Assembly (NCBI RefSeq): GCF_000236705.1
Contig: NC_016599.1
Location: forward strand, 1,736,001-1,800,000
Origin: Owenweeksia hongkongensis DSM 17368
Lineage (GTDB): Bacteria; Bacteroidota; Bacteroidia; Flavobacteriales; Schleiferiaceae
Reading direction: 5' to 3'
DNA length: 64,000 bases
Position numbers and translations under genes: made by a program
Shown here: in pieces, positions 1 through 64,000 of the stretch
How positions within the stretch are numbered: position 1 is the first letter of the stretch
Layout of the letters: the number at the start of each line of letters is the position of its first letter
Notes under the pieces: model-generated
Databases searched by the model: none
Told to the model about the DNA's origin: nothing
The model's input: the letters and a program-made list of their open reading frames with translations, nothing else

Positions 1-403
1 TTATATCTTCAAAAGCATATTGAAGCACCCGCGCTGCAGCTTCTTTTCCATAGCCTTTGCGCCAATGTTCTTTTAAAATTGAATAGCCAATTTCACCTCT
101 ACACACCGAAATTTCAATTTCTTTAATGGTCAGAAGGCCTATATACCTATCTGTCTTTTTATCAAAAACACACCACTGCACAGCTTTTCCTGTGTTTCTC
201 CATTCAGAGAATTTTTGCCACCACGCGTCCTGCTTCTCCTTAGTATTCAAAGTAGGCAACTGCATATTGTGCCTCACTTCATGATCTGACAAACCCTGAA
301 ACACATAATCCCGAAGGCCTTCCGAAACCGGCTTTAAAATCAATCGTTCGCTGTATAAGATTGAAGGACTGGTTATACCTTTCTTGTTAACTTCATAATT
401 CAT
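1..403 (-). CDS. GNAT family N-acetyltransferase (RimJ/RimL type), C-terminus outside the window
   Basis: The reading frame starts at the ATG at 403 on the minus strand and is still open at base 1, so about 134 residues are visible. The translation opens with a beta-strand segment (SERLILKPV) typical of RimJ/RimL-like acetyltransferases. It later contains IGLLTIKEI and then GEIGYSILKEHWRKGYGKEA, which matches the acetyl-CoA-binding R/Q-x-x-G-x-G/A region of GNAT enzymes. Family members acetylate amino groups of protein N-termini or small molecules; the substrate cannot be told here. It sits 2 bp from the end of the S41 gene on the same strand. Family assignment is firm, substrate unknown. Confidence 0.85.
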   Translation of the reverse strand, partial: MNYEVNKKGITSPSILYSERLILKPVSEGLRDYVFQGLSDHEVRHNMQLPTLNTKEKQDAWWQKFSEWRNTGKAVQWCVFDKKTDRYIGLLTIKEIEISVCRGEIGYSILKEHWRKGYGKEAAARVLQYAFEDI

Positions 404-405
404 TA

Positions 406-1536
406 TCACAAATGACAGGTTGCACAATCCTTTATTAGGTTAATCACCTTTTGCATTTCCAAATCTATCTCATCCATATAAGTCCCCAATGTAGGATAGG
501 TAGGGAAATCGGGAATCAACCCACGGTTGGAAGGTATCTCTTTTTTAGAATTTGGAAAGACATATACATATCTTGGAATTCCAACCTTAATACCTGAGCT
601 GGGCAAATTAACAGCTTGCTTGGATCCTGCTGCAAATCCTTCGTATCTACTGCCTGTTTCTGAGCCAACAGAGAATGCACCACCATACTCTGCTAAATAG
701 CGAGCTAAGGAAGCTCCTGCAGAATAGGTCCAGGCATTAGTAAGAGTAAATATTTTTCCATCAAAGGCCAACCTACTCCTCTTCGGCATCTTATACGTCT
801 TACTCTTCACTTTCCATGAAATGCTGGTTTTATAAACCTCACCTTGGTCATTCCCTTTTATGATGTAGGGAATCATCTCCATTGCAAATTCGTTTCGACC
901 ACCGGTATTGTCACGCAAATCAATTACTAAAACCTCAGCTCCATTCTCTTTAATCTGGGTAAACAATTTTTTGTACAACTTTTTAGCATCATATTTTCCA
1001 TCCTCCACCACTTTCCAGTCAAAAGTTTTTAGAACAAGAAAAGCCACACTGTCCTGAAAACTTAAATCGTACAGTTCTCCTTTTTTTTCCGGCTCACTTC
1101 CTTTTTTAGTTTCATTTCGGGAAGAAAAATTACTACCCATTTGAGACCTTGTCAAAGCTTCAACATTTACTTTGGTTTTCGTTTGACTTGAAAATTTTAT
1201 CACTGCCAAGTCGAAAAATTCTGGCTGGGCCTCAAACAAATAATACATCCATGCAAAACCAGACTGCAACCTCACTCTCAGGTTATTCTCAATATTTCCA
1301 TCAGAAGAAATGCATTTGTACATGCGTCCAATAATGCTCTGAATTGAATTTCCATTTATTGAGATTATTTCATCACCTCTTTTCAGGCTTGAATCATTCG
1401 AATAGTTGTCCCAAATAAAAACTCTCCCGTCCACCATCTTTATTGAAAAAGGAAAGTAGCGGTAGTTATTTTTCAAAAAACCATAATGCACGGTATCCTC
1501 CCAGTCGCCCACATTAAAATGCCCTTCATTACTCAA
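406..1536 (-). pseudogene. S41 family peptidase, C-terminal piece (catalytic part) of a frameshifted gene
   Basis: This frame carries the PDZ-like segment (KRGDEIISINGNSI) and the S41/tail-specific protease core: VLVIDLRDNTGG, then TNAWTYSAGASLARYL with the expected nucleophile Ser in YSAG. The frame has no good start of its own: the first possible start is a TTG inside the conserved sequence QLCALSNEGH, which continues upstream in frame into the tandem repeat at 1551-1594. The N-terminal part and signal peptide lie in another frame at 1529-1867. Secreted S41 enzymes cleave proteins at C-terminal regions in the periplasm or at the surface. As sequenced, the catalytic part would not be made with its signal peptide. 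It could be a pseudogene or an off state of a repeat-controlled gene. Confidence 0.8.
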
Positions 1537-1867
1537 AGCGCATAATTGCGAAATCTTGGTGAAATATTGGTGAAATATTGGTGAAATATTGGTGAATATC
1601 TAAATCGCTGTCTACAGCTGCAATAAGACTATCCGCCCTTTTATCAAAGTCAGGATTGAAGCGATAAACCCCGGGGTTGTACGTAATGATAGACTCCTTT
1701 AGAAAACTAAGGTCTTCTAACGTGGCATTTTTGCTAAACAACTGGGAGTAGCTAAACAAAGGAAAAAGGCAGCAAAATAGAAATGCGTGTATCATGACCA
1801 CTCTAAAGGCTGACATTATTTGTTTAAAATCGTAACGAATAAAATGCTGCTTTCCATTCATACCCAA
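1529..1867 (-). pseudogene. S41 family peptidase, N-terminal piece with signal peptide
   Basis: Residues near 18-41 form a hydrophobic signal peptide (FLFCCLFPLFSYSQ). The segment LEDLSFLKESIITYNPGVYRFNPDF is typical of the N-terminal domain of Bacteroidota S41 peptidases. After DIHQYFTNIS the frame runs through three copies of an 11-bp repeat and ends at a stop a few codons later. If only one perfect copy is kept, the reading continues as DIHQYFTKISQLCALSNEGH and joins the catalytic piece without a gap. The start could also be the Met at residue 18 or so (MSAFRVV), which gives a shorter signal peptide. Confidence 0.8.
1551..1594. repeat. 11-bp tandem repeat inside the S41 peptidase gene
   Basis: On the plus strand the unit AAATATTGGTG occurs three times perfectly (1562-1594), preceded by one copy with a single change (AAATCTTGGTG, 1551-1561). 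Because 11 is not a multiple of 3, each gain or loss shifts the frame. Working through the codons, the gene is in frame with 1, 4 or 7 perfect copies and out of frame with the 3 seen here. No stop codon appears in the 4-copy version. Confidence 0.9.
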
Positions 1868-1913
1868 ATTTATTTCGGTTTGGAAGCAGAAAGATAGCCG
1901 AATTAAAAAAGTA

Positions 1914-2420
1914 TTATTCGCGCGTCAGAGAAGAAATTATCTTAGAATGATTGGGAAACAAATCAATTAAACTCTCCCTTTTTGCCAACTCAAAATCACG
2001 AAAATCAAAGCCCGGGGAAACCGTGCAGCCAACCAAAGAATAATCATCTGGATTTTTAACCGTGGCTCCAAACCAAGTTCCAGCTTCTACCACAAACTGT
2101 GGGTGCTGACCATTAATGACATCAGCGCCTATTTCAGTACACCTGTAATCTCCTGCCGGGCCTAATGTATGAAGCAACAATGGCGAACCCTGATAGAAAT
2201 GCCACATTTCATCTTGCTTAATGCGATGAAAAGCCGAGAAGGTTTCTGAAGTTAGTAGAAAATAAATTCCAGTACAGCAATTGCGCTCACCCTCAAAATT
2301 TGCTGCAAGGCTACCTTGTATAATTACCTCCTTACTTCGATAAGTTTCTTTGTAAAATCCTCCTTCAGGGTGCGCTTCAAGACCTAGTTTTTCTCCTAAT
2401 ATTTTTGCTTTTTCGATCAT
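1914..2420 (-). CDS. Cupin domain protein of the DUF985 (cupin_5) family
   Basis: A 168-residue protein, full length for the DUF985 family. The N-terminus has the family signature HPEGGFYKETYRS. The centre has the cupin pair FHRIKQDEMWHFYQG (metal-site His residues) and a later VEAGTWFGATV strand, ending with VSPGFDFRDFELA. The fold is a single cupin barrel. Biochemical roles in the family are poorly known (a sugar-isomerase-like pocket has been suggested for relatives), so I give no substrate. It is 3 bp downstream of the esterase gene on the same strand and probably cotranscribed. No signal peptide, so cytoplasmic. Confidence 0.88.
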   Translation of the reverse strand: MIEKAKILGEKLGLEAHPEGGFYKETYRSKEVIIQGSLAANFEGERNCCTGIYFLLTSETFSAFHRIKQDEMWHFYQGSPLLLHTLGPAGDYRCTEIGADVINGQHPQFVVEAGTWFGATVKNPDDYSLVGCTVSPGFDFRDFELAKRESLIDLFPNHSKIISSLTRE

Positions 2421-2423
2421 CTC

Positions 2424-3593
2424 CTATTCGGCTATTCTTGCATTAAATCCTTTGAAGCCTCTATAAAGTCCCTCATGCAAAATAGACGCATGATCTTCAT
2501 CTTTAAAAAATTGAAACTGACTTTTTACTTTATTCGCACTTTTCACTTCTTTATACAGTTTTTTAGCCACAGCCTTCATCACGCGGCCTTCATTACCCAC
2601 AGCTACATAAACTGAAATTTCTTTATCAAAATTATCAGCTGCAAAAGCCGGCTCTTGTTCAAGTAAAGAAAAATTGTCATACCACAAGCTAGGGCTCACA
2701 ATAAAATAGTGATTGAACAGCTCAGGTTTTTTATATAAAACCTCCGTAGCGAAAAGTCCACCTAATGATTGACCAATTAACATATCGGTTCCATTTGCAG
2801 GATAATTGGCTGCAATGTATGGCTGCAACTCTGTTTCAATAAATTGCATAAAAGCCGCAGAACTTCCCGTAGTTGGGTATTTTTTCTTGTAATCTTCATC
2901 GCTGGAAGGATAGGTAAAATCACGCTTTCTATCTACGTTTTCTATTTCTACCAAAATGCACTTTGGCATAAACTTGTGCCATGGATAGTTGCAAAACTGA
3001 AGAAGACCAGCTACATGCAAAAAGTCTTCATGAGCGGAGCCATCCAAAAGATAAATTACTGGATAAGTACTGTCTGCGCTATAGCCTTCCGGCAAATAAA
3101 TATTTAGAGTTCGGCTTTCACCTAGCGCTTCTGATTGAATGGTTTCGATATTACCAATTACATACTTTTCATTTTCCTGCTCTTTATTTTCTAAAAAAAG
3201 TAAATCTTCCTGCGCACGATCGGGCATTCCAGACATACCCTCGGCCTTCATTACAATAGAGCGACTGCATAGTGAAACATGAAGCCCATCAGCGTGCCTA
3301 GTTGCATAAATCAGCCACTCTTCGCCCACGTTTGGCGAAATACCACAAGCAGCAGAAGACAAAGCTGTCGTAAAAACAATGTCATTAAGTTCCGCTCCTG
3401 ATTTATAAAAATGACTCGCATTGAAGAAAACCATTTTGACTTCATCATCTTCCTCAATACCATCAATTACACCTGTGGCAATAAAGTCATAATGCTCATA
3501 TTGCTTATTATCCATTTTACCAGGATTGGCGCAGGAGCAAGCGTAGGACGCAATAGCGCTAATGAAAAATGCAAATGAAAATAAGTACTTCAT
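2424..3593 (-). CDS. Secreted alpha/beta-hydrolase esterase with an N-terminal Cys-rich TIMP/NTR-like domain
   Basis: Signal peptide at residues 1-19 followed directly by CSC. Residues 19-115 look like a netrin/TIMP-like (NTR) module: paired N-terminal cysteines, a YDFIATGVIDGI strand, AACGISPNVGEEWLIYA and a later C. Residues 150-389 are an Esterase D/IroE-type hydrolase: LNIYLPEGY, YPVIYLLDGS, the nucleophile elbow GQSLGG, and a C-terminal EDHASILHEG with the probable catalytic His. Known members of the hydrolase family cleave siderophore esters, S-formylglutathione or feruloyl/acetyl esters; the substrate here is open. The enzyme should act in the periplasm or outside the cell. The two-domain arrangement is noteworthy. 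It probably forms an operon with the cupin gene. Confidence 0.8.
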   Translation of the reverse strand: MKYLFSFAFFISAIASYACSCANPGKMDNKQYEHYDFIATGVIDGIEEDDEVKMVFFNASHFYKSGAELNDIVFTTALSSAACGISPNVGEEWLIYATRHADGLHVSLCSRSIVMKAEGMSGMPDRAQEDLLFLENKEQENEKYVIGNIETIQSEALGESRTLNIYLPEGYSADSTYPVIYLLDGSAHEDFLHVAGLLQFCNYPWHKFMPKCILVEIENVDRKRDFTYPSSDEDYKKKYPTTGSSAAFMQFIETELQPYIAANYPANGTDMLIGQSLGGLFATEVLYKKPELFNHYFIVSPSLWYDNFSLLEQEPAFAADNFDKEISVYVAVGNEGRVMKAVAKKLYKEVKSANKVKSQFQFFKDEDHASILHEGLYRGFKGFNARIAE

Positions 3594-3628
3594 GATGATT
3601 GTATTGAGCAGTCAAAAGTAATGGAACA

Positions 3629-3656
3629 AAAAGAAAAGGCCATTCAGTCATGGCCC
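3629..3656 (-). terminator. Rho-independent terminator of acs
   Basis: A perfect 6-bp stem GGCCAT/ATGGCC (3638-3643 with 3650-3655) is followed, reading the minus strand, by TTTTCTTTTT. It lies 27 bp past the acs stop codon. Confidence 0.8.
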
Positions 3657-3682
3657 TTCTCTCGTATTAAATATTCGGAGCT

Positions 3683-5581
3683 TTACAACGCACCCTCTTT
3701 TATCTCATCCACCACATCAGGGTCGAGCAATGTAGAAGTATCACCAAGGCTTGAAGTATCACCTTCTGCAATTTTTCTTAAAATTCTTCGCATAATTTTA
3801 CCCGAACGGGTTTTGGGCAAACCACTCACAAACTGAATTTTTTCAGGCTTAGCTATTTTTCCAATTTCACCTACCACAGCTTCAATTATTTCAGCCCTTA
3901 TTTTATCAGGGGTTTCTACAGGTTTATTGGTAATTACATAAGCATAAATGGCTTGGCCTTTTATATCATGTGGATAACCCACAACCGCACTTTCCGAGAC
4001 TATTTCATCTAATGAATTAATGGCATTTTCAATTTCAGCAGTGCCAAATCGGTGGCCACTTACGTTGATTACATCATCCACACGACCAATTATTCTATAC
4101 ATTCCATTTTCATCGCGCTTGGCTCCATCACCCGTAAAGTAGTATCCTTTATAGGTATTAAAATATGTGTTTTTGCAACGCTCATGATCACCATAGGTGG
4201 TGCGCAAAATACTGGGCCACGGATGCTTTATAGCCAAATAACCTTCCACTCCATTTTCTGTAATCTCTTTCCCTTCCTGATCTAAAAGCACCGGCTGTAT
4301 TCCCGGCAAGGGGTAGCCCGCATGAGTAGGATTCATTGGTGAAAGACCGCCTAATCCTGAAATCATAATTCCACCTGTTTCGGTTTGCCACCATGTGTCT
4401 ACAATGGGAGACTTTTCTTTACCCACATGAATGTGGTACCATTCCCATGCTTCCTGATTGATAGGCTCACCCACGCTTCCCAGCACTTTGAGTGAATATA
4501 GGCCATAGCTCAAAACATGATCTTCACCACAGGCCATAAGCGCCCTGATTGCTGTAGGTGCTGTGTAAAACTGATTCACACCATGCTTGTCTATTACCTG
4601 CCAAAAACGACCTGGGCCAGGATAAGTAGGAACACCTTCAAACATTAAAGTAGTTGCGCCATTCAAAAGTGGGCCATAAAGAATATATGTGTGCCCGGTA
4701 ATCCAGCCGATATCAGCCGTACACCAATAAATATCGCTTTCATCATATTGAAAAACATTAGCAAAGCTATATCCGGCATATACCATATAGCCACCACAGG
4801 TATGCACCACTCCCTTTGGCTTTCCTGTGCTTCCGGAAGTGTATAAAATAAATAACATATCCTCAGCATCCATAGGCTCGGCAGGGCAATTTTTATCTAC
4901 AGTTTCAACTTCCTGGTGAAGCCAAAAATCCCTGCCTTCTTCCATTTTCACATTCCACTGGGTGCGTTCAGAAACGATCACCGTTTCTACAGAAGTACAT
5001 TCTTTTAGCGCCTCATTCACCACAGCCTTTACGGGAATTTCTTTCGTGCCACGATACAATCCATCTGCAGTAAGCACCATTTTGCATTGACAATCATTGA
5101 TGCGATCAGCCAAAGCACTAGCCGAAAAACCTGCAAACACCACCGTATGCACAGCCCCTATTCTGGCGCAAGCCATTACGGCTATAGCCAAATCAGGAAT
5201 CATGGGCATATAGAGCGCAATTCGATCACCCTTTTTTGCACCATGCTTTTTCAGCACATTGGCGTATTTGCATACTTCTTCATGAAGCTCCCGGTAAGTA
5301 AGGCGAACAAATCTTTCTTTAGGGTCATTTGGCTCCCAGATAAGAGCCAGTTTGTTGCCACGTTTTTCTAAATGGCGATCCAGACAGTTTTCCGTGATAT
5401 TTAGCTTACCACCTTTAAACCACTCCACTTTTGGAGTTTCAAACTCCCACTCTAAGGTGGTATCCCATTTCTTTTGCCAAAGAAAATTCTCAGCTATACC
5501 AGCCCAAAACTCGGCTGGGTCATCTATACTTTTTTGATATTCAGATTTATATTCCTCAAATGAATTGATCCGATAGGACAT
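3683..5581 (-). CDS. acs: Acetyl-CoA synthetase (acetate-CoA ligase, AMP-forming)
   Basis: 632 residues, close to the usual 630-660 for Acs. It shows the acetyl-CoA synthetase N-terminal domain, the P-loop YTSGSTGKPKGVVHT, the acetyl-pocket region WWQTETGG, the YYFTGDGAKRDENG hinge and the C-terminal SGKIMRRILRK, where the catalytic lysine is the one that Pat/CobB-type systems acetylate. It activates acetate with ATP and CoA for entry into the TCA cycle. It stands alone between two terminators but next to the aldehyde dehydrogenase group, which would generate acetate from acetaldehyde. Metabolic link is inferred from position. Confidence 0.97.
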   Translation of the reverse strand: MSYRINSFEEYKSEYQKSIDDPAEFWAGIAENFLWQKKWDTTLEWEFETPKVEWFKGGKLNITENCLDRHLEKRGNKLALIWEPNDPKERFVRLTYRELHEEVCKYANVLKKHGAKKGDRIALYMPMIPDLAIAVMACARIGAVHTVVFAGFSASALADRINDCQCKMVLTADGLYRGTKEIPVKAVVNEALKECTSVETVIVSERTQWNVKMEEGRDFWLHQEVETVDKNCPAEPMDAEDMLFILYTSGSTGKPKGVVHTCGGYMVYAGYSFANVFQYDESDIYWCTADIGWITGHTYILYGPLLNGATTLMFEGVPTYPGPGRFWQVIDKHGVNQFYTAPTAIRALMACGEDHVLSYGLYSLKVLGSVGEPINQEAWEWYHIHVGKEKSPIVDTWWQTETGGIMISGLGGLSPMNPTHAGYPLPGIQPVLLDQEGKEITENGVEGYLAIKHPWPSILRTTYGDHERCKNTYFNTYKGYYFTGDGAKRDENGMYRIIGRVDDVINVSGHRFGTAEIENAINSLDEIVSESAVVGYPHDIKGQAIYAYVITNKPVETPDKIRAEIIEAVVGEIGKIAKPEKIQFVSGLPKTRSGKIMRRILRKIAEGDTSSLGDTSTLLDPDVVDEIKEGAL

Positions 5582-5620
5582 ATAATATGTTTTATAATTA
5601 TTTCAATATTTTGCTTAAAG

Positions 5621-5675
5621 CTAAAAAAATGAGCGCTTGTGCGGATTTATCCTACAAAACAAATGCTCATTTTTT
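5621..5675 (-). terminator. Terminator after the DUF779 gene (possibly bidirectional)
   Basis: Arms AATGAGCGCTTGT (from 5629) and ACAAATGCTCATT (to 5671) pair almost completely. On the minus strand the stem is followed by a run of seven T residues. A T-run on the other side means it could also work in the opposite direction. It ends next to the DUF779 stop codon. Confidence 0.75.
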
Positions 5676-5676
5676 A

Positions 5677-6054
5677 TTAATCTTCAAGATAAGTCAAAGG
5701 AGAAAGGTTGGCTGCTTCCCCTTCAGAAAAAAGATGTGATTTAACGAAAAACCTTTTACCCATTGGGATTTCTAATGAAAAGCTAGAACCTCTCCCATTC
5801 GTAACATCAACTTCAAGCTGGGTGTGTTTCCAATATTCAAATTGATCTTTGCTCATCCAGAATTCACAACCCGCAATGGTGCCCAAGCACACATCACTAC
5901 TTCCTATTTTGAAGTCTCCTTTTTCGAAACACATGGGTTGAGAACCATCGCAACATCCTCCGCTTTGGTGAAACATCAATTCACCATATTTTTCCCTCAA
6001 CTCATCCATTACCTTTTCGGCTTCCTTTGTAATTAAAACTCTGGGCGTAACCAT
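5677..6054 (-). CDS. DUF779 family protein
   Basis: 125 residues, typical for DUF779. Visible signatures are FHQSGGCCDGSQPMC, a Cys-rich loop with three cysteines, then CLGTIAGCEFWMSKDQFEYWKHTQL and VTNGRGSSFSLE. The cysteine pattern suggests metal binding or redox chemistry, but the function of the family is unknown to me. In many bacteria DUF779 genes lie beside aldehyde dehydrogenases of the AldB/ExaC group, as they do here (103 bp downstream of one). That points to an accessory role in aldehyde oxidation. No signal peptide, so cytoplasmic. Confidence 0.9.
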   Translation of the reverse strand: MVTPRVLITKEAEKVMDELREKYGELMFHQSGGCCDGSQPMCFEKGDFKIGSSDVCLGTIAGCEFWMSKDQFEYWKHTQLEVDVTNGRGSSFSLEIPMGKRFFVKSHLFSEGEAANLSPLTYLED

Positions 6055-6080
6055 AATTTTTGTTTTTGATTATACAATAA

Positions 6081-6121
6081 AAGCAAGACGACCTCAGGTA
6101 GCAAACTGCTACCGAGGTCGA
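6081..6121 (-). terminator. Strong hairpin after the aldehyde dehydrogenase gene
   Basis: CGACCTCAGGTAGC (6089-6102) pairs with GCTACCGAGGTCG (6108-6120) with one bulge and a 5-nt loop. On the minus strand it is followed by TCTTGCTTTTATT, a weak U-tract. It may attenuate rather than fully stop transcription into the DUF779 gene. Confidence 0.65.
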
Positions 6122-6157
6122 TGTCTCACCTAACTTAACAACAAAATATTTTGAAGT

Positions 6158-7684
6158 CTAAAAGAAGCCTAATTTCTTCTTGTCATAAGAAATCAGCATG
6201 TTTTTGGTTTGACGATAATGATCGAGCATCATTTTGTGATTTTCACGGCCAAACCCAGATTTTTTGTACCCACCAAACGGAGCATGAGCAGGATAAGCAT
6301 GGTAATTATTTATCCAAACACGGCCCGCCTGAATGGCTCTTGGTACTTGATAGATTTCATGAGCATCGCGTGTCCAGAGACCTGCCCCTAATCCATACAT
6401 GGTGTCATTTGCAATTTCTATTGCTTCTTCTGTAGTTTTGAAAGTGGTAACGGCCACTACAGGGCCAAAAATTTCCTCTTGGAATACGCGCATCTTATTA
6501 TGCCCTTTGAAGATGGTTGGCTGCACATAATAGCCTTCTTCAAGTCCACTATTTTGTGAAAACTTAGCGCCTCCACAAAGTACCTGAGCGCCTTCTTCTT
6601 TACCAATATTTAGGTAGCTCATAATCTTTTCATACTGATCATTTGAAGCCTGAGCTCCCATCATTGTAGAAGGATCAAGAGGATTCCCCATTTTGATGGC
6701 TTTGGTACGTGCTATTACGCGCTCCATAAACTTGTCGTAAATATCCTCATGCACCAACATTCGAGACGGACAGGTGCACACCTCACCTTGATTTAAGGCA
6801 AACATCACGGCTCCCTCTACTGCTTTGTCAAAAAACTCATCATCCGCATCACCTACTGATTTCATAAAAACATTTGGAGACTTACCTCCCAACTCCATTG
6901 TCACAGGTACTAAGTTTTCCGATGCATACTGCATAATCAAACGACCTGTTGTTGTTTCTCCTGTAAAAGAAACTTTGGCAACTCTTGGTGAAGTGGCTAA
7001 AGGTTTTCCTGCCTCTGGACCAAAACCTGTAACTACATTTAAAACTCCCGGAGGAAGAATGCCATCGATCAACTCCATAAGGCACATAATGCTGGTAGGC
7101 GTTTGCTCGGCTGGTTTTACCACTATGCAATTTCCTGCGGCTAATGCCGGAGCTACTTTCCATGTGGCCATTAATAGAGGGAAGTTCCATGGAATAATTT
7201 GACCAACAACGCCCAATGGTTCGTGCAAAGCGATGCTCACCGTATTTTCATCATGCTCAGAAATAGTGCTTTCATCAGCACGAATAACTCCGGCAAAGTA
7301 GCGGAAGTGATCTATCACTAGAGGCAAATCTGCCGCCATACATTCACGAATAGCCTTTCCATTATCTATAGTTTCTATAGTGGCCAGATATTCTAAGTTA
7401 TCCTCTATTACTTGTGCTATTTTATTGAGCATATTAGATCGGCTTGCCGCTGAAGTCTTACTCCATGAAGGAAAAGCTTTATGAGCTGCATCCAATGCTA
7501 ACTCAATATCTGCTTTGGTACCCCGGGCTGCTTGAGTAAAAGGTTGTCCATTTATTGGGGATATATTTTCAAAATATTCACCATTGCTTGGTTTTACCCA
7601 TTCACCTCCAATGAAGTGCTCATATTTTGGTTTAAACTCAACTGATTTCCCAACAAAGGGAAATGATGCTGTTGCTGCTTCCAT
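6158..7684 (-). CDS. Aldehyde dehydrogenase, NAD(P)-dependent (AldB/ExaC-like)
   Basis: I chose the ATG at 7684 (508 residues, [10 protein letters not shown]...) over an upstream start at 7762: 508 fits the family, AAAGAAG precedes it at good spacing, and the extra 26 residues show no family similarity. Motifs: Rossmann segment [27 protein letters not shown], catalytic Glu264 in [11 protein letters not shown], and Cys303/Cys305 in GEVCTC, with Cys303 the likely nucleophile. It oxidises acetaldehyde or similar short aldehydes to acids. A DUF779 gene follows and an AraC regulator is divergent, the usual setting of this subgroup. Confidence 0.93.
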
Positions 7685-7856
7685 AATTTCTTCTTTTTGA
7701 TTTACCCAATTTTCTGAATTTATTTCCCAGATGAAGTGGAGTATCTTATCAATCCATAGCACAATCTTCCCAAAGGTTTATTCACATCAATAATGCAGGT
7801 CAGAATTCAATATATTAGCTAAATAGCCATCATCTGTAAAATAGAAAAGCACCATC

Positions 7857-8771
7857 GTGGAATATATAGTTCCTTATAAATTGACTGACATCGATCAACT
7901 TCACTCATTAGTGGAGCACCGTTCTAAATTCAGTCTTGATTTTTGTGAACTTAACGTGTTTGAAACTCGCCAAAAGGCCTCAGATTTCAATCTGAAGTTT
8001 GATGGATTTACCATCACCTCAATGCTTAGGGGAAAAAAAATAATGCACCTGGACGGCTTTGATGATTTTGAATATGTGCCTGGAGAAACCGTGGTAGCAC
8101 CAGCCGACACGCTTATGCGAATTGATTTTCCTGAAGCAGAAATGCGCGCACCTACACAATGCACTGCCTTGGTGATTGACAACAGCTACCTTAGTCAACA
8201 AGTAAATACTATCAATGCTTCGTGGAAAGGCACCCGCATTAGTCAGCCGGAATGGAAAGTAAATCCAGATGAACTGATTATTAAAAATAATAGAGCCCTG
8301 GCAAACACAAGCTCACGGCTACTTGAGGTACTCACCAGCAATGACCCCTTTAAAGAATACCAGGCTGACTTGATGCTGAGAGAATTAGTGCTTCACATGC
8401 TGAAACTTCAGAATCTTGGTACCCTGCAGCGTGATTACCGCTCAAATAGCAATCGCTCACCATTTGATGCAGTACTTAACTTTATCGTTACTCACCTTAG
8501 CTCAGATATCAAGATTGAAGAATTGTGCAAAATTGCATGCATGAGCAAATCCACATTTTATCGAGCCTTTACGGATGAGTATGGAGTTACCCCTGTTCAG
8601 CTAATTCTTGAAGAAAGGCTAAAGTTTGCCAAAAGTCTTCTTAGTAACCATCAAGAAATAAGCATCAAAGAAGTAGCCTATGCCGCTGGCTTCAACGACC
8701 CCAACTATTTCACAAGAGTTTTTAGAAAAATGGAAGGTGGCACCCCGAGTGAGTTCAGGGAGAGATTATAG
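7857..8771 (+). CDS. AraC-family transcriptional regulator, probably of the aldehyde dehydrogenase gene
   Basis: 304 residues starting at a GTG at 7857. Residues 1-190 resemble the AraC_N cupin-like sensor domain (GETVVAPADTLMRIDFPEA). Residues 205-304 hold the two HTH motifs: KIEELCKIACMSKSTFYRAF and ISIKEVAYAAGFNDPNYFTR, ending in the conserved F-R-x-x-x-G-x-x-P-S-E-F-R. It is transcribed away from the aldehyde dehydrogenase gene across a 172-bp gap, so it very likely controls that promoter in response to an aldehyde or alcohol. The inducer is an inference only. Confidence 0.92.
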   Translation: MEYIVPYKLTDIDQLHSLVEHRSKFSLDFCELNVFETRQKASDFNLKFDGFTITSMLRGKKIMHLDGFDDFEYVPGETVVAPADTLMRIDFPEAEMRAPTQCTALVIDNSYLSQQVNTINASWKGTRISQPEWKVNPDELIIKNNRALANTSSRLLEVLTSNDPFKEYQADLMLRELVLHMLKLQNLGTLQRDYRSNSNRSPFDAVLNFIVTHLSSDIKIEELCKIACMSKSTFYRAFTDEYGVTPVQLILEERLKFAKSLLSNHQEISIKEVAYAAGFNDPNYFTRVFRKMEGGTPSEFRERL

Positions 8772-8797
8772 CTATTCAAAAACTAAAACTTGAAACG

Positions 8798-9052
8798 TTA
8801 GTTTATCGACCCGGTCACCCTTTTCATAAAGTCATTCATAGCGTCTTTGCGCGAAGCTCCCTCTTTTACTTGTTTCACTACTTCCAGTGATCCATAAAGA
8901 TTCGATAGAATTTCTCCGATTACGTCCAGCTCTTCATCCTTTATTCCTTTCGCTTCCGCTAAATGCTCAAGTAACTCGATAGTTTCTACTACCCAATCCT
9001 CGTCATTTTGATCAACAAAATCTACTATATGCTTTATTACCGGTAACCTCAT
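8798..9052 (-). CDS. Small conserved Bacteroidota protein (DUF6952-like)
   Basis: 84 residues, acidic, all-helical in appearance, no cysteines and no signal peptide. The pattern LPVIKHIVDFVDQNDEDW, EELDVIGEILSNLYG and a C-terminal FMKRVTGSI matches, from memory, the small flavobacterial family now called DUF6952. Its function is not known to me. It converges with the araC gene, 26 bp apart. Confidence is high that this is a real gene, moderate for the family name. Confidence 0.75.
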   Translation of the reverse strand: MRLPVIKHIVDFVDQNDEDWVVETIELLEHLAEAKGIKDEELDVIGEILSNLYGSLEVVKQVKEGASRKDAMNDFMKRVTGSIN

Positions 9053-9173
9053 TTTTGTTCGCTTTGATTATACCGCAAACATATATAGCTAACTTTTATT
9101 GGAAACGATATTCTAATAGCAAATTACTATGTATTGATTTTTGGTATTTACTAAGTCCTTAACGAGAAACACT

Positions 9174-10160
9174 TTACTCTTCCAAGGTAACCACACTATA
9201 TTTCGCAACTGAATGTCTGTTAGACTCTAGAGTTTGTAAATAGGCATAAATAGCCTCCAGGTCTTCATCTTTCATGTATGCGTAATAGCCCCAAGGCATA
9301 ATGGTGTTATACTCTCCTTTTCCCACTTTATGTGGAACAAAGTTTTCTCCATAAGCATTGAAGCGATCCACAAATTCCTGAGAGCTCCACATGCCAATTC
9401 CTGTTTCTTTACATGGAGTAAGGTTGGCTGACCGACACACCACACCATTTGGCATTACAAATTCAAAGCCTCCAGCCAGTTCTAGCTCGGTGATAAATTC
9501 CCCTTTTTCTTGTGGAGTATGACATTCCGCGCAAGCGGCAGCAGTCAACATATACTTACCATGGGCTATTCTATTGGCTACGGTGGTCTTTTCCATTTTC
9601 TGCTCTTGCTTCATTGGGATGGTATTCACTATCAGATTAAGTGGAAAATCCAGTTCTCGTTTAGGTATTACCGAAACTACTGGAGGGGTGCTTCTTAAGT
9701 AAGCAATTACAGAATAGATGTCCTCGTCAGCTAATTGCCCATATCTCAAATATGGCATAATGGGAAAGAGGGCATTTCCGTCTCTATCCACACCCATGGT
9801 AATCGCTCGGTAAATCTCACCATCAGTCCAATCTTTTAGGGCATAAGGGGTGATATTGGGTGCCACCAGCTCACCATCAAAACCATTATGGTGCCCCCAA
9901 TGTTCGCCTCCGGCACCTCTGGTTCCTTCTACGACTGGGCCGGCAAATAAAGAAAAATCTCGCTGAGCATGACAATCCATACAGCCCATCACTGAATTAG
10001 CCAAATACCTGCCATGCTCCAACCTCTCAGGGGTTGACTCAATTACAAGGTCTGGGGCATCACCAACATTGGGAAGGGCTGTTTTTACATAAATAAAACC
10101 GCCCAGTAAGACAAGAGTAATGAGTACACAGAGTACCCCTATAATTTTAAGGATTCGCAT
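9174..10160 (-). CDS. Membrane-anchored diheme cytochrome c
   Basis: 328 residues. An N-terminal hydrophobic helix (residues 5-25, IIGVLCVLITLVLLGGFIYV) anchors it to the inner membrane with the rest in the periplasm. Two CxxCH heme c sites are visible: CMDCH at 60-64 and CAECH at 210-214, each followed by a Met-containing segment that could give the sixth ligand (FPIMPY; IMPWGYY). The tandem layout resembles cytochrome subunits of alcohol/aldose dehydrogenases and related diheme electron carriers. No dehydrogenase partner is adjacent, so the electron donor is unknown. It lies between unrelated genes and seems to be monocistronic. Confidence 0.9.
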   Translation of the reverse strand: MRILKIIGVLCVLITLVLLGGFIYVKTALPNVGDAPDLVIESTPERLEHGRYLANSVMGCMDCHAQRDFSLFAGPVVEGTRGAGGEHWGHHNGFDGELVAPNITPYALKDWTDGEIYRAITMGVDRDGNALFPIMPYLRYGQLADEDIYSVIAYLRSTPPVVSVIPKRELDFPLNLIVNTIPMKQEQKMEKTTVANRIAHGKYMLTAAACAECHTPQEKGEFITELELAGGFEFVMPNGVVCRSANLTPCKETGIGMWSSQEFVDRFNAYGENFVPHKVGKGEYNTIMPWGYYAYMKDEDLEAIYAYLQTLESNRHSVAKYSVVTLEE

Positions 10161-10220
10161 TTCGGTTAAGTTTTGGTTTGGTCTATAAATTTACCAAAAA
10201 CTAAGAATAAATAGTTTAAA

Positions 10221-10262
10221 CCAAAAAAAGAAAAGCCTGAAAACCAATGGCTCTCAGGCTCC
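10221..10262 (-). terminator. Terminator of the acyl-CoA dehydrogenase gene
   Basis: AGCCTGA (10234-10240) pairs with TCAGGCT (10254-10260). On the minus strand the stem is followed by TTTTCTTTTTTT. It is about 50 bp past the stop codon. Confidence 0.85.
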
Positions 10263-10313
10263 TAGTTGATGTATCAACATCTGTTCAACCGCATTAAAAA
10301 CTCAAATTTCAAT

Positions 10314-12122
10314 CTAAAATGGATACTTATTTTCAGCAATCACCTTGCCTGCAATACGCTTCCTTGTTTCTTTTACATTAACAGGGTTTTGCACTTTCGT
10401 AAAACGCTTCAAACCCATTAGCAACATACGCTGCTCATCACCTTCAGTAAAACTGTAAATAGCTTCTCGTCCGGCTTGGCCCACTTTTTCTATGGCGAAA
10501 TGAAGATTTAAACGAGCCATATCGATTTGATTAGCAGCAGCATCCTCCCCATTTTTATTGGCTAATTTCTCGGCTCTTAATATTGCACTTTCAGCAGCGT
10601 ACACCTGAAGCAACATATCAGCCGCATTCATAAGTAATTGCTGCTCATTTTCTATTTCTATTGTAAACTTCTCCACAGCTTTTCCAGCTACCATCAAAAA
10701 TGCCTTTTTAAGCTTCTCCACCATTTCTTTCTCTTCTGTAAAAAGAACAGAATAGTCAGGTGTATCAAAAGAAGGGATAGACATCAACTCACTACCAATT
10801 TTCATGGCCGGAGTCATCAAGTCTACTTCACCTTTCATAGCTTTTTTAAGAAGCATCCCTACGCTGTGCATGCGATTAATCTCGTTGGTTCCTTCGTAAA
10901 TACGGGTGATACGAGCATCGCGATAAGCAGCTTCCATGGGCGCATCAGCACTGTAACCCATACCTCCATATATCTGTACACCCTCATCTACAACAAAGCT
11001 GTTTACTTCAGATCCAAATACTTTCAAAATAGCGCACTCGATTGCGTATTCCTCTACTCCTTTAAGCTTCGCTTCAGGGGCACTCATGCCTCCTTCTTGT
11101 AATCGGATTATGTGATTCTCTACATCCTGACCTGCACGATAAGAAGCACTTTCTGCTGCCCAAGTAAGAGTTGCCATATCAGCCAGTTTTTGCTGAATGG
11201 CTCCAAAATTTGTGATACTTTGACCAAACTGCTTGCGCTCGTTACCATATTCTACTGAATGAGTAATCACGCGCTTATTAGCATCCAAAGTAGCCACAGC
11301 TAATTTTATACGCCCATAGTTCAAAGCATTCATAGCAATTTTAAAACCACCATTTCTTTCACCCAGTAGGTTTTCTACAGGTACCAGCATATCATTAAAA
11401 AATACCTGCCGCGTAGAACTTGAACGGATACCAAGTTTATTTTCTTCTTCTCCAAAGCTTAAACCTTCGGTACCTCTTTCTACAATAAAACCAGTCAAAT
11501 ACTTGTCATCTTCAATACGGGCAAACACAGTAAAGATGTCCGCAAATCCAGCATTTGAAATCCAAATTTTCTGTCCATTGATTTTATAATGTTTACCGTC
11601 AGCGGTTAGCTCAGCTTTGGTCTTTCCGCTATTTGCATCACTACCAGCACCTGGCTCTGTAAGGCAGTATGCTCCCATATATTCCCCAGTTACCAGCTTA
11701 GGCAAATACTTTTTCTTTTGCTCTTCATTTCCATATAAGGCTATAGGCAAGACACCAATACCCGTGTGCGCTCCATAAGCCGTAGAAAGCGAACCTGTAA
11801 CCCCAGATATCTTATCTGTCACCAACATAGAAGTATTGAAATCCATACCCAATCCGCCATATTCTTCAGAAACCGTAATTCCTAAAAGTCCAAGCTCACC
11901 CACCTTTTTCATTAGCTCTTCAGTAAAGGTATAGTCCTTTTTCTCAAAGCGCTCACGATATGGAACCACCTCCTTTTCCATAAACTCGGTAGTGGCCTGA
12001 GCCATCATATTCTGTTCTTCATTAAAATCTTCAGGAATGAAAATATCTTCAGATTTGGATTCACGGATGATAAACTCTCCGCCTCTAAGAAACTTTTGTT
12101 CTTCTGCAGTTGTGGTTGACAT
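10314..12122 (-). CDS. fadE: Acyl-CoA dehydrogenase (FadE-like, ~600-aa type)
   Basis: 602 residues, longer than the usual 380 because of a C-terminal helical extension (from about residue 430), as in Bacillus FadE. Domains in order: acyl-CoA dehydrogenase N-domain, middle beta domain (YCLTEPGAGSDANS), C-domain with YGGMGYSADAPMEAAYRDARITRIYEGTNEI split across the FAD-binding and active regions (key motif RIYEGTNEI), then the extension. It catalyses the first oxidation of beta-oxidation and passes electrons to ETF. A palindrome nearly identical to the one before marR covers its promoter, so it is probably in the same regulon as fadN-fadA. Confidence 0.94.
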   Translation of the reverse strand: MSTTTAEEQKFLRGGEFIIRESKSEDIFIPEDFNEEQNMMAQATTEFMEKEVVPYRERFEKKDYTFTEELMKKVGELGLLGITVSEEYGGLGMDFNTSMLVTDKISGVTGSLSTAYGAHTGIGVLPIALYGNEEQKKKYLPKLVTGEYMGAYCLTEPGAGSDANSGKTKAELTADGKHYKINGQKIWISNAGFADIFTVFARIEDDKYLTGFIVERGTEGLSFGEEENKLGIRSSSTRQVFFNDMLVPVENLLGERNGGFKIAMNALNYGRIKLAVATLDANKRVITHSVEYGNERKQFGQSITNFGAIQQKLADMATLTWAAESASYRAGQDVENHIIRLQEGGMSAPEAKLKGVEEYAIECAILKVFGSEVNSFVVDEGVQIYGGMGYSADAPMEAAYRDARITRIYEGTNEINRMHSVGMLLKKAMKGEVDLMTPAMKIGSELMSIPSFDTPDYSVLFTEEKEMVEKLKKAFLMVAGKAVEKFTIEIENEQQLLMNAADMLLQVYAAESAILRAEKLANKNGEDAAANQIDMARLNLHFAIEKVGQAGREAIYSFTEGDEQRMLLMGLKRFTKVQNPVNVKETRKRIAGKVIAENKYPF

Positions 12123-12179
12123 GACTTATTTAAATTTTATGATTGCACTTCTTTTTCTAAACTTTAGAATTGAGCTTTC

Positions 12180-12212
12180 CAAAGATAAAAAAATAAACTA
12201 TGCATGCATAAT
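12180..12212 (-). promoter_or_regulatory. fadE promoter with MarR-type operator over the -33 region
   Basis: On the minus strand a Bacteroidota -7 box TATCTTTG lies at 12187-12180. About 18 bp upstream is the palindrome TATGCATGCATA (12199-12210) in the context ACTATGC..GCATAATAAA. The operator before marR reads ACTATGC..GCATAGTAAA and has the same distance to its -7 box. The match in both sequence and geometry makes a shared repressor likely. Confidence 0.65.
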
Positions 12213-12221
12213 AAAAGCTTA

Positions 12222-12250
12222 AAAAAATGCCCCGGATTTCTCAAGGGCAC
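12222..12250 (-). terminator. Terminator after the sigma/barrel operon
   Basis: TGCCC (12229-12233) pairs with GGGCA (12245-12249), followed on the minus strand by seven T residues. It lies 18 bp past the stop codon of the barrel-like gene and just upstream of the fadE operator. Confidence 0.75.
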
Positions 12251-12267
12251 ATTCTCTATTTAAACCT

Positions 12268-13929
12268 CTACCAATGATAGGTGAGTCCTATTTGAAAATT
12301 GCAATACAGCTGTTGGGGTCGATACTCATTGGCTACTAAACCATACCTCAAACCTGCTCGTCCAAATACTGACCACTCGGGCTTTAGGTAAAAACGTATG
12401 GCTGGCTGTATTACGGCATCCATTCCAAATTTCTTTTGAATATCCGCTCCCTCCACCGTTCCGGTAGTGAGCTGATTTAGCACTACTCCTCCAAAAATAT
12501 CTACAGCCAATCGGTTGAACCTAAAACGATGTCCAGCCATAATCGGCATTTCGATGTAAGATAATTTTACGCGTCTGTTTTCTGTTGTTTCAATTTTAGT
12601 GACGGTACTATCCAGGATAGTATCTGTAGAAGAACTTACCGTTGTAGTGGTATAACTCTTATCTGCCCAGTGCCCCGAGTAAGCCGAATCAATTACCCAT
12701 GCAGAATCTTTTACCGTAGTAATTGTAGTATCCCAAACTGTATTGTGTGTGGTATTATAGTTTGTCTGCGAAGAATAATTAATAAACTCGGATAGCGTAT
12801 TCATTTGATAATAATGTATACCCGTATTCAACAACAAACCTCCGCGCTGAATATCCACATCAACGCCAACTCCAGTGCCATATAAATTGCCACTAAAGTC
12901 TGTGCTATAACCAGCACCAACATTCAGCCCATTGAGGCTAAACCCTGCACTTCTAAGATTTATGGACTCAGCTGGAGTGGAAGATTCCTCATAATCACTT
13001 TGAACCAAATCCTGTGAATTGTCTTCACTTAGCTCTTCTTCATCATCAAGTTCTTCAGAAACCTCTTCAAGTGATTTTTCTATTTTTTCAGCAGGCTCTT
13101 CATCAATAGTTGCCTCTTCAAGGTTATCATCAACTATGAATTTGTCAGGCTCATTTTCATTTACCTCATTTTGAGAAGTCAGTACCAACTCTTCATTTTG
13201 AAATTCATTTTCATCAGCCTCAGACTCACTTGAACTCGACACCTCTGTATTCTCAGTTTCTGTTTTTACTTTTACTTCCTCCTCAACTGACAAAATTGAC
13301 TGGCCCTCTGCTGCTGCTACTTCCTTTGCCTCATCAGCAGGATTTTCAACTACCAGAGATTCGTCAAGAGTTTTTGCATCTGATGCAACTACCTCTTTTG
13401 TAGAAATTTCTTCTGCCTTTTCAATGTTGTTATCACTTCCCTCCGTCTCTAGTCGGGTGCTAATAATTTTAGCTTCATCACCATTTTCACTTTGGATTGC
13501 ACTTATCACTTCGACAGATTCTTGATTGTTTGCGCTGATATCAGCTGTCTGTTTTTTTGGCTCAATATTAGAAACTTCCACTACTTCATCCTGAGATTCT
13601 GGTTTTTCCGAAATGCTACTTCCTTTAGCAGCATCCCCACTATTGCTAACAGGTTCAATAATTGGGCTTTCCACTTGAACAGAATTATCACTAGAATTAT
13701 TCTGCCCATCTTCGCTTGACGAATACATTAAATATCCAAAGCCGAGCACCGCCAAAAGAAGAACACCCAAACCAGTTTTAAACCATAGACCAATGCCCCC
13801 CTTAGGGTTGGCTATAGAAGGATGTGCCTGTATCTTCGCATTCATGGCCTCCCAATCACTTGCCTGGGGACCACTCAGCGGAGCGCTATCAACTTTGTCT
13901 GTTATTTTTTTCCAGCTATTGGCCATCAA
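12268..13929 (-). CDS. Inner-membrane-anchored protein with acidic linker and outer-membrane beta-barrel-like C-terminus
   Basis: 553 residues in three parts. Residues 1-47 are a short cytoplasmic segment (WKKITDKVDSAPLSG..DWEAMNAKI) like the start of Bacteroidota anti-sigma factors. Residues 48-69 are a single transmembrane helix. Residues 70-325 are a very acidic, low-complexity linker rich in E, S, D, V. Residues 326-553 resemble an outer-membrane beta-barrel (alternating strands such as LNVGAGYSTDFSGNLYG, GGLLLNTGIHYYQ, VFGRAGLRYGLVAN, ending in an aromatic YHW). Its start overlaps the sigma factor stop by 4 bp (ATGA), so the two are coupled. I infer an anti-sigma or signal-transfer role. 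An adhesive or scaffold role is an alternative. Confidence 0.75.
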   Translation of the reverse strand: MMANSWKKITDKVDSAPLSGPQASDWEAMNAKIQAHPSIANPKGGIGLWFKTGLGVLLLAVLGFGYLMYSSSEDGQNNSSDNSVQVESPIIEPVSNSGDAAKGSSISEKPESQDEVVEVSNIEPKKQTADISANNQESVEVISAIQSENGDEAKIISTRLETEGSDNNIEKAEEISTKEVVASDAKTLDESLVVENPADEAKEVAAAEGQSILSVEEEVKVKTETENTEVSSSSESEADENEFQNEELVLTSQNEVNENEPDKFIVDDNLEEATIDEEPAEKIEKSLEEVSEELDDEEELSEDNSQDLVQSDYEESSTPAESINLRSAGFSLNGLNVGAGYSTDFSGNLYGTGVGVDVDIQRGGLLLNTGIHYYQMNTLSEFINYSSQTNYNTTHNTVWDTTITTVKDSAWVIDSAYSGHWADKSYTTTTVSSSTDTILDSTVTKIETTENRRVKLSYIEMPIMAGHRFRFNRLAVDIFGGVVLNQLTTGTVEGADIQKKFGMDAVIQPAIRFYLKPEWSVFGRAGLRYGLVANEYRPQQLYCNFQIGLTYHW

Positions 13930-14495
13930 ATTACTTTTTTCAAATCGCTGTGTGCTTCTATCATCTTCTTTAGCTTAAGCTTTGCAGCTTTCAAATAGCG
14001 CTTTGTAGTGCGCTCGGTCACGTTTAGCTTTTCGGCTATTTCGCGATGCTGATACCCTTCTGATTCATAAAGGTTAAAAACCAACCTTTCATTCTCTGGA
14101 AGGTTAAAAATCATATCCTGAATTTCTTCGGCAGTGAGTTGCTCAATGATTTGCTCATGACCTTTCTTTAGGCTGGCAAATTCCAAGTCGGCATCACTAT
14201 CTTTTAAATCTGTTTCTTCAGTATACGTTTTGTTTTTTCGATAATCATCAATTGCCGTCCGCACCATAATGGTAGATGCCCAAGCAAAAAAATCACGTGA
14301 ATTATCGTAGCTCTCCAGATTTAGCAAAACTTTCAAAAAACCATCATTTGCAAGATATACCGCATCTTCCCTGTTGCGCTTGTAGCGCCTACAGGTTCTC
14401 ATAAGATGCTCAAAACTCAGCTGATATAAATCAAACTGGGCTTGACGATCATTTTTGAGGCATTTCGTTATGGTTTTTTGCAGTTGCCTTTCCAT
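13926..14495 (-). CDS. ECF-type RNA polymerase sigma factor
   Basis: 189 residues from the ATG at 14495. A TTG at 14510 extends the frame but falls in the arm of the preceding terminator, so I prefer the ATG. Region 2 is visible (FLKVLLNLESYDNSRDFFAWASTIMVRTAIDDYRK) through the key words FAWASTIM and AIDDYRK, and region 4 has FNLYESEGYQHREIAEKL with the HTH NVTERTTKRYLKAAK. The gene is coupled by a 4-bp overlap to the membrane protein downstream, the normal position of an anti-sigma factor. Targets unknown. Confidence 0.93.
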   Translation of the reverse strand: MERQLQKTITKCLKNDRQAQFDLYQLSFEHLMRTCRRYKRNREDAVYLANDGFLKVLLNLESYDNSRDFFAWASTIMVRTAIDDYRKNKTYTEETDLKDSDADLEFASLKKGHEQIIEQLTAEEIQDMIFNLPENERLVFNLYESEGYQHREIAEKLNVTERTTKRYLKAAKLKLKKMIEAHSDLKKVI

Positions 14496-14500
14496 CGGTT

Positions 14501-14545
14501 TTTTAAACAAATCCCCGCCTCCCTATAAAAGAGAGGCAGGATTTG
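14501..14545 (-). terminator. Terminator of the T9SS cargo gene
   Basis: CAAATCCCCGCCTC (from 14508) pairs with GAGGCAGGATTTG (14533-14545) with one mismatch and bulge. On the minus strand it is followed by TTTAAAAAA, a modest U-tract. It separates the T9SS cargo gene from the sigma factor gene. Confidence 0.65.
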
Positions 14546-14588
14546 CTAGGGGTAAGAGACTCAATTAAACTCTTAAATTAATCCAAAA

Positions 14589-15866
14589 CTATTGAACCAT
14601 CATGCGCACCGCTGTTTCTCCCTGTTCGCTTTTTACGCGAAGGATATACACACCGGTTTCCAATCCGTTCAATTTGATGGAAGAAGTATTTGGTGTGATG
14701 CTTTTTATCAACTGTCCGTTGATGCTAATTACATCTATTTGTTCCACACCAATACTAGCTTCCCAAGCAAGAGTTGCTTCACCATGTGTTGGGTTAGGGA
14801 ATAAGTTAAATTTAGATTCAAGACCTATTTCTTTTTGACCAACCGTTGCAGGATCTACTACATTAATAGTAAAACCTTGCCCTGATGATTTGTAAATCAA
14901 ATTACCATTGCTATCAAAGCCAATGGAATCACAGTAAGTGCTTGTACAGGTATCTGTTCCAGTAGCAGTTTGGGCAACAGAAACTATGGTTAAGCATACC
15001 TGATACACACCAGTATCACTATAAGTATGACTTGGGTATTGCTGATTTACGGTTGGCGAACCATCACCAAAATCCCAGCGGTAACCGATAATATTGGCCA
15101 TACTATCTGTGCTGCTATTTTCCCAAACTACCACCTGACCGTTAAAATTGATGGAGTTTACAGAATCTACAAAGAAATCTGCTTGGCAAGAATGACTTGC
15201 TGGAGGTGGTGGAGTAGAACCTCCAACACAGATCGGAGCACATGCAGTCATTCGCTGATAGCAAACCGGTCCTGGATTAGTATTTGAAAAAATCCATAGG
15301 GTATCCTCATTAGGCCCTTCCCAAGAAAGACGGGTGGTTGTCCTAGTAATCCCATTATAGGACCAAGTATGAGTGACAGGGGTATTAATTGCAGCAAAAT
15401 TAGAATCCCGTAAAGAAGCTGCTGTATATTGAAACAGTGGTGGAAGTGAGGGCAAATAAATCATCGAATCCACGCTAACTAATGCGTCACAAGCCGAAGG
15501 TACACATTGGACTTGCACAGAGCCTGTTGTAATAGCTCCGTTAAAGGCTTGCCTGAGTAGAAACGCAGGGTTCATTTGGCAATCAAATACCCCAACTACT
15601 ACGGAGTCTGTGCTATTCAAATTACCATAACCAATGGAATAGTGCCCTACTGCATCTGTATAAGTATAATATAGAAAACTTGTCTCATCAAAAGATGGGC
15701 TGGAAGGGTTGTTTACCATATGTGACCCATAATAGAAAACGGCCACTCCTGGTATTGGCTGCGAGGATGCATCTGTAATTATTCCCTGAATTGTACCAGA
15801 AAGTTGCCCTTGCGCCATAAATCCGCAAAGCATAATGCTTAAAAAGCTGAATAATATCTTTTTCAT
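14589..15866 (-). CDS. Secreted protein with PKD domain and T9SS type A sorting domain
   Basis: 425 residues. Signal peptide 1-20 (FSFLSIMLCGFMAQG). Residues 22-115 look like a carboxypeptidase-regulatory/CNA-B-type fold (GIITDASSQPIPGVAVFYYG). Around 235-310 is a PKD domain with the signature YRWDFGDGSPTVN and HTYSDTGVYQVCLTI. The last 75 residues are a type A T9SS C-terminal domain: KFNLFPNPTHGEATL, then VISINGQLI, GLETGVYILRV and VRMMVQ. It is exported through Sec and then T9SS to the cell surface. The binding target is unknown. Single gene with its own terminator. Confidence 0.92.
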   Translation of the reverse strand: MKKILFSFLSIMLCGFMAQGQLSGTIQGIITDASSQPIPGVAVFYYGSHMVNNPSSPSFDETSFLYYTYTDAVGHYSIGYGNLNSTDSVVVGVFDCQMNPAFLLRQAFNGAITTGSVQVQCVPSACDALVSVDSMIYLPSLPPLFQYTAASLRDSNFAAINTPVTHTWSYNGITRTTTRLSWEGPNEDTLWIFSNTNPGPVCYQRMTACAPICVGGSTPPPPASHSCQADFFVDSVNSINFNGQVVVWENSSTDSMANIIGYRWDFGDGSPTVNQQYPSHTYSDTGVYQVCLTIVSVAQTATGTDTCTSTYCDSIGFDSNGNLIYKSSGQGFTINVVDPATVGQKEIGLESKFNLFPNPTHGEATLAWEASIGVEQIDVISINGQLIKSITPNTSSIKLNGLETGVYILRVKSEQGETAVRMMVQ

Positions 15867-15952
15867 AATTAAAGTTTTTTCATTTTTATGTTTTGATTAA
15901 AAGACCTTCACTACATACTACGCAGGCTTTCTATAAAAAGTGACATTAGGAC

Positions 15953-15977
15953 ATAAAAAAAGCGGCTGAAGCCGCTT
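15953..15977 (-). terminator. Rho-independent terminator after fadA
   Basis: GCGGCT (15962-15967) and AGCCGC (15970-15975), extended by AA/TT, are followed on the minus strand by seven T residues. It closes the marR-fadN-fadA operon, after the heptamer hairpin at 15979-16034. Confidence 0.85.
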
Positions 15978-15978
15978 A

Positions 15979-16034
15979 GTGGGTATTGGGTAATGGGTAT
16001 AGAGTATTGAGAATACCCGTTACTCAATACCCAC
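15979..16034. repeat. Heptamer-period hairpin downstream of fadA
   Basis: The arm at 15979-16000 and the arm at 16013-16034 are inverted copies with 20 of 22 positions matching. Within the left arm the sequence repeats every 7 bp around GGGTATT. The array lies between the fadA stop and the terminator. Counting from the fadA stop codon at 16061, its heptamers stay in phase. A separate CCCCGG/CCGGGG stem (16043-16058) sits next to the stop. Confidence 0.8.
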
Positions 16035-16058
16035 TACCTTTTCCCCGGTAAACCGGGG

Positions 16059-17237
16059 TCACATCATCTCATAAATTCCGGCTGCACCCTGCCCTGTACC
16101 TACACACATCGTTACCATTCCGTATTTTTTGTCGCGTTTTTTCAGTTCATTAAAAATCTGAACGCTCAATTTAGCTCCTGTACAGCCTAGTGGGTGTCCC
16201 ATAGAAATGGCGCCCCCATTTACGTTAAGTATATCTTGATTGATTCCTAACTCACGCACTACCGCCAAAGATTGAGAAGCAAATGCCTCATTCAGTTCAA
16301 TCAATTCGATTTGATCTAATGTCATTCCTGCTTGCTTCAGTGCTTTTGGAATTGCCTCTACCGGACCTATACCCATGATACGCGGCTCCACGCCCATTGC
16401 AGCGTAAGAAACCAAACGAGCTATTGGCTCAAGGTTTAATTCTCTCACCATCTTTTCGCTCATCACCACAACAAATGCAGCACCGTCAGAAGTTTGAGAA
16501 GAATTACCAGCAGTAACCACTCCACCTTGCGCAAATACAGGTCTTAGCTTTGCTAGCACCTCTTTTGAAGTATCTGCACGCGGGCCTTCATCCGTATCTA
16601 CAATGTATTTTCTGGTTTGCTGTTTTTCGTTTTTATCAAGATAAGTTTCCTCAACCTCAATCGGTAGAATTTCATCCTTAAAGCGACCTTCCTTGATTGC
16701 CTTCAAAGCTTTCATATGAGAATTGTAGGCAAACTCATCCTGGTCTTCACGGCTCACCTTATACTTTTCAGCTACAGCTTCTGCCGTAAGACCCATATTA
16801 TTGTACCAATCAGGATTGGTTTTGGCCGTGTTATAATTTGGGGTAACCTTATAGCCTCCCATCGGGATATAGCTCATGCTTTCGGCACCACCGGCAATTA
16901 TACAATCCGCCATTCCAGCTTTAATTTTGGCCGTAGCCATAGCTATAGTTTCTATACCGGATGCGCAGTAGCGGTTTACTGTAACTCCAGGAACGCTATC
17001 CGTATCCAATCCCATGAGCGACACCAACCTTCCCATATTCAGGCCTTGCTCGGCCTCGGGCATGGCATTACCCACTATTACATCATCCACTCTTTCTTTT
17101 TCAAGAGCAGGCAGACTTTTCATCAAGTCTTTTATTACTGATGCCGCCAAATCATCAGGACGCGTAAAGCGAAATACTCCTCTCGAAGCCTTTCCTACGG
17201 CTGTCCTTTTTGCGGCTACTATATATGCTTCTTGCAT
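16059..17237 (-). CDS. fadA: Acetyl-CoA acyltransferase (3-ketoacyl-CoA thiolase)
   Basis: 392 residues, standard thiolase length. Catalytic residues are all present: nucleophile Cys91 in NRYCASGIE, His348 in GGAISMGHPLGCTGA, and Cys378 in CVGTGQGAAG. It cleaves 3-ketoacyl-CoA to acetyl-CoA and a shortened acyl-CoA, the last step of beta-oxidation. It lies downstream of fadN on the same strand, separated by a 127-bp gap filled by a heptamer-period hairpin. The pair FadN-FadA resembles the fadNAE arrangement of Bacillus, with fadE placed elsewhere in this window. Confidence 0.96.
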   Translation of the reverse strand: MQEAYIVAAKRTAVGKASRGVFRFTRPDDLAASVIKDLMKSLPALEKERVDDVIVGNAMPEAEQGLNMGRLVSLMGLDTDSVPGVTVNRYCASGIETIAMATAKIKAGMADCIIAGGAESMSYIPMGGYKVTPNYNTAKTNPDWYNNMGLTAEAVAEKYKVSREDQDEFAYNSHMKALKAIKEGRFKDEILPIEVEETYLDKNEKQQTRKYIVDTDEGPRADTSKEVLAKLRPVFAQGGVVTAGNSSQTSDGAAFVVVMSEKMVRELNLEPIARLVSYAAMGVEPRIMGIGPVEAIPKALKQAGMTLDQIELIELNEAFASQSLAVVRELGINQDILNVNGGAISMGHPLGCTGAKLSVQIFNELKKRDKKYGMVTMCVGTGQGAAGIYEMM

Positions 17238-17244
17238 TTTTTTT

Positions 17245-17367
17245 AAGTATTAAGTACATAGTATGAAGTACTGAGAAAATAACCCAACCACTTTATACCA
17301 TGCTAATTATCTTACTTTTTCATTTACCAATTTGTACTGAATATTCTGTACTGAGTACTTTATACTA
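17245..17367. repeat. Heptamer-period hairpin filling the fadN-fadA gap
   Basis: Read on the minus strand, the array begins with the TAG stop codon of fadN and steps every 7 bp (variants of AAGTACT, CAGTACA) at 17333-17367. The other end (17245-17275) has units such as AAGTACA and TAGTATG on the plus strand, forming an imperfect inverted repeat with the first end. The middle is more degenerate. It nearly reaches the fadA start. Confidence 0.75.
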
Positions 17368-19770
17368 GTTTCTAAGTGGTTTTCCCGTTTGCAACATGTG
17401 CTGTATGCGCTCCATGGTTTTCTTGTTTGCACAAAGTTTCACAAAAGCTTCACGCTCCAAATCCAAAAGGTATTGTTCAGAAACTTCAGTAGCTTCACTA
17501 AGCGGCCCTCCCGACATTACATTTCCAAGAGATTCCACCATTTTCTTTTCATATTCTGAAGCGTATCCACCTTCCATCATTTGGTGAGCTCCAACTATAA
17601 AGGCTCCCAAAGCCTGCTTTCCAAGAACTTTTACATTCTTTTCTTTGATAGGCTTGGAATACCCTGTTTCTGCTAAAGCAATACATTTCTCCTTTGCGTC
17701 AGCAATCAGCCTGCGCTTATTCATGGTAATGCCATCACGGCCTTCTACCAAATAGCCAAGATTGAAAGCTTCAACAGCAGAAGTGGAAACTTTAGCCTGA
17801 GCTATTTTGATCAGATTTTCGCGATAAGCGTTTAGCTCTATATCATCTTTTACATAGCGATCTCCAGCACGTTTGGTAAGCTCTTTAGAACCACCTCCAC
17901 CAGGAATCACACCTACACCAAACTCTACAAGTCCAATGTAACTTTCGGCTGAAGCCTGAACAGCATCCGCATGAAGTGTGGCTTCGCAGCCACCTCCAAG
18001 GGTCATATTATGAGGTGCTACCACCACGGGTACTGATGAATAGCGAATACGCATCATAGTATCCTGAAAGTGCTTTACAGCAAAATTCAACTCGTCATAT
18101 TCCTGCTCTACGGCCATCATAAAGATCATCCCAAGATTGGCACCTACAGTAAAGTTTTGCCCTTGATTGGCAATCACCACTCCGCGATATTCTTTTTCGG
18201 CCAGCTCAATTCCTTTGTTGATTCCTGCTAAAACACCTCCCCCTAGAGAGTTCATTTTAGAATGGAATTCTACATTAAGGATTCCATCACCCAAATCAAT
18301 TACCGAGCAGTCTTCGTTTTTCCAAACGGTTTTGCTTTCACGAATATGGTCGAGAATGATGAGTTCACGTACTCCGGGAACTTCTACCATCTTTTTATCA
18401 GGGATGGAGTAATAATGCTGAATGCCATCTTTCACTTCATAGAAGGATTTGAAACCAGCATCAAGCATTTCCCGAACCCAGCCTGCTACTTCATGACCTT
18501 CATCTTTGGCAAACTGCAAACCTTTTTCAACACCTATTGCATCCCAAATTTCAAATGGCCCGTGCTGCCAACCAAAACCGGCACGCATGGCTTCATCTAT
18601 TCTAAAAAGTTCATCTGAAATTTCAGGAATACGATTGGACACATAAGCAAAAAGCCCTGCGAAAGATTTACGGTAAAACTCTCCGGCTTTGTCTTTAGCT
18701 CCAGCTAAAACCTTAAAGCGATCGACCACTTTGTCAATTCCTTTAGTTTGATCTAAAACTGGAAATTTAGTTTTGCTTTGAGACGTATATTCTAATGTGT
18801 CAAGATCCAAAGACAAGATTTCAGATTTGCCATCCTTGTCTTTTACTTTTTTATAAAACCCTTGACCAGACTTAGAACCCAGCCAATTGTTTTCCTGCAT
18901 TTTATTTAAAAACTCAGGGAGCTTAAACGTAGTATTTCGTTCGTCTTGCTTTACATTTTCATAAAGACCATTGGCCACATGGATAAGTGTATCAAGCCCC
19001 ACAACATCCGCAGTACGGAAGGTTGCCGACTTTGGACGGCCGATAACCGGACCCGTCAATTTATCCACATCTTCCACGCTCAGTCCTAATTCCTGAACGC
19101 TATTAAAAAGGTCCATAATTCCAAAAATACCCACTCGGTTTGCAATAAACGCAGGGGTATCTTTTGCCAAAACTGTGGTCTTCCCAAGATTCACATCACT
19201 ATATTTCATCAAGAAATCAATCACTTGAGGATCGGTGTGCTTGGTAGGAATTATTTCTAAAAGTTCCAGATAACGTGGCGGGTTGAAAAAGTGTGTTCCG
19301 CAGAAGAATTTTTTAAAGTCCTCACTTCTGCCTTCCGTCATCAAATGAATTGGAATACCGCTCGTATTTGATGAAATAAAAGTTCCTGGCTTACGGTGTT
19401 TCTCTACTTTTTCAAAAACTTGCTGTTTGATATCCAAACGCTCTACAACCACCTCAATGGTCCAGTCGACATCTTTAATTTTATCAAGGTCATCGTCAAA
19501 GTTTCCGGTAGTAATCCGGCTAACGAAAGCCTTATCATAAATAGGTGATGGATTACTCTTAAGGGTGCTCTGCAAGGCGTCATTCACAATTCTATTCCTA
19601 ACGGCCTTATCCTCCAAGGTTAAGCCCTTAGCTTTTTCCTTGTCATTCAGTTCTCGTGGCACAATATCCAGCAACAATACTTGTACGCCAATATTGGCAA
19701 AGTGGCAAGCAATGCGCGAACCCATTACGCCTGAGCCCAGCACCGCCACTTTTTGAATTGTTTGATTCAT
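17365..19770 (-). CDS. fadN: 3-hydroxyacyl-CoA dehydrogenase / enoyl-CoA hydratase fusion (FadN-like)
   Basis: 801 residues. The NAD-binding 3-hydroxyacyl-CoA dehydrogenase part comes first (VAVLGSGVMGSRIACHFA at 8-25; SSNTSGIPI; FCGTHFFNPPRYLELLEII; PAFIANRVG), then the two C-terminal HAD helical domains. A crotonase/enoyl-CoA hydratase domain lies at about 490-700 (VVIANQGQNFTVGANLGM, APHNMTLGGGCEATLHADA). This order is that of Bacillus FadN and the reverse of E. coli FadB. It performs hydration and the second oxidation of beta-oxidation. Its ATG overlaps the marR stop by 4 bp, so the genes are translationally coupled. Confidence 0.95.
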   Translation of the reverse strand: MNQTIQKVAVLGSGVMGSRIACHFANIGVQVLLLDIVPRELNDKEKAKGLTLEDKAVRNRIVNDALQSTLKSNPSPIYDKAFVSRITTGNFDDDLDKIKDVDWTIEVVVERLDIKQQVFEKVEKHRKPGTFISSNTSGIPIHLMTEGRSEDFKKFFCGTHFFNPPRYLELLEIIPTKHTDPQVIDFLMKYSDVNLGKTTVLAKDTPAFIANRVGIFGIMDLFNSVQELGLSVEDVDKLTGPVIGRPKSATFRTADVVGLDTLIHVANGLYENVKQDERNTTFKLPEFLNKMQENNWLGSKSGQGFYKKVKDKDGKSEILSLDLDTLEYTSQSKTKFPVLDQTKGIDKVVDRFKVLAGAKDKAGEFYRKSFAGLFAYVSNRIPEISDELFRIDEAMRAGFGWQHGPFEIWDAIGVEKGLQFAKDEGHEVAGWVREMLDAGFKSFYEVKDGIQHYYSIPDKKMVEVPGVRELIILDHIRESKTVWKNEDCSVIDLGDGILNVEFHSKMNSLGGGVLAGINKGIELAEKEYRGVVIANQGQNFTVGANLGMIFMMAVEQEYDELNFAVKHFQDTMMRIRYSSVPVVVAPHNMTLGGGCEATLHADAVQASAESYIGLVEFGVGVIPGGGGSKELTKRAGDRYVKDDIELNAYRENLIKIAQAKVSTSAVEAFNLGYLVEGRDGITMNKRRLIADAKEKCIALAETGYSKPIKEKNVKVLGKQALGAFIVGAHQMMEGGYASEYEKKMVESLGNVMSGGPLSEATEVSEQYLLDLEREAFVKLCANKKTMERIQHMLQTGKPLRN

Positions 19771-20213
19771 ACTTCTTTTAAATAAATTTTTCGGTTTGTA
19801 ATAAGCTCGTTGACTTTACTAATTACTTCAAAAAAGATTTCGAGCTTTTGTTCGGGGACAGCTGAAAAAATAGCCTCGTTAAACCTAACGACTGCCTGCT
19901 TGGCATCCGCCCGCTTTTCCAGTCCCAAGTCTGTGAGGTGGACTAAAACACTACGTCCATCAATCGGATTTTTCCTTCTCTCTATTAGCCCGCGCTCTTC
20001 CATATTCTTTAGAATACGCGAAAGACTAGTGGCTTCCATTCCCATCTTTGGGCCAAGAGAAGTTGAGGGTGTACCTTCTTCTTTATCAATATTAAGAAGA
20101 ACATATCCTGTAGCCATGGTAGCATCATATTTAGAGGCCTCCTCATTATACATCTTCGCGATGCTTTGCCAGGTTCTCTTAATATGAAAATCTATGGTAT
20201 CTTCTTGTTTCAA
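19767..20213 (-). CDS. MarR-family regulator of the fatty-acid degradation genes
   Basis: 148 residues with a winged-helix core: TSLGPKMGMEATSLSRILKNMEERGLIERR shows the recognition helix (key part ATSLSRILKNM) and GRSVLVHLTDLGLE the wing. It leads the operon marR-fadN-fadA. A perfect 24-bp palindrome overlaps its own promoter and a near copy covers the fadE promoter, so it is probably an autoregulated repressor of beta-oxidation, relieved by an acyl-CoA. The ligand is an inference from the gene neighbourhood. Functionally it would replace FadR, which is not related. Confidence 0.9.
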   Translation of the reverse strand: MKQEDTIDFHIKRTWQSIAKMYNEEASKYDATMATGYVLLNIDKEEGTPSTSLGPKMGMEATSLSRILKNMEERGLIERRKNPIDGRSVLVHLTDLGLEKRADAKQAVVRFNEAIFSAVPEQKLEIFFEVISKVNELITNRKIYLKEV

Positions 20214-20235
20214 TGGTATAAGGATTAGTGAAACT

Positions 20236-20273
20236 CAAATATAGCAAATTTTTACTATGCGCGCATAGTAAAA
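20236..20273 (-). promoter_or_regulatory. marR promoter with 24-bp perfect palindrome operator
   Basis: On the minus strand the -7 box TATATTTG lies at 20243-20236. The palindrome at 20250-20273 has the half-site TTTTACTATGCG, repeated exactly as its reverse complement, and covers the place where the -33 element should be (17-19 bp upstream). A second inverted repeat, ATAGTGATT/AATCACTAT (about 20272-20300), lies directly next to it and may be a weak terminator of the ligase gene or a second site. Confidence 0.75.
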
Positions 20274-20349
20274 TAGTGATTATTTTCCTACAATCACTAT
20301 GTGCTGAAACTTAAAATCTAAAAGCCCTTTTATACCGAATAACCAAGTC

Positions 20350-21906
20350 CTATCGACTTGGCTCGTGGTCATATATATTGACGTATAAATCCTTATACAT
20401 ACTCATGATGTTTCTACGCTTAAGGCTAAGCTTAGGTGTAAGATGTCCTGCATCCACACTCCATATATCAGAAGTCAACTCAATTTTTTTCACTTGCTCT
20501 GAATGACCAAAGCTTTGATTCTTTTCACTTACCTCGCCCATGATGCGCTCGCGCACCTTTTCGTTGGACACTAAGTCTTTATTATCGTTAAAGCTAATTC
20601 CTTTCCTTTTTGCCCAACCTTTAAGAAACTCAAAGTCCGGCTGAACAATGGCCGCAGGATGTTTCTCACCTTCCCCGATTACCATAACCTGCTCAATAAA
20701 GCGAGATTCTTTCAGCTTATTCTCAATAATTTGAGGAGCAACATATTTTCCACCCGAGGTTTTAAACATCTCTTTTTTGCGGTCGGTGATTTTTAGCAAA
20801 CGGCCATCTACCATTTCACCAATATCACCCGTATGAAACCAGCCATCACTATCAATTACCTCAGAAGTTTTTTCGGGCTGTTTATAATAGCCCATCATCA
20901 CATTCGGACCTTTACAAAGCACCTCGCCATCTTCGGCTATTTTTACTTCTACATTTCGGATGGGCTCCCCTACCGTACCGATTCGCTTCAAATCCCAATT
21001 TGGACCATTCACTGCAATCACCGGTGAAGTTTCGGTAAGACCATAACCTTCCTGAACATTAAATCCTGCCGCAGAAAACACAGCGTTAAGCTTTGGGTTT
21101 AGCGCTGCTCCGCCCGAAACGATAGCTTCCACTTTTCCTCCAAGCGCTTCTTGCCATTTGCTAAAAATAAGCTTGCGTGCAATTCCTAATTTCCAATTAT
21201 AAAAACCTGAATTGGTTTGAGGATCATATTTCTCACCAAGAGAAACTGCCCAAAAGAAAAGTCCCTTTTTGATTCCACTCAGCTCGTTTCCTTTAGCTAT
21301 AATTTTATCGTATACCTTTTCAAGCAAGCGTGGTACAGCCGCAAATATCTCAGGCTGTACTTCTTTAATATTATCACCTATTTTTTCAATGGACTCCGCA
21401 AAATAAATTGGAATACCATTATAAATATATAGGTAGGTAAGCATCCTTTCGAATACATGACAAACCGGTAAAAAACTTAAAGCCTTGGCTCCCTTAAACA
21501 CCGGAACACGCGGCCCACTATCAATCACATTAGAAACCAAATTATTATGTGAGAGCATTACTCCCTTTGGTTTTCCGGTAGTACCCGAAGTATAAATCAA
21601 GGTGGCAAGATCTTCGCTTTTTACAGCATCCATCCTACGCTGTAATTCGTCCTGATGCTTTCTATTCTTACCAATTTCAAGTACTTCCTTCCAGTTGCGA
21701 ATTCCATCTTCTTCATTAAAAATGAAAATCTCCTTTAGGGTCGGAACTTTATCTTTTATGGCAATTACTTTATCGTAAAGTTCACGATCGGAAACAAAGC
21801 AGTACGTTACCTCCGCATCATTGAAAATGTAATTGTAATCATCACTGGAAATAGTGGGGTAAACAGGTACATTCACAGCACCAGCCTGCAAAATCCCCAT
21901 GTCCAT
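20350..21906 (-). pseudogene. fadD: Long-chain fatty-acid-CoA ligase, main part, cut off from its N-terminus by an in-frame TGA
   Basis: 518 residues from the ATG at 21906 in the same frame as the upstream 74-aa piece. Adenylation motifs are intact: YTSGTTGKPKGVMLSH, YGLTETSP, WFHTGDIGE, and the A10-like lysine region near the C-terminus (LTPKLSLKRRNI). It activates long-chain fatty acids for beta-oxidation. The interrupting codon (21913-21915) is TGA where relatives have Trp (NRxEWNIMDMGI), so a single G-to-A change explains it. ATG 21906 lies 6 nt past the stop, so restart is possible and this part could still be made. Probably cotranscribed with the amidohydrolase gene upstream. Confidence 0.85.
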
Positions 21907-21912
21907 AATATT

Positions 21913-22137
21913 TCATTCATACCTGTTGGTAGAAGAAATTAGAGCAATCTTCTCATCTGGCTGCACTCCCATTTCTATCAAAGCACGGCTTATTTGCTCC
22001 GACCATTCTACATATTCTTGTGTAGAAACTTTCTTCCACGTACCATCAAACTTGGTAGTAAGGGCATCGGGAACGGGAGTATTTTGTAATTGATATCGAG
22101 GAAAGTCAAAAAGACGAGTGGGTTGCTTGAGGGTCAT
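21913..22137 (-). pseudogene. fadD: Long-chain fatty-acid-CoA ligase, N-terminal 74 residues
   Basis: Starts MTLKQPTRLFDFPRYQLQN, typical of Bacteroidota long-chain acyl-CoA synthetases, and continues through EKIALISSTNRYE before the TGA. Frame and spacing are unbroken across the stop: reading TGA as Trp gives one protein of 595 residues (20350-22137), the expected family length. Confidence 0.85.
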
Positions 22138-22177
22138 AATCTTATTTCAATTTGCTGCCTAAATATAAATAATTCGG

Positions 22178-23827
22178 CTAATTGTGGGATGGTTTCTTTA
22201 CTTCGAAAACCTTTTCTCCACCCACAAAAGTCATTAGCACCTTAGTATCAGGAATCTTAGGTTTTGGCGCTGTAAGTATATCCTGATCTAAAATTACAAA
22301 ATCTGCCCACTTCCCTACTTCCAAAGAGCCTTTTTCATTTTCTTCAAAAGCTGCATAAGCAGGCCAAATGGTCATTCCACGCAGGGCATCCTCGCGCGAA
22401 AGCACTTCCTTTGGGGTAAAACCACCTTGTGGGAAACCAGCCGTGTCTTGCCTAAAAACCGAAGAGTAAAATGTGCGAAGTGGGTCAATATCTTCCACCG
22501 GAAAATCAGTTCCAAGAGGCAAAATCCCTGCCGAATTTAAAAGACTTTGATAAGGATATGCTTCCATCATTCTTTCCCAACCCAATCGATCTTCGGCCCA
22601 ATACATGTCAGAAGTTGCATGGGTAGGCTGCACAGATGGAATTGCGCCAAGCTCACCAAACCGCGTCACATCTTCCGGTGCCACAATCTGAGCATGTTCA
22701 ATCCTCCAGCGGTGATCTTTTTTGCCTTCAAGCACTTCTTCATACACATTAAGCACAAGCCTATTGGCCGAATCGCCAATGGCATGCACACACATTTGCC
22801 AGCCGTTTTCTTTCAGCTTTTTGGCAGACTCTACATAATGACTATAAGGACTTAACTGCAATCCCACCTTTGAAGAATCATCGCTATACGGTTTCAGCAT
22901 AAGTGCACCACGTGAACCCAAAGCTCCATCCAAATAAAACTTGAAACTACTTACGTTGAGATGATCCGTTTTAATAGGTCCATGATTTAGATAATACTCT
23001 TGCAAATAGGGCTTATCAGAAACCATAGCGTAAACGCGAAGTTTCATTTTCCCTGCTTGTTGCAAGCTATCAATAAGTTCAATTTGGCTACGCTCAAGCC
23101 CAGCATCTGTTACTGTGGTAAGGCCCGCCTTAAAAATATTTTTCTCCGCCTCTTTCAAAGCTTCCAACATATCCTCATTTGGCAAACTTGGCAGATCTAC
23201 CAATCCCATGGCATTATCTACCAATATTCCCGTAAGCCGACCATCAGTATCTTTTTCAATAATTCCACCATTGATAATGGTTGAAGTATCAATCCCTGCA
23301 AAATTGAGTGTGGCTTGATTTACCAAAGCGGCATGGCCGTCAATTCTATATAAATAGACAGGTAGAAATGGAAACATTTTATCCAGTTTGGCTTTATCTG
23401 GAAAACCTTCCATTCCCCAATCATTTTGATCCCAGCCACGACCAATGACAAAGGTGAGTCCATGTTTCTTTTGAAAATCTTTGCATCGCTTTATGGCTTC
23501 ATCGTATGATTTTGCACCAACAAGATTTACCCAGCGAAGCGTATTTGCATAACCCATAAAATGCGAATGTGCATCATTAAAACCCGGGTACACTGCTTTT
23601 CCTTCAAGGTCAATATTTTTTAGTGCTCTGTACGTTCTACGAATATGATCTAGAGTTCCTGTTTCAAAGACTTTCCCATCTTTTACTGCCATGGCATTAA
23701 CTACAGTAAAACCAGAATCTACCGTGTAGATTTTTCCATTGTAAATAATAAGGTCTACCTGAGGGTGATCATCACAGGACCCAAAGATGGTTAAAACAAA
23801 AAGGAGCTTGAATATATGTCTTAGCAT
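22178..23827 (-). CDS. Amidohydrolase-family lipoprotein (YtcJ-like)
   Basis: 549 residues from the ATG at 23827; a TTG three codons earlier is less likely. The N-terminus is a lipoprotein signal with lipobox IFGSC. The metal-dependent hydrolase fold follows: the beta-sandwich part (LIIYNGKIYTVDSGF), the metal-binding PGFNDAHSHFMGY, CVHAIGDSANR, WRIEHAQIV and the PLGTDFPVEDIDP segment. The YtcJ group includes predicted N-substituted formamide or amide hydrolases. The substrate is unknown and the enzyme should be membrane-bound in the periplasm. It is 40 bp upstream of the acyl-CoA ligase on the same strand. Confidence 0.9.
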   Translation of the reverse strand: MLRHIFKLLFVLTIFGSCDDHPQVDLIIYNGKIYTVDSGFTVVNAMAVKDGKVFETGTLDHIRRTYRALKNIDLEGKAVYPGFNDAHSHFMGYANTLRWVNLVGAKSYDEAIKRCKDFQKKHGLTFVIGRGWDQNDWGMEGFPDKAKLDKMFPFLPVYLYRIDGHAALVNQATLNFAGIDTSTIINGGIIEKDTDGRLTGILVDNAMGLVDLPSLPNEDMLEALKEAEKNIFKAGLTTVTDAGLERSQIELIDSLQQAGKMKLRVYAMVSDKPYLQEYYLNHGPIKTDHLNVSSFKFYLDGALGSRGALMLKPYSDDSSKVGLQLSPYSHYVESAKKLKENGWQMCVHAIGDSANRLVLNVYEEVLEGKKDHRWRIEHAQIVAPEDVTRFGELGAIPSVQPTHATSDMYWAEDRLGWERMMEAYPYQSLLNSAGILPLGTDFPVEDIDPLRTFYSSVFRQDTAGFPQGGFTPKEVLSREDALRGMTIWPAYAAFEENEKGSLEVGKWADFVILDQDILTAPKPKIPDTKVLMTFVGGEKVFEVKKPSHN

Positions 23828-24056
23828 GAATTGCAATTTTGGGCAATTTAGTGAAGAGGAAGCTAAGAGCGATTTGAAGATTGTAAAATTTAAGGAAGAG
23901 ATTCACGCAAAGAGGCGGAGAAGCAAAGTTTTCAGGAAAGAATTCCCCTTCAAAGTTAAAAGAGGTGGTTTTTGCGATCATCGGAAACAAAAGACGGGGT
24001 AGTTTGAAGCCATGCGTAAAACTAATTTTAGCTCGTAACACATAAAGTTTCTACCT
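23828..24056. other. Intergenic stretch before the fumC 3' repeats
   Basis: No credible gene. It holds a purine-rich tract around 23905-23930 with the words CGCAAAGAGG and AGAAGCAAAG, resembling the CGCAAAGACG-type intergenic sequences seen in many Bacteroidota. Together with the elements at 24057-24194 it makes a gap of about 360 bp without coding sequence. Confidence 0.5.
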
Positions 24057-24093
24057 ACCCCGCCCTTCGGGCAGCCCTTCAAACATTGAAGGG
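24057..24093. repeat. Dispersed palindromic repeat, copy 1
   Basis: Starts ACCCCGCCCTTCGGGCA and ends with TTCAAACATTGAAGGG. It contains two hairpins: GCCC..GGGC and CCCTTCAA..TTGAAGGG. A second copy with the same beginning and end, but an extra hairpin in the middle, lies at 31155-31215. Both are just past the 3' ends of minus-strand genes. Confidence 0.8.
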
Positions 24094-24094
24094 A

Positions 24095-24141
24095 AATAAA
24101 AAACCACAAACAACAAACCTTTCGATTTGCCATTTGTGGTT
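24095..24141 (-). terminator. Terminator of fumC
   Basis: ACCACAAA (24103-24110) pairs with TTTGTGGT (24133-24140) and is followed on the minus strand by TTTTTTATTT. It lies beyond the heptamer array that follows the fumC stop. Confidence 0.75.
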
Positions 24142-24145
24142 CTAA

Positions 24146-24194
24146 TATCTACAGTCTCTGGTCTACCGACTGCGGACTATGGACTAAAAGTCTA
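24146..24194. repeat. Heptamer-period array starting at the fumC stop codon
   Basis: Read on the minus strand from the TAG stop at 24194, the sequence steps every 7 bp with units such as TTAGTCC, ATAGTCC, GCAGTCG and GTAGACC. Consecutive units agree at 3-6 of 7 positions after the first one. Different heptamer, same period as the other arrays in this window. Confidence 0.75.
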
Positions 24195-25589
24195 CTTCAG
24201 CGACCCAACCATATTTTCAGGACGTACCCACTCGTCATACTGCTCAGCGGTAACGTAACCTAGATTAATAGCTTCCTCCTTAAGAGTAGTTCCATTTTGA
24301 TGAGCGGTGTTGGCAATTTCAGCAGCTTTGTAATAACCGATTTTGGTGTTTAATGCTGTCACCAACATAAGGCTATTGTTAAGCAATGTCTCAATGGTTT
24401 TGTAATTCGGCTCAATACCTACGGCACAATGATCATTGAAAGACACACAAGCATCGCCAATCAGCTCAGCACTTTGTAAAAGATTGTAGGCCATCATTGG
24501 CTTAAATACATTCAGCTCATAATGTCCTTGTGTACCACCTACAGTAATAGCAACATCATTACCCATAACCTGCGCACACACCATTGTGATCGCCTCAGCT
24601 TGAGTTGGGTTTACTTTTCCTGGCATAATGCTACTTCCCGGCTCATTTGCTGGAATGATCAACTCACCAATTCCCGAGCGAGGACCAGAAGCCATCATTC
24701 GAATGTCATTAGCAATTTTGTTTAGAGACACAGCTAGCTGTTTCAATGCACCATGTGTTTCCACAATAGCATCGTGTGCAGCTAGTGCTTCAAATTTATT
24801 TTCTGCAGTAATAAAAGGAAGGCCGGTAAACTCAGCAATCTTTTTAGCTACCAACACATCATAACCAGCAGGCGTATTCAAACCTGTACCTACAGCAGTA
24901 CCGCCCAAAGCCAACTCAGCAAGGTGCTCCAAAGTATTTCTAAGTGCTTTAAGTCCGTGGTTTAGCTGAGAAACGTAACCCGAAAATTCTTGTCCAACAG
25001 TTAGTGGTGTAGCGTCCATCAAGTGGGTACGGCCAATTTTCACCACATCTTTATACTTCTCCGCTTTCGCTTGAAGTGTGTCTCTTAGTTTTTCTACTCC
25101 TGGGATGGTTTTCTCAACCACCATCTTGTAGCAGGCAATGTGCATCCCTGTTGGGAAAGTATCATTGCTCGACTGAGATTTGTTCACATCATCATTAGGA
25201 GCGATGGTTTTTTCTCCTTCGCCAATTACCTTTCCGGCCAATTGATGAGCACGGTTTGCAATCACCTCGTTAGCATTCATATTGCTTTGAGTACCCGAAC
25301 CCGTTTGCCAGATTACCAAAGGAAACTGATCATCATGTTTTCCTGCCAGGATTTCATCACAAGCCTGAGAAATCAAATCTCTTTTTTCGGTTTCCAACAC
25401 ACCCAGCTCACAGTTGGCATGTGCTGCAGCTTTTTTCAAATAAGCAAAGCCATATACAACTTCAAGCGGCATAGAAGCCGAAGGTCCAATTTTAAAGTTG
25501 TTTCTAGATCTTTCGGTTTGTGCTCCCCAAAGTTTATCGGCAGGTACTTTTACCTCGCCCATGGTATCCTTCTCAATTCTGTAATCCAT
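24192..25589 (-). CDS. fumC: Fumarate hydratase, class II
   Basis: 465 residues, standard for FumC. Recognisable regions: [13 protein letters not shown], the TxxxDA-type segment [12 protein letters not shown], and the flexible signature loop [13 protein letters not shown] with the catalytic Ser. It interconverts fumarate and L-malate in the TCA cycle and needs no iron-sulfur cluster. It appears monocistronic, with the SdpI-like gene 46 bp upstream on the same strand. Its stop codon opens a heptamer array and a terminator follows. Confidence 0.97.
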
Positions 25590-25635
25590 CAGTCGATTGA
25601 TTTATCTATTGTTTTTAAAATTCTAAAAAAAGCAC

Positions 25636-25983
25636 CTACAACTGTGATGCGTAATACGATGTGATGCCTGAGGCGGCAAAAAGGCTGCTCAGCAAAATGG
25701 CCACAAAAATACCAGTGTAAGCTCCTACCTTCAAGTTTTTACCAAAGAAAAAAAGCAAGATGTTTCCTAAAAGGATAATAGCCGCAGCAACAATCATTGC
25801 CCAACCGCCATATTCATTTACATCATACCATATGGCATCGCTCTCAAAAGCTTTATCAATGCGGATTCCGTAAAATTTATTGGGGCCAATGTTTCTATTT
25901 ACCAATGGAATAGAAATGCCAACAAATATCAAACTGCAGATGATGGAGCTGAAAAAAATAAAGTTTTTTGGACCTGTTCGCAT
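25636..25983 (-). CDS. SdpI/YhfL-family small membrane protein
   Basis: 115 residues with three predicted membrane helices (about 8-25, 60-80, 90-108). Between the first two is the SdpI-family signature PLVNRNIGPNKFYGIRIDKAF followed by WYDVNEYGGW, here split by a short gap. Bacillus SdpI gives immunity to the SdpC toxin, but most members of the family have no known toxin partner and none is seen here. It may be cotranscribed with fumC. Confidence 0.85.
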   Translation of the reverse strand: MRTGPKNFIFFSSIICSLIFVGISIPLVNRNIGPNKFYGIRIDKAFESDAIWYDVNEYGGWAMIVAAAIILLGNILLFFFGKNLKVGAYTGIFVAILLSSLFAASGITSYYASQL

Positions 25984-26050
25984 AGAAAGGTTGGTTTAGG
26001 CTTTTACAAAAGTATTTTTGCTGTAAATTAGCAGCCCAAAATTAGAAAGA

Positions 26051-26230
26051 ATGTTTACTAAGACTTTAGGATTTTTCATTTTCTTGTTCATCTTCTTGAT
26101 GGGCTTCAGCATGTTGTTATTTCTTGGTGGGTTTGTAGGATACTGGCTTACGCTTATCGCAGTAGAAGCGATAAATCCGAAGTTGGCTCACAAAATGATT
26201 GGCTACAAAGAAGGAAAAGAGATTCGTTAA
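26051..26230 (+). CDS. Small membrane protein, 59 residues
   Basis: Begins MFTKTLGFFIFLFIFLMGFS and ends with a charged tail (KLAHKMIGYKEGKEIR). AGAAAG precedes the ATG at short spacing. Two hydrophobic stretches (about 6-22 and 24-40) are separated by glycines, so it forms one bent or two short membrane helices. The codon usage and clear start/stop context support a real gene. I do not recognise the family. It is divergent from the SdpI-like gene, 67 bp apart. Confidence 0.6.
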   Translation: MFTKTLGFFIFLFIFLMGFSMLLFLGGFVGYWLTLIAVEAINPKLAHKMIGYKEGKEIR

Positions 26231-26357
26231 GAATCAATCCTCATTTATAATATTCGTCCTGGCAAGCTTTGGCTTAGCCAGGATTTTTTGTTTGTACCTG
26301 GGAGAGAATTAGACGCTAGACTTGAGATATTAGATTTACCCAGACTAGAATCAGAGG

Positions 26358-26436
26358 ATCATTCCGGCCGAAGAGCCGGAATCTTTTAATCTAACTCGGA
26401 GATTCCAGATCTCCGCTAAGCTTCGTCTGGAATGAT
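26358..26436. repeat. Structured intergenic element with branching stems
   Basis: The outer arms ATCATTCC (26358-26365) and GGAATGAT (26429-26436) enclose two inner hairpins: ATTCCGGC/GCCGGAAT (26361-26382; it shares bases with the outer arm) and CGGAGAT/ATCTCCG (26397-26415). It lies past the small membrane protein gene and before the 3' end of the M23 gene. A 7-bp-period stretch (TTAGACG, CTAGACT) lies just before it at about 26308-26336. Confidence 0.65.
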
Positions 26437-26494
26437 TCCCATTACTTACCCTCATCCCTAAAGATGAGTTCGAAATGCTGATAATCGATCTCTA

Positions 26495-27799
26495 CTACCT
26501 CTCCACTCTTGAGTAATACACATTCTTATAATCATCGGTGAGCATGGCAAAACCTTCAAACTCCCCAACCTTGGCCAATTCGCCATTTATCAAAAGGGAG
26601 TCGCTTGGGTTTTGAAAAGGATTGCTCCAAACCCATAAATCTTTCGCTTCCAGAGCTTCACTTTTAATGGCTCCAACCAAAGATGCGTGAATATAACCTT
26701 CCTGCAGGTTAGGCGTTTCCACCCGATACCAGCTTCCTTGGGCACCAATCACTTTTACAGGATTTCCATTTTCCAATGTGTTTAATATGTCAGACTTGGT
26801 AGTTGGCTTATTTCTAAAATTAGCTTTAGCTCCTTTTATGTTCAACACAAAATCATCAACATTCAAATCAGAAATTTCCGCTTTTTGATTTCGATTATCC
26901 ACCATAGGAAAAGGGTCGAAGGCACCACCAGAATAAATCCCAAAATGAAGATGGGGCGGGGTGAAGCGTGCATTACCTGTATTCCCTACCAGGCCCAAAG
27001 TATCTCCTGCTTTTAGCCTTTGCCCAAAACTTACCAACTGCGAATCTAAGTGCGCAAAATAAAGATTGAATCCACGCTCGGCATCACGAAGCCAAACTTG
27101 CTTACCGCCCAAGCCTCTATCCCGAACCGAGCTTACAACACCATCTACGGGAGCTAATACCGGAGTTCCACGGGCGGCAAAAATGTCGATGCCTTCATGT
27201 TTTCTTGCTCCTCCACCGCGAGGTGCTCCCCAAAAACTTTGAACTGAGCTGGCATCTTTACCATAAATAGGAAATACCGCATAGGTTGGCGCTTTCTCCA
27301 CCGTAAGGGTAAGGTTACCTTCAGCAAAAAGCTCGGGCTGAATTCTCAAAATGTAGGTTTGGCTTTTTTTAGATTCAAAAGAATAGGAACCATCTTCCGA
27401 GGTAAACCAACCAACATTATTCAAACCTGATTCCTCAAAAATATCAGCAAACACCAAGCTGGAATCTTTAGCATTAAAATCCATTGACAACTTGATACTT
27501 TGACCGCGAGGTAAATTGAATTTCCAGGCAACTGCTTTTACTTCTTTGGCCCTGAATAAAGTTGAAAAGGCAAAAGGCACATCACTTTCCAGTGCTTCTA
27601 CCAAAGACTGACTGCCTGAGGCCTGCCATGCTAAACCTACACTAGTTTTATAAAGTCCAGCTCTATCTAGCTTGCCACTGTATTCTTCATAGGCTGACTG
27701 TTTTCCCGCAAGGAAACTCAAGGAATTTCGCCCACATGATTGAGCTAAAAAAATAATGGTAACTATAAAAGTAAATTTCTGGAAGACTCTCGTTTTCAT
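26495..27799 (-). CDS. M23-family metallopeptidase lipoprotein with SH3 domain
   Basis: 434 residues. Lipoprotein signal with Cys22 (FLAQSC). Residues 45-165 form a beta-rich domain of unknown type. Residues 175-295 are a LytM/M23 peptidase: HEGIDIF gives the first His and Asp ligands, and PPHLHFGIYSG the HxH ligand pair, so the zinc site is complete. Residues 315-370 are a bacterial SH3 domain (ANFRNKPTTKSDILNTLENG). It should cut peptide cross-links of peptidoglycan, or regulate amidases, from a membrane-anchored position in the periplasm. Upstream and downstream gaps contain structured repeats. Confidence 0.92.
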   Translation of the reverse strand: MKTRVFQKFTFIVTIIFLAQSCGRNSLSFLAGKQSAYEEYSGKLDRAGLYKTSVGLAWQASGSQSLVEALESDVPFAFSTLFRAKEVKAVAWKFNLPRGQSIKLSMDFNAKDSSLVFADIFEESGLNNVGWFTSEDGSYSFESKKSQTYILRIQPELFAEGNLTLTVEKAPTYAVFPIYGKDASSVQSFWGAPRGGGARKHEGIDIFAARGTPVLAPVDGVVSSVRDRGLGGKQVWLRDAERGFNLYFAHLDSQLVSFGQRLKAGDTLGLVGNTGNARFTPPHLHFGIYSGGAFDPFPMVDNRNQKAEISDLNVDDFVLNIKGAKANFRNKPTTKSDILNTLENGNPVKVIGAQGSWYRVETPNLQEGYIHASLVGAIKSEALEAKDLWVWSNPFQNPSDSLLINGELAKVGEFEGFAMLTDDYKNVYYSRVER

Positions 27800-27902
27800 A
27801 CTCCTATATCAACGAGAAATGTGGGGAGAAGGTTCTTTGACCACTAACCTAAAATCACAAAGCGGATTACTTCCTTTCAAAAAACCCAACAAATCTCTCA
27901 CC

Positions 27903-27998
27903 CTTCGATACAACCTCCCGCTGGTCGGTCACTCAGGGCGACATCCGTCAGGCTGAGTTTTAAAAGCTGGCGCGAGCACAGCTTTTAAAGTATCGAAG
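27903..27998. repeat. 96-bp structured intergenic element (three-way-junction-like)
   Basis: The outer arms CTTCGATAC (27903-27911) and GTATCGAAG (27990-27998) enclose CTCAG/CTGAG (27932-27957) and TTTAAAAGCTG/CAGCTTTTAAA (27959-27969 with 27979-27989). It occupies the middle of the 318-bp gap between the M23 and GNAT-nitrilase genes. The rest of that gap has no gene; a second ACTTAGGGTGACATC-like word lies at about 28072-28089. Confidence 0.75.
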
Positions 27999-28117
27999 CC
28001 TAATTTCGGAGTTGAACCACACTTCCCCGCCATTTCGCAGAGCAAGCTAACACAGTCCCTTCTTCCCCAAAATCACTTAGGGTGACATCACAAATTAACC
28101 ATTCAACCAATTAATAA

Positions 28118-29659
28118 CTAACCATTGCTCCCCTCTCCTTTCCAAACTACTTCATACAGATCACCTCTCCTATCAGTAAGCGTACGCACGCTACCGTGAT
28201 TATGCAGCTCTTTTAGCAAATCCATATCTACATCAGCCACAATGGTCATTTCAGTGTTGGGAGTAGTTTCTGCTTTTATACAGTTGGTAGGAAAAGCAAA
28301 ATCGCTTGGTGTAAACACAGCTGACTGAGCATACTGCATATCCATGTTACTCACTTTTGGTAGGTTTCCAACCGAACCAGCAATAGCCACATAGCACTCA
28401 TTTTCAATAGCACGCGCCATACTGCAATTTCTTACACGCATGTAGCCATTTTGGGTATCGGTAAGGAAAGGAACAAACAGAATTTGCATCCCTTCATTGG
28501 CATATATTCGGCTTAGTTCAGGGAACTCCACATCATAGCAAACCAGGATCCCAATCTTTCCGGCATCGGTGTCAAAGGTTTTTATACGACTTCCTCCCTG
28601 CATTCCCCAAGCTTCTTTTTCAGAAGGTGTAATGTGAATTTTATCATACGAATCCCAGGTACCATCACGCCTGCAGAGGTATGTAATGTTGTACAATTTA
28701 TCATCACGCAAGTGCGGCATACTTCCCGAAATGATATTGATATTGTAGCTCACTGCTTTTTCCAGCAGCATATCACGCAAAGGTTCCGTGTAAGATGCCA
28801 ACTCTCTGATGGCCTGTGAAACCCCCATATGATTATACGCCTGCATCAGCGGAGCATTGAACAATTCAGGAAAAAGGATAAAATCACTTTGATACTCGCT
28901 TACCGCATCTATAAAGTAATCCATGTATTCTACCAACTGCTCAAAGGAGCGCATCTCACGCATTTGCCATTGTACCAAACCAATCCTCACCACAGATTTG
29001 GTCTGATTAATCACCTTTTCTTTGGCCTCGTAATAAATGTTGTTCCACTCCATCAAAGCCGCATAATCATGGCTAGCCTCATCATCCGGCAGGTAATTTC
29101 TGATTAGCTTTTTCACGTGAAAGCCATTTGAAAACTGGAAGTTCAGAACAGGGTCGTGAACGCTATTACTCTTCACATTTTCGATATACTGCTTTGGCGT
29201 ATATTCTTCTTTATGCTTTGAATAACGGCTCATTCGTCCGCCAAAAATGATACTGCGTAAATTGAAGCTTTCGCAGATTTCCTTACGTGCATCGTATAGT
29301 CTTCGCGCCAAGCGCATACCGCGATACTCTGGGTGCACAAATACCTCTATTCCATAAAGCACATCGCCATCAGAGTCGTGAGTATTAAAAGTGTAATTGC
29401 CCACAATCTGCTCGTAGGTATGATTGTCTCCATATTTATCATAATCCACAACTATGGAAAGCGCGCAGCCCACCACCTTATCATTCACACAAACGCAAAT
29501 CTGCCCTTCCGGAAATTTTTCCAAAAGCAGCTGAATATCCTTTAAGCGCCACGGATCATCATCATAATCAGTGTATGCTTTTTCCATCGCAGCCTTCAAA
29601 TCACGATAATCTTCAACTTGAAGATTGCGCAATTCGATTTTCATTTCTTGTGATTCCAT
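28118..29659 (-). CDS. Fusion of GNAT acetyltransferase and carbon-nitrogen hydrolase (nitrilase superfamily)
   Basis: 513 residues. Residues 6-215 are a GNAT domain (VFVHPEYRGMRLARRLYDAR is the acetyl-CoA site region). Residues 225-505 are a nitrilase-type hydrolase with the complete triad: Glu in ILFPELFN, Lys in YDKIHITPSE and Cys in GILVCYDVEFPE. This two-domain family is widespread in bacteria, but its substrate is not settled to my knowledge. The start may be MESQEM (29659) or MKIELRN five codons later. It is downstream of the AcpH-like gene across a gap filled by a heptamer array. Confidence 0.92.
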   Translation of the reverse strand: MESQEMKIELRNLQVEDYRDLKAAMEKAYTDYDDDPWRLKDIQLLLEKFPEGQICVCVNDKVVGCALSIVVDYDKYGDNHTYEQIVGNYTFNTHDSDGDVLYGIEVFVHPEYRGMRLARRLYDARKEICESFNLRSIIFGGRMSRYSKHKEEYTPKQYIENVKSNSVHDPVLNFQFSNGFHVKKLIRNYLPDDEASHDYAALMEWNNIYYEAKEKVINQTKSVVRIGLVQWQMREMRSFEQLVEYMDYFIDAVSEYQSDFILFPELFNAPLMQAYNHMGVSQAIRELASYTEPLRDMLLEKAVSYNINIISGSMPHLRDDKLYNITYLCRRDGTWDSYDKIHITPSEKEAWGMQGGSRIKTFDTDAGKIGILVCYDVEFPELSRIYANEGMQILFVPFLTDTQNGYMRVRNCSMARAIENECYVAIAGSVGNLPKVSNMDMQYAQSAVFTPSDFAFPTNCIKAETTPNTEMTIVADVDMDLLKELHNHGSVRTLTDRRGDLYEVVWKGEGSNG

Positions 29660-29758
29660 TCTTTGTGTGAAGGTTATTATGTTATAAGTTGAAGGTTAAA
29701 TGTTATTGGTTTATGGTTTGTGAATTTTCAGATTCTCGAATCTTCAAATAGAAAATCA
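29660..29758. repeat. Heptamer-period array filling the gap between the acpH-like and GNAT-nitrilase genes
   Basis: On the minus strand it runs from the TGA stop (29758) to the next ATG. The second half steps every 7 bp with units such as CCATAAA, CCAATAA and CCTTCAA. The first half has a GATTC/GAATC inverted pair. It shares the 14-mer TTCAACTTATAACA with the array at 48403-48485. Confidence 0.75.
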
Positions 29759-30358
29759 TCTACCAATTCCCCATGGTATTCGGGCGATTTCACCGTCAAC
29801 ATAGTTTTTAAGTTCGGGAAAAAAGCGAGCAAATTCGTCTGCAAATAAATCGTAGTCATCAAACATTTGGGCAACGGCAGCTTTCATATCATTTTGAAAA
29901 GACGCTCTTTTACTCATCCCCATGAATACTCTTTCCAACCCATAACGGTTGCCATAGTTCACCAGCCAATTTCCATTTTCCATATAGGGCAAAATGCGCT
30001 GGACACCTTTAGGCAATTCATCCCAACGCCTATTAAAAAGGTCATAAGCGTTGGCCGCAAATTCCTCTAAAGGAACATCAGAATATTGGTCGAAGTTTTT
30101 TGCCAAAAAATGATCGTACAAAATGTCTACTACCACAGGGCTATACTTGCTTTGTGTTGGTCTTAATCGCTCCTTACTCTCTTCTACTATCGAGTGATTA
30201 TCGGTAAAAAAGTCAATTTTGTGATGCAGCTTAATGCCTTCTACTACCTCTGGCTTAAACTGCCCATACTCTGCACTCCTTACGGAATCAGCAATAAAAT
30301 TGCCGACCATAATATCATCGTCATTATTGGAAAGTAAAAGGTGTGCTAAAAAATTCAT
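29756..30358 (-). CDS. Acyl-carrier-protein phosphodiesterase-like protein (DUF479, AcpH family)
   Basis: 200 residues, the family length. Starts MNFLAHLLLSNNDDDIMVGNF, with the conserved AHL and GNFIAD motifs, followed by GIKLHHKIDFFTDNH, which carries the HH..D..TD metal-site residues of HD-type phosphodiesterases, and VVDILYDHFLAKNF. In E. coli, AcpH removes the phosphopantetheine arm of acyl carrier protein. The same role is likely here but not shown. No signal peptide. It leads the GNAT-nitrilase gene. Confidence 0.9.
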   Translation of the reverse strand: MNFLAHLLLSNNDDDIMVGNFIADSVRSAEYGQFKPEVVEGIKLHHKIDFFTDNHSIVEESKERLRPTQSKYSPVVVDILYDHFLAKNFDQYSDVPLEEFAANAYDLFNRRWDELPKGVQRILPYMENGNWLVNYGNRYGLERVFMGMSKRASFQNDMKAAVAQMFDDYDLFADEFARFFPELKNYVDGEIARIPWGIGR

Positions 30359-30457
30359 GGAGTAAATGTACGGTGAGTAAAGTGTATTTCAATCTACCAG
30401 TACATTAACAAATACTATGCGGAAAGTTTCGGTCCTTCCAATACTGCTAATAGTTCA

Positions 30458-31093
30458 TTAATGCTTATTAATGCGATAAGAATAATGTGAAATTTCCTCA
30501 GGAAGAACTAAAGAATCTGATTCTAAGAACTGAATTGAAGGAAAGTTTAAATTTTCACATTCTCCTGGTTTAAGTAAAAATCGATAAGTTGATCCTTTTA
30601 CATAATCTTCATATACTTCAATTCCTAAACTCTCATTATACTGAAATATCATTTTTGAAATATGTTTGTCATTTTCAGAAAAGCCAACCGTCACCTCATT
30701 TATATCACTTTGCCAAATAGTATCACCATGCTCGGTAGCGTACCTTATCATCATAATGAAGTTTGGTGGTGCCCAGAAGTAAAACTCATCATCTTGAAAT
30801 TGTCTATACTCAACAAATCCAATGGTATGATTTACCACGATACTCATTTTATTTGAGGTCATAGACTCAATAATCACCCCATGATCTTCAAAGAAATAGA
30901 TTAGGCTATCATCCGTAATTAAAACTTCACCTAGCAAAGGTTCCATTTTCATATCTGGAGTCTCGGCTTCAATGGAATGTATACAATTAAAACATCTTTG
31001 AGAAAAAAGAGCTTTAGTGAATTCGTTTAGATTTGCTTGACCAAATGCTGAAAGACCTAATAAAAAACTAAAAGTCAACGTAATATTTCTCAT
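30458..31093 (-). CDS. Secreted protein of unknown function
   Basis: 211 residues with a signal peptide (FSFLLGLSAFGQA, cleavage near residue 20). A pair of cysteines (RCFNCIH) follows at about 34-37, resembling a thioredoxin-like or heme-type CxxC, but without the His of a heme c site. The rest is beta-rich with alternating polar and hydrophobic residues. I do not recognise the family. The codon use looks like its neighbours. Located alone between the AcpH-like and pssA genes. Confidence 0.7.
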   Translation of the reverse strand: MRNITLTFSFLLGLSAFGQANLNEFTKALFSQRCFNCIHSIEAETPDMKMEPLLGEVLITDDSLIYFFEDHGVIIESMTSNKMSIVVNHTIGFVEYRQFQDDEFYFWAPPNFIMMIRYATEHGDTIWQSDINEVTVGFSENDKHISKMIFQYNESLGIEVYEDYVKGSTYRFLLKPGECENLNFPSIQFLESDSLVLPEEISHYSYRINKH

Positions 31094-31154
31094 CTCTCTA
31101 AATAACTAACAAACATCACTCAAAGTTCAATACCCCATCAGAACTTATCTAACC

Positions 31155-31215
31155 ACCCCGCCCTACGGGCACCCTCCGATAGCTATAGGAGCAAGCTCTT
31201 CAAACATTGAAGGGG
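31155..31215. repeat. Dispersed palindromic repeat, copy 2
   Basis: Begins ACCCCGCCCTACGGGCACC and ends CTTCAAACATTGAAGGGG, as at 24057-24093. An inserted third hairpin (CTCC..GGAG, about 31174-31191) separates the two shared parts. It lies just beyond the pssA stop codon. Confidence 0.8.
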
Positions 31216-31243
31216 AATACTGTGCGTAGAAATATATCCCCTT

Positions 31244-31948
31244 CTATTTCTTATTTGGTTTAAAAACCAAAGACAGCAACAAGTAAAATGGAATGATAAA
31301 AGCCAATGCACGAAAACGGAAAATCACCAGCAGCAAAACTATTCCCAGTAAGAGTATAATCCGGCCTTTGTTTTCTTTCCACTTCGTGTTTTTCACTTTT
31401 AGCGACATCAGCGGAAGCTCAGCCACCAAAAGAAATGATGTGATGATGGTAATGGCCGTTAATAAAAACGGGTGAAGGATAATATTCTGAACCGTTTCAT
31501 TGTCTGTATAAATTCCCATCAAGCCGATAGAGTACAAAAACAGCGCGTTTGCAGGAGTAGGCATTCCAATAAAGTAATCCGCCTGGCGAGTATCAATATT
31601 AAATTTTGCCAATCGCAAAGCTGAAAGCAAGGGAATCAACAAAGCTATGTAGGGCAAAAAATCAGGGCTTGGCTCACCGCTCAGGTAAGACATTTGAAAC
31701 ATTTTGAAAACCAAAAAACCAGGAGCCACCCCAAAACTCACCAAATCAGCCAATGAATCCAACTGCTTTCCAAGTTCGGAATGCACTTTTAGAAGACGAG
31801 CGGCAAAGCCGTCAAAAAAGTCAAAAACCTGAGACATAGCCATAAGGATGGCCGCCTGTTTATAATCACTAGAAAAAATGGACACGATGGCCAACAAGCC
31901 GCAGGCAAGGTTAGCAAGTGTAAGTAAGTTAGGAATGAAGCTTTTCAA
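31244..31948 (-). CDS. pssA: CDP-diacylglycerol-serine O-phosphatidyltransferase
   Basis: 234 residues with about seven membrane helices. The CDP-alcohol phosphotransferase motif D-G-x2-A-R-x8-G-x3-D-x3-D is complete in the FDGFAARLLKVHSELGK..LDSLAD stretch. It makes phosphatidylserine, the precursor of phosphatidylethanolamine, at the inner membrane. It is divergent from the porV-like gene, and no psd decarboxylase gene is in the window. Assignment to serine rather than glycerol or choline transfer rests on overall similarity to the Bacteroidota PssA type. Confidence 0.94.
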   Translation of the reverse strand: MKSFIPNLLTLANLACGLLAIVSIFSSDYKQAAILMAMSQVFDFFDGFAARLLKVHSELGKQLDSLADLVSFGVAPGFLVFKMFQMSYLSGEPSPDFLPYIALLIPLLSALRLAKFNIDTRQADYFIGMPTPANALFLYSIGLMGIYTDNETVQNIILHPFLLTAITIITSFLLVAELPLMSLKVKNTKWKENKGRIILLLGIVLLLVIFRFRALAFIIPFYLLLSLVFKPNKK

Positions 31949-32005
31949 AATTGTAAATGGCTTTTAGGCAATATTAGTGCAAATATGAAGTTTTTAATGC
32001 GGAAA

Positions 32006-32034
32006 TTGTCTGTAAGGACTGTTGAGTATATTTG
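32006..32034 (+). promoter_or_regulatory. Bacteroidota-type promoter of the porV-like/lnt operon
   Basis: TTG at 32006-32008 and TATATTTG at 32027-32034 have an 18-bp spacer, an exact fit to the -33/-7 consensus TTG...TAnnTTTG. Transcription would start near 32041. This places the longest reading-frame start (TTG 32022) inside the promoter and favours TTG 32052 as the start codon. Confidence 0.7.
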
Positions 32035-32051
32035 CGAAAATTCAATACCAT

Positions 32052-33122
32052 TTGAAACACCTAGCGCCCCTATTATTTCTCTTGCCCGCCTTGGCCTTCG
32101 GTCAGGCTCGTAAATACAGTAACGAATTTTTAAATATTGGTGTAGATGCCAAAGCTTTTGCTACTAGCAACGCGGTAATTGCCAGCGTAAACGATGTAAC
32201 GGCTGCCTACTGGAACCCTGCCGGGCTTGCCAATATCACCGACTCCTGGCAAGGTGCAGCGATGCATGCCGAATATTTTGCAAGCATTGCTCAGTACGAT
32301 TATATCGGCTTTGCAGCTCCTATTGATGACAAAAGCACTATCGGTATTTCTTTCATCCGTTTTGGGGTAGATGACATCCTCAATACCACCGAACTGATTG
32401 ACAATAATGGCGATGTGGATTATGACCGCATCAGCAAATTCTCAACTGCCGATTACGCTCTGATTGGCTCTTACGCCCGCAAATCCGAAAAAATTGAAAA
32501 CCTAAGTTATGGTGGTAATGTGAAAATCATTTACCGACACATCGGAAAATTTGCCAGCGCTATCGGTTTTGGTTTTGATCTTGGAGCTCAATATAAAATC
32601 AACAAATGGGAATTTGGTGCCAACCTGCGTGATGTTACCTCTACCTTCAATGCGTGGAATATAAATACCGAAGAACTTGAAGATGTTTTTCAACAAACCG
32701 GAAATGAACTACCCACCGAAAACCTGGAGCTTACCATCCCTAGTCTTTTGATTGGAGTTGGCCGTCAGTTTCAGCTCAACGAAAACTACAGCCTTAGGAC
32801 TGAAGTTAGTGCAGCCTTCACTTTTGGAGGGCGTGAAAACACTTTAGTTTCTGCTGATTTCGGAAACATCAACCCCAATTTTGGAGTAGAAGTTGGCTAT
32901 AGAAACTTTGTATTCTTACGAGGTGGTGTGGGCAATGTGGTTCGTGCCAAAGAGTTTACTGGCGCTACGTATTACAACGTTCAGCCCAACATGGGCATCG
33001 GTTTCAAATATCGAGGCATCTCTATAGATTATGCTTTATCCAACATCGGCAGCGCATCCGGCACACTTTACAGTAATATATTCTCGGTTAAATTTAACTT
33101 TGCTGACTTCAAAAGCAGCTAA
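32052..33122 (+). CDS. PorV/PorQ-family outer-membrane protein (T9SS-associated type)
   Basis: 356 residues from the TTG at 32052, which gives a clean signal peptide (KHLAPLLFLLPALAFGQA). The longer frame starts at TTG 32022, but that lies in the promoter, and there is no ATG or GTG in frame. The mature start RKYSNEFLNIGVDAKAFATS and NDVTAAYWNPAGLANI are typical of PorV/FadL-like barrels. The rest alternates strands and ends SVKFNF. PorV shuttles T9SS cargo to the attachment complex. This copy may be the PorV2-type paralogue, whose exact role is unclear. It abuts lnt without spacing. Confidence 0.82.
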   Translation: MKHLAPLLFLLPALAFGQARKYSNEFLNIGVDAKAFATSNAVIASVNDVTAAYWNPAGLANITDSWQGAAMHAEYFASIAQYDYIGFAAPIDDKSTIGISFIRFGVDDILNTTELIDNNGDVDYDRISKFSTADYALIGSYARKSEKIENLSYGGNVKIIYRHIGKFASAIGFGFDLGAQYKINKWEFGANLRDVTSTFNAWNINTEELEDVFQQTGNELPTENLELTIPSLLIGVGRQFQLNENYSLRTEVSAAFTFGGRENTLVSADFGNINPNFGVEVGYRNFVFLRGGVGNVVRAKEFTGATYYNVQPNMGIGFKYRGISIDYALSNIGSASGTLYSNIFSVKFNFADFKSS

Positions 33123-34739
33123 ATGTTTCAAAGAATACTGTATGCCATCCTCACCTCACTATTACTGTGGGTAGCTTGGCCGCCCAATAATATTACTCCA
33201 CTACTTTTTATTGCCTTTATCCCCATCCTCCTTTTGGAGCGCAATCTTTCCCTTTCGGGGGAAGGTGGCACCGGCAAAAAAATATTTCTCTATTCATGGC
33301 TAGCCTTTGGTCTTTGGAATATTTTCACCACCTGGTGGCTCATCAACGCACATTGGAGCGGGCTCTTAATGACCACTTTGGTAAACGGAGCTTTGATGGC
33401 TTTGGTTATTACCATCTTTCACTTTATCAAGCGAAAACTTGGAAACCAGCGCGGCTACATCGCTCTTCCTTTCCTTTGGATTTGCCTGGAAATACTTCAT
33501 AAAAATTGGGACCTCAGCTTTCCTTGGCTCAATCTCGGCAACGGTTTTACCGAAAATGTAGAATGGATTCAATGGTATGAATATACCGGAGCCTTTGGCG
33601 GCACCTTTTGGATTTGGCTCGTAAACCTACTTCTTTTTTCTGCCCTGACAGCATTTCAAAAATCTAAAAACTGGAGCAGCCTTGCACTAAGGTTGGTGCT
33701 CACTATAATTCCCGCAGTTTTAGTTCCTATTCAGCTTTCGCACCTCAGATATTCTAATTATGAAGAACAGGGTGAAGAAGCCAACATAGTGGTAGTGCAG
33801 CCAAGCATTGACACCTACACCGAAAAAAATATAATGTCCAATGAAGAGCAAGCCGTTAAGTTTTTGCGCCTTGGTAATTTTGAGATGGACAGCACTGTTG
33901 ACTTTTTGGTTGGCCCGGAAGACCTTTTGACCGAAGGCACTTATATTGACAAACTCGAGGAAACCTCCCCATTAAAATTGTATAAAGCGGTGGTCGGTCA
34001 ATATCCCAATTTGAATATTGTAAGTGGCGCCACTCTGTTGCAGCATTACTCCACCACTCCTACCAGCCCCACCGCTCGCGAATACAACAATACTGAAGCT
34101 TGGTATGATGTGTACAATTCTGCAATCATGATTAATCGTTATGATTCCATTCCTTATTATCACAAATCAAAACTAGTGCCGGGTGTAGAAATGATGCCGT
34201 TTAGCAGCGTTCTAAAACCTGTTTTGGGCAACCTAATAAGCAGTATGGGCGGAACAAGCAATGGTCTTGGATACCAAAAAAGCCGTGAAGTTTTCACTTC
34301 TGCTGATGGCCAATTTAAGGTAGCTCCGCTTATTTGCTGGGAATCAGACTTTGGCGAATATGTGACTGAATATATACGCAAGGGTGCCAATCTTCTTTTC
34401 ATTATCACTAATGATGACTGGTGGGACGAGTCTCCCGGTTACATTCAGCATTTGCATTACGCTCGTCTTCGCGCTATTGAAAATCGCAGAAGTATTGCCC
34501 GTTCGGCAAATACAGGCGTCAGTTGTTTTATCAACCAGCGTGGAGATATCATTCAGCCACAGCCTTATAAAAAGCCTGTTGCCATAAAAGGAGTAATCAA
34601 AGCTAACACAGAACTGACCTACTACTCAAAAGCCGGTGATGTACTTGGCCGAGTGAGTTTATTCATCAGTGGCTTTATGCTTCTATTTGCTTTTGTAAAG
34701 GGGTATTTGAAAAAGGTGAATAGTTTGGCGCAGCGTTAA
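33123..34739 (+). CDS. lnt: Apolipoprotein N-acyltransferase
   Basis: 538 residues. About six to seven N-terminal membrane helices (residues 1-215) precede a periplasmic nitrilase-type domain (about 220-500) and a last helix near 510-530. The catalytic triad is visible: Glu in VGPEDLLTE, Lys in YHKSKLVPGVE and Cys in PLICWESDFGE. It adds the third acyl chain to lipoproteins; many are encoded in this window. The ATG follows the preceding stop codon directly (TAAATG), so both are translated from one mRNA. The stop codon opens a heptamer array. Confidence 0.95.
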   Translation: MFQRILYAILTSLLLWVAWPPNNITPLLFIAFIPILLLERNLSLSGEGGTGKKIFLYSWLAFGLWNIFTTWWLINAHWSGLLMTTLVNGALMALVITIFHFIKRKLGNQRGYIALPFLWICLEILHKNWDLSFPWLNLGNGFTENVEWIQWYEYTGAFGGTFWIWLVNLLLFSALTAFQKSKNWSSLALRLVLTIIPAVLVPIQLSHLRYSNYEEQGEEANIVVVQPSIDTYTEKNIMSNEEQAVKFLRLGNFEMDSTVDFLVGPEDLLTEGTYIDKLEETSPLKLYKAVVGQYPNLNIVSGATLLQHYSTTPTSPTAREYNNTEAWYDVYNSAIMINRYDSIPYYHKSKLVPGVEMMPFSSVLKPVLGNLISSMGGTSNGLGYQKSREVFTSADGQFKVAPLICWESDFGEYVTEYIRKGANLLFIITNDDWWDESPGYIQHLHYARLRAIENRRSIARSANTGVSCFINQRGDIIQPQPYKKPVAIKGVIKANTELTYYSKAGDVLGRVSLFISGFMLLFAFVKGYLKKVNSLAQR

Positions 34740-34818
34740 GGCTTAGTCGGGAATTTTCTGAGTTGGCAGTTGGCAGTTGGCAGTTGGCAGTTGGCAGTTG
34801 GCAGTTGGCAGTTGGCAA
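34737..34818. repeat. Heptamer tandem repeat after lnt
   Basis: Eight perfect tandem copies of AGTTGGC at 34761-34816. Upstream, starting with the TAA stop of lnt, the degenerate units TAAGGCT, TAGTCGG and GAATTTT are in the same phase, so the 7-bp period runs from the stop codon. This is the most regular array in the window and does not contain an obvious inverted copy. Confidence 0.9.
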
Positions 34819-34845
34819 AGTTGTGCATTTGATTAAATTCACCTT

Positions 34846-35463
34846 ATGAAGAGAACACGCTCACTTATACTTGCCTTCTGTTTTTTACCATTATTTCTTA
34901 TTGGTCAAAATGAATCTCCACTTGAATTGATAGTTGGTGAGGTGCAATCTATTGTATTTGACCGTGCAGCTTTTGAAAAACGCGAAATTGAGGATAGCTT
35001 GAGAATTGAGCAGTGGAAAAAAGAACACGAAGCAGTGTTTGATACGGCTTCAAATGGTTCAATCATTACTACAGGCCCTTCCAAGTCGATTTTTATGCGA
35101 AGTCCATATTTAGTGGAACTTTATGTCAAGAAACAATTCACTAAAGGAGAACTTGAAAAGAATATTAAAGTCAGAGTCTGGACTCACGAAAATGCAAAGT
35201 ATAGCTTTGAAGAACCCTTCACTTATGCCTTTGTTTTACAACAAAATGATTCTTCAGAAATTTACGAATGCCTTCATTTTTATGCCGTATTTAAAACCAG
35301 GTGGGGTGCCTATGCCGAACCTGTTCGATATAATGCAAAAATTTACCCTAAAGCCAGAAAAGCTTTCTTCAATTACAAACTTCTAAAAGAAGAAAACAAA
35401 ACCCATTACCAACTTTTGAAGGATGAAGTGGAGTGCTGTATGGATCAGCTTGAAAAGCTTTAA
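34846..35463 (+). CDS. Secreted protein of unknown function
   Basis: 205 residues with a signal peptide (LILAFCFLPLFLIGQ). The middle is a beta-sandwich-like segment (YLVELYVKKQFTKG, IKVRVWTHENAKYSF) and the C-terminal third is charged and helical, with a CC pair near residue 197. I do not recognise it. It stands alone between lnt and the IS element, flanked by heptamer arrays on both sides. The stop codon at 35461-35463 begins the next array. Confidence 0.75.
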   Translation: MKRTRSLILAFCFLPLFLIGQNESPLELIVGEVQSIVFDRAAFEKREIEDSLRIEQWKKEHEAVFDTASNGSIITTGPSKSIFMRSPYLVELYVKKQFTKGELEKNIKVRVWTHENAKYSFEEPFTYAFVLQQNDSSEIYECLHFYAVFKTRWGAYAEPVRYNAKIYPKARKAFFNYKLLKEENKTHYQLLKDEVECCMDQLEKL

Positions 35464-35546
35464 TCGAGTAAAATTTTCGAATGCCGAATTTTCAAATCCC
35501 TCATTTTCCCCAACTTGCTAATTCAAAATCTTCAATCTAAAAATTT
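35461..35546. repeat. Heptamer-period array ending at the IS3 insertion
   Basis: Starting with the TAA stop at 35461, the sequence can be divided into 7-bp units (for example GTAAAAT, TTTTCAA, CAAAATC, TTCAATC) up to the IS end. It shares the 16-mer ATTTTCCCCAACTTGC (35503-35518) with the array at 44334-44402. The IS element sits at its far end. Confidence 0.6.
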
Positions 35547-35663
35547 TGCCCCGTCCTAAAAAAGGTTGACTAGTTAAACTTCTAAATTACATTTATATGA
35601 AGCAGCCAACAGAATATTTTTTGTTGGCTGTTTTGTTTTCCACCTTTTGAGGGTTATTTGTCG

Positions 35664-36473
35664 CTACTTATGTGCCTGGTTGGGTGCAAGCATATCTATA
35701 GATAGGTGAGGCCGAAGTTGGTTGTACAAAGCAATGGACTGATCGACTTGTCTTTTCATTTGGGCGCTATGGGTAAATACTTTATCCAGGCCGAACTCGT
35801 CTTTCAAAATTACATTTACCCTTTCTGCCACTGCATTTTCATAAGGATCGGATTCTTCCGTCATGCTGATTCCAATTTTGTTATCCAGCAGTAGTTTCGT
35901 GTACATAGCGCTACTGTACTGGAGGCCCCGATCGGAATTATGGATCAACTTTTCCTGATACTCTCTTTGGTTCAAAGCCCTTTGTAGAGCTTTAATGGTG
36001 GTGGTAGCACGCATATTATCAGCAAGTTCATAGCCCACTATACGCTTAGAGTAGGCATCTGTAATTAGGTGTAGGTACTGATGTTCATCTTCAAGTTCTA
36101 GATAAGTTATATCGGCAACCCATACCTGTTCTGGTCTTACAATCTCCAGCTCTTTTATGATATTGGGATACTTACGCATCCAATGTTTGGAGTTGGTGGT
36201 CTTGTGATATTTTTTGCGCTTCCCTATCAACAAGCCATGGTTTCGTAAAAGGCTGAACAGGTAATCCCGTCCCACCTTTTTGCCTTTTGACGCTTCAGCG
36301 GTATTCAGCATATACTGAAGTTTACGAGCTCCACAACGGGGCAGTTGTTGACGGATCCGCTGCACGCTCTGTAAAACATTTTGATGTTGTGCAAAAGGGG
36401 TAGAACGCATTTTTCGCTTATAATACGCTTGCTTACTGTAACCAAACAGTCGACACAGTTCCATGGTGCTCAA
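35664..36473 (-). CDS. IS3-family transposase OrfB (DDE integrase domain)
   Basis: 269 residues from MSTMELCRLFGYSKQAYYKR. A HTH_21-like segment (about 45-100) precedes the rve integrase core with the catalytic triad: D in VWVADITYLE, D in HNSDRGLQYSS and E in ENAVAERVN, followed by the K/R-containing VILKDEF. All are intact. The functional enzyme is probably an OrfAB fusion made by -1 frameshifting at 36515-36521. The frame extends upstream of this start as KVWHQAVQEIKTHFPLS, which supports the fusion. Confidence 0.93.
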   Translation of the reverse strand: MSTMELCRLFGYSKQAYYKRKMRSTPFAQHQNVLQSVQRIRQQLPRCGARKLQYMLNTAEASKGKKVGRDYLFSLLRNHGLLIGKRKKYHKTTNSKHWMRKYPNIIKELEIVRPEQVWVADITYLELEDEHQYLHLITDAYSKRIVGYELADNMRATTTIKALQRALNQREYQEKLIHNSDRGLQYSSAMYTKLLLDNKIGISMTEESDPYENAVAERVNVILKDEFGLDKVFTHSAQMKRQVDQSIALYNQLRPHLSIDMLAPNQAHK

Positions 36474-36487
36474 GGGGAAATGGGTCT

Positions 36488-36895
36488 TTATTTCCTGGAC
36501 GGCTTGATGCCAGACTTTTTTGTAATACTGATATTTAGCTCTCGCTCAGCTATAGATATAAACTGTTTATAGGCTGACAACTCCGCATTTTTCTTGCGCA
36601 ACTCCGCCTCCAGCCCTTTCTCGCGTTTTCGAAGCTTTGCTTCCAGCTCTTTGATATACTGTTTGTCCTTGTCTTTCATCGGTCTTCCTATACTAAGGTA
36701 GTTTGCATGAGACAATTTACCATACTTCTTTAACCACCTGTCTATACAGGAGTTGCCTGCTATACCATACTTGCGCTTGAGACTGGCTTTGGTGTAAAGC
36801 CCGGATTCAAACTCCTGTACAACCTGCCGCTTGAACGCTTCGCTGTATACTGATGGGGATGACCTGAAATTCCCATTTCCTTTTCTTGTTGACAT
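36488..36895 (-). CDS. IS3-family OrfA (helix-turn-helix, DNA binding)
   Basis: 135 residues. Residues 17-60 are an HTH_Tnp_1 domain (VYSEAFKRQVVQEFESG, LKRKYGIAGNSCIDRWLKKYG). Residues 75-125 form a leucine-zipper-like coiled coil (KELEAKLRKREKGLEAELR) used for multimerisation. It ends just past the slippery sequence, as OrfA of IS3 elements does. It binds the terminal repeats and is joined to OrfB by frameshifting. Confidence 0.92.
   Translation of the reverse strand: MSTRKGNGNFRSSPSVYSEAFKRQVVQEFESGLYTKASLKRKYGIAGNSCIDRWLKKYGKLSHANYLSIGRPMKDKDKQYIKELEAKLRKREKGLEAELRKKNAELSAYKQFISIAERELNISITKKSGIKPSRK
36515..36521 (-). other. Programmed -1 frameshift site A AAA AAG
   Basis: Reading the minus strand, orfA codons ACA AAA AAG contain the slippery heptamer A-AAA-AAG. 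After a -1 slip the frame continues as K-V-W-H-Q-A-V-Q-E-I-K into orfB with no stop. Confidence 0.85.
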
Positions 36896-36940
36896 AAATA
36901 CTTATTTGGAGTCAACTTTTTCTAGGACGAGACACGGCAA

Positions 36941-36976
36941 TAAAAAGCCCGCTCCAAATTACTCCGGAGCGGGCTC
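36941..36976 (-). terminator. Terminator of the large T9SS gene
   Basis: A perfect 10-bp stem AGCCCGCTCC (36946-36955) / GGAGCGGGCT (36966-36975), followed on the minus strand by TTTTTATTG. The IS element ends 7 bp beyond it. Confidence 0.9.
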
Positions 36977-37010
36977 TACTATTTTAAATAGTATTTATTT
37001 ATCTAAAGGA

Positions 37011-40000
37011 TTACTCCTTCACCAAACGTCTTACGGTTTTTACTTGTTCCGTAGACACTTCTATCATATACACGCCTTTAGCCAAGCTAGAAATATCAAT
37101 TGACTCAGTCATCAACTTATCCTTCTTCTCTTTGCTTACAGCTAGCACTTGCTTGCCTGACATATCCAGTATACGTACAGACACTTCGCTATTCCCTTCC
37201 AGGTTAAGCTCCACATTCAGTACATCTGTTGCCGGATTTGGATACAGCTTAAGGTTTTGAGAAAGTACATTCTCACCTAAGCTTACATCGGCATAAGTAA
37301 TCTCCAAGGTATCGCTTCCACAAGCATTCGTCACCACCAAGGTTACGGTGTAGGAACCTCCGGTAGTATAGATATTGGATACTATCATTCCGGTATCTAA
37401 GCTTCCATCTCCAAAGTTCCAGGTGTACACATTACCGTTTCCGGTAGATGCGCTCGCATCAAAGTCATACATCAGACTTCCTGCTCCCGCTGGTACTCCG
37501 GTAAATGCTGCCACTGGTGCTCCTGTCGTTCCTGTATTAAAGGTAATCGGACCGGTAACAGCGCTCGTATCACCATCACAAACATTGGCCACATACACAT
37601 CATAAGATGTATTGGGCATGGTGCCTGTAATGTAGTGGGTGCTATCATTTAGTATCAATGTACCCATGGTAGGCATGGCTCCTGTTGGGCCATAGCCTAC
37701 TACAGTTGAGTCATTTGAACCATTCCAGGTGATTTCTATGCTATCGCAAGCAATCACATTGGCTGCTACATTCGTTACAGGGGTACAGGCTGATGGCATC
37801 GCATCATAAATACTGATGTCATCCAAACTATTATCTCCTGCACAGCAGCCATTGCTCACTACTCTAAATCTTGCACGGAAGTTTGTGGTTCCAATATAAG
37901 GTGCTAGATCTATCACCGTATCTAAGTACGCTGCTGATTGTGAGGTCTGAATACCTGATGAACTGGTATAGGCATGTACTCCGTTTATCCAGTTGGTACC
38001 GTCATACACATCTACATAAAAATCTCCCATCTGGGTTCCCATTCTATGCAGGTGGTACTCAAGCTCCGGAGCGTTCAGCTGTGAAATATCTACTACCGGA
38101 GAAATCAGCATCGATGAGTCTCCGCTTGTTCCATAAGAAACGTCCGCATTGAAAAACTGACCTCCTATGGCCGGATAAAGTGTATTATCTCCACTGGCTC
38201 CTGTAGAGGTTCCTGAGGTCGCTTGAACCACATTTCTCAAATCCCATCCAAAACCACTTGTGGCTGAAGTTTTCACCACAGTATTCTGAAGGGTCCAGCA
38301 GTTGTCTTCGCCTTCATAGAAACCGAGGGTATGATTCTCAAAGTCTTCGGATATCGGTGCCATTACGGTAACACATGGAGTGTTGAAACAATAAGGTCCT
38401 TCCCAGAAGCTGCTATCGGTAGCGCTACACATTTCTCGTACGTAGAAGCAATACTTAGAACTGCTCATCAACGTGGTCAAGGCTACGCTTGTACCGGTAA
38501 CGGTTTGCTTGGTCCCTGCTCCTGGAGAGGATAAGTTAACACCATACGATACTTCGAAGGTATTACCTGTACTTGCTGCATGGGGGCTCCAGCCAAGAGT
38601 TGCACTATTTACTGTTATACCACTTGCAGTAAGGCTATTTGGCCTCAAGCATGTTGGGATCACCTCATAGTTAAACTCATCAATGTAGTACGTTCTGAAC
38701 GTGGCATTATTTCCATGCATCAAAGCGATATAATTATCTGTACCATTATAGCCATTAGCTACAGTTATATCAGAAATATATTCTGTATAGGTATTGGTAA
38801 TAGCGATCGTATCTATTGGACTAAAGGTGTTACCCGCTGATGGATCACTAACGGTACCTACTATAATTGAGTTTGGTGACAAGGTAGTGGTCACCATTGC
38901 ATCAAATCGGATACGCTTATCGCCTGCAGTTAGATCTATAAACTGAGGGCTTATACCCATCGTAGTATCCTGATTGTAGTTGTAAAAACGCACATGGTTA
39001 GGACTAGTTTGGGGCGTACCCGGACTATACACCTCAAACACTGCAAAGTTTCCTGTTCCTCCTACAAAGTATGGAGTCCAGCATTCCGGAGTCTCTGTAG
39101 TGGTCATGTTATCAAAGCCTGTGTAATAAGATGCTGTAAATGGACTACAGTCGGTACAGAACACATAAGGGCCTGTCCACTGACTAGTATCACCAGGGGT
39201 ACATACTGAGCGTACTACAAATTCATAGCACGTATTGCTACTTAATGTATCTACAGTAAGACTATCACCTGTGGTAGCTACCTTAGACCCACCTATTGTG
39301 GCTGTACCCTGATAAAATCCTTGAGGGCCATACCATACTTCATAAGACTGAGCTGATGGAGCCTGTACCCAATCAAACATTGCTGAAGTATCTGTTACTC
39401 CTACTGCATTCAAGCCTATTAGCTTAGGACATGACGGTGCATCCTCCACATAAAAGTCATTGATGAATAGATCTGGACCAAAGTCAGTGATGGCACGCAT
39501 TTCAACAATCACATCATTTCCAGTGTATACCAATGGATTAAGCAACACCTCTTCTGTAATAAAAGTACCAGGGGTATTACTATTTCCTGCGCTAGGGTCA
39601 TTAAAATTATTTGGTCCCTTCAGAGACAAAATGGTATCCCATACACCAGATCCAACTACTGAAGCGCGTACCATTAGCTCATCATCCGGGTAGCTTGTGC
39701 TATATAAGTGTGACCAATCAAACCTTACTTGCGCATCTTGAGTAATGCTAATCGGAGGTGATGTAAGCACTGCCTGACCTGAGGATTGACCCCAAAAGTT
39801 AGCTTCGGCATAATTATCAGTAGTACCCGTTACAAATAAGTTCCAGAACCACTGTCCGCCAACTGAATCCCAACATGTTGGGGTAACCGCATCAAAACTC
39901 TCATAATAAGGCATTGACTGAGCTACGCACGGTGTGCAAAATTGATAAGGCCCTATCCAAGGACTAAACCCATTGGAAGCACAGCTGTCCCTAATATAGA

Positions 40001-43000
40001 ATTCATAGCATGTTTGAGCAGAAAGACCTGTTATCATGGTAGTATCTACATTGCCTGCTACTGAGTCTGTAGAAATGAAACTAGTGGTTCCTGGTGTAAA
40101 ACCTACTGGACCTACTTCCCAATGGGTTTCATTACCATCACTACCTGATCCCCAATAAATATTAGCTGTGGTAGTTGAAGCTCCCGCAAGGCCTAAGGTA
40201 TTTACCAATGGTGGGTTACAGGCTGGAATTTGCTCATACACAAAATCATCAATATAGATTAATGTAAAAGTACCTCCATTGCCATGGCGGAAAGCTACAT
40301 ACTGATCTGTGCCATTATAGCCGCTTGCCGCATCAAAAGCCACAACAAATAGGGAATAGGTAGCTGTAAGGCTTAACGTGTCAATTGGGTTAAATGATGT
40401 CATATCCATAGGGTCACCCATGGATCCTACAACAATAGTATTTGTCCCAAAAGAGGCCTTAGCATTAAACTGTATGCGCTTATCCGAGGCTACCATATCG
40501 CTAAACCTAGGACTAATAAATAGCGTGGTGTCATTAGGACCTGCAGGGTTTCCATTATAAAAATAGATATGATTAGGAGCACTGTTGGGGGTGCCAAAAG
40601 TATAGGTATAAGCCTGTCCAACAGTGGTTCTACCACCCGTTTGGGCCAAATTCCAGCAATATGGGGTTATGTTTGATGGATAATTATCAAAGTTGTCCGA
40701 ATAAGGTGCTGTATAAGGTGAGCATGCCGTTCTAACCAAAATTGGCCCTATCCATATACTGGTTCCATTAGGGCCGCAGTCTGTACGAACGTATACTTCA
40801 TAGTCCGTATTGGATTGTAAGCCGTGAATGGTATCAGGATTAGTAGTGGTTGACTGTGTACCTGCTCCTGGTGAAGCCTGAGTAAATCCGGGAGGTCCCC
40901 ATTGTAAATCCCAAGTGCTTCCCGTTGGGTCATTCCAACTCATTACTACTGATGAATCTGAACGACCCGTCATAGCAAAACCTGTTGGCCATGGGCATGT
41001 TGGGGCCTCATCTACTACTACACTATCTATCGCTGCATCTCCACAACATCCGTTACCCGTTTGCTTAAACTGGATCATTACAGTATCTCCGGTGTAATTG
41101 GCCAAATTCACAAACTCCAATGACCAAGGGTCACTGCTTGAAGTTTGGATATCTCCCGTTACAGAATACTCACTTGTCCAGGTTGTTCCAAAGTCGTTAG
41201 ATACCAAAACTTCCATATCGGCAATCGTAGCACCACTATATCTGTGCTGAAAAAAGTAAAGTCCTGGTGTTGTCAATCCACTCACATCAATTGGTGGCGT
41301 GGTAAGGAAAGCTTCATCATTTGCAGAACTACCTGATGCTTCTGCATACATAAAGTTTCCTCCGGTAAGATCCTGCAATGGACCATTACCACTGGTAGGA
41401 CCTGTTCCTCTTGGTATCCACTTAAAGGGCTCTGCTCCTTGACTTACATCTGGTAAGGATGACCAGCATGGGTCTATAGTATTATTTGTATTACTTCCGC
41501 TGGCAAACCAGCTTGAAGTGCTATCAAAATTTTCATTGAAAGGGGCTGTAGCAACAACACAAGGGGTTCTAAAACTTATTGGACCCGTGGTGTCGCTGTA
41601 TACACTTCCTGTGGGGCAAGCTGATACTATATAAGCTTCATAAGCTGTATTCGCTGACAAGCCCGTAATAGTTAAAGCCCCGGTTGTAGCGGGATTAGTA
41701 GTACCTCCTGTTAGTGGATTAAAACCTGCGGTGCCATAAGTAACTCTAAAATTAGAAGCTCCTACAGTATTCCAGGTCAGATCGGCACTGGTAGCCTGAA
41801 TATTACCAGCAGCAAAATTATTTGGCTGAATCAAGCCTGTCTGAAGAACTTTGTTAATGGTATCATTACCATTAACAGTATCTGTTTGGCCATTAGGTGA
41901 ATCCGTCCAAACTACAAAGTTATAAGGCGTAGCAGATGCAAAAGCGTAACTACCTAATATTATTTGAGCTGAAACAGAACCCGAACCTCCTGTGGTATCC
42001 AACGTGCCTGTGAAAGAATATGGAGTTTGAGCCACACCATTCACACTCCAGTTTACGGTAGCAGATGTCACTTGATTAACACCATAGTTTTGAATCGTTA
42101 CAAGAACATTACTTGTGCCAGCACAAAAGTTAGTTGGCGCATCTATTGAAGTCACACCAACATCATTAGCAGACCCCGTACTTAATGGTGAAATCACGAC
42201 CATACCATCACCAGTTTGAAATCCTGATACAGTTACTGGATTGTTTCCAGAACTATAGGAACCACCACCACCACCGCGGTGAGTTGTAGCTACTGTATTG
42301 GTTTGACCACCAGCACCACCAGAGTAGCCACCGCCACCTCCGGATCCACGCCAGCCTGAAGATATGGCGCCACCGCCACCTCCGAAACCACCGGCATAAG
42401 GCGTACTACAATTAACTGATAGTCCACCAACTCCTCCGTTCAAAAAGCTCAAACCAGACTCTGCCCCACCTGTACCACAGGTTCCTGTCATATCTCCATC
42501 GGTGAGAAAACCTCCACCGGCACCACCACGGTTATTACCATTTGGCACAGCTATTCCACCGCCATTTCCATTCATTCCGCCAGTACCGCCACCATTGGCA
42601 CCAACTCCATCTTTACCAGCAGTACCAGCACTACCGTCACTGTCAGCGTGGGCTGTTCCTGGGTTTCCACCACCACCACCAGCTATCACTAGTGGTGTTA
42701 CTTTTTTTCCCGTTGATGTAATTGTTGTTGAAGTAGGATCTTTGATAGTTACGAAAGAACCTCCTCCTCCTGAGGCAGATCCATCCATCCCATCAATACC
42801 TTCTTGACCAACTATAATAAAAAGGGTATCCCCTCCTAATAGCGAAAACTCGCCTGTCACAGAAGCTCCCTTTCCTCCAGAAACTCCTCCTCCTTGAGCT
42901 CCTAAAGCTTGAATACTATAGTATCCGCTTTGGGGCACTACCCAATACTGAACACCTGCATTGGAGGTAACTTGCCCTGCCAACGATGTTCCTGTATAAG

Positions 43001-43130
43001 CTGTTGTGATATCGGATTGACTAGGACCAAACTGCCCTGTAGCCCCTCCCGTGCCAAATGTGTATGCCTGTTGGGCATAACCCGTAATCCAGCATGATAT
43101 TATGCTGAATAATAGTAATATTCTTTTCAT
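37011..43130 (-). CDS. Very large modular surface protein with T9SS type A sorting domain
   Basis: 2039 residues. Signal peptide 1-19 (LLLFSIISCWITGYAQQ). Residues 55-320 are a glycine-rich domain with repeated GGGGG blocks. Residues 325-435 resemble a CARDB fold. Then six fibronectin-III-like units (each with a strand such as YEVYVRTDCG and ending GP...F.TPC) alternate with five jelly-roll, MAM-like units (SMPYYESFDAVTPTCW; SGLTTPGLYFFQHRYS). A PKD domain follows (YTWNFGDGSLD). The last 80 residues are the sorting domain (NLKLYPNPATDVLNVEL...GVYMIEV...VRRLVKE). It is exported through Sec and T9SS and attached to the surface. Likely an adhesin or polymer-binding protein; the ligand is unknown. 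Confidence 0.92.
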   Translation of the reverse strand: MKRILLLFSIISCWITGYAQQAYTFGTGGATGQFGPSQSDITTAYTGTSLAGQVTSNAGVQYWVVPQSGYYSIQALGAQGGGVSGGKGASVTGEFSLLGGDTLFIIVGQEGIDGMDGSASGGGGSFVTIKDPTSTTITSTGKKVTPLVIAGGGGGNPGTAHADSDGSAGTAGKDGVGANGGGTGGMNGNGGGIAVPNGNNRGGAGGGFLTDGDMTGTCGTGGAESGLSFLNGGVGGLSVNCSTPYAGGFGGGGGAISSGWRGSGGGGGYSGGAGGQTNTVATTHRGGGGGSYSSGNNPVTVSGFQTGDGMVVISPLSTGSANDVGVTSIDAPTNFCAGTSNVLVTIQNYGVNQVTSATVNWSVNGVAQTPYSFTGTLDTTGGSGSVSAQIILGSYAFASATPYNFVVWTDSPNGQTDTVNGNDTINKVLQTGLIQPNNFAAGNIQATSADLTWNTVGASNFRVTYGTAGFNPLTGGTTNPATTGALTITGLSANTAYEAYIVSACPTGSVYSDTTGPISFRTPCVVATAPFNENFDSTSSWFASGSNTNNTIDPCWSSLPDVSQGAEPFKWIPRGTGPTSGNGPLQDLTGGNFMYAEASGSSANDEAFLTTPPIDVSGLTTPGLYFFQHRYSGATIADMEVLVSNDFGTTWTSEYSVTGDIQTSSSDPWSLEFVNLANYTGDTVMIQFKQTGNGCCGDAAIDSVVVDEAPTCPWPTGFAMTGRSDSSVVMSWNDPTGSTWDLQWGPPGFTQASPGAGTQSTTTNPDTIHGLQSNTDYEVYVRTDCGPNGTSIWIGPILVRTACSPYTAPYSDNFDNYPSNITPYCWNLAQTGGRTTVGQAYTYTFGTPNSAPNHIYFYNGNPAGPNDTTLFISPRFSDMVASDKRIQFNAKASFGTNTIVVGSMGDPMDMTSFNPIDTLSLTATYSLFVVAFDAASGYNGTDQYVAFRHGNGGTFTLIYIDDFVYEQIPACNPPLVNTLGLAGASTTTANIYWGSGSDGNETHWEVGPVGFTPGTTSFISTDSVAGNVDTTMITGLSAQTCYEFYIRDSCASNGFSPWIGPYQFCTPCVAQSMPYYESFDAVTPTCWDSVGGQWFWNLFVTGTTDNYAEANFWGQSSGQAVLTSPPISITQDAQVRFDWSHLYSTSYPDDELMVRASVVGSGVWDTILSLKGPNNFNDPSAGNSNTPGTFITEEVLLNPLVYTGNDVIVEMRAITDFGPDLFINDFYVEDAPSCPKLIGLNAVGVTDTSAMFDWVQAPSAQSYEVWYGPQGFYQGTATIGGSKVATTGDSLTVDTLSSNTCYEFVVRSVCTPGDTSQWTGPYVFCTDCSPFTASYYTGFDNMTTTETPECWTPYFVGGTGNFAVFEVYSPGTPQTSPNHVRFYNYNQDTTMGISPQFIDLTAGDKRIRFDAMVTTTLSPNSIIVGTVSDPSAGNTFSPIDTIAITNTYTEYISDITVANGYNGTDNYIALMHGNNATFRTYYIDEFNYEVIPTCLRPNSLTASGITVNSATLGWSPHAASTGNTFEVSYGVNLSSPGAGTKQTVTGTSVALTTLMSSSKYCFYVREMCSATDSSFWEGPYCFNTPCVTVMAPISEDFENHTLGFYEGEDNCWTLQNTVVKTSATSGFGWDLRNVVQATSGTSTGASGDNTLYPAIGGQFFNADVSYGTSGDSSMLISPVVDISQLNAPELEYHLHRMGTQMGDFYVDVYDGTNWINGVHAYTSSSGIQTSQSAAYLDTVIDLAPYIGTTNFRARFRVVSNGCCAGDNSLDDISIYDAMPSACTPVTNVAANVIACDSIEITWNGSNDSTVVGYGPTGAMPTMGTLILNDSTHYITGTMPNTSYDVYVANVCDGDTSAVTGPITFNTGTTGAPVAAFTGVPAGAGSLMYDFDASASTGNGNVYTWNFGDGSLDTGMIVSNIYTTGGSYTVTLVVTNACGSDTLEITYADVSLGENVLSQNLKLYPNPATDVLNVELNLEGNSEVSVRILDMSGKQVLAVSKEKKDKLMTESIDISSLAKGVYMIEVSTEQVKTVRRLVKE

Positions 43131-43600
43131 AAATAAGGATTAAAATAATTAGAAATAGTACCACAATTATAGCAATTCTAAAACCCAATGCCAAAACACC
43201 TTCCTCATAACCAAGATTTTACAGTAGGATTTTTCCTTCCCTACTCTACCGACATTACTAAGTATTAACCCTTTAAAGGTACAGTATGAATTTTTGCTTT
43301 TAAAACACAATTATTTTACAGAAATGGAGCTTGACAACCCTACACATTTATCTTGTAAAAGTTTTCTTACTCCACTTTAACGTAAATTGATGAATCATTG
43401 CAATTGTTTCACTATCTATTTTTTCAATTGAGAATATCTGAACACAAAATGCTCTACTACTTTATATTACTTTCCTGGTAAACCTATTTTACTTAAGGCA
43501 TATTGAGACTTAAATATATTTTATAAACCTCCATGAGCGTACTCTGATTTGCACAAGGAAAAGTCATAGGCATACTTTTCTGTTAGCAATTCTTTTTTAC
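43131..43600. other. Long AT-rich intergenic region upstream of the large T9SS gene
   Basis: About 470 bp with no credible gene, RNA or clear repeat. It must hold the promoter of the 2039-aa gene, but I could not find a convincing TTG/TAnnTTTG pair at the proper distance. No heptamer period is visible here, unlike many other gaps. Confidence 0.5.
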
Positions 43601-43640
43601 AAAAAAACCCCGACTCATCTATTCACACAAGTCAGGGTCT
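43601..43640 (-). terminator. Terminator of the lipoprotein gene
   Basis: ACCCCGACT (from 43607) pairs with AGTCAGGGT (43630-43638) with one mismatch. On the minus strand it is followed by TTTTTTT. It is 25 bp past the stop codon. Confidence 0.8.
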
Positions 43641-43664
43641 TAAAATTATTGTGCTTCTTAAAAC

Positions 43665-44240
43665 CTACGGCACCCAAGTAATTGTATCGGTAAAGCCTTC
43701 CACCGTTTCGCCATTAGATTTATAATAGGTAAGATGGAAAACATGTTTTAGGTCTTCGGTGGGGAAGGTTCTTATTTGGAAAGCCATTCCAGCATGTTGT
43801 AAAATTGGTATTTCCGATACTTCTGACAATAACACCGTATCATCGAGAGCCTTATCCCACCATTGTTCCAAGTAAACAAATTCATTTAGAGAACTTCCGG
43901 CAAAATGATCCACATCCCAATTTGCGGAACTAATAACTCTTACTGAATCAATACCATATTTAAATCCTCTGTGGCCATCCTGAGGACATTCTTCCCTAGC
44001 CCAAGCGCTAGATATCAAATTTAATCCCGTGTTATTTGAAACCATGTAGATAATCTCAGCTGGATACACTACGAAATTAAACTCCTCCCCAATGGGAATC
44101 TCGTTATTCCAACTCCCCCAATAGTTAATTTGTAGTTCTTTGAAGTCAGAATAAGGAAGTGGATCTCCTTTACACTTAAAGCAGGCATCCACCACTAAGA
44201 GAACAGCAAGTAGTTTTAAAGTAAAAAGTAGGCGTTTCAT
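43665..44240 (-). CDS. Lipoprotein of unknown function
   Basis: 191 residues. The N-terminus LLFTLKLLAVLLVVDACF is a lipoprotein-type signal with Cys near residue 20, and a second CKC follows. The mature part is beta-rich, with several Trp and Tyr residues, and ends in an FTDTITWVP strand. I do not recognise a family. It is a single gene with its own terminator, divergent from the small gene at 44403. Confidence 0.72.
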   Translation of the reverse strand: MKRLLFTLKLLAVLLVVDACFKCKGDPLPYSDFKELQINYWGSWNNEIPIGEEFNFVVYPAEIIYMVSNNTGLNLISSAWAREECPQDGHRGFKYGIDSVRVISSANWDVDHFAGSSLNEFVYLEQWWDKALDDTVLLSEVSEIPILQHAGMAFQIRTFPTEDLKHVFHLTYYKSNGETVEGFTDTITWVP

Positions 44241-44333
44241 TGTTTATGCAGTTTAGTTATGCGGGTAGCAATTCTACCACAAATAATCAAACGATAAACT
44301 TTAACCACAGGTTGGCATAACGCGAATAACTTT

Positions 44334-44402
44334 TCAAATCTTTAGATCTTCAAATCCTGAATTTTCCCCAACTTGCCTCAAACAATTTGAAAGCGCTTTT
44401 AC
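44334..44402. repeat. Weak heptamer-period stretch before the 125-aa gene
   Basis: Units such as TTTTCAA, ATCTTTA, GATCTTC and GAATTTT are spaced by 7 bp. It contains the 16-mer ATTTTCCCCAACTTGC (44361-44376), also present in the array at 35461-35546. The period is less clear than in the other arrays. Confidence 0.45.
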
Positions 44403-44780
44403 ATGGACTCTCTAAAAATATTGATCCATTCCCTTGAAGGAACTGAAATTAACAATATTCACATTGACATCAATCGAAATCTGATTCAGATTAGCACCCA
44501 AAGTTCTGAACATGAAAGCCACTCAATTACATTTGATAGTATTCTTCGATTAAATTATTTGCCTGACTTCACAGACCCTGGTACTTTGTTAATTATCGAT
44601 ATTGAATATGATTTCGATATAGTCGAGAATCTCGCAAAAAAACACCTAACACTTTGGCCGGAAGGCTCTCCTGCGTTGGCTAAATTTAATTTTGAGCAAG
44701 CACATAGAATACGAATGTTATCTGCCGATTTCGAACTAGAAGTGTATTGTCTAAACATAATCGAAAACACCCATGATTGA
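44403..44780 (+). CDS. Protein of unknown function, 125 residues
   Basis: Acidic protein without signal peptide or membrane helix, starting [20 protein letters not shown]. It has alternating strands ([30 protein letters not shown]) and a C-terminal helix-strand ([18 protein letters not shown]). I do not recognise the family. Its last 8 bp overlap the start of the threonine aldolase gene, so it is likely cotranslated with it. Confidence 0.65.
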
Positions 44781-45789
44781 TTTACGCTCCGATACTGTAA
44801 CCCGTCCAACGAAAGAAATGCTAAATACTATGATACACGCTCCCGTTGGTGATGATGTTTTTGGTGAAGACCCTACCATCAATAAGTTGGAGGCTATGGC
44901 CGCAGAAATGTTTGGAATGGAAGCTGGCCTATTTTGCCCAAGCGGAACCATGACGAATCAGATTGCGATAAAGCTGCACACTCAGCCAGGCGATGAAATT
45001 ATTTGTCATGAGTATTCACATATCTACAATTATGAAGGAGGTGGCTTGGCAGCAAATTCTGGTTGCCAAACCAGATTACTGAAGGGTGACCGGGGTTTTA
45101 TTTCCGCAGAAGAGGTGGCCGCCAACATTGGCAATCCTCATGATGTACATGCTGCACGTACTTCAATGGTTTCTGTAGAAAACACCGTCAACAAAGGTGG
45201 TGGAAGCTGCTATGAGCTTTCCACTTTGGAAGCTATTGGCAAAGTTGCCCGCGCCAACAATTTGGCCTATCACATTGACGGAGCACGAATTTTCAATGCT
45301 TTAGTTGCCAAAAATCAAAATGCGAAAGATTACGGAAAACTGTTTGACACCATTTCAATTTGCCTTTCTAAAGGATTGGGTTGCCCGGTAGGTTCTTTGC
45401 TTTTAGGTTCAAAAGAACACATCATGCAAGCACGGAGAATACGTAAGCGATTTGGTGGGGGAATGCGCCAAGCTGGGTATTTGGCTGCGGCCGGAATCTA
45501 TGCTTTAAAAAATCATATTGACCGCTTGGCAGAAGATCACGAGAAAGCACAGGTACTAAAGTCAGCTTTAGAAAAATGCTCTTGGGTAGATCGCATTGAG
45601 CCGGTAGAAACCAACATTGTGATTTTTTATTTGAAGGAGGGCTTAGAGCAAGATGCATTTATGGGAATGCTCAAAGAAAATGGTATTTTGGCAGTAGGGA
45701 TGGGTCAAGGCAAATTGCGATTTGTTACCCACCTTGACATAAGTTCAACTCAAATCTCTCAAGTAGCCAATGTTTTGGAAAATATTTAA
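44773..45789 (+). CDS. ltaE: Low-specificity L-threonine aldolase (PLP enzyme)
   Basis: 338 residues. Starts [16 protein letters not shown], the family signature, followed by [10 protein letters not shown], then the PLP-binding His region [24 protein letters not shown] with the cofactor Asp, and the Schiff-base lysine in [14 protein letters not shown]. It cleaves L-threonine or L-allo-threonine to glycine and acetaldehyde. Its 3' end overlaps the porP-like gene by 20 bp and its 5' end the unknown gene by 8 bp. The acetaldehyde product could feed the aldehyde dehydrogenase and acs elsewhere in this window. Confidence 0.94.
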
Positions 45790-46720
45790 GGCTCCCGTTT
45801 TATTGATTAGCGCCATCTTGATTTCCTTTTATGGTCATGCTCAGCAGGACGAGATGGCAATTTCCAATTTTCCCGTTTTAGAAGATTTTTCTACAAACCC
45901 TGCTTTATTTGGATACTGGCAAACGCCTTCTTTTGGAATAATCTATAATGGCGGTCTTGAGAAGCATCAATTTCCAAACAATCAAACCACACTATTTTAT
46001 AATCAAGGAAACGAAACAAACGGCTTTGGTGCTGAATTCAGCCGAAAGGCTCAAGGATACAGCACACAATCCAATTTCAAACTTGGTTATTCGCGAAGTG
46101 GCACTGTAAGCAAAAGCTTAAAATGGAGGGCTGGTGGAGCGATAAAGTATGCTCATATAAAAAACGATTATGAGTCGTTACTTTTCCCAGATCAAATTGA
46201 TCCTTATTATGGATTTGTTCTTGAATCCAGCGAAGGTTTGAGTAACAACTCTCCATCATCATTTGTAACCGCAGAGTTTGGGGCCTCGCTCCAGTACCAT
46301 AAACTGATGGTAAATATTCATGGTGAAAATATTGCCCCGATTTTGCTCTCTGGTGAAGATGATCAAAAAGCAGAATTCTTCAGTTCCCGCTCTTATGATT
46401 ACCTCCCCGCCACTTTAAGAGTAAATGCTGTTTACCAATTTACTTTTGCTAATGATTTCTTTCTTAGCCCTGGTTTTCAAATAAATTCTGATTTTTCAAA
46501 ACCCAATCCTGTTTCGAGCGCTTTGGTAAACTTTCAATGGCGCAGCATAGTGATGGCAAATTACAGCTACTCCTCCAATGGTATGGTGAAATTTATGGCA
46601 GGCGGCAGAATAAAAGATAAACTAAGCCTCACTGCCGGTGCTTCCATTTATAGTGACAATAAAATTACAGGATACACGGACCGTATCTTTTATCATTTTT
46701 CAATTTTCACTCAGCTATAA
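45770..46720 (+). CDS. PorP/SprF-family type IX secretion membrane protein
   Basis: 316 residues. Signal peptide to about residue 25 (LLISAILISFYGHAQQ). The mature start EMAISNFPVLEDFSTNPALFGYW is a divergent version of the PorP/SprF opening (usually ...NPAxAG). The rest alternates amphipathic strands and ends IFYHFSIFTQL, as in outer-membrane barrels. SprF-like proteins are needed for export of specific cargo bearing type B sorting domains. The next gene, 2 bp downstream, encodes just such a domain, so the two probably work together. The gene overlaps the aldolase gene by 20 bp. Confidence 0.85.
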   Translation: MFWKIFKAPVLLISAILISFYGHAQQDEMAISNFPVLEDFSTNPALFGYWQTPSFGIIYNGGLEKHQFPNNQTTLFYNQGNETNGFGAEFSRKAQGYSTQSNFKLGYSRSGTVSKSLKWRAGGAIKYAHIKNDYESLLFPDQIDPYYGFVLESSEGLSNNSPSSFVTAEFGASLQYHKLMVNIHGENIAPILLSGEDDQKAEFFSSRSYDYLPATLRVNAVYQFTFANDFFLSPGFQINSDFSKPNPVSSALVNFQWRSIVMANYSYSSNGMVKFMAGGRIKDKLSLTAGASIYSDNKITGYTDRIFYHFSIFTQL

Positions 46721-46722
46721 GT

Positions 46723-47094
46723 ATGACTCGTATTCTAAGCTTCCTTTTTTTAGTCACCGCATTGGTTAGCTGTATTGAGGCCAAAGATTCAACTGTAGCT
46801 CCGTATGGAATCTTTATTCCAAATGCTTTTTCACCTAATGGCGATGGAGTTAATGATATCCTAAAGCCGGTGTTTCCACCCAGTACACCACCTTTACAGA
46901 GCTATAACTTTGAAATTTATGATGGCGATTTGATTCAGGTTTTTAATACCACCGATACATCAAAAGCATGGGACGGCAAAAGTAGTAATGGCAAAACCTT
47001 GCCTGAAGCGACCTATTATTTCAATTTGAATGGCGAATACGTAACTGGAGAAAAGTATGAAGTTTCTGGAGGCATTGCTTTAATGAGACCTTAA
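46723..47094 (+). CDS. Mini-lipoprotein consisting almost only of a T9SS type B (gliding-type) sorting domain
   Basis: 123 residues. Lipoprotein signal with lipobox LVSC (Cys17). From residue 27 it is the type B C-terminal domain: IFIPNAFSPNGDGVNDILKP, then FEIYDGDLIQVFNT, AWDGKSSNGKTLPEATYYF and GGIALMRP. In other proteins this domain ends very long adhesins such as SprB. Here there is no cargo in front of it. It follows a PorP/SprF gene by 2 bp. It could be a structural plug, a chaperone-like partner, or a remnant of a larger protein. Its stop codon overlaps the convergent gene's stop (TTAA). Confidence 0.85.
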   Translation: MTRILSFLFLVTALVSCIEAKDSTVAPYGIFIPNAFSPNGDGVNDILKPVFPPSTPPLQSYNFEIYDGDLIQVFNTTDTSKAWDGKSSNGKTLPEATYYFNLNGEYVTGEKYEVSGGIALMRP

Positions 47095-47567
47095 AACACT
47101 ACTCCAAATCCTAATGAAGGCATTACACCAAATTCACCTGATTTTGGAATTGCCCCAGTAAGTCTTGCACGAAAGACGTAAAAACCTCCAAACTTACGTC
47201 TAAAAGTAAGGGGCAAACAAATCAACTCATAAGTACCAATCCTATATCCCAAACCAATACTGAGATTCATTTTTTCACTCTTGTTTAAAACAAAGTGGTA
47301 AATCATTTCGCCAGAAGCACCACTACTTTCACCGTCCAAATGATCTATTCCTACCCCGTAAGCTGCCTGATTGATTAAAAAACCAGTCTCTATTATATGC
47401 CTCTTATTCTTACCAATACAATAAGCATAATCAAGACTTACCTGCTTAATTCCTGCATTTAAGGTTATTTCATTGTGTCCATATTGAGCATGTGTTCCGC
47501 AAGCGTAGAGAAAACCAACAAGTATTATAGCAAGCTTAATGTTTGGGGTGAAAAGTGTAAGATTCAA
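47091..47567 (-). CDS. Small secreted, probably outer-membrane beta-barrel protein
   Basis: 158 residues. Signal peptide (LAIILVGFLYACGTHAQ). The mature part has short alternating strands (NEITLNAGIKQVSLDYAY, MNLSIGLGYRIGTYELI) and a terminal phenylalanine (GFGVVF), the pattern of an eight-stranded outer-membrane barrel. I do not recognise the exact family. It converges with the mini-lipoprotein gene and the two stop codons overlap within TTAA. Confidence 0.7.
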   Translation of the reverse strand: MNLTLFTPNIKLAIILVGFLYACGTHAQYGHNEITLNAGIKQVSLDYAYCIGKNKRHIIETGFLINQAAYGVGIDHLDGESSGASGEMIYHFVLNKSEKMNLSIGLGYRIGTYELICLPLTFRRKFGGFYVFRARLTGAIPKSGEFGVMPSLGFGVVF

Positions 47568-47606
47568 TTGAGCTCAGTTTTAGCGCCTACAAGGAAGTAA
47601 AAAAAC

Positions 47607-48077
47607 TTAACTTTTAATAATCTCCCATACCAAGCTAGGCTCAAAACCTCTACTAATAGCATATTGAGCAATTTTTCCATTGCGCTCAAATTCGTTTTTA
47701 AGCTTTACAGTACGGGCTTTTTTCTCGATTACATCCTGTAAAGTTTTCAGATAATCGTCTTCCTCAATTTCCGTGAAGGCCTTTTTCAAAACATAATCTG
47801 AAAGTTGATGTGGGTAAAGCGCTTGTTTGATTTTTACCCTCCCCCATTTTTTGATAGAAAATTTACCCCGCACAAACGCTCGTGCAAATCGCTCCTCGTT
47901 GAGAAAATTCTCTTGAATGAGTGATGAAATTTCCTGATTTACAGCATCCGTATAAAGCCCATATTCATACAATCGCTCTCGCACTTCGTACTGGCTACGT
48001 TCGCGATAAGCGCAAAAAGCCCGGATTTTCTCCCGGGCTTCTTGCATTGAATATTGTTTTTTTGGCTGCTCGTTCAC
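47607..48077 (-). CDS. recX: Regulatory protein RecX
   Basis: 156 residues with the RecX three-helix repeats: IRAFCAYRERSQYEVRERL, then LIQENFLNEERFARAFVRGKFSIKKWG and VLKKAFTEI. RecX binds RecA filaments and limits their activity in DNA repair. recA is not in the window. It is 7 bp downstream of the DUF4286 gene and probably cotranscribed with it and the TPR gene. Confidence 0.93.
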   Translation of the reverse strand: MNEQPKKQYSMQEAREKIRAFCAYRERSQYEVRERLYEYGLYTDAVNQEISSLIQENFLNEERFARAFVRGKFSIKKWGRVKIKQALYPHQLSDYVLKKAFTEIEEDDYLKTLQDVIEKKARTVKLKNEFERNGKIAQYAISRGFEPSLVWEIIKS

Positions 48078-48084
48078 CTAATTT

Positions 48085-48402
48085 TTACTCAGGTTTATGA
48101 TTATGCTCTACGCGTAAAATGGTTCTAAAGGCCACAAACTTATCTTTAAACTTTTCGGTGTGCTCCGCCTGTAGTTTTGGCGCATACATTTCATGGTAAA
48201 GCTTGAGTGTTTCCATGTCCTTCACTTCATACTGAATGGAATACGTAATTCCAGCTTCTTCTTCTACCATCACATGCAAAATGCGATTGCTTACAAACAT
48301 CCCCGTGCTCATCACATCAGGTATATGCGTTTCTTTCATCCAAGCCAGCCATTCATCATGCACTGATTTTTCAATGTTTACAGTTACGTTGTATATGTAC
48401 AT
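48085..48402 (-). CDS. DUF4286 family protein
   Basis: 105 residues. Opens MYIYNVTVNIEKSVHDEWLAWM, followed by HIPDVMSTGMF, matching the Bacteroidota DUF4286 family, which appears to have a ferredoxin-like (dimeric alpha-beta barrel) fold. Function unknown to me. No signal peptide. It sits between the TPR gene and recX, and the gap to the TPR stop codon is entirely a heptamer array. Confidence 0.88.
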   Translation of the reverse strand: MYIYNVTVNIEKSVHDEWLAWMKETHIPDVMSTGMFVSNRILHVMVEEEAGITYSIQYEVKDMETLKLYHEMYAPKLQAEHTEKFKDKFVAFRTILRVEHNHKPE

Positions 48403-48485
48403 TCTTTATGTGTTATAAGTTGAACGTGAAAGGTTGTATGTAGAACACTTCCTATTCCTTACTACTTACTCCTTACTCCCCACTA
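48403..48485. repeat. Heptamer-period array filling the gap between the TPR and DUF4286 genes
   Basis: On the minus strand it starts with the TAG stop (48485) and ends before the next ATG. The unit GAGTAAG occurs twice perfectly, flanked by TAGTGGG, TAGTAAG and GAATAGG. The second half changes to CAACCTT/CAACTTA-type units. It shares the 14-mer TTCAACTTATAACA with the array at 29660-29758. Confidence 0.85.
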
Positions 48486-50345
48486 ATTGATAACCGCATC
48501 ACCGCGCATCTCGCGGTATTTTTTCCTTGCGTCAGGCGCAAAAAAGCTATCCGGATGGTCTGTGAATATTTTTTGATAGAGATCCATGGCCTCTGTGCGC
48601 TTGTTTAATTTTTCAAGATAAAGATCGGCCAAGGCATACATGGCATCATCAGCCAAAATATCCTTAGTATATAAATCTATCAACTGCTGATAAGCACTTG
48701 CAGCTTCATCATATTTCTTTTGATCTGTCAAAATCTGCGCTTTTAAAAATAGTACTTCATCCTGTATACCGTGTCCGGGAAAAGCAATTTCCATCATATC
48801 CAACAAGCGCAGTGCCGAGTCGCGTTTTCCCTGGTAATTCATCAAGTCAGCCTTGGCATACATTTCCATGGCTTCCATATTGGTATCTAGAGCAATGTTG
48901 TCATTAATGAGTAAAGAGTAACGCATGGCATCATTTGCAATAAGCTTAGAAGTGGAAGCTTTCAAAGCATCAAAAATTCCCTGAGCCCATAAAAAATCGC
49001 CCACATAATAAGCGGCCTTTGCTCTTTTAAACTTAGCCTCTTGCCCGATAGGAGATTGCTCAAAAGCCTTTTCGGCTTGACCATACAGAAGTATAGCCTC
49101 ATATCTATCACCATTATAAAGCAAAATATCACCTAGTTCAATTTTTGCTCTAGCCACATCTTCTTTACTAATAAAGCCTGTAGAAATCAGCTTCCGCAAC
49201 ATACCTGCTGCCGTGTCTGTTTCATTTAGCTTAAAAGCTGTGAGGTGTGCCATATCAATCGTTAGAGGTCCCACATCCGGAAGTCCTTTTAGGGTTTCAA
49301 TGGTTTTAAAATATTCCTTTTGAAGCTCCTTCCAACCAGCAATCTCAGTAACACCATCTTCTTCAAGCTTCAAACTTTGGGCTTTCAATTTTCCAATGAG
49401 GGCTTGCTCATAAAAGGGATACCTATCTCCAGCTTTTATTACATAGTCAAATATGCGGATGGCCAATGAGTACTCTTCATTGTTGAGAGCCACATTTCCA
49501 AGGTTATAAATTCCCGCCTTGGTTGTGGGCGTCCTTCTATCCAAAGCCTTTAATTGCAAGAATGCACCACTAAAGTTTTTTTCCTGAATGAAAACAAAAA
49601 TCAGCAACTCATTCATAGTTTCAGCCCCACCATCCTGAATCTTCTGAATAAGTACAGTTTTGAGGTATTCTGAATTTTCTATGCTCGTTTCTTCTCGAAG
49701 CGCTCGGCCAAGCAATTGCTTTACTGTTGACAGATAATTTGGCGTTCGCTCCACCATTTCTACGTACATACTGTACATTTTTTTGATGTCACCAAGCTCT
49801 CCATAAAGCAATGCTTTCTGATAATCATAATTAGCATTTGGCATTTGACGCTCGCCAGCCTCATATACTGCCAAAGCTATTTGTGGATATCCTTTCTTTT
49901 GGAAAGCATTAGCGTAACTATAAGCCATTGCTGGTCGCTCTTCTACCTCCTGCAGCACTTCGTCCACCAACTTATCAGCTTTGGATTGCTTTTGCTGCTT
50001 TTGGTAAACCATCAACAAATCTGCTTGGTATTCAGCCTTTTTATTTCTGGAATTCTTTACCTCTGACTTTATAAGTTTCTCAGCTTTATCGTACTCCAAA
50101 AGCTCAAGGTAGCAGCCAAGCTTTAGTTCATAAACTTGATTTATACGAAAATTAGCAGGAAGCTTATCAAGATAATTCAGAACCTTTTCATACTCTTCAT
50201 TCACATAATACTCCTGTGCTAGCTCAAAGTCTGTGTTTTCCTGAGGAGCTTTTGCCGGCCCACCTATATTCACACCCTGCCCATAAGCGGTTGGTACCGC
50301 CAATAGCTGAATGACAAAAAATATAGTAACTAGAAAACCTTTCAT
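48483..50345 (-). CDS. Secreted tetratricopeptide repeat protein
   Basis: 620 residues with a signal peptide (LVTIFFVIQLLAVPTAYGQ). From about residue 35 to 600 it is built of TPR-like helix pairs, clearest near the C-terminus: ILTDQKKYDEAASAYQQLIDLY and MYALADLYLEKLNKRTEAMDLY. TPR proteins of this size in the Bacteroidota periplasm are scaffolds. The sequence gives no partner. It begins 62 bp after the lipoprotein gene, probably in one operon with serS upstream and DUF4286/recX downstream. Confidence 0.88.
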   Translation of the reverse strand: MKGFLVTIFFVIQLLAVPTAYGQGVNIGGPAKAPQENTDFELAQEYYVNEEYEKVLNYLDKLPANFRINQVYELKLGCYLELLEYDKAEKLIKSEVKNSRNKKAEYQADLLMVYQKQQKQSKADKLVDEVLQEVEERPAMAYSYANAFQKKGYPQIALAVYEAGERQMPNANYDYQKALLYGELGDIKKMYSMYVEMVERTPNYLSTVKQLLGRALREETSIENSEYLKTVLIQKIQDGGAETMNELLIFVFIQEKNFSGAFLQLKALDRRTPTTKAGIYNLGNVALNNEEYSLAIRIFDYVIKAGDRYPFYEQALIGKLKAQSLKLEEDGVTEIAGWKELQKEYFKTIETLKGLPDVGPLTIDMAHLTAFKLNETDTAAGMLRKLISTGFISKEDVARAKIELGDILLYNGDRYEAILLYGQAEKAFEQSPIGQEAKFKRAKAAYYVGDFLWAQGIFDALKASTSKLIANDAMRYSLLINDNIALDTNMEAMEMYAKADLMNYQGKRDSALRLLDMMEIAFPGHGIQDEVLFLKAQILTDQKKYDEAASAYQQLIDLYTKDILADDAMYALADLYLEKLNKRTEAMDLYQKIFTDHPDSFFAPDARKKYREMRGDAVIN

Positions 50346-50407
50346 TGAGATTAAATTAAGCTTTTAAAGCTAATGCTAATTAGGCTAACGAGAGAAAGGC
50401 CTATTCC

Positions 50408-50965
50408 TTATTCTGCAGTCGCTCTAATTAGAGCTTCCACTGAATCCATCTTGGGTTTAAACTCCTTATAAAGTTTACGCTGATCTGCCAGATTTGGAAC
50501 AATCTTATTGTAGTGCATCTGCGTTTGCTGCACTGCGTGCACCTCTTCCTTCAAATATTTCTCCACCTCGGGGCGCTCAAGCTTTCCATCTTCAATACTG
50601 TTTCTTAAAGTAGAAAGCTGCTTTTCATTTTCGGCAAGTTCTTTCTTCACTTTTTCCTGACCACTTGCAAAATGTGTGAACGTTTTCATAACACCCTTGT
50701 AGTAGCTCACATCTCTTACCCAAAAGTCACGAGCAGTAGTGTCTTTAAAGTTTTCAGTCACAAAAGTGTACTGACGATCTACTTCTTCCGCCAAAGCATT
50801 CATCTCCTCCACATCAATAGAATCAATGCCTGCCTTATTTATTTCTACAATAGTCTGAAGTGAATCTATTGCTTCTAATTCAGCTTTAAACTCTTTTGCA
50901 GGATTACTGCAACCAATTACCATAACAGCGAGCACGAGGCCCCCCAATACTTTTACTTTATCCAT
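50408..50965 (-). CDS. Helical lipoprotein of unknown function
   Basis: 185 residues with lipobox VIGC (Cys19). The rest is almost entirely charged helix (FKAELEAIDSLQTIVEIN, EMNALAEEVDRQYTF, QEKVKKELAENEKQLSTL), suggesting coiled coils. I do not recognise the family. Its start overlaps the end of serS by 13 bp, so it depends on serS translation. With the TPR protein downstream it may form an envelope complex; this is a guess from order only. Confidence 0.78.
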   Translation of the reverse strand: MDKVKVLGGLVLAVMVIGCSNPAKEFKAELEAIDSLQTIVEINKAGIDSIDVEEMNALAEEVDRQYTFVTENFKDTTARDFWVRDVSYYKGVMKTFTHFASGQEKVKKELAENEKQLSTLRNSIEDGKLERPEVEKYLKEEVHAVQQTQMHYNKIVPNLADQRKLYKEFKPKMDSVEALIRATAE

Positions 50966-52224
50966 TCAAATGATGTATAAGGAATTAATACTTCTGGAAT
51001 TTTTATTCCGTCTTCGGTTTGGTTATTTTCTAACAATGCAGCCAACACACGTGGCAATGCCAATGCACTTCCGTTTAAAGTGTGACATAAGTGCGTCTTC
51101 TTATCTTCGCCTCTATAGCGCACCTTCATTCGGTTAGTCTGGAAGGTTTCAAAATTTGAAACAGAACTAACTTCCAACCATCGTTCTTGGGCAGCACTCC
51201 ATACTTCAAAATCATAAGTAAGTGCAGAAGTAAAGCCCATATCTCCACCACAAAGGCGAAGGATACGATAGGGCAAACCCAGCTTTTGCAAAAGTCCACC
51301 AACATGCTCTACCATTTCGTCAAGCACTTTGTAAGACTCATCAGGGTGAACCACATTCACCACCTCTACTTTATCAAACTGGTGTAAACGGTTCAAGCCA
51401 CGAACATCTTTACCATAACTACCTGCTTCTCTACGGAAGCAAGGTGTGTAGGCAGTACATTTTATTGGCAGTTTTTCAAGATCTAGAATTTCATCACGAA
51501 ACAAGTTGGTGATTGGAACTTCAGCCGTTGGGATGGCGTAAAGGTCATCCTCTGTCATGTGATACATCTGTCCTTCCTTATCGGGAAGTTGGCCAGTACC
51601 AAAACCACTTGCAGCGTTTATAAAATGTGGAGGAATATATTCTTCATAGCCTGCCTTTTGGTTTTCTTCCAAAAAGAAATTGATCAAGGCACGTTGCAAG
51701 CGAGCACCTTTACCCATATATACAGGAAATCCTGCTCCGGTGATTTTAACACCTAGATCAAAGCTGATAAGCTTATACTTTTCGGTAAGCTCCCAATGAG
51801 GAACTGCACCTTCATGCAAAGTTGGTATTTCGCCTACACTTCCTACTTCCACATTATCATCAGCGTGAGAACCTTCTACCACAGACTCGTGCGGCACGTT
51901 TGGCAAACTCACCAAAAGTTGCTCAAGCGAATGCTTCAACTGCTCCTGCTCTTGCCCAAGCTCTTTACTCTTGTCTTTAAGTTCGGCTGTTTTAGCCTTC
52001 ATCTCATTGGCCTCGGCTGCTTTCCCTGCTTTAAAAAGAGAACCAATCTCTTTGCTGATTGCATTACTATCTGCCAACACCGAATCCAGTTGCACCTGGT
52101 TTTCCCTGCGTTGTTCATCTAGTTTTAAAATATCAGCAATAGTTTGGGCAGCATCTATTTTTCGTTTGGCCAACCCTTTGATAGCCGCATCTGTATTATT
52201 GCGGAGGTAAGAAAGCTCAAGCAT
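50953..52224 (-). CDS. serS: Seryl-tRNA synthetase
   Basis: 423 residues. The N-terminal coiled-coil arm that holds the tRNA long variable arm spans residues 27-105 (LDEQRRENQVQLDSV, MKAKTAELKDKSKELG). Class II motifs: motif 1 region GARLQRALINFFL, motif 2 CFRREAGSYGKDVRG, and motif 3 with LNGSALALPRVLAALLEN. It charges tRNA-Ser. A -7 promoter box is at 52244-52251 and the ribosomal-protein operon upstream ends in a terminator, so serS has its own transcript. Confidence 0.97.
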   Translation of the reverse strand: MLELSYLRNNTDAAIKGLAKRKIDAAQTIADILKLDEQRRENQVQLDSVLADSNAISKEIGSLFKAGKAAEANEMKAKTAELKDKSKELGQEQEQLKHSLEQLLVSLPNVPHESVVEGSHADDNVEVGSVGEIPTLHEGAVPHWELTEKYKLISFDLGVKITGAGFPVYMGKGARLQRALINFFLEENQKAGYEEYIPPHFINAASGFGTGQLPDKEGQMYHMTEDDLYAIPTAEVPITNLFRDEILDLEKLPIKCTAYTPCFRREAGSYGKDVRGLNRLHQFDKVEVVNVVHPDESYKVLDEMVEHVGGLLQKLGLPYRILRLCGGDMGFTSALTYDFEVWSAAQERWLEVSSVSNFETFQTNRMKVRYRGEDKKTHLCHTLNGSALALPRVLAALLENNQTEDGIKIPEVLIPYTSFEWIK

Positions 52225-52243
52225 ATTTTTTATTGAATTTGGG

Positions 52244-52251
52244 CAAATGTA
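52244..52251 (-). promoter_or_regulatory. -7 box of the serS promoter
   Basis: TACATTTG on the minus strand, an exact match to TAnnTTTG, 20 bp upstream of the serS ATG. The -33 element is not obvious because the terminator hairpin lies there. Confidence 0.5.
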
Positions 52252-52255
52252 AAAA

Positions 52256-52293
52256 CAAAAAAAGCCCGCGAGAATAAATCCTCGGGGCTTTTA
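52256..52293 (-). terminator. Terminator of the rplU-rpmA operon
   Basis: AAGCCCGCGAG (52262-52272) pairs with CTCGGGGCTT (from 52282) with one mismatch, followed on the minus strand by a run of seven T residues. It is about 25 bp past the rpmA stop. Confidence 0.85.
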
Positions 52294-52318
52294 TGAAAAT
52301 TATAAAATCGTAGGATTC

Positions 52319-52576
52319 TTAGTTCGCTGGATCTACAGAAACGTACGATTTGTTGTCTTTTTTCTTACGAAAAACCACGGTACCGTCAACCAATGCAAAC
52401 AAAGTATGGTCTTTACCAATACCTACATTTTGGCCTGGATTGTGCTTAGTACCACGTTGGCGTACGATGATGTTTCCGGCAATAGCCTCTTGGCCACCAA
52501 AAATTTTCACGCCTAGGCGTTTACTTTCTGATTCTCTACCGTTCTTCGAACTACCTACTCCTTTCTTGTGAGCCAT
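52319..52576 (-). CDS. rpmA: 50S ribosomal protein L27
   Basis: 85 residues. Starts [20 protein letters not shown], the typical L27 N-terminus that reaches the peptidyl-transferase centre, and contains GVKIFGGQ and [17 protein letters not shown]. No N-terminal cleavage extension as in Firmicutes. Encoded 27 bp downstream of rplU, the usual pair. Confidence 0.98.
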
Positions 52577-52603
52577 GTTCTTTTAATTTTAAGGTTTTTG
52601 CTT

Positions 52604-53098
52604 TTAGCTTAAAGCTGCAATTAATTCATCCTTTTTCATAGAAGAGTAACCAGTAACACCTTTGTCCTTAGCCATCTCCCTTAGCTCAGCTACAGTGTGC
52701 GAGCTCAAATCATCATTTGATTTAGCTTCAGCTTTTGGTGCTGCAGGAGCTTCTTCTTTCTTTTTAGGGGCTGCTTTTTTAGCTCCGCCTTTACCGATAG
52801 AAGTAATTTCAATTAAAGAAATTGCTTGTCTGTGACCGTTTTTCTTACGGTAGCCTTTTCTTCTTTTCTTTTTGAAAACGATTACTTTATCAGCTTTAAG
52901 GTGAGACACGATCTTAGCGCCTACTTCAATACCTTCTATAACCGGGGCGCCAACTTCTATTGCTCCATCGTTATCAGTAAGAAGAACTTTATCAAATGAT
53001 AAAGCATCACCTTCATTACCTTCAACACGGTTCACATAGATCTGCTGGTCTTGACGTACTTTGTACTGGTGCCCTGCTATTTCTACAATTGCGTACAT
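52604..53098 (-). CDS. rplU: 50S ribosomal protein L21 with C-terminal SAP/Rho-N-like extension
   Basis: 164 residues, about 60 more than the common L21. Residues 1-102 are normal L21 (MYAIVEIAGHQYKVRQDQ, VIVFKKKRRKGYRKKNGHRQ). Residues 105-127 are an A/K/P/E linker (KKAAPKKKEEAPAAPKAEAK). Residues 128-164 (LSSHTVAELREMAKDKG..GYSSMKKDELIAAL) look like the helix-extension-helix of SAP or Rho N-terminal domains, which bind nucleic acids. Extended L21 forms occur in other Bacteroidota. The role of the tail is unknown. Confidence 0.96.
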   Translation of the reverse strand: MYAIVEIAGHQYKVRQDQQIYVNRVEGNEGDALSFDKVLLTDNDGAIEVGAPVIEGIEVGAKIVSHLKADKVIVFKKKRRKGYRKKNGHRQAISLIEITSIGKGGAKKAAPKKKEEAPAAPKAEAKSNDDLSSHTVAELREMAKDKGVTGYSSMKKDELIAALS

Positions 53099-53122
53099 TT
53101 TTACTTAATTTTTTAAGGGCTG

Positions 53123-53130
53123 CAAATGTA
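53123..53130 (-). promoter_or_regulatory. -7 box of the rplU-rpmA promoter
   Basis: TACATTTG on the minus strand, followed by GC, 25 bp upstream of the rplU ATG. Same octamer as before serS. Confidence 0.55.
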
Positions 53131-53326
53131 TAAAAAGAATTCTTGCCTCACTACTATTCAATTAAAATATTGAAGAAAGTTTATTTTCAACCTCCGCTAT
53201 TCCAGACCTCTATCCTCCTTAATGGCAAATATAAAATTCCACATTCAGACTTATTAAATCATCTCTTATTATACCCTCAATAAGGTACATGCTTAATCAA
53301 CGCGGTGCTTAGCGCGCTCTTTTTAT

Positions 53327-53334
53327 TACTTTTG
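53327..53334 (+). promoter_or_regulatory. Candidate -7 box of the M16 protease operon
   Basis: TACTTTTG fits TAnnTTTG and would give a leader of about 45 nt before the ATG at 53386. No good TTG is seen at the -33 position. The other 200 bp of the rplU-M16 gap show nothing else. Confidence 0.4.
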
Positions 53335-53385
53335 GCCTCGCTACTTGTATTTTGACACAAATCAAATAATAAAATCAAACTCATT

Positions 53386-54699
53386 ATGAGAAAACTGTTT
53401 GCGCTGGTCTTCGGTCTTGGATCAGCTATTGGCGCACATGGCCAAACCAATATTGAATTTCAGGAGTATGACCTGGAAAATGGCCTTCACGTAATTTTGC
53501 ACGAGGATCACACTACCCCTATTGTGGCCGTATCTGTACTTTATCATGTAGGTTCTAAAAACGAAAAGCCGGGCCGCTCAGGCTTCGCTCACTTTTTTGA
53601 GCACCTTATGTTTGAAGGATCGCCAAACATTGAGCGTGGTGATTTCATGAAAATTGTTCAAAACAATGGTGGTGCATTAAATGCCAACACTTCTTTTGAT
53701 CGTACTTTTTATTACGAAATCCTTCCTGCCAACCAACTTGAGCTTGGTCTTTGGCTAGAAAGTGAGCGTATGCTTCAAGCTACAGTAGATATTACCGGAG
53801 TAGAAACTCAGCGTGAGGTAGTAAAAGAAGAAAAGAGATTGCGTATTGACAACCAACCTTACATGTCATTTCAAGCTGAAATGTTTGGAAAAGCATTTGA
53901 AGGAAGCCCTTACGCCATTACGCCTATAGGTACAATGGAAGATTTGAATGCTGCGCAAATCGCAGACTTCAAAGATTTTTACGAAACCTTTTATGTTCCA
54001 AACAATGCAACACTAAGCATCGCTGGAGACATTGACCCAAAAGAAGCGAAGGAAATGATTGAAAAGTACTTTGGCCCAATCGCTAAAGGAACTAATGAAA
54101 TTCCACGTCCTAAGCCTGAACTAAAACTTCTTAATAATGCTATAGTTGATACTGTGTATGACAACATCCAGTTGCCTGCACTTTTCTTAGGATACAAAAT
54201 CCCTCAGCAAGGCACTAAAGATGCTTATGCTATGGATATGCTTACCACTCTACTTTCAGGTGGTCAAAGCTCAAGACTTTATAAAAAACTTGTTGATCAG
54301 GATCAGCTAGGTCTTGCCGTTCAAGCTTTCCCATACGGACTTGAAAACGGTGGTATTTTTATCACCTTAGGAATTGCCAATATGGGCGTTGATCTTAAAG
54401 ATCTTAAAGCAGGTATTGATGGTGAATTTTCAAAAGTTCGCAATGATCTAATCTCTGAAAATGAGTACCAAAAAGTACTTAATCAATTGGAGAATGATTT
54501 TGTATCACAAAACTCTACCATGGCCGGTATTGCTGAAAGCTTAGCAAACTACCATGTGTACTTTAGCGATGCAAACCTCATCAACACTGAGATAGAAAAA
54601 TATAGAGAAGTAACTCGCGAAGATCTTCAGGCTGCTGCACAAAAGTACCTTACCGATCAAAATCGAGTGATACTTTACTACCTACCAAAACAGCAATAA
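53386..54699 (+). CDS. M16-family zinc metallopeptidase, catalytic subunit
   Basis: 437 residues. Signal peptide 1-19 (FALVFGLGSAIGAHGQ). The inverted zinc motif HxxEH is intact at 69-73 (HFFEH), with the third ligand probably Glu149 in VVKEEKRL. The second M16 domain (about 210-400) has SGGQSSRLYKKLV. The protein should act in the periplasm on peptides. It is 28 bp upstream of a second M16 gene lacking the zinc motif, as in heterodimeric M16B proteases where one subunit cuts and the other shapes the chamber. Confidence 0.94.
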   Translation: MRKLFALVFGLGSAIGAHGQTNIEFQEYDLENGLHVILHEDHTTPIVAVSVLYHVGSKNEKPGRSGFAHFFEHLMFEGSPNIERGDFMKIVQNNGGALNANTSFDRTFYYEILPANQLELGLWLESERMLQATVDITGVETQREVVKEEKRLRIDNQPYMSFQAEMFGKAFEGSPYAITPIGTMEDLNAAQIADFKDFYETFYVPNNATLSIAGDIDPKEAKEMIEKYFGPIAKGTNEIPRPKPELKLLNNAIVDTVYDNIQLPALFLGYKIPQQGTKDAYAMDMLTTLLSGGQSSRLYKKLVDQDQLGLAVQAFPYGLENGGIFITLGIANMGVDLKDLKAGIDGEFSKVRNDLISENEYQKVLNQLENDFVSQNSTMAGIAESLANYHVYFSDANLINTEIEKYREVTREDLQAAAQKYLTDQNRVILYYLPKQQ

Positions 54700-54727
54700 T
54701 CATTAATACATAAGAATACGTATAGTA

Positions 54728-56797
54728 ATGAAAAAGATACTTTCAATAGCATTTGCACTGATGTTGGCTCTTGGAGCTAACGCTCAGCTTGATCGAAGCA
54801 AACGCCCGGAACCAGGTCCAGCTCCAAAATTGGACTTTGGAAAATACAAGCTCTATGAGCTTAAAAATGGTCTTAAAATTATTGTAGTTGAAGACCATAA
54901 GCTACCTCGCCTTAGCATGAACCTTATAGTAGATCGTGATCCGATTCAAGAAGGTGACAAAGCAGGATATGTATCATTGGCCGGTGAGATGCTACGCCAA
55001 GGAACTACCAATCTTACTAAAAGTCAACTGGATGAAGAAATCGACTTTATCGGTGCTAATCTAAACACGGGTTCAGCCTCTATCTACACTAGTGGACTTA
55101 GCAAGTATGCCGAAAAGCTATTTAGCCTTACGGCTGATGTAGCTCTTAACCCTTCATTTCCTGAAGAAGAATTTGAAAAGTTAAAAAAGCAAACTATTTC
55201 TGGTTTAGAGTCTGCAAAGGATGATCCTTCTGCAGTTTCTACAAATGCTTTTAACGCTGTACTTTATGGTAAAGATCACCCTTATGGGGAAATGACCACC
55301 GTGTCTACTGTAGAGAAAGTGAGCCTTGAAGATTGTAAAACTTACTACAACAACTACTGGGTGCCAAATAACACCTACATAGCCGTAGTTGGTGACATCA
55401 AAGCAAAAGACGCTAAAAAACTTATCCAAAAATATTTTGGAGAGTGGGAAATGGGCAACGTTGCTGAAAATGTATTCGAAAAGCCAGCTGAGCCAGCCGC
55501 TACCGAAGTGAGTTTTGTAAACAAATCTTCTTCTGTACAGTCAGTTGTGGCTCTTGGAAACGTTATTGAGCTTAAGCCTGGTGCAGAGGATGTAATCAAA
55601 CTTCAATTGGCCAACCAAATTTTGGGTGGAGGAAGTCTTGGTCGTCTTTTCCAAAACATCCGTGAAGATAAAGGATACACCTACGGAGCTTACTCTAGCT
55701 ACGATGATGATGAGCTTATCGGAGAATTTGGCGCACAAGCCAGCGTACGTAATGAAGTAACCGACAGCGCTATTGTTGAGTTTTTAGCTGAATTCAAAAA
55801 ACTACAAACTGAACCAGTAAGTGAAGAAGAACTTGAAGGTGCTAAAAACTACATCATTGGTAGCTTTGGTCGTTCTTTGGAAAGCCCTCAGACTGTAGCA
55901 AGATTTGCACTTAATGTACAGCGTTACAACCTTGATGAGGATTACTACAAAGATTACCTTACCAAATTACAAGCCCTTACAGCACAGGATGTAATGGATG
56001 CTGCAAACAAGTACATCAAAACTAACGCTATGCACATAGTAGTGGTAGGAAAAGGTACTGAGGTAGCTGAAAACCTTGAGCAATTTGGTACGGTTACTTT
56101 TTATGATGAAGAAGGTAATGAAACCGGCCCTCCTTCTACTCCTATCCCTGCCGGACTTACCGCTGATAGTGTAGTAAATATGTACATCAAAGCTTTGGGT
56201 GGAAAAGAAAACTTAAATAAGGTGAAAGATGTGGCTATCTATTATGATGCCGCGGTTTCTGGCGCACCAATGAAGATTTCTGCTGTAAGCATGAAGAAGC
56301 GTCCAAACAAATTTAAGATGGAGCTTAGCGCTGAAGGAATGGGTACCTTGAACAAAACCATTTTTGATGGTAAAAAAGCCAGTATGTCTGGAATGCAAGG
56401 GGCTCAAGACATAGAAGGTGAAGAATTGGAAGAAATTAAAAAGCAAGGTGAGTTTTATCCCGAGCTAAACTACCTTTCTGACCAGTACACACTGAAGCTT
56501 ACCCACATGGATAAGGTAGGTGAAGAGGAAGTTTATGTAATGGAAGTAACCGACAAAGAAGAAAACACTTCTGTGGAGTACTATTCGGCAAAAACCGGAC
56601 TTAAACTAAAAGAAGAGAGCACTGAAGAAGGCCCACAAGGCCCTATGACTGTTTCTCAAACTTATGGTGATTACAAGGCAGTAAAAGGTGTAATGTTTCC
56701 TCACACAATGGTGATGGACCAAGGCCAGCAAATCAAACTGACCGTAACTGATCTTAAAGTAAACTCAGGATTAAAAGATTCAGAATTTACTAAATAG
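54728..56797 (+). CDS. M16-family non-catalytic subunit with C-terminal LolA-like domain
   Basis: 689 residues. Signal peptide 1-19 (LSIAFALMLALGANAQ). Residues 35-460 are two M16 domains. The HxxEH position reads SLAGE (83-87), so zinc cannot be bound there. The substrate-binding segment LGGGSLGRLFQNIREDKGY (R...Y pair) is intact, as expected for the partner subunit. Residues 480-689 are a beta-rich domain (MYIKALGGKENLNKVKDVAI, YYSAKTGLKLKEE, YGDYKAVKGVMFPHTM) similar to outer-membrane lipoprotein-sorting/LolA-like folds. It likely pairs with the upstream catalytic subunit. Confidence 0.9.
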   Translation: MKKILSIAFALMLALGANAQLDRSKRPEPGPAPKLDFGKYKLYELKNGLKIIVVEDHKLPRLSMNLIVDRDPIQEGDKAGYVSLAGEMLRQGTTNLTKSQLDEEIDFIGANLNTGSASIYTSGLSKYAEKLFSLTADVALNPSFPEEEFEKLKKQTISGLESAKDDPSAVSTNAFNAVLYGKDHPYGEMTTVSTVEKVSLEDCKTYYNNYWVPNNTYIAVVGDIKAKDAKKLIQKYFGEWEMGNVAENVFEKPAEPAATEVSFVNKSSSVQSVVALGNVIELKPGAEDVIKLQLANQILGGGSLGRLFQNIREDKGYTYGAYSSYDDDELIGEFGAQASVRNEVTDSAIVEFLAEFKKLQTEPVSEEELEGAKNYIIGSFGRSLESPQTVARFALNVQRYNLDEDYYKDYLTKLQALTAQDVMDAANKYIKTNAMHIVVVGKGTEVAENLEQFGTVTFYDEEGNETGPPSTPIPAGLTADSVVNMYIKALGGKENLNKVKDVAIYYDAAVSGAPMKISAVSMKKRPNKFKMELSAEGMGTLNKTIFDGKKASMSGMQGAQDIEGEELEEIKKQGEFYPELNYLSDQYTLKLTHMDKVGEEEVYVMEVTDKEENTSVEYYSAKTGLKLKEESTEEGPQGPMTVSQTYGDYKAVKGVMFPHTMVMDQGQQIKLTVTDLKVNSGLKDSEFTK

Positions 56798-56820
56798 ACT
56801 TAGCTTTATTATAATCGAAG

Positions 56821-56856
56821 AGCGGCATTACCGAAAGGGAGTGCCGCTTTTTTTTT
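56821..56856 (+). terminator. Terminator of the M16 operon
   Basis: AGCGGCA (56821-56827) pairs with TGCCGCT (56842-56848), followed by an uninterrupted T run to 56856. Confidence 0.92.
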
Positions 56857-56885
56857 AGCTCCGGCAGCGGTCTTGATCTAAATTT

Positions 56886-57023
56886 TGAAAATTAAAACTC
56901 TAAACAAATTCAAAAAATCTAAAGCCTAAAAAATCAAAACATTTAGCAGACTTGTCTTTTGGAGCTTTGAATTTCCTTGTTTGAGAGCTTGTTTAGATTT
57001 TAGAGCTTCGTGCTTAGAATTTA
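56886..57023. repeat. Heptamer-period hairpin downstream of the EamA gene
   Basis: On the minus strand it starts with the TAA stop at 57023; the units TAAATTC, TAAGCAC, GAAGCTC and TAAAATC follow every 7 bp. The far end (56886-56940, plus strand) has the related words AACTCTAAACAAATTC and TCTAAAGCC, giving an imperfect inverted repeat over about 135 bp. Confidence 0.75.
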
Positions 57024-57920
57024 ATTTTTCTTCTCCCTGTATTTCCTCCTTGCATTCACCACATAAACTCCTAGCAAAATAGCTCCCATTCCAAAAACGT
57101 GGTCAATTCCAATATTTTCACCATCTACCAAGCCCCAAATAAGTGCCACCAAGGGAATCAAATAAGTAACGGATGAAGCAAAAAGCGAGTCGGTATTTTT
57201 AATCAAATAATTGAAAATAATAACCGCTAAACTTGAACCTACTATTCCTAAAATAGCCACATAAGAAAGACTAATCCACGCCTGATCATCCGTTTGCATA
57301 ATATGGAGAAAGTCTGTGGTGAAAACATAAATAGTGGCAGGGATACCCACAAATAGCAAACTCAACAATGTGATGGTTAAAGAGTCTAAATGCTTAAGCC
57401 ATGAGCTGAGAGTATTGATGGAAATAGCATAACACAAGGTTGCTAAAATCGGTAGCGCCCCATACTGTAGTTTTGTTGGGTCAATTTCAATACCTGGTAT
57501 CAGCAGCCAAACAGCCCCGGCCAATCCTATTAAAATTCCAACGACAGAAGGAATACCAACTTTGGCTTTATAGAAAAGCACGCCTATTATTAAAGTAAAA
57601 AGCGGAACCAAGGAATTGAGAATCCCTACCAAACCACTGTCCAATTTGGTAACAGCCAATGGAAATAAAAGGTATGGAATTGCATTTCCTAAAAGTCCAA
57701 CCACGAGTAATGGAAGAATATCTTTTTTACGAAGAAATCGCAATCGCCTAAAGGCAATAACGAAGGTGAACCAAAAAGCAAGCGACACCCGAATCATCCC
57801 AATTTGGCTATAGGAAAAGGATTGCAAGCCGTATTTCATTAAAATAAAGGAGCTCCCCCAAATAAGTGCAAGCAGCGCGAACAACGCCCACGCCTGCCAG
57901 TTTTTAGTGCTTTCGTTCAT
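57021..57920 (-). CDS. EamA/DMT-family transporter
   Basis: 299 residues with ten hydrophobic helices in two EamA repeats (about 12-145 and 155-290). The first has FALLALIWGSSFILMKYGL and the second ILGIVGSSLAVIIFNYLIK. The C-terminus is basic (ARRKYREKK). Members export or take up amino acids and other metabolites across the inner membrane; the substrate cannot be predicted. It is downstream of the acyltransferase gene across a 250-bp heptamer hairpin. Confidence 0.92.
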   Translation of the reverse strand: MNESTKNWQAWALFALLALIWGSSFILMKYGLQSFSYSQIGMIRVSLAFWFTFVIAFRRLRFLRKKDILPLLVVGLLGNAIPYLLFPLAVTKLDSGLVGILNSLVPLFTLIIGVLFYKAKVGIPSVVGILIGLAGAVWLLIPGIEIDPTKLQYGALPILATLCYAISINTLSSWLKHLDSLTITLLSLLFVGIPATIYVFTTDFLHIMQTDDQAWISLSYVAILGIVGSSLAVIIFNYLIKNTDSLFASSVTYLIPLVALIWGLVDGENIGIDHVFGMGAILLGVYVVNARRKYREKKN

Positions 57921-57924
57921 GGGG

Positions 57925-58171
57925 ACGAAGGTAGGTTACAGTTGGCAATTTGCGGTTAGCAGTTTTTCAATTCGCAATTTGTAAACTCTAAATGCTAAAA
58001 ACTAAACTCTAAACAAAGCAGAAAGTATTAAAAGTAAAATTTTAAACCATAATGTATCAGACATCTATCAAGGCTTTTACCTTTTGATATTTCCTCTTTC
58101 AAGTTTTGTTTAAGATTTAGAGTTTCGGGCTTAGGGTTTGCTTTTTGCAATCTGCTAATTGTAAACTCCTA
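57925..58171. repeat. Long heptamer-period hairpin filling the gap upstream of the EamA gene
   Basis: About 247 bp between the stop of the acyltransferase gene (TAG, 58171) and the ATG of the EamA gene. Read on the minus strand it splits into 7-bp units from the stop codon on, such as TAGCAGA, AAGCAAA, CTCTAAA, then AGAGTTT twice and AGCATTT near the other end. The two ends are imperfect inverted copies, so the whole gap can fold as one stem with a degenerate centre (about 58025-58085). Confidence 0.8.
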
Positions 58172-59902
58172 TCCCTCCAAAGTTCCTTCCGGCAAATCCT
58201 CTATTTTGATGTACATAAATCCATCCAGAGAATCATTAAAAAGAGGGTCTACATTAAAGCAAACCATACGTGAATTTTGCTTGAGGTATTTTTTGATGAG
58301 AATTGGAAAGCGTTTGTTCCCTGGCTCTATTTCTTCAATAATGCGGTCAAATTTATTGAGGTCATCATGACTGCTTTCAAATACGAGCTGGCGATATTTT
58401 TCATCCAGCTTAGGCTTAAATGGTTTTCGTGGACGAATGTGGTGGGCCAGTTCTTCATCGCCATAATGTTGAAATAAATATTCCACCATCAAAGATTTAC
58501 TAAAACGTGAAAAGCTATTACTAATACTCGCACAGCCAGTGATGTACTTCAGCTCAGGGTGACGTAAAATAACCTGCACTATTCCTTTCCATAGGAGGAA
58601 AAGTGGCAATGGTTTTTGTTGCTGATTTTTCACCACAAAGGCACGGCCCATTTCCAAACTTTGCGAAAACATATCATAAGCGTACTCATCAACCTTGAAG
58701 AGGGTAGTTACATAAAAGCCTTTGATACCAAATCGCTTAAAAATTTCACTTCCGATACCCAAACGATACGCTCCGGCAATTTGTTTTTCTTCATTATCCC
58801 AAAGGATAAGATGCTCATAGTGATAGTCGTACTCATCCAAATCCAAAGGAAGATTGCTACCCTCACCTACATCCCTAAAAGTGATTTCGCGCAGGCGACC
58901 AATCTCTTTCAAAATAGATGGAATATTCTTGGATGCACTTATAAAAACGTCATAATTTTTTTGAGTAAACAAGTAGGTAGAAGTATTTCTCAAGCCCTCT
59001 ATTTCCCTCTGTATTAATGAAGGATCAACCTCATCAATTATCGGCTGTGCTTCATCCGGCCTTCTTATAGGAAACAACTTTTTAGAAGGTGACAAAGCCT
59101 GACTTAAAAGATAAGTACGCTGTCGTAAGAATTCTGTGTAATGTTCAATATCAGGGTAACCAGCCTGCTCTTTTACAGAAATTTGACGACCTATGCGAAT
59201 ACCAATAGCCTTATTTTTTTGTTTCCTCAGCTCCGAAGGTAATTTGGCCGTACGAAGTGTTGGGTGCAACAAGGACAAAAGGTAGAAAAATGCACTATTT
59301 CTAGCTTTAAAATAAATAGGTACAACAGGAACTTTAACCCTCTGAATCATCTTCATTATGGATTCTTCCCAAGGTTTGTCTCTTATTTTTCTTTCATCTA
59401 GTTTATAGGTGCTTACTTCACCGGCAGGGAAAATCCCCAAGCCTTTGCCTTCCTTTAAGTGATCCAGTGACGCCTTTACACCGCTGTAGCTGGATTTTAA
59501 ATCTTTGTTCTCAAAAGGGTTTACTCCAATAAAATAATCCTGAAGCGGCTCTACTTTTTGCAATAAAAAGTTGGCCATTACCTTATAATCCGGGCGCACT
59601 TGTTCGATGAGTTTTATCAAAATAATACCATCAATACCACCAAGCGGATGATTGCTTACTGTAATGAATGGACCTTCTTTTGGAATGCGCTTTAACTCTT
59701 CCTCATAGTAATCAAACTCCACTTTAAACTCATCCAAAAGAGCATCGATAAATTCTACACCTTTTAGTTCCTCAAATTTCTCATACACCTCGTTTACATC
59801 AGAAATGCGCAGTATATCCATGATTGGCTTTGCCAGCATACTCATGCCTATTTTATCCAACTGAACTACGCGCGCTATGTCTTTCTTGTCTACGAGACCC
59901 AT
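58169..59902 (-). CDS. Bifunctional lysophospholipid-type acyltransferase / OlsB-like N-acyltransferase (OlsF-like)
   Basis: 577 residues. Residues 60-285 are a PlsC-type acyltransferase with the motif NHPLGGIDG (H and D of the active site) and FPAGEVST. Residues 310-520 are a GNAT-like domain of the OlsB/hemolysin type (AGAYRLGIG, ELGRAFV-like LEMGRAFVVK, GCASIS). This architecture matches OlsF, which makes ornithine lipids by N- then O-acylation. A glycine- or serine-containing aminolipid is an equally good product in Bacteroidota. It acts at the inner membrane. It is 31 bp downstream of aspartokinase. Confidence 0.82.
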   Translation of the reverse strand: MGLVDKKDIARVVQLDKIGMSMLAKPIMDILRISDVNEVYEKFEELKGVEFIDALLDEFKVEFDYYEEELKRIPKEGPFITVSNHPLGGIDGIILIKLIEQVRPDYKVMANFLLQKVEPLQDYFIGVNPFENKDLKSSYSGVKASLDHLKEGKGLGIFPAGEVSTYKLDERKIRDKPWEESIMKMIQRVKVPVVPIYFKARNSAFFYLLSLLHPTLRTAKLPSELRKQKNKAIGIRIGRQISVKEQAGYPDIEHYTEFLRQRTYLLSQALSPSKKLFPIRRPDEAQPIIDEVDPSLIQREIEGLRNTSTYLFTQKNYDVFISASKNIPSILKEIGRLREITFRDVGEGSNLPLDLDEYDYHYEHLILWDNEEKQIAGAYRLGIGSEIFKRFGIKGFYVTTLFKVDEYAYDMFSQSLEMGRAFVVKNQQQKPLPLFLLWKGIVQVILRHPELKYITGCASISNSFSRFSKSLMVEYLFQHYGDEELAHHIRPRKPFKPKLDEKYRQLVFESSHDDLNKFDRIIEEIEPGNKRFPILIKKYLKQNSRMVCFNVDPLFNDSLDGFMYIKIEDLPEGTLEG

Positions 59903-59933
59903 CCCAAAAATTTGAATAAACTTAAATAAAATG

Positions 59934-61190
59934 CTAGATAGTAACCACCTGATAAGTATTTCTGCTTATTTGCTCCAGAAGTATTTCACCTGACTTTTTA
60001 ACTCTGGAAACCGCATTATCATCATAGTGGCGCACACTATATAAATTTACGCCTTCATTGTAAGTTATATCAAAATCCTTCCCTAATTCTTCGATCAATT
60101 TAGGAACGGTAATAGGGTCATTATTAATACAAAAGGACGAGCTAATTGCTGTGTTCTGAGTCATATTTACGCGAACACCAAACTGATGTAGCGTTTTATA
60201 AATCATACTAAGGTGGTCTTCTACAATAAAAGCCAAGTCACGGGTAGAAATGGTTATTAAAGTTTGATTATCCTTTTTGATAAAACAAGGAAGGAATGGA
60301 CTCAAATCAGAACCTTCACGAATAAGTGTGCCCACCTCAGAAGGGTTCACAAAAGACTTTACGCGAAGTGGAATCAACTTCTTCTGTAGTGGCTGAATGG
60401 TTTTTGGGTGAATTACCGAAGCTCCATAGTAGGCAAGCTCAATTGCCTCACGGTAGCTTATTTCATTCAGTAATTCTACATTATCAAACACCTTTGGATC
60501 CCCATTCAAAACTCCCGGTACATCTTTCCAAATAACCACTTCTTCTGCGCCAAGCACATAACCCAAAACCGATGCCGTGTAATCCGAGCCTTCTCTACCT
60601 AAAGTTGTAGGGTTTAAATCGTCATCAGAACCGATGAAACCTTGAATAACATAACGGTTGCCTGGCTTTATAGTATCCTTTACCATCCTTTCGGTAAATG
60701 ACCAATCTACTCTTGCAAAACGGAAATTTTGATCAGTGCGAATAAGCCTGCGTGCATCGAGCCACTTGTTTTGATAGCCCGAACTATTAAGGTAGCTGCT
60801 TACAATTTTGGTAGAAATCAATTCACCAAAAGAAACAATCTGATCATACACCTGATTGAAGTTACCTTCTGGTGTACCTTGAGTAATGATTTGAAGTTGA
60901 GTGATAAGAATCTCGATATCATTATGAACACGATGTTCATCTGATGGAAACAGCTCATCGATAATGGAAAAATGATCCTGTTTAATTTTAGTGATAATAT
61001 CGGAGCAGCCCTCCTTTCCATTGTAAAACTTCTGCACCAACTCCTCCAAAGCATTGGTAGTTTTACCCATAGCAGAAACTACTATTAAAATCTCTTCTCC
61101 TGGAAAATGGCCAAGTACATTGGCTACATTTTTCACACTCTCAGCATCTTTTACTGAGGCTCCTCCAAACTTAAAAACTTTCATTCTCAT
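59934..61190 (-). CDS. lysC: Aspartate kinase (monofunctional)
   Basis: 418 residues. The kinase domain starts with VFKFGGASVKDA and contains GFIGSDDDLNPTTLGREGSDYTA and WKDVPGVLNGDP. The C-terminal 120 residues hold ACT-like regulatory segments (ITISTRDLAFIVEDHLSMIY, NMTQNTAISSSFCINND). It phosphorylates aspartate, the first step to lysine, threonine and methionine. Start may be MRMKVF or, two codons later, MKVFKFGG. It leads the OlsF-like gene. A palindrome-like sequence similar to the MarR operator lies upstream (61263-61279). Confidence 0.94.
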   Translation of the reverse strand: MRMKVFKFGGASVKDAESVKNVANVLGHFPGEEILIVVSAMGKTTNALEELVQKFYNGKEGCSDIITKIKQDHFSIIDELFPSDEHRVHNDIEILITQLQIITQGTPEGNFNQVYDQIVSFGELISTKIVSSYLNSSGYQNKWLDARRLIRTDQNFRFARVDWSFTERMVKDTIKPGNRYVIQGFIGSDDDLNPTTLGREGSDYTASVLGYVLGAEEVVIWKDVPGVLNGDPKVFDNVELLNEISYREAIELAYYGASVIHPKTIQPLQKKLIPLRVKSFVNPSEVGTLIREGSDLSPFLPCFIKKDNQTLITISTRDLAFIVEDHLSMIYKTLHQFGVRVNMTQNTAISSSFCINNDPITVPKLIEELGKDFDITYNEGVNLYSVRHYDDNAVSRVKKSGEILLEQISRNTYQVVTI

Positions 61191-61262
61191 TAAAATATAA
61201 GCTCGCGAAGGTAATTAGGAAAGGTTTAAACACCACCTTAGGACGCCAAAGAAATCAGTAAT

Positions 61263-61285
61263 ACTATTCATGCATAATAAATTTG
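61263..61285. promoter_or_regulatory. Candidate third copy of the MarR-type operator
   Basis: ACTATTCATGCATAATA (61263-61279) differs from the fadE site (ACTATGCATGCATAATA) at one position. It lies between lysC and the histidine kinase. On the plus strand TAAATTTG (61278-61285) fits a -7 box for the kinase. On the minus strand TTTCTTTG (61254-61247), one base off the consensus, is 16-17 bp from the palindrome centre, as at fadE. Could be chance. Confidence 0.35.
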
Positions 61286-61394
61286 AACTATTCGTATCTT
61301 CTATACCTTAACTTATAAGACATTTATAAACCCAAAAAATAACCAAAGCTACTTACCCCAGCATTTGTTATTCTTTCTCCTCAAGTATATAACA

Positions 61395-64000
61395 ATGATA
61401 GCATCCAAAAAATATTCAAGTCCCTCCCTGCTCAGGTTACAGTCAAAATCTCAAGTTACTGTGTGCGTATTAGACCGCAACATTCAGGAAAGATTGGAAA
61501 AAATGTGGAGCCACCGCATGTTGACTCACATAGATTTTAAGCATATAGAACCTCATCAATTATGGCAAAATGAGCATTCGGATCTAATAATTTTTGACAC
61601 TACAACTCTTAATATTTATGAGGGTGGTTTGGGTGATTTACCTCCTTGCATTTTACTCACCTCATCCGAAGATGATCCTATCTACAAGAAAAACCCCATC
61701 CAAAAAGTGTCAGATTATCTTTTCATAGACGATTTATCCCCTGCACTTTTATCAAAAAGTATTGAATACACAATAAAACTGAATGATGTAAATCAAAAGC
61801 TTTATAATAAAATTGAAGATTACCATCAATTTATAGAGAATAATACCCTCCCTGTATTAATTGTTGATCTAACTACACAAGAAATATTAAAGGCAAACCA
61901 AGCAGCAGTTGACCTATATGGCTATTCTAAAGATGAACTTCAGCATATTTCGATACGAGATATAAGACCACCGGAAGACATAGAAATATTTGAAAAAACT
62001 ATTTCTGGAATTAATGATGAGGCTCAAACTGAATATCCAAATACTTTTAGACACTTAACAAAAGATGGACAGATTATCTATGTAGAATTAAAGGGTATGC
62101 CTATTTCAATTAAAGACAGGCGGGTGAGAATGGTATTAATCGAGGATGTTAGTGACCAAATGCAATCCAGAGACCGATTAATAGAAAGTGAAAGGCGATT
62201 TAAAGCATTGGTTCAAAATGGATCAGACATAATCGCTCTACTTTCTGCGAACGCAAAATTATTATACATAAGCCCAAGTATAGAACGTGTTTTAGGTTTA
62301 AAGCAAGAAGGTGTTATGGACACATCCCTTTTTGACTTCCTTCATCCAGATGACGTTCCATTGATGCAAAAGACACATGCAGATTTGCCAAATGCCACTC
62401 ATCAAATAAAAGTTGGACCGTATAGGGTAAAAAATACCGATGGTGATTGGAGATGGCTGGAGACTACTTTTTTAAATAAGCTAAATGATTCTGCCATAAA
62501 TGGCATAGTTGCCTCTTCAAGAGACATTACTAACCAAATTCAAAATCAACAAAAACTTGAAGCTAGCATTATTCGTTATAAAAACATTGTTGACGTTGCA
62601 AGCGATATTATTTATGAGTTTCATCTAGAAACGCGTGAAATGAAATTTGTCAGCAATCACTCTGACTCACTATTCGATTATCAAAATAATCAAAGTCTTA
62701 CAAGGGCTGACTGGGAATTACTACTTCATCCAGAGGATAGAAATAATGTTATTCAATACATGAGTAAGGTTCTTGCCAATAATGAAATAAACCAAGGACT
62801 AATCGAATATCGTCTTCGAAAGAAAAATGGCAAATACGCCCATTTCCAAGATCGCTTTTTTGTTCTAAATAAAAACGATGGTCATGGGCAAATACAAGGA
62901 GCTTTACAAGATATTAGTTTGCGTAAAACACATGAATCGATCCAGGAGTTCGAAAACAATATGCTAACGCTTTATGCAAAAGATAATAATGAAATAAAGG
63001 TTGTTTTAGAGAAAGCATTACTAGCAATTGAAACACTTATAGATGGAGCGATGTGCAGCATACTAAAATTAACAAAAGGTAATTGCGCCCGACACCTTAG
63101 CGCTCCCTCAATTCCACCCGCCTATTCACAAGTCATTGATGGGGTTTCCATAGGTCCAAAAGTGGGTTCTTGTGGAACAGCTATGTATGAGGGTTCAATA
63201 ATCATAGTTGAAGATATCGCTACTAATCCTTTGTGGGAAGACTATAAAGAAATTGCACTAAAATTCGGTTTAAAATCTTGCTGGTCAGTACCTATTAAAC
63301 ATCAAAATGGTAAAGTTATCGGAAGTTTCGCTACTTATTATAATGCGATTCGGAAACCTGACAGTTTTGAGCTAGAACTCATTCAAAGGGCAGCAAACGT
63401 TCTTGGTATTATAATGGAAAACTGGCAGGCCCGCGAAGACCTCAAACAGTCAAATGAACGATACGACATAGTAGCTCGTGCTACCAATGATATTATTTGG
63501 GAGTATAATCTTGCTACAGAGGAAATGACATCCACCGAAGGGTTATTCCAAAAATTTGGATATAACAAAGAAGAGGATCATTTACATTACAAGTGGTGGC
63601 TTAGCAAAATACATCCCGCGGATAAAGAAAATGTCACTCAAACAATCTTAAAACATCTTCGAAACGATAATCCTCAACTTAGTCACAAATATAGATTTAA
63701 AACAACCCGTGGCGATTATCGTTACATTCTTGAGCGCTTATATGTGATCAAAAATGACAATCAAATGCCAATTAGAATAATTGGTGCCATGGAAGATATT
63801 ACTGATAAAGAAAAATACTTACGTGAGATAGAAAAACAAAATCTTCTACTGAAACAAATTTCATGGGATCAGTCTCACAAAGTAAGAGCCCCTTTGGCTC
63901 GAATTATGGGTTTGCTAAATGTAATGGAGGCAACTAACAAAAATGACTTTGAAAATGATGAAGTTTTGCGTTATCTTTCTGATTCATCGAAAGAACTTGA
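61395..64000 (+). CDS. Multi-PAS/GAF sensor histidine kinase, C-terminus outside the window
   Basis: Open from the ATG at 61395 to the end of the window, at least 868 residues. No membrane segment. Residues 15-125 look like a receiver-type domain (LIIFDTTT, CILLTSSEDD, DYLFIDDLSPALLSKSIEYTI). Then come PAS domains at about 140-250 (NNTLPVLIVDLTTQEIL), 270-385 (NGSDIIALLSANAKL) and 395-510 (VASDIIYEFHLETR). A GAF domain is at about 540-675 (VGSCGTAMYEG, SCWSVPI), followed by a fourth PAS (ATNDIIWEYNLATEE). The HisKA phospho-acceptor segment is SWDQSHKVRAPLARIMGLL, with His as site. The ATPase domain should follow. Signal unknown. Confidence 0.9.
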   Translation, partial: MIASKKYSSPSLLRLQSKSQVTVCVLDRNIQERLEKMWSHRMLTHIDFKHIEPHQLWQNEHSDLIIFDTTTLNIYEGGLGDLPPCILLTSSEDDPIYKKNPIQKVSDYLFIDDLSPALLSKSIEYTIKLNDVNQKLYNKIEDYHQFIENNTLPVLIVDLTTQEILKANQAAVDLYGYSKDELQHISIRDIRPPEDIEIFEKTISGINDEAQTEYPNTFRHLTKDGQIIYVELKGMPISIKDRRVRMVLIEDVSDQMQSRDRLIESERRFKALVQNGSDIIALLSANAKLLYISPSIERVLGLKQEGVMDTSLFDFLHPDDVPLMQKTHADLPNATHQIKVGPYRVKNTDGDWRWLETTFLNKLNDSAINGIVASSRDITNQIQNQQKLEASIIRYKNIVDVASDIIYEFHLETREMKFVSNHSDSLFDYQNNQSLTRADWELLLHPEDRNNVIQYMSKVLANNEINQGLIEYRLRKKNGKYAHFQDRFFVLNKNDGHGQIQGALQDISLRKTHESIQEFENNMLTLYAKDNNEIKVVLEKALLAIETLIDGAMCSILKLTKGNCARHLSAPSIPPAYSQVIDGVSIGPKVGSCGTAMYEGSIIIVEDIATNPLWEDYKEIALKFGLKSCWSVPIKHQNGKVIGSFATYYNAIRKPDSFELELIQRAANVLGIIMENWQAREDLKQSNERYDIVARATNDIIWEYNLATEEMTSTEGLFQKFGYNKEEDHLHYKWWLSKIHPADKENVTQTILKHLRNDNPQLSHKYRFKTTRGDYRYILERLYVIKNDNQMPIRIIGAMEDITDKEKYLREIEKQNLLLKQISWDQSHKVRAPLARIMGLLNVMEATNKNDFENDEVLRYLSDSSKEL

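Follow-up and report, generated by a model that had tools for sequence, protein, structure and literature searches.

The gene pair in the window

What does a type B sorting domain do when it carries no cargo, follows a lipobox and is encoded directly beside a PorP-like barrel? The question is raised by two genes in a 64,000-nucleotide stretch of the Owenweeksia hongkongensis DSM 17368 genome, a single contig of 4,000,057 bases; this stretch, at positions 1736001 to 1800000, is referred to as the window. The initial annotation had described a barrel ORF and a type B ORF 2 bp apart, and both ORFs and the 2-bp gap are present. The features of the pair are listed by their positions in the window.

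45770 to 46720, + strand: PorP/SprF-like outer-membrane barrel with a signal peptide, 316 aa (PF11751 match, AlphaFold2/Foldseek)
46721 to 46722, + strand: intergenic gap of 2 bp (ORF coordinates)
46723 to 47094, + strand: predicted lipoprotein, 123 aa, consisting of signal peptide, short linker and type B domain (profiles, AlphaFold2)
46723 to 46773, + strand: signal peptide with the lipobox LVSC (sequence reading, lipobox pattern)
46771 to 46773, + strand: codon of Cys17, the predicted lipidation site (sequence reading)
46813 to 47085, + strand: type B C-terminal domain, CHU_C / TIGR04131 (profile matches)
46918 to 46929, + strand: YDGD in place of the N/D-R-W-G of most type B domains (alignment)

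The 123-aa protein scored 49.3 bits against PF13585 CHU_C (cut-off 27; residues 31 to 114) and 41.3 against the TIGR04131 type B sorting domain (cut-off 35; residues 32 to 121). Its N-terminus reads MTR-ILSFLFLVTA-LVSC, with the lipobox LVSC at residues 14 to 17; by this lipobox, placed after an n- and an h-region, the protein is a predicted lipoprotein. The predicted mature chain has 107 residues, of which 14 (17 to 30) lie ahead of the type B domain. Profiles and sequence reading therefore bear out the annotated build of lipobox, short linker and one type B domain with no cargo. The AlphaFold2 model had a mean pLDDT of 88.1, with ten-residue blocks at 90 or above from residue 31 onward, and its Foldseek matches were weak (streptococcal serine proteases, E 1.8e-4; PorZ 5m11, 2.4e-3; FlgD, 2.8e-3). 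The domain retains the FSPNGDGVND and WDG stretches; the R-W/F-G motif of T9SS type B substrates was not found in it. Also absent is the strict surface-export signal C-x-K-(D/E)2, the window protein reading C-I-E-A-K-D. In the available text of PMC5080379, this signal (LES) marks surface lipoproteins, the rule having been defined in Capnocytophaga, and other genera differ from it (SDDDD, SDDFE).

The barrel protein scored 46.5 bits against PF11751 PorP_SprF (cut-off 22.3) and 54.6 against NCBIfam TIGR03519, under the cut-off of 90.55 for that profile. The best Foldseek match of its AlphaFold2 model (mean pLDDT 74.9) was 8gl6_F, from a T9SS RemA-CTD complex (E 4.9e-8, query TM 0.59), followed by OmpG, FadL and other barrels. 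As modeled, the protein is an outer-membrane barrel of the FadL/PorV type. The barrel fold alone is not specific, because the 50 matches listed, of 209 at E 0.001 or better, were barrels of many kinds.

The first 20 bases of the barrel ORF are shared with the end of a threonine-aldolase-like gene (44773 to 45789, Beta_elim_lyase); on the other side, the lipoprotein ORF and a convergent 158-aa ORF (47091 to 47567) share 4 bases at their ends. The homologue of this convergent ORF in the congener G001 was only 43% identical, and the other matched proteins around it in G001 were 79 to 99% identical. A recent gain of the pair, as judged by foreign composition, was considered and rejected, since the G+C contents of the two genes (0.386 and 0.390, against 0.404 for the window) give no signal.

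Own genome and congeners

Twenty-six type B proteins of the O. hongkongensis genome scored over the cut-off. Among these, one had a clear lipobox (the window protein), one was ambiguous (C1:918462) and 22 had none, the N-termini of the remaining two (L018 and L025) being unreadable. Read from sequence, the combination of lipobox and type B domain is rare in this genome, and a cargo-free type B domain alone is not unique. Matches that might have been close relatives of the 123-aa protein in the genome contigs searched were eight long ordinary type B proteins and were discarded.

A second cargo-free type B protein of the same genome, about 141 aa long (G000:C1:3092345-3092566, L091), begins with an ordinary signal peptide. 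Cargo-free type B proteins with a signal peptide were also seen in 22 other genomes of the family (L066 to L088 without L071), and none of the 23 rows of this set has a lipobox, the count leaving out L071, L089 and L090 (contig ends) and the window. At L085, the only one of these loci on which Pfam was run, the cargo-free gene follows TonB-receptor, weakly PorV/FadL-like and NHL-repeat genes and precedes DUF2141 and S41-peptidase genes; several other loci show ORFs resembling these neighbors.

Two PorP genes of the own genome (L234, L236) each follow a long type B ORF, in the order cargo then PorP. Two others (L233, L235) adjoin genes that we take for GldK/L/M and GldJ; here and below, GldJ is our presumed name for the lipoprotein downstream of ordinary PorPs, and GldK/L/M for other neighbors of ordinary PorPs.

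In three congeners, neither a PorP nor a type B gene was found between the aldolase gene and recX. The site was empty and its flanks were kept (RecX 67 to 91% identical, aldolase 71 to 88%), and no long-cargo ancestor is therefore seen at the locus. The pair is missing from G001 too, whose proteins are the most similar among the congeners, and it would therefore be simpler to assume that this lineage gained it than that it was lost repeatedly. Close orthologues of the barrel were found neither in 98 relatives (59 matched at E 0.001, the best besides the genome's own protein at 39.8 bits) nor in 395 genomes of the class (eight, including the own genome, matched at E 1e-6), and the plasmids searched gave no match. 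In the order, no second pair was found beside the 19 best other barrel matches (of 172 matching at E 1e-20 in 395 genomes); each of these 19 is followed by a GldJ-like lipoprotein and not by a type B ORF.

Recurrence of the pair in the class

The seven other barrel matches in the class fell into two kinds. Three (in G245, G219 and G302) reached the second half of the barrel and were followed by a lipoprotein of 203 to 214 aa with a type B-like end, and the remaining four were of the GldJ-adjacent kind. A profile of four barrels, from the window and these three genomes, was searched in 395 class genomes, and 39 stretches were fetched, or 42 with the three seeds, as top matches and not as a random draw. 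In these 42 stretches, 17 of 45 barrels adjoined a small type B ORF and 28 had no such neighbor, as scored with a home-made type B profile that contains the window's own domain. A reverse search with a profile of the lipoproteins, signal peptide included, gave six new pairs, all with the family code f27. They came from 12 inspected matches among the 13 listed new ones with an ORF of <300 aa (all but G265:C144); the other six inspected (L292 to L297) were set aside as cut or longer type B ORFs or as signal-peptide type B proteins without a PorP.

In total, at least 24 pairs of a PorP-like barrel and a small lipoprotein-like protein with a terminal type B domain were identified, distributed over 22 genomes of the class that carry 10 family codes; the number is a lower bound, part of the profile matches having been inspected. 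The search for other short lipobox-plus-type-B proteins beside porP genes, which the initial annotation had proposed, was thus positive, and the pair is not unique to this species.

The lipoprotein gene lies directly downstream of the barrel gene on the same strand in 23 of the 24 pairs, and in the remaining one (L180) the two genes are convergent. The two genes of a pair overlap by up to 16 bases or lie up to 3 bases apart, leaving out L178 and L184, with called starts too far upstream, and the convergent L180. The 17 first-found neighbors had been selected by barrel and type B domain only, and all 17 bear a lipobox, 12 read by script and 5 by eye (one of the latter, L178_3893, with the looser LPGC). 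With the window protein and the six later ones, a lipobox is found in all 24 small proteins. The window protein is the shortest, at 107 mature residues against 121 to 206 in the others. The strict C-x-K-(D/E)2 signal was found in 7/18 lipoproteins against 0/16 GldJ-like lipoproteins (p 0.008) and in 0/6 of the later ones, that is, in 7/24 overall, the window protein not among them. Lysine at position +3 was rejected as a discriminator from the GldJ-like proteins (14/18 against 9/16).

Several loci deviate from the simple arrangement. Tandem double barrel-lipoprotein pairs occur in G305 and G151 (L175, L178), and L178 holds one further type B ORF, cut by the end of the stretch and not of the pair kind. 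At L188 (G105), a 754-aa type B ORF is followed by a PorP and then by a type B lipoprotein, placing classical and new partners around one barrel. At L180 (G196), a 137-aa type B lipoprotein is convergent to a PorP of the other clade; neither its domain nor the barrel belongs to the main class, and the locus is perhaps an independent case. In the ORF lists, free pairs of different families showed no shared neighbor beyond the sigma loci described below. The open-licence papers listed, preprints excluded, gave no description of a lipoprotein with a type B CTD beside a PorP, nor of a PorP with ECF21 or an anti-sigma factor.

Domain class and barrel phylogeny

The motif R[WF]G was found in 0/23 readable lipoprotein domains and in 25/25 other type B domains of the own genome; L187, with its domain largely masked, was left out of this count, of the alignments and of the two-profile test. 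In a wider set of ordinary domains, the strict motif was present in 41/55 and the relaxed [RK][WFY]G in 53/55, against a single lipoprotein domain of the 23 (L185), where it lies outside the aligned place. Ordinary domains thus do not all have the strict motif, and beyond the own genome its loss is weak evidence when taken by itself; as read from the alignment, the loss in the lipoprotein domains is nevertheless telling. In L138, most of the NGDGxND stretch is lost as well.

In a leave-one-out test with two profiles, 22/23 lipoprotein domains favored the lipoprotein profile, as did 0/55 ordinary domains, a set of partly dependent rows with 22 related short proteins among them. The exception was L180, at -5.0 bits. 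The window's domain, left out of both models when scored, came out at +5.5 bits on the lipoprotein side, with L185 at +3.6 and the 20 others at +17.9 to +63.5; the ordinary range was -55.6 to -8.2. By this score, the window domain sides modestly with the lipoprotein class and outside the ordinary range. The C-terminus of the Aureispira grappling-hook protein (PDB 9flp) also matched the lipoprotein profile, in its type B part (E 1.5e-8). According to the available part of a 2025 paper, no type B CTD structure had been solved.

In a quick barrel tree, built without the two PorP fragments of L208, 23/24 paired barrels fell on one side of a branch with an SH-aLRT of 99.7 (no bootstrap), L180 again being the exception. 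No other row exceeds 22% identity to the window barrel, which sits on a very long branch. A position among ordinary PorPs was not rejected for it by the AU test (p 0.59), the likelihood even being 2.9 higher, and a descent shared with the other paired barrels is therefore only a candidate reading. The pair in the window has the adjacent barrel, the lipobox and the R-W/F-G-less domain of the pair module.

The barrel tails were compared for cysteine. A tail cysteine was found in 2/17 paired barrels, 29/32 others and 0/6 fusions (see below). This contrast is mostly with GldJ-adjacent PorPs, and it was not built on, nor the tail cysteine kept as a class marker, because the own-genome cargo shuttle L234 is also without one. 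The window barrel has no cysteine in its last 20 residues, and the Cys-x-Cys of SprF-type tails is absent from it. In SprF proper, that C-terminal-tail motif bonds to GldK in gliding, according to the available text of PMC12635249.

Barrel fusions beside sigma factor genes

At seven loci (L184 in G399; L298 to L303 in six f27 genomes), the barrel forms the C-terminal part of a longer protein. Six of these fusions are complete, with 578 to 675 aa, and a masked stretch splits that of L298 in G251. Their N-terminal part is a region with one to several W motifs, to which no Pfam anti-sigma domain matched. A hydrophobic 19-residue stretch (Kyte-Doolittle mean 1.4 to 2.4) also precedes the barrel; in the six complete fusions it is accompanied by a polar tether (116 to 249 residues), and PF11751 matches their C-terminal part. 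An ECF-type sigma gene (Sigma70_r2 + Sigma70_r4_2) lies directly upstream in 7/7 loci, and a type B lipoprotein gene lies downstream of the fusion in each.

The seven loci resemble the Dma (dual-membrane-spanning anti-sigma) system in their order of an ECF sigma gene, a gene for a protein with W-motif region, helix, tether and barrel, and one small gene. In the dma2 operon of Bacteroides thetaiotaomicron, as described in the available text of PMC13088901, a sigma gene and a spanning protein are accompanied by a small third gene, DUF4943 of unknown function. Unlike Dma, the loci have a PorP_SprF barrel, and a type B lipoprotein is encoded by their third gene; the ECF21 assignment and the anti-sigma role are putative. 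The Dma-like build suggests that the fused proteins may act as anti-sigma factors. Because the lipoprotein stayed beside the barrel where the barrel became part of such a presumed regulator, the two appear to work together. The Dma architecture (anti-sigma region, transmembrane segment, tether and upstream sigma gene) was not found in the window pair: its barrel begins with a signal peptide and follows the threonine-aldolase-like gene, and no sigma gene lies beside the pair. Both the sigma/anti-sigma link and the missing R-W/F-G motif became visible only with the relatives and were absent from the initial annotation.

Comparison with known systems

The pair is a variant of the type B CTD/PorP pairing, and the window holds its shortest example. 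In the available texts, PorP binds PG1035 and SprF binds SprB, PG1035 keeping its CTD and lying at the cell surface (PMC9143113), and CTD and shuttle form specific pairs with some crosstalk (PMC12618676). SprB-SprF, Fjoh_3952-Fjoh_3951 and PG1035-PorP all set a PorP-family barrel beside a type B domain, and the CTD is retained and bound by the cognate barrel (PMC9143113, PMC12618676). The window pair differs from the SprB-SprF type in having a lipobox in place of an ordinary signal peptide, no adhesin cargo, the barrel gene first and no R-W/F-G.

BamG-BamH offers another likeness. BamG, a FadL-type barrel of 14 strands, holds the surface lipoprotein BamH on its extracellular side; the families are other ones, and the available text gives BamH a carbohydrate-binding fold in place of a type B domain (PMC12611786). 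PorV with a type A CTD (8gl6) is close in fold: chain F of this entry, taken to be PorV from its length and the title, is the best match to the modeled window barrel; in contrast, the type A CTD is sorted, and mostly cleaved, by another route and belongs to a different family. The PorPs adjoining the presumed GldJ share the Pfam family of the window barrel. They are followed by a lipoprotein of about 470 to 530 aa without a type B domain, and a tail cysteine is usual in them.

Proposed role and alternatives

From the observed gene anatomy, its recurrence, the lipobox pattern, the domain class and the sigma/PorP fusion loci, together with the fold model, we infer lipidation, physical binding, the surface side and a role. 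On balance, by a little over even chances, the lipidated type B domain appears to be a fixed, cargo-free partner of its own PorP-like barrel. The two genes would encode one outer-membrane unit, with the PorP-like barrel as the partner. The small protein would be made with a lipoprotein signal and receive its lipid at Cys17, and the one type B domain in it would dock on the barrel and remain there. Held through its lipid as well as through the barrel, the domain would be the functional part and no longer a cargo label, and it would probably sit on the outer face, where the PorP-PG1035 and SprF-SprB contacts lie. The recognition between type B CTD and PorP would thereby be reused, the tag in the pair probably working as a lasting barrel partner and not as a shipping label. 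The least secure element of this mechanism is the membrane side, the strict LES being present in 7/24 lipoproteins and not in that of the window. Where the barrel is fused in the Dma-like manner, the lipoprotein would likely set or sense the state of the barrel and may be the sensor end, and the window copy, with no adjoining sigma gene, would be a free-standing unit. A tentative extension, possible though doubtful, is that a secretion tag has become a receptor subunit, the lipid-anchored domain acting as an outer sensor or gate of the PorP barrel. In some Bacteroidota, this barrel would be the outer end of a protein that spans both membranes and binds an ECF sigma factor, and a T9SS-type surface signal (e.g., real type B adhesins competing for the barrel) would thereby be reported to the genome; the Owenweeksia pair would then be the same receptor without the wire.

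The protein might instead be an ordinary type B T9SS substrate that happens to have a lipoprotein signal, taken from SprA by its cognate PorP shuttle and held on the surface with the lipid as an extra anchor. Type B proteins and PorP/SprF shuttles are indeed cognate pairs and often neighbors in the available text of PMC12618676, and the window domain keeps FSPNGDGVND and WDG and scores over both the CHU_C and TIGR04131 cut-offs. However, the gene order is opposite to the common published one, with the shuttle downstream of its substrate (PMC12618676, available text), and to that of the genome's own cargo-then-PorP pairs L234 and L236. The R-W/F-G motif is missing, the relative L138 is without most of the NGDGxND stretch, and type B signals are given as 150 to 235 residues in the same source, against 107 mature residues here; a substrate role is considered unlikely. 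A periplasmic position, from which the lipoprotein would cap or tether the barrel on its inner side in the manner of PorE with PorP, is decidedly unlikely, although the window protein is without a strict surface-export signal, PorP has in PorE a lipoprotein partner located in the periplasm (PMC9143113, available text), and the polar tether of the Dma-like proteins would be periplasmic. Against it stand the surface location of PG1035 and of the adhesin SprB in that source, and the strict C-x-K-(D/E)2 of 7/18 lipoproteins against 0/16 GldJ-like ones (p 0.008), although with 0/6 in the later ones.

The initial annotation had offered an adaptor, a plug or a lipid-anchored decoy for the adjacent barrel. 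This is supported in part: the barrel is paired with a predicted lipid-anchored, cargo-free type B protein, plausibly its partner or cap, and the pairing recurs in 24 loci; the decoy has found no evidence of its own. As a decoy or plug, the anchored domain would occupy PorP or SprA and limit the secretion of other type B proteins, and the retention of a recognition domain without cargo would fit this. However, a barrel gene adjoins in 24/24 loci (17 of them found that way) and the domain class is unlike ordinary cargo; both favor a dedicated pair over competition and leave the decoy very improbable. That the gene is a truncated remnant of a longer cargo gene is barely credible. The window protein is shorter than all others of the set and adjoins a very divergent barrel, but reading frames and signal peptides are intact and the fold is confidently modeled. 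A long cargo gene in relatives, which the initial annotation had named as the sign of a remnant, was not found either: the site is empty in the three congeners, and the lipoproteins elsewhere are short too (121 to 206 mature residues).

Type B CTDs are known as tags that take adhesins by way of the T9SS to a cognate barrel. That type B domains with a lipobox, no cargo and their own barrel form a recurrent class suggests a second use of this recognition pair, as a stable unit in the outer membrane. In the seven anti-sigma-like loci, this unit is a candidate outer subunit of dual-membrane-spanning sigma regulators. The small pairs would also be natural minimal systems for structures of type B CTD/PorP recognition.
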